Of a stretch of DNA of 5,109 bases, positions 1 through 5,109 are shown piece after piece. Every line of letters starts with the position of its first letter. Within the stretch, counting starts at the first letter, position 1. The position numbers were made by a program, and so were the translations under genes. The stretch is taken from NCBI GenBank assembly GCA_002418705.1, contig DIEQ01000126.1:1-5109 (forward strand), in the 5' to 3' direction. The notes beneath the pieces were generated by a model. It searched no databases. It had not been told where the DNA came from and worked only from the letters and a program-made list of their open reading frames with translations. Source of the DNA: Mageeibacillus sp. UBA5770 (GTDB taxonomy: Bacteria; Bacillota_A; Clostridia; Saccharofermentanales; Saccharofermentanaceae).

Positions 1-1065
1 CCGATCGGGCCGGTCGTTATGATCGACACCCCCGGCCTTGATGATGAAGGTGAACTCGGCCAGCTGCGTATCGAACGTGCGCGCGCCGTACTCGAAAAAA
101 CAGATGCCGCTATCGTAGCTGTAGACAGCCAGACAGAAACAGGTGATTTTGAACGCGGTATCATCGCACAGATAAAAGAACGCAAAATCCCGGCGATCCT
201 TGTCCTCAATAAAGCTGACCTTGCCAGTATGGACACCGACCTGCATGCTCAGGCAATAGCCTTGCAAAAAGAACTCAAGGTCCCTGTCGTTATTGCCTCC
301 GGTGTCACCGGAGAAGGCATTGAAGATTTAAAACAGGCCCTGATCCGGGTTCTGCCGGAAGATGAAGACAAATTCCATCTCGTCGGCGACCTGCTGTCAC
401 CCTCCGACATCGTCGTCCTCGTTGTCCCCATCGACAAAGCAGCGCCAAAGGGACGGCTCATCCTGCCTCAGCAGCAGACCATCCGCGATATTCTCGAGGC
501 CGATGCAATGGCGATCATCACCAAGGAATACGAGCTGAGAGATACACTCGCGTCCCTGTCCAAAAAGCCCCGCCTGGTCATCACCGACTCCCAGGTATTT
601 GCCAAAGTATCGGCGGATACACCCAGAGACATCCCGCTTACCTCCTTCTCAATCCTTTTCGCGCGCTACAAAGGCGACCTTCCCGTACTGGTCCGCGGAG
701 CCAGAACCATCGACACCCTGCAGGATGGTGACAAAATCCTCATCGCCGAAGGCTGCACGCATCATCGCCAGTGCGATGATATCGGAACCGTCAAGCTGCC
801 CCGCTGGATCCGCCAGCACACCGGAAAAAACATAGAATTCGTCTTCACCAGCGGCGGCACCTACCCGCACAACCTTGCAGACTTCCGCATGATCGTCCAC
901 TGCGGCGCCTGTATGCTCAACCGCCGCGAAATGCACTACAGAATCCAGCAGGCCGGGAAAGCCGGCATTCCAATCGCTAATTACGGAGTCCTCATCGCCC
1001 ACATGCAGGGTATTCTCCCGCGCGTGCTCGAACCCTTCCCGCTTGCCGCAATGGAATTGGAATGA
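1..1065 (+). CDS. hydF: [FeFe]-hydrogenase maturation GTPase HydF (5'-partial)
   Basis: HydF is the GTPase and iron-sulfur scaffold on which the 2Fe subcluster of the [FeFe]-hydrogenase H-cluster is assembled, with HydE and HydG, before transfer to HydA; it is cytoplasmic. The frame is open from base 1, so 354 codons are visible. Family members are about 400 residues, so roughly 50-60 N-terminal residues, including the Walker A P-loop, lie upstream. Numbered from the window edge: G3 motif DTPG at 9-12, G4 NKAD at 70-73, and a G5-like SGVTGEG at 100-106. The C-terminal cluster domain carries the HydF signature CxH...HCxxC (C252, H254, H300, C301, C304), with C252, C301 and C304 as the expected [4Fe-4S] ligands. 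The ATG at 19 lies inside the GTPase domain just before DTPG and is not the start. All visible motifs are intact. The TGA stop (1063-1065) lies inside the outer arm of repeat copy A. Confidence 0.97.
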   Translation, partial: PIGPVVMIDTPGLDDEGELGQLRIERARAVLEKTDAAIVAVDSQTETGDFERGIIAQIKERKIPAILVLNKADLASMDTDLHAQAIALQKELKVPVVIASGVTGEGIEDLKQALIRVLPEDEDKFHLVGDLLSPSDIVVLVVPIDKAAPKGRLILPQQQTIRDILEADAMAIITKEYELRDTLASLSKKPRLVITDSQVFAKVSADTPRDIPLTSFSILFARYKGDLPVLVRGARTIDTLQDGDKILIAEGCTHHRQCDDIGTVKLPRWIRQHTGKNIEFVFTSGGTYPHNLADFRMIVHCGACMLNRREMHYRIQQAGKAGIPIANYGVLIAHMQGILPRVLEPFPLAAMELE

Positions 1066-1144
1066 GGCGCATTCTTCTTTCGCTCCAGGTCCTCGGATCG
1101 CTGTGCGATCCTGTGGAAGTCGCTTAAGCCGCTTGTGTCTCATT
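1061..1144 (+). repeat. Structured stop-codon-linked repeat, copy A
   Basis: The core at 1083-1122 matches copy B at 36 of 40 positions. It contains GGATCGC (1095-1101), loop TGT, and GCGATCC (1105-1111). TCC (1090-1092) and GGA (1115-1117) can pair outside this hairpin across an asymmetric TC/TGT internal loop. Outer arms 1061-1071 and 1134-1144 pair over 11 positions (9 Watson-Crick, 2 G-T). The hydF stop codon is inside the left arm. The four differences from copy B include two of the three loop bases, whereas the 7-bp stem is unchanged. The outer stem is the weakest of the three copies. Function is unknown; a 3'-end RNA structure is the simplest reading. Confidence 0.7.
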
Positions 1145-1178
1145 TTGTTGGCACTCTGCGAGTGCAAGGAAATTTTTT
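1143..1178 (+). terminator. Probable intrinsic terminator of hydF
   Basis: GCACTC (1151-1156), loop TGC, and GAGTGC (1160-1165) form a perfect 6-bp stem. Flanking TT/AA and TTT/AAA pairs, with small mismatches, can extend it to 1143-1172. Six T residues follow at 1173-1178. If only the inner stem forms, seven bases separate it from the T-run, which would be weak. The first bases overlap the right arm of repeat copy A, so the two structures may compete. Confidence 0.55.
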
Positions 1179-1214
1179 GCAAGAAGAAAGATATCTCGAT
1201 CACGTCAAATAATA

Positions 1215-1242
1215 TTGACTTATAATTTTCGAGTGCTACAAT
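1215..1242 (+). promoter_or_regulatory. Sigma-70-type promoter with extended -10
   Basis: TTGACT (1215-1220) matches the -35 consensus at 5 of 6 bases. A 16-bp spacer leads to TACAAT (1237-1242), also 5 of 6. The TG at 1234-1235 gives an extended -10 (TGC-TACAAT). Transcription would start near 1249. A separate perfect TATAAT at 1221-1226 has only a poor -35 at the right distance and is less likely. This is the only clear promoter seen between hydF and the two small downstream reading frames. Confidence 0.7.
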
Positions 1243-1248
1243 TACTAT

Positions 1249-1339
1249 TTAGAAGGTGCGGACAACAATGTGTCTCCTCTCGAAGATGTATGTATGGCTG
1301 TCAGCGTCTTGTAGGCAATCCTACAGGACGCTTTATTTT
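1249..1339 (+). ncRNA. Candidate small RNA or leader/attenuator RNA
   Basis: The stretch from the promoter start to the terminator gives a transcript of about 90 bases with no convincing protein gene. Internal pairing is possible: AG-GG-GACA (1251-1264) with TGTC-CC-CT (1271-1280), with small internal loops. Alternatively 1258-1264 can pair with 1299-1305, taking three bases of the terminator's left arm. It could be a free sRNA or a 5' leader controlling the reading frame that starts at 1418. I do not recognise a known riboswitch consensus. A 28-codon ATG frame (1268-1354), with AGAAGG upstream at 1251-1256, could be a leader peptide but shows no codon run typical of attenuators. The 5' end is inferred from the promoter only. 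Confidence 0.45.
1303..1339 (+). terminator. Strong intrinsic terminator
   Basis: Arms 1303-1315 and 1320-1332 pair over all 13 positions, with one T-G wobble (1309/1326), around the loop CAAT. The tail TTATTTT follows at 1333-1339. There is no T-run on the other strand, so it acts only on plus-strand transcripts. Lying about 60 bases after the promoter and 80 before the next ribosome binding site, it either ends a small RNA or works as an attenuator. Confidence 0.85.
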
Positions 1340-1342
1340 AGC

Positions 1343-1373
1343 AATTCGGTCTGATATGCATCAGCCGCGAATT
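1343..1373 (+). other. Imperfect hairpin between terminator and next gene
   Basis: AATTCG (1343-1348) pairs with CGAATT (1368-1373). CTGAT (1351-1355) pairs with ATCAG (1360-1364) around the loop ATGC. One bulge and one mismatch separate the two stems. A short T-run (1381-1385) follows eight bases later, too far for a standard terminator. It may be a second weak stop, a leader structure, or chance. Confidence 0.35.
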
Positions 1374-1404
1374 CTTCCGGTTTTTCCAAAAATCTTCCTT
1401 CTAT

Positions 1405-1409
1405 GGAGG
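1405..1409 (+). promoter_or_regulatory. Ribosome binding site that selects GTG 1418
   Basis: GGAGG at 1405-1409 lies eight bases before GTG 1418-1420, a standard spacing. The in-frame ATG at 1403 overlaps this site and has no Shine-Dalgarno sequence of its own, so GTG is the preferred start. Confidence 0.65.
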
Positions 1410-1417
1410 CGATTATT

Positions 1418-1615
1418 GTGCAGTCAACAGACACGATCAACAAATTGGCTTGCCGCCTTGGAGTAAACAGTGAAACACCCAACATCGAATTGGCTGTCGA
1501 ATTGTGTAAAAGGCAGGATGCACGTGCAATCAAGGAGATCCTCGACGGACTGGAAAGCAAAGATTCAGCTATTGCCAATGACTGCATCAAAGGGGGATCA
1601 CATGACCGATCTTGA
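1418..1615 (+). pseudogene. Truncated HEAT-type protein, N-terminal fragment
   Basis: The 65-codon frame starts at GTG behind a clear GGAGG site and ends at TGA 1613-1615, inside the next gene (14-base overlap). It is predicted to be helical. The part from 'NIELAVELC' through 'IKEILDGL' to 'ANDCIK' resembles, from memory, the first helices of a larger family of hypothetical proteins with HEAT-like repeats, in which 'NDCIK' continues into further repeats. Here it breaks off into GGSHDRS, which is the next gene's ribosome binding site and start read in another frame. The simplest reading is a deletion that joined the gene's 5' end to the DUF4440 leader at about 1588-1592. A native small protein translationally coupled to its neighbour is the alternative. 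Function is unknown. Confidence 0.45.
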
Positions 1616-1973
1616 AACAACAATTCTCTCCCTCGAAAAATCGCTCCTGCGACCGGAGGTGCGCAATTCTGCCGAGAAACTGGCCGAATTATTGAGTGAG
1701 TCTTTTTATGAGTTTGGAAGTTCAGGAAATCTATATTACTACCATGTAGGGGACGTGTTTGACGTAAGCCCAGCACAAGAAAGCGATTGGGAAATCGTCG
1801 ATTTTTCACTGCTTCCCCACGGCGAAGACAGCGTTCTTGCTACATATAAAGGGATTAAACACACAGAACCTGACGAAACCAAAAAATTCACCCTGCGCTG
1901 CTCACTCTGGGAAAAAGAATCCGGCTCCTGGAAAATCAAGTTCCACCAGGGAGCAGTCATGGAACAAGTTTAA
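1602..1973 (+). CDS. DUF4440 / NTF2-like fold protein
   Basis: This is a 123-residue protein of the DUF4440 branch of the NTF2-like (SnoaL-type cone) fold. Members are small soluble proteins, often of unknown role, with a hydrophobic pocket. Visible signs: an N-terminal helix pair (residues 1-33), the 'FYEFGSSG' element (35-42), 'WEIVDFSLL' (63-71), 'VLATYKG' (78-84), and the closing strands 'LRCSLWEKESGSWKIKFHQGA' (98-118). The end corresponds to the family's RSSxW...W...FHQG pattern, with one R-S-S position changed to R-C-S. ATG 1602 is chosen because AGGGGG (1590-1595) lies six bases upstream and because residues before it in this frame are out-of-frame sequence of the preceding fragment. 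Length is normal for the family. It overlaps the upstream fragment by 14 bases, so translation is probably coupled. The stop is followed at once by repeat copy B. No substrate can be inferred. Confidence 0.85.
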   Translation: MTDLETTILSLEKSLLRPEVRNSAEKLAELLSESFYEFGSSGNLYYYHVGDVFDVSPAQESDWEIVDFSLLPHGEDSVLATYKGIKHTEPDETKKFTLRCSLWEKESGSWKIKFHQGAVMEQV

Positions 1974-2056
1974 AGACCGTATATATTTTTCTTGCTCCAC
2001 GTCCTCGGATCGCTAAGCGATCCTGCGGAAGTCGCGCGAAAAACATATGCGGTCTT
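1973..2056 (+). repeat. Structured stop-codon-linked repeat, copy B
   Basis: The core at 1995-2034 matches copy A at 36 of 40 bases. It has GGATCGC (2007-2013), loop TAA, and GCGATCC (2017-2023), with TCC (2002-2004) and GGA (2027-2029) paired outside an asymmetric TC/TGC loop. Outer arms 1973-1991 and 2038-2056 pair over 19 positions: 17 Watson-Crick, one T-G and one mismatch. The left arm starts on the last base of the DUF4440 stop codon. A T-rich tail (TCTTCTT) includes the end of the right arm, as in an intrinsic terminator. The arm sequence is unrelated to the arms of copies A and C. Confidence 0.8.
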
Positions 2057-2064
2057 CTTGGTTA

Positions 2065-2109
2065 GGCGCTTCGCGCCAAGGTAATACTACCTCAGCACCC
2101 GTAGGGTGC
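2065..2109. repeat. Cluster of three small perfect hairpins between convergent genes
   Basis: Three palindromes follow each other. GGCGC/GCGCC is at 2065-2077 with loop TTC. AGGTA/TACCT is at 2079-2092 with loop ATAC. GCACCC/GGGTGC is at 2095-2109 with loop GTA. They fill the space between copies B and C. None has a T-run directly after it. They may help block read-through between the converging dufs/psu transcripts or be binding sites; nothing in the sequence decides. Confidence 0.6.
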
Positions 2110-2117
2110 CTTATAAA

Positions 2118-2195
2118 GAAGAAGCATATCTGTTGAACGACCTTCCGCAGGGCGCCAGCCCGAGGACACGGGGAGAGAAACAGAAATGCTTCTTC
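2118..2195 (-). repeat. Structured stop-codon-linked repeat, copy C (inverted)
   Basis: On the minus strand the core (2175 to 2138) keeps CTCC, GTCCTC, TGCGGAAG and TCG of copies A and B but has a different, shorter hairpin: GGGC (2161-2158), loop TGGC, GCCC (2153-2150). The TCC/GGA pair (2166-2164 with 2146-2144) and the asymmetric TC/TGC loop are unchanged. Outer arms 2118-2134 and 2179-2195 pair at 16 of 17 positions. The psuK stop codon (2194-2196) overlaps the arm, and a CTTCTTTA tail ends the structure. Hairpin and arms changed in sequence while keeping pairing, which supports a selected structure. Confidence 0.75.
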
Positions 2196-3147
2196 AAAAA
2201 CTTGCTCCCTTTTTCCCGACTATTTTCGATGCCAGTTCGTTGCCTTCTTGCAGCCAGGCCTGCGGGTCTGCGTTTTTCAGCATTTCTGCAAGAAAGCCCG
2301 CATTGAAGGCATCGCCCGCACCGGTTGTATCTATGGCTGTCACTTTTTGAGCAGGTTCCCGGTATATCCCGTTTTCGGAATATGAGGCACCAAAAGGAGA
2401 CGTGAAGCCTTCCCGTATTGCTGCAAGGGATCCTTCCGAACCCATTTTTAAGGCAATACAGGGCACTTTCAGCTGGAGGGTTTTAATGGATGCCGGGATG
2501 TCCCGTACATTTGTTATCGTCTGAAGCTCGGTTTTATTAGGCAGGATGATGTCGGCGGCATTCAGCATTTCTGCTAGAATTTCCGGTCCTATCTGCCCGA
2601 TGACCGGAGACGGGTCCAGTGCGACAAGACCTCCGGCAAGCTTGGTTTCTTTTACGGCCTCAAGGGATAGGGCTGCCTGCCCGGCGTTCATCAGGCAGTA
2701 GCCTGACAGGAGAAGAATCTTTGTGTTTTGGAGAACCTGCCTGAGTGACGGTGTATATTCCAGCGGTATGGCAGAAGCACCGCGATAGGACAGCATTGTC
2801 CGTTCGCTGTTTTTGTCAATTATGGAGAGGACATATCCTGTACTTTCCCCGTATTGGATGCAGGATGTATCAATGCCTGCGGACTGCATTTTTTCTTCGA
2901 TCCAGCGACCGTTTTCATCCATGCCGACACGTCCGCAAAAAGCTGTTTTCACGTTCAGCATTCCAAGCGCAAGTGCTGTGTTTGATGCCGATCCGCCGGT
3001 ACTTTTGCCGGACATAGAGATCATTTCATCTCCGCCGACAGGCGGCATCCTGTCTACCCAGTACTGATAGTCGATAAGCGCATCGCCGATGACGGTCACA
3101 TCAATTGCCTTATGTGCCCCGCCCGGAATATCTATCATATTTTCCAT
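2194..3147 (-). CDS. psuK: Pseudouridine kinase, PfkB family
   Basis: This 317-residue sugar kinase of the PfkB/ribokinase family is complete. Pseudouridine kinase phosphorylates pseudouridine at the 5' hydroxyl with ATP. Visible signs: the opening strand 'VTVIGDALID' (17-26), PfkB signature 1 around GGSASN (51-56), 'LPNKTE' (202-207), 'KMGSEGS' (234-240), and signature 2 DTTGAGDAFNAGF (273-285) with the anion-hole glycines and catalytic base Asp279. Length is typical. The fold alone does not fix the substrate; the assignment rests on its position 46 bases downstream of psuG in the same direction, the usual psuG-psuK pairing. Start ATG (3145-3147) has AGGAGA (3157-3162) nine bases upstream. 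No key residue is missing. A different nucleoside or sugar kinase is possible but less likely. Its stop is embedded in repeat copy C. Confidence 0.88.
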   Translation of the reverse strand: MENMIDIPGGAHKAIDVTVIGDALIDYQYWVDRMPPVGGDEMISMSGKSTGGSASNTALALGMLNVKTAFCGRVGMDENGRWIEEKMQSAGIDTSCIQYGESTGYVLSIIDKNSERTMLSYRGASAIPLEYTPSLRQVLQNTKILLLSGYCLMNAGQAALSLEAVKETKLAGGLVALDPSPVIGQIGPEILAEMLNAADIILPNKTELQTITNVRDIPASIKTLQLKVPCIALKMGSEGSLAAIREGFTSPFGASYSENGIYREPAQKVTAIDTTGAGDAFNAGFLAEMLKNADPQAWLQEGNELASKIVGKKGASF

Positions 3148-3163
3148 CCCTGCTATTCTCCTC

Positions 3164-3183
3164 TGCTGCGTTTATGCGCAGCA
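3164..3183 (-). other. Intercistronic hairpin in psuG-psuK
   Basis: TGCTGCG (3164-3170) and CGCAGCA (3177-3183) form a 7-bp stem with a six-base loop, directly upstream of the psuK ribosome binding site. There is no T-run after it on the minus strand, so it is not a terminator. It could set the psuG:psuK ratio through RNA stability or processing, or keep the binding site open. Role inferred only. Confidence 0.5.
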
Positions 3184-3193
3184 AACACATGAA

Positions 3194-4123
3194 TTATTGG
3201 CTGAGGTCAGCAAGTTCAAGTGCAATTTTAGCTGCCAGGGCAGCGTTGTTATATACGAGCTGAATGTTGGAGGCAAGGCTTTCTCCGCCGGTTATTTTCT
3301 GAATTTTATCAAGTAAAAACGGAGTTGTCTCTTTGCCTTTGATGCCAAGCCGGACGGCCTCATCGATTGCTTCATCAATTTTAGAGTTGATAAAAGATGC
3401 TTCCATCGAGAATTTCTCGGGAATCGGATTGGTTACAAGCATGCCGCCCTTCATTCCGAGATCTTCCTTTGCTTTAAAAACTTCGGCGATTTCAAGAGGT
3501 GTGTCCATTCGATAATCCACTGAGAACCCACTGTTTCTGACATAGAAGGCAGGGAGTTCTGCCGTTTTGTAACCGATTACGCATACACCTTTGGTCTCTA
3601 AGTATTCCAGTGTCAGGCCAAGGTCCAGAATCGATTTGGCCCCGGCACAAACGACGAGGACCGGCGTCTGTGCAAGCTCGTCAAGGTCGGCCGAGATGTC
3701 CATTGTTGTCTGGGCACCGCGGTGGACACCGCCGATGCCTCCCGTTGCAAAAACGGATATTCCGGCAAGAGCCGCGATAATCATCGTCGCTGCAACCGTT
3801 GTTGCACCGTCTTCTTTTCGGGCAGCCAGGACGGGCAGGTCACGCCGGCTTGCTTTGGTAACCGCAAGGCCCTTTTGTCCGAGGTATGTGATTTCCTCAG
3901 TGGAAAGTCCGGCTTTGAGTTTTCCTTTAATGATGGCAATCGTTGCCGGAACGGCACCGTTATCGCGGATAACTTTTTCAACATGAAGTGCTGTCTCTAC
4001 ATTTTTCGGATAAGGCATGCCGTGGGATATGATCGTTGACTCAAGGGCAACGACGGGTTTACCTGCTGCCAGTGCATCTTTAACTTCCTGTGATATTTCA
4101 AGGTATTTTGAAAGATTATTCAT
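3194..4123 (-). CDS. psuG: Pseudouridine-5'-phosphate glycosidase
   Basis: PsuG cleaves the C-C glycosidic bond of pseudouridine 5'-phosphate, giving uracil and ribose 5-phosphate through a lysine Schiff-base intermediate with a divalent metal. The 309-residue product is full length. Residues I recall from the E. coli enzyme (E31, K93, H137, D149, K166, N289) appear at a constant offset of three: E28 in ALEST, K90 in VTK, H134 in GGVHRGA, D146 in DISADL, K163 in CAGAKS and N286 in ESLASN. The unbroken offset and intact motifs make the call firm. A Met ten codons upstream (4151-4153) is also in frame, but AGGAGA (4130-4135) lies between the two and six bases before ATG 4121-4123, so the shorter form is used. 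It is the first gene of a two-gene operon with psuK. No transporter or psu regulator is visible. Confidence 0.96.
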   Translation of the reverse strand: MNNLSKYLEISQEVKDALAAGKPVVALESTIISHGMPYPKNVETALHVEKVIRDNGAVPATIAIIKGKLKAGLSTEEITYLGQKGLAVTKASRRDLPVLAARKEDGATTVAATMIIAALAGISVFATGGIGGVHRGAQTTMDISADLDELAQTPVLVVCAGAKSILDLGLTLEYLETKGVCVIGYKTAELPAFYVRNSGFSVDYRMDTPLEIAEVFKAKEDLGMKGGMLVTNPIPEKFSMEASFINSKIDEAIDEAVRLGIKGKETTPFLLDKIQKITGGESLASNIQLVYNNAALAAKIALELADLSQ

Positions 4124-4129
4124 ATTGCA

Positions 4130-4135
4130 TCTCCT
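4130..4135 (-). promoter_or_regulatory. psuG ribosome binding site (decides the start)
   Basis: On the minus strand AGGAGA is followed by TGCAAT and then ATG at 4123-4121. It lies downstream of the alternative Met at 4153-4151, which has no comparable site, so translation should begin at 4123. Confidence 0.85.
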
Positions 4136-4174
4136 CTTATAAACATTGAGCAAATACTGCTGGTAAGTGATCTT

Positions 4175-4203
4175 ATTATATATCTCTGCGATTTGTTTGA
4201 CAC
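4175..4203 (-). promoter_or_regulatory. psuG-psuK promoter
   Basis: On the minus strand GTGTCA (4203-4198, 4 of 6 matches to TTGACA) is followed by a 17-bp spacer and a perfect TATAAT (4180-4175). Transcription would start near 4168, giving a leader of about 45 bases before the psuG ATG. No clear operator palindrome overlaps it. It lies at the truncated 5' edge of the GyrI-like remnant. Confidence 0.7.
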
Positions 4204-4470
4204 AAAAAGTCGGACACGCAAAATAAGTCTGTGCTATTCTCTACTCACAAGAGTAACGGAGAAATCGGGCAGGAGATTATGGCTGCCTGGAACCGCTTTT
4301 CCCGGTGGCTGTCGGACAGCAAGTATACTAACGGTCAGCATCAGTGGCTTGAAGAGCATCTGGGCTTTGATGAGGATGCCAATCATGTCGGAGGAGTAGA
4401 TCTTTACATGCCGATTTCAGAACGGCCTGCAGCTACACCTGATTATACTCTTTGCGCAGAAGCCCTGTAA
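4201..4470 (+). pseudogene. Remnant of a GyrI/AraC-type effector-binding domain protein (C-terminal half)
   Basis: The frame is open from just after a TGA at 4198-4200 to TAA at 4468-4470. It reads as the second half of a GyrI-like (SOUL/Rob-type) ligand-binding domain: 'SNGEIGQEIMAAWNRFSRWL', then 'SKY', 'WLEEHLGF', and the closing strand 'GGVDLYMPI' that ends these domains. The first half of the domain is absent, and upstream sequence is the psuG promoter and psuG itself on the other strand. GTG 4231 could start a 79-residue product, but no ribosome binding site precedes it. Its 3' end overlaps the converging class IV gene by 38 bases. I read it as a decayed, 5'-deleted gene. A small intact effector-binding protein is possible. 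Family assignment is from pattern memory and is uncertain. Confidence 0.45.
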
Positions 4471-5109
4471 TACGCCCCTGTTCTTTCGACTTAAACCAGA
4501 TAATGCCGGTCAATTCGTCTTTAATGATGGTGACCGGCATTATCCCCATTACTGAGTTTGTCACGAAAACCTCATCTGCGGCGCTCAGGTATTCAAGGGT
4601 TAATTCCCCTTCGACTACAGTAACTCCCAGTGCTTTTGCCCGCACAACAACAAATTCACGGATGATGCCCGGAAGGATTCCGCAGGCAAGGTGAGGCGTA
4701 TACAGCGTGTTGCCTTTTGTAAAGAATATATTGCATTTTGCGGTCTCGGCCACTTGCTTTTTGCTGTTCAGGAACAAGACGTCGTCATACCCTTTGGCAG
4801 CTGCGTCCCGCAGGGCAAGGAAATTCTCTGCATAATTACCCGTTTTATGTCCTGTCAGGGGCGATGTCTCATTTCGGATCATTTTCGAGACATTTACCAT
4901 ATATCCAGTTGCCTTTTGTCCGGGATCAGCGTAATCGCGGACCGAGAAATGGAGCGAAGGCGGTATGTCTGCGCCATTGCCGAAGCTTATGGTTGCGCGC
5001 AGGATTTTCCCGCTTAGTCCCTGACTGTGAATATATTCCAGAACCGATGTCTTCCACTCCTTTTTGTCGAACGGCAGTATATATCCCAGAGCTCCGGCCG
5101 ATCGAAAAA
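4433..5109 (-). CDS. Class IV PLP-dependent aminotransferase/lyase, PabC-like (5'-partial)
   Basis: The frame is open to the window edge and gives 224 residues; family members are about 270-290, so some 50-65 N-terminal residues lie outside. Fold type IV PLP enzymes include 4-amino-4-deoxychorismate lyase (PabC, p-aminobenzoate for folate), branched-chain aminotransferase and D-amino-acid aminotransferase. Numbered from the edge: 'GKILRATISFGNG' (33-45), 'SPLTGHKTGNY' (82-92) with PLP lysine K88, 'GYDDVLFLN' (106-114), 'ETAKCNIFF' (121-129) with conserved E121 and N126, 'TPHLACGILPGI' (137-148), and 'ADEVFVTNSVMGIMPV' near the C-terminus. Met 70 (codon ending at 4898) is internal, lying between the family's N-terminal domain and the lysine motif, so it is not the start. 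The short length and overall pattern favour PabC, but substrate cannot be settled here. No clear terminator follows the TAG stop, so some read-through into psuG is possible. Confidence 0.85.
   Translation of the reverse strand, partial: FRSAGALGYILPFDKKEWKTSVLEYIHSQGLSGKILRATISFGNGADIPPSLHFSVRDYADPGQKATGYMVNVSKMIRNETSPLTGHKTGNYAENFLALRDAAAKGYDDVLFLNSKKQVAETAKCNIFFTKGNTLYTPHLACGILPGIIREFVVVRAKALGVTVVEGELTLEYLSAADEVFVTNSVMGIMPVTIIKDELTGIIWFKSKEQGRITGLLRKEYNQV

Follow-up and report, generated by a model that had tools for sequence, protein, structure and literature searches.

Long 3′-end hairpins with a conserved asymmetric head in uncultured Bacillota: a candidate family of transcript-end elements

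Here we describe a family of long hairpins, located mostly at the 3′ ends of genes and carrying a conserved asymmetric head, which from sequence comparison we believe, with modest confidence, to end transcripts or to protect or process their 3′ ends. The sequence of a terminator tip is generally regarded as unconstrained. When several families of uncultured Bacillota conserve one tip on dissimilar stems, a dedicated factor that reads 3′ ends is suggested, for whose targets a single covariance model would be a simple handle, and the family may represent a dispersing palindrome that supplies a genome's terminators. Three copies, each followed by a small second hairpin, lie in the window (the whole 5,109-nt stretch of DNA analysed):

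1061..1144, + strand: copy A, hairpin 3′ of hydF, with the stop codon TGA (1063-1065) within its 5′ arm
1083..1119, + strand: head of copy A, CTCC..GTCCTCG-hairpin-CTGTGGAAG
1151..1165, + strand: small second hairpin GCACTC-TGC-GAGTGC, 3′ of copy A, followed by a six-T run at 1173-1178; read by eye
1973..2056, + strand: copy B, hairpin beginning on the final base of the TAA (1971-1973) of a DUF4440 gene
1995..2031, + strand: head of copy B, pattern match
2065..2077, + strand: small second hairpin GGCGC-TTC-GCGCC, 3′ of copy B; from the sequence and an alignment with genome G004
2095..2109, − strand: small second hairpin GCACCC-TAC-GGGTGC, 3′ of copy C; read by eye
2118..2195, − strand: copy C, hairpin 3′ of a pfkB-family gene, with the stop codon TGA at 2196-2194
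2142..2175, − strand: head of copy C, pattern match

A sequence-only reading of the window had proposed three copies with a common core and internally paired arms, each at the stop codon of a different gene, and all of these features are present. The expression CTCCN{2,5}GTCCTCGGN{6,20}CTGYGGAAG, which was derived from copies A, B and C themselves, matches exactly three times (1083-1119 and 1995-2031 on the + strand, 2142-2175 on the − strand) and not once in 200 dinucleotide shuffles; over a stretch of 49 nt, copy A shares 86% of its bases with copy B. Folded as single-stranded RNA, the copies reach z values of −3.4 (A), −7.0 (B) and −4.0 (C), and each beats all 200 of its own shuffles. The three genes are hydF (the HydF identity comes from a TIGR03918 match), the DUF4440 gene and the pfkB-family gene. 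Copy A has the weakest arms: without credit for G.U pairs it reaches an unremarkable 5.3 (shuffled sequences from all copies have a median of 7.4), its outer helix thus depending partly on such pairs.

Copies are numerous in related genomes. Within one family, the covariance model R1 matches 27 of 38 genomes at E 0.05; at E 0.2 a single genome has as many as 47 matches (G176), and G161 has 34. The window and 27 genomes together yielded 116 distinct copies after an arm-score cut of 14, the use of a list of loci by genome compiled by hand, and the removal of one false copy (L140 +49) from an initial 117; window copy A is absent from this set because its arm score falls below the cut. A pattern search of genome contigs gave 21 stretches, of which seven were retained (L010, L012, L014, L019-L022) and 14, from Streptomyces and others, were discarded on visual inspection as unpaired or as resembling coding sequence, as were three viral matches (L001-L003). 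Matches in G085 and G111, from a set of six genomes, were judged to be due to chance, and the G075 copy (L071) was accepted though it fails the hairpin filter. Two stricter patterns, built on the subtypes seen in G176 and genomes close to it, produced no viral matches, and a search of phage and plasmid collections with copy B also gave none. Rfam returned no match for the window at E 1. Among 11 loci, none reached the Rfam gathering score: MAT2A_A overlaps the element in L068 (29.4 bits as against the required 40), and three other weak matches lie outside the elements.

What is conserved in the hairpin is its nearly invariant, asymmetric head, TCC-TC-[hairpin]-TGY-GGA, made up of a closing hairpin, the loop TC/TGY and the helix TCC/GGA; below this helix lies a second mismatched loop that occurs in a few subtypes. 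Among the 116 copies, the helix is TCC/GGA in 110, TAC/GTA in five and TCC/GTA in one, the search expression having admitted only such forms. A copy in G161 (L152) and one in G182 (L099), which seem to occupy a common site, differ by the double change between TCC/GGA and TAC/GTA, among other differences. That so odd a tip is common to variable stems suggests recognition by some component of the cell. A rival explanation is that these are ordinary terminators whose tips are alike through coincidence or a preference for stable tips, and plain terminators are indeed plentiful in the same genomes. This explanation is nevertheless extremely improbable, because it is contradicted by the conservation of the mismatched loops: across the window and 27 genomes, the head keeps its unpaired loops and more than 12 bases that hardly vary. 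Moreover, in a shallow sample of the phylum only two of 398 genomes match at E 0.0001 (the centre genome included, with 13 candidates scored per genome).

The arms, the 5′ one of which has a median extent of about 30 nt, differ between copies yet pair internally (median score 31.7, compared with 7.4 for shuffled sequences). Covariation had also been claimed; three window copies are too few to show it, and it was tested on other copies, in which double changes exceed those in shuffles. In alignment A4 (15 sequences), 80.8% of cells are paired and 55 are double-change cells, as against 21.6 in shuffles; in alignment A5 (13 sequences), the values are 75.5%, 29 and 15.8. In both cases none of 500 shuffles reaches the observed count. 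Sliding A5 by +1 column, however, gives more double-change cells than the true structure (37 versus 29) and a higher covariation score (0.302 versus 0.266), an excess that may be due to one-base bulges. Mismatches in the arms number 36 G.T and 27 A.C in a set of 84 copies, and 50 G.T and 66 A.C in the 116. In the arms, G.U is thus not clearly more frequent than A.C, whereas a constraint acting on RNA only would predict a G.U excess. In 46 plain terminator-like hairpins the counts are 33 G.T and 22 A.C (Fisher p 0.049 versus the 116 copies), a comparison that is suggestive only, this control holding just 55 such mismatches.

Placement relative to genes was surveyed in G176, G161 and G182, for which 100 matches are listed; the survey covered 81 copies in 60 regions, using gene calls from a codon model made for this analysis (one miscall, L153 5608, is known); 80 copies could be classified. 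The proposal that copies stand just after stop codons in the direction of the gene describes most of them: 60 of the 80 lie 3′ of a gene on the same strand, 56 of these within 160 nt. The median distance from stop codon to core centre is 52 nt in these genomes, and among the 56 copies the 5′ arm contains the stop codon in 14, is no more than 10 nt from it in 17, is 11-30 nt from it in 18 and is farther away in seven. The proposal fails for the remaining 20, which were called 3′ of a gene on the opposite strand. Sixteen of these oppose both neighbours; among the 16, seven have an inverted partner within the same gap, and one other reflects a gene miscall. Twenty-four copies lie between convergent genes and three between divergent genes, and none of the 81 lies inside a called gene, the search being for whole heads only. 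The gene directly upstream is a tRNA gene at five loci (L153, L162, L184, L187 and L189). One tRNA-Arg gene was compared across 21 genomes of a single genus, and in all 21 folding yields a hairpin that starts 0-12 nt after the CCA: it has the headed form in G161, G164 (with an altered loop) and G649, and is a plain terminator, ACTCCGCG..CGCGGAGTTTTTT, in others such as G178 and G171.

Runs of T are enriched behind the heads, unevenly so. A run of at least five T occurs within 8-50 nt 3′ of the head in 42 of 84 copies (a count that kept 13 rows marked as weak hairpins, for example L145 and L143), compared with 5.2% of random stretches. In the ++ and +- classes together (59 copies), the T-run is longer than the mirrored A-run in 28 and shorter in 12 (p 0.017). 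This polarity is due chiefly to the convergent copies, for which the numbers are 15 versus 3; they are 13 versus 9 for ++ and, for the 16 copies of the -- class, 3 versus 6. Window copies A, B and C have at most four consecutive T in the same interval, and T-runs are missing from most of the G001-G003 copies examined (one copy in L059 has six T), so that any termination would not be uniform across the family. Rho was found in 16 of 17 genomes tested; its absence was therefore discarded as a cause for strong terminators, and with Rho so widespread these genomes do not particularly require strong intrinsic ones.

The proposal of a structured 3′-end element, perhaps a terminator, thus gains from the many genomes, the orientation with genes, the double changes, the terminator position and the T-run enrichment. 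Counting against it are the short T-runs of the window, the 20 opposite-strand copies among 80, the lack of a clear G.U excess and the fact that one element is common to unrelated genes. In the mechanism that we favour, the RNA would fold into the hairpin, and the stem and U-tract would halt RNA polymerase. A trans-acting factor, either a protein or a component of the polymerase, would bind the head and thereby tune termination or 3′-end stability of scattered genes and tRNAs. Copies may occasionally multiply and move as a unit, as other bacterial palindromic repeats do. Binding of a protein or ligand by the head had been suggested at the outset, and the head is a candidate site for it. A different type of structured RNA, such as an RNase processing site, a 3′-end ligand sensor or the end of 3′-derived small RNAs, would also give the head a function, termination being incidental; the head goes beyond what a terminator needs and is kept in copies that have no T-run. 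We consider this improbable, given that there is no Rfam match at gathering score and that the upstream genes are dissimilar among the four compared (HydF, DUF4440 and PfkB in the window, DUF4130 in G004).

Because unrelated genes share the element, some copies follow opposite-strand genes, window T-runs are weak and the arms have no clear G.U preference, a live rival is that the palindrome is a mobile DNA repeat, broadly similar to REP, BIME or MITE sequences. Here, the head would be a DNA signal for a putative enzyme, the position at gene ends a tolerated insertion and terminator activity a by-product. Several signs of dispersal are consistent with this. Copy B (about 1971-2080) is 84% identical to a G004 copy (91 of 108 aligned bases, arms included) although the two follow unrelated genes (DUF4440 versus DUF4130), and the only two gene stretches matched between the window and G004 are just 68 and 69% identical. 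Several places in G001 share copies with the same arms and post-arm sequence, and the 5′ arm and head are repeated in tandem in G001 (L055, L056 and L065) and in L113, L151 and L154. Some copies form inverted pairs or local clusters, and the distribution is patchy: among relatives, G176, G161, G182, G171 and G154 are rich in the element, and G155, G157, G165, G175, G179 and G183 gave no match. Set against these signs, the majority of copies are oriented with the upstream gene, some sites are apparently common to related species (L152/L099, L157/L166 and L077/L078), and insertion alone would not explain copies at the terminator position of tRNA-Arg. Furthermore, Y1_Tnp (PF01797), the sole transposase family searched for, was detected in one of seven element-bearing genomes, mostly drafts, and in neither G176 nor G161, the genomes with 47 and 34 matches. 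We regard a mobile repeat as possible but rather unlikely. A combined account, which is more speculative still and which we think unlikely, has the head as the binding site of a putative factor that joins dozens of unrelated 3′ ends, tRNAs included, in one post-transcriptional or termination regulon. The hairpin would meanwhile spread as a DNA element, its arms copied from the 3′ end of the host gene or homogenized by template switching: a selfish palindrome turned into a clade-specific class of terminators.

The family was also compared with known systems. Integron attC sites have conserved ends (R boxes) and a variable middle; the plan here is the opposite, with the middle conserved and the ends variable, and this candidate was rejected. 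A likeness to SRP RNA domain IV was too weak and was dropped. Intrinsic (Rho-independent) terminators are similar in their position behind stop codons and tRNAs, their paired stem, their T-run, which roughly one in two of the copies sampled also has, and the exchange with plain terminators at one tRNA site; the family differs in its long stems, its conserved asymmetric head and T-runs that are weak or absent in part, including in the window. Terminators built of DNA uptake sequences are inverted copies of one short word that also occurs often in coding sequence, whereas the head here has polarity and conserved mismatches, and none of the 81 surveyed copies, found by searching for whole heads, lies inside a called gene. 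Such terminators, in Neisseria and Haemophilus, are similar in that a short conserved sequence lies within many otherwise different terminators (Kingsford 2007, PMC1852404; PMC2267715). REP sequences with RAYT transposases are likewise dispersed intergenic palindromes with imperfect hairpins, inverted pairs and arrays (PMC3733652, PMC12306157). In the present family, by contrast, the tip is conserved, the arms vary and copies are mostly gene-oriented; as Y1_Tnp was not found in six of the seven genomes, a REP/RAYT element was set aside. Structured RNA candidates from the human microbiome are comparable in being terminator-like, palindromic and derived from comparative genomics, 250 of 3161 being palindromic and 230 of those predicted terminators (PMC8040213). 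ProQ/FinO proteins are known to bind terminator hairpins, and the cited excerpts on them do not mention a fixed sequence head as here (PMC9674577, PMC12001967). Finally, the GGCGC-TTC-GCGCC hairpin that follows copy B recurs 3′ of the related G004 copy and is therefore possibly part of the element in this lineage.

The 3′-end hairpins with a conserved head form a real family. The core pattern common to the copies matches three times in the window and in none of 200 shuffles, and copies A (1061–1144, +), B (1973–2056, +) and C (2118–2195, −) each fold better than their own 200 shuffles, which bears out the sequence-only reading of a three-copy element with a shared core. That reading also placed the copies correctly at the ends of three different genes: A stands at the 3′ end of hydF, B at that of the DUF4440 gene and C at that of the pfkB gene. 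A small second hairpin lies within 10 bases behind each copy, with a T-run of six only behind that of copy A. The Rfam search that had been proposed gave no match in the window at E 1.

Genes and frames of the window
1–1065, +, HydF gene (gene call and family match)
1403–1615, +, short open frame without Pfam match
about 1602–1973, +, DUF4440 protein gene (gene call and Pfam)
2194–3147, −, pfkB-family kinase gene (gene call and Pfam)
about 3194–4123, −, indigoidine-synthase-A/PsuG-like protein gene (gene call and Pfam)
4231–4470, +, small frame with weak Cass2 likeness (Pfam E 0.00027, below cut-off)
4433–5107, −, class IV aminotransferase gene (gene call and Pfam)

Cass2 is an integron-associated effector-binding protein, and the frame at 4231–4470 is possibly a gene remnant. 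A perfect 14-base inverted repeat with 18-base spacing (4499–4544) lies within the aminotransferase gene, towards its 3′ end.

Searching the genome contig collection with a gapped pattern yielded 21 stretches, seven with paired arms round the core: four in Clostridiales bacterium Firm_13 (G001), two in CSSed165cm Clostridiales bins and one in Firmicutes bacterium UBA5774. Nine copies went into covariance model R1, which located more in all four of these genomes. In the family of G001, 27 of 38 genomes including G001 match R1 (E 0.05; matches not inspected singly); in the family of genome G004, 6 of 148 match, and four were accepted (G004 itself, G008, G075 and G109). With a second model, R2 (23 copies), matches at E 0.2 numbered 34 in G161, 47 in G176, 19 in G182 and 19 in G171; with 150 candidates scored in each genome, some copies may have escaped, and chance may account for weak matches. 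Genomes with matches number 19 of 78 in the order of G176 (the centre and G002 included), 6 of 23 in the family of G003 (G003 and G002 included) and 2 of 398 in a phylum sample at E 0.0001 (13 candidates scored in each genome; the two are G176, the centre, and G008, already known). A search of open-access literature, passages of PMC12306157, PMC8040213, PMC3733652 and PMC2267715 included, turned up no description of the family, and one may yet exist elsewhere in print.

The anatomy of the head was taken from 116 copies (27 genomes and the window; 117 distinct paired-arm copies from fetched loci, minus one false), with base counts partly dictated by the search expression. The first pair of the tip hairpin is G-C in 115 copies, and two extra copies have C..G instead (loci L143 and L155). 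At the second pair, every Watson-Crick form occurs (91 G-C, 13 A-T, 9 C-G, 2 T-A, and 1 G-T). Beneath the hairpin lies a loop (TC/TGC in 111, TC/TGT in 4, TT/TGC in 1) and then a helix (TCC/GGA in 110, TAC/GTA in 5, TCC/GTA in 1). By eye, a second loop follows in several subtypes (GC-TGG/ATC-GC; GTGCTG/GGCAC; GC-TCnnnG/AGTC-GC in the window lineage), with TC recurring on both strands. The arms lie below it and differ in sequence among subfamilies.

Placement was assessed for 81 copies from G176, G161 and G182, using our own gene calls, and none lies within a gene. A same-strand gene stands upstream of 60 of the 80 classifiable copies (median distance between stop codon and the middle of the core, 52 nt), so the proposed position behind a gene in that gene's direction holds for most copies and fails for the others. 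By strand of the flanking genes relative to the copy, 35 are ++, 24 +− (convergent), 16 −− and 3 −+ (divergent), and three have one side open. In seven of the 16 −− cases, a second copy of opposite orientation lies in the same gap, and one further −− copy reflects a gene miscall, the gene at L153 running into the element. There (L153:5608–5668), the element gives the upstream gene a new stop codon, a TAG that comes from the head, and a C-terminal tail; relatives' proteins have a different tail. Of the 56 copies with a same-strand gene at most 160 nt away, 14 have that gene's stop codon inside the arm, and another 17 have it within 10 nt of the arm. At five loci (L153, L162, L184, L187 and L189) a tRNA gene is directly upstream.

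From sequence, the elements are most likely terminator-type, with the head read by a putative factor. In 84 copies (the 81 plus the window's three), T-runs 8–50 nt behind the head reach at least 4 in 59 and at least 5 in 42, against 15.1% and 5.2% of random stretches of equal length. The T-run is longer than the mirrored A-run in 15 and shorter in 3 of the 24 +− copies; the figures are 13 and 9 for the 35 ++ copies and 3 and 6 for the 16 −− copies. In this stretch the window's copy A reaches a T-run of 4, copy B one of 2 and copy C one of 3; T-runs are absent from most inspected copies of G001–G003.

The arms of the same 84 copies score a median of 31.7 when G.U pairs earn no credit; shuffled 3′ flanks reach a median of 7.4, a 95th percentile of 14.2 and a maximum of 21.3. 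In two small alignments, A4 (15 sequences) and A5 (13 sequences), paired cells and double-change cells exceed each of 500 shuffles. Every slid version of A4 falls below the true structure; in A5, the +1 slide beats it in double-change cells and covariation score. Arm mismatches were 36 G.T and 27 A.C in the 84 copies, 50 and 66 in the 116, and 33 and 22 in a control of 46 plain terminator-like hairpins from the same loci; on these counts, the tolerance of G.U that RNA-only selection would be expected to produce is not clearly visible in the arms. Recognition at the DNA level, or repair of the palindrome by template switching, would account for this, but the control is small (p 0.049).

The main rival to a terminator-type element is a mobile DNA hairpin. 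Copy B and a G004 copy are 84% identical over 108 aligned bases, spanning the arms and second hairpin, behind different genes (DUF4440 and DUF4130, respectively); two of the differences affect both sides of a pair, turning G-C into C-G and T.G into G-C. Identity is 68 and 69% in the two stretches of genes that matched between the window and G004. Firm_13 has arms common to copies at several places, and the 5′ arm and head are tandemly repeated in G001, L113, L151 and L154. Together, the copy B likeness, the shared arms and the repeats suggest that whole elements can spread. Copies also persist, to judge from apparently orthologous sites in related species (L152/L099, L157/L166, L077/L078). Six of seven genomes gave no hit to the usual REP enzyme, viral contigs gave no match to two strict patterns, and phage and plasmid collections held no match to copy B. 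In L113, L151 and L154, two to four tandem 5′ arms, some with a partial head, precede a single 3′ arm, which may reflect either hairpin slippage or a step in the origin of the element.

One tRNA-Arg gene was compared by folding in 21 genomes of G161's genus, and in all 21 a hairpin begins 0–12 nt after the CCA end. The headed form, its arms being ACCCCTTTGCTC..GAGCAAAGGGG, is present in G161, G164 and G649, with an altered loop in G164 (AGC for TGC). G182 carries GTCCTGCGGAC, which may be the head lacking its tip; large loops of other kinds occur in G646, G169, G186, G174 and G184, and the other 12 look by eye like plain terminators. No case was found among the 21 of one set of arms occurring both with and without the head. 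At the neighbouring gene, G182 (89%), G164 (87%) and G649 (83%) are nearest to G161 (next 81%), which would make a single gain of the head with later decay in G182 the simple reading.

Other repeats occur at these loci. In L054 and L055 (Firm_13), another repeated hairpin, TTACCTCCAA..TTGGAGGTAA, adjoins the elements in tandem units of about 80 bases. At 2787–3006 of L153 (G161) lies a segment, at most about 200 bases long, with 13 other matches in G161 at 70–81% identity; it is apparently an unrelated repeat.
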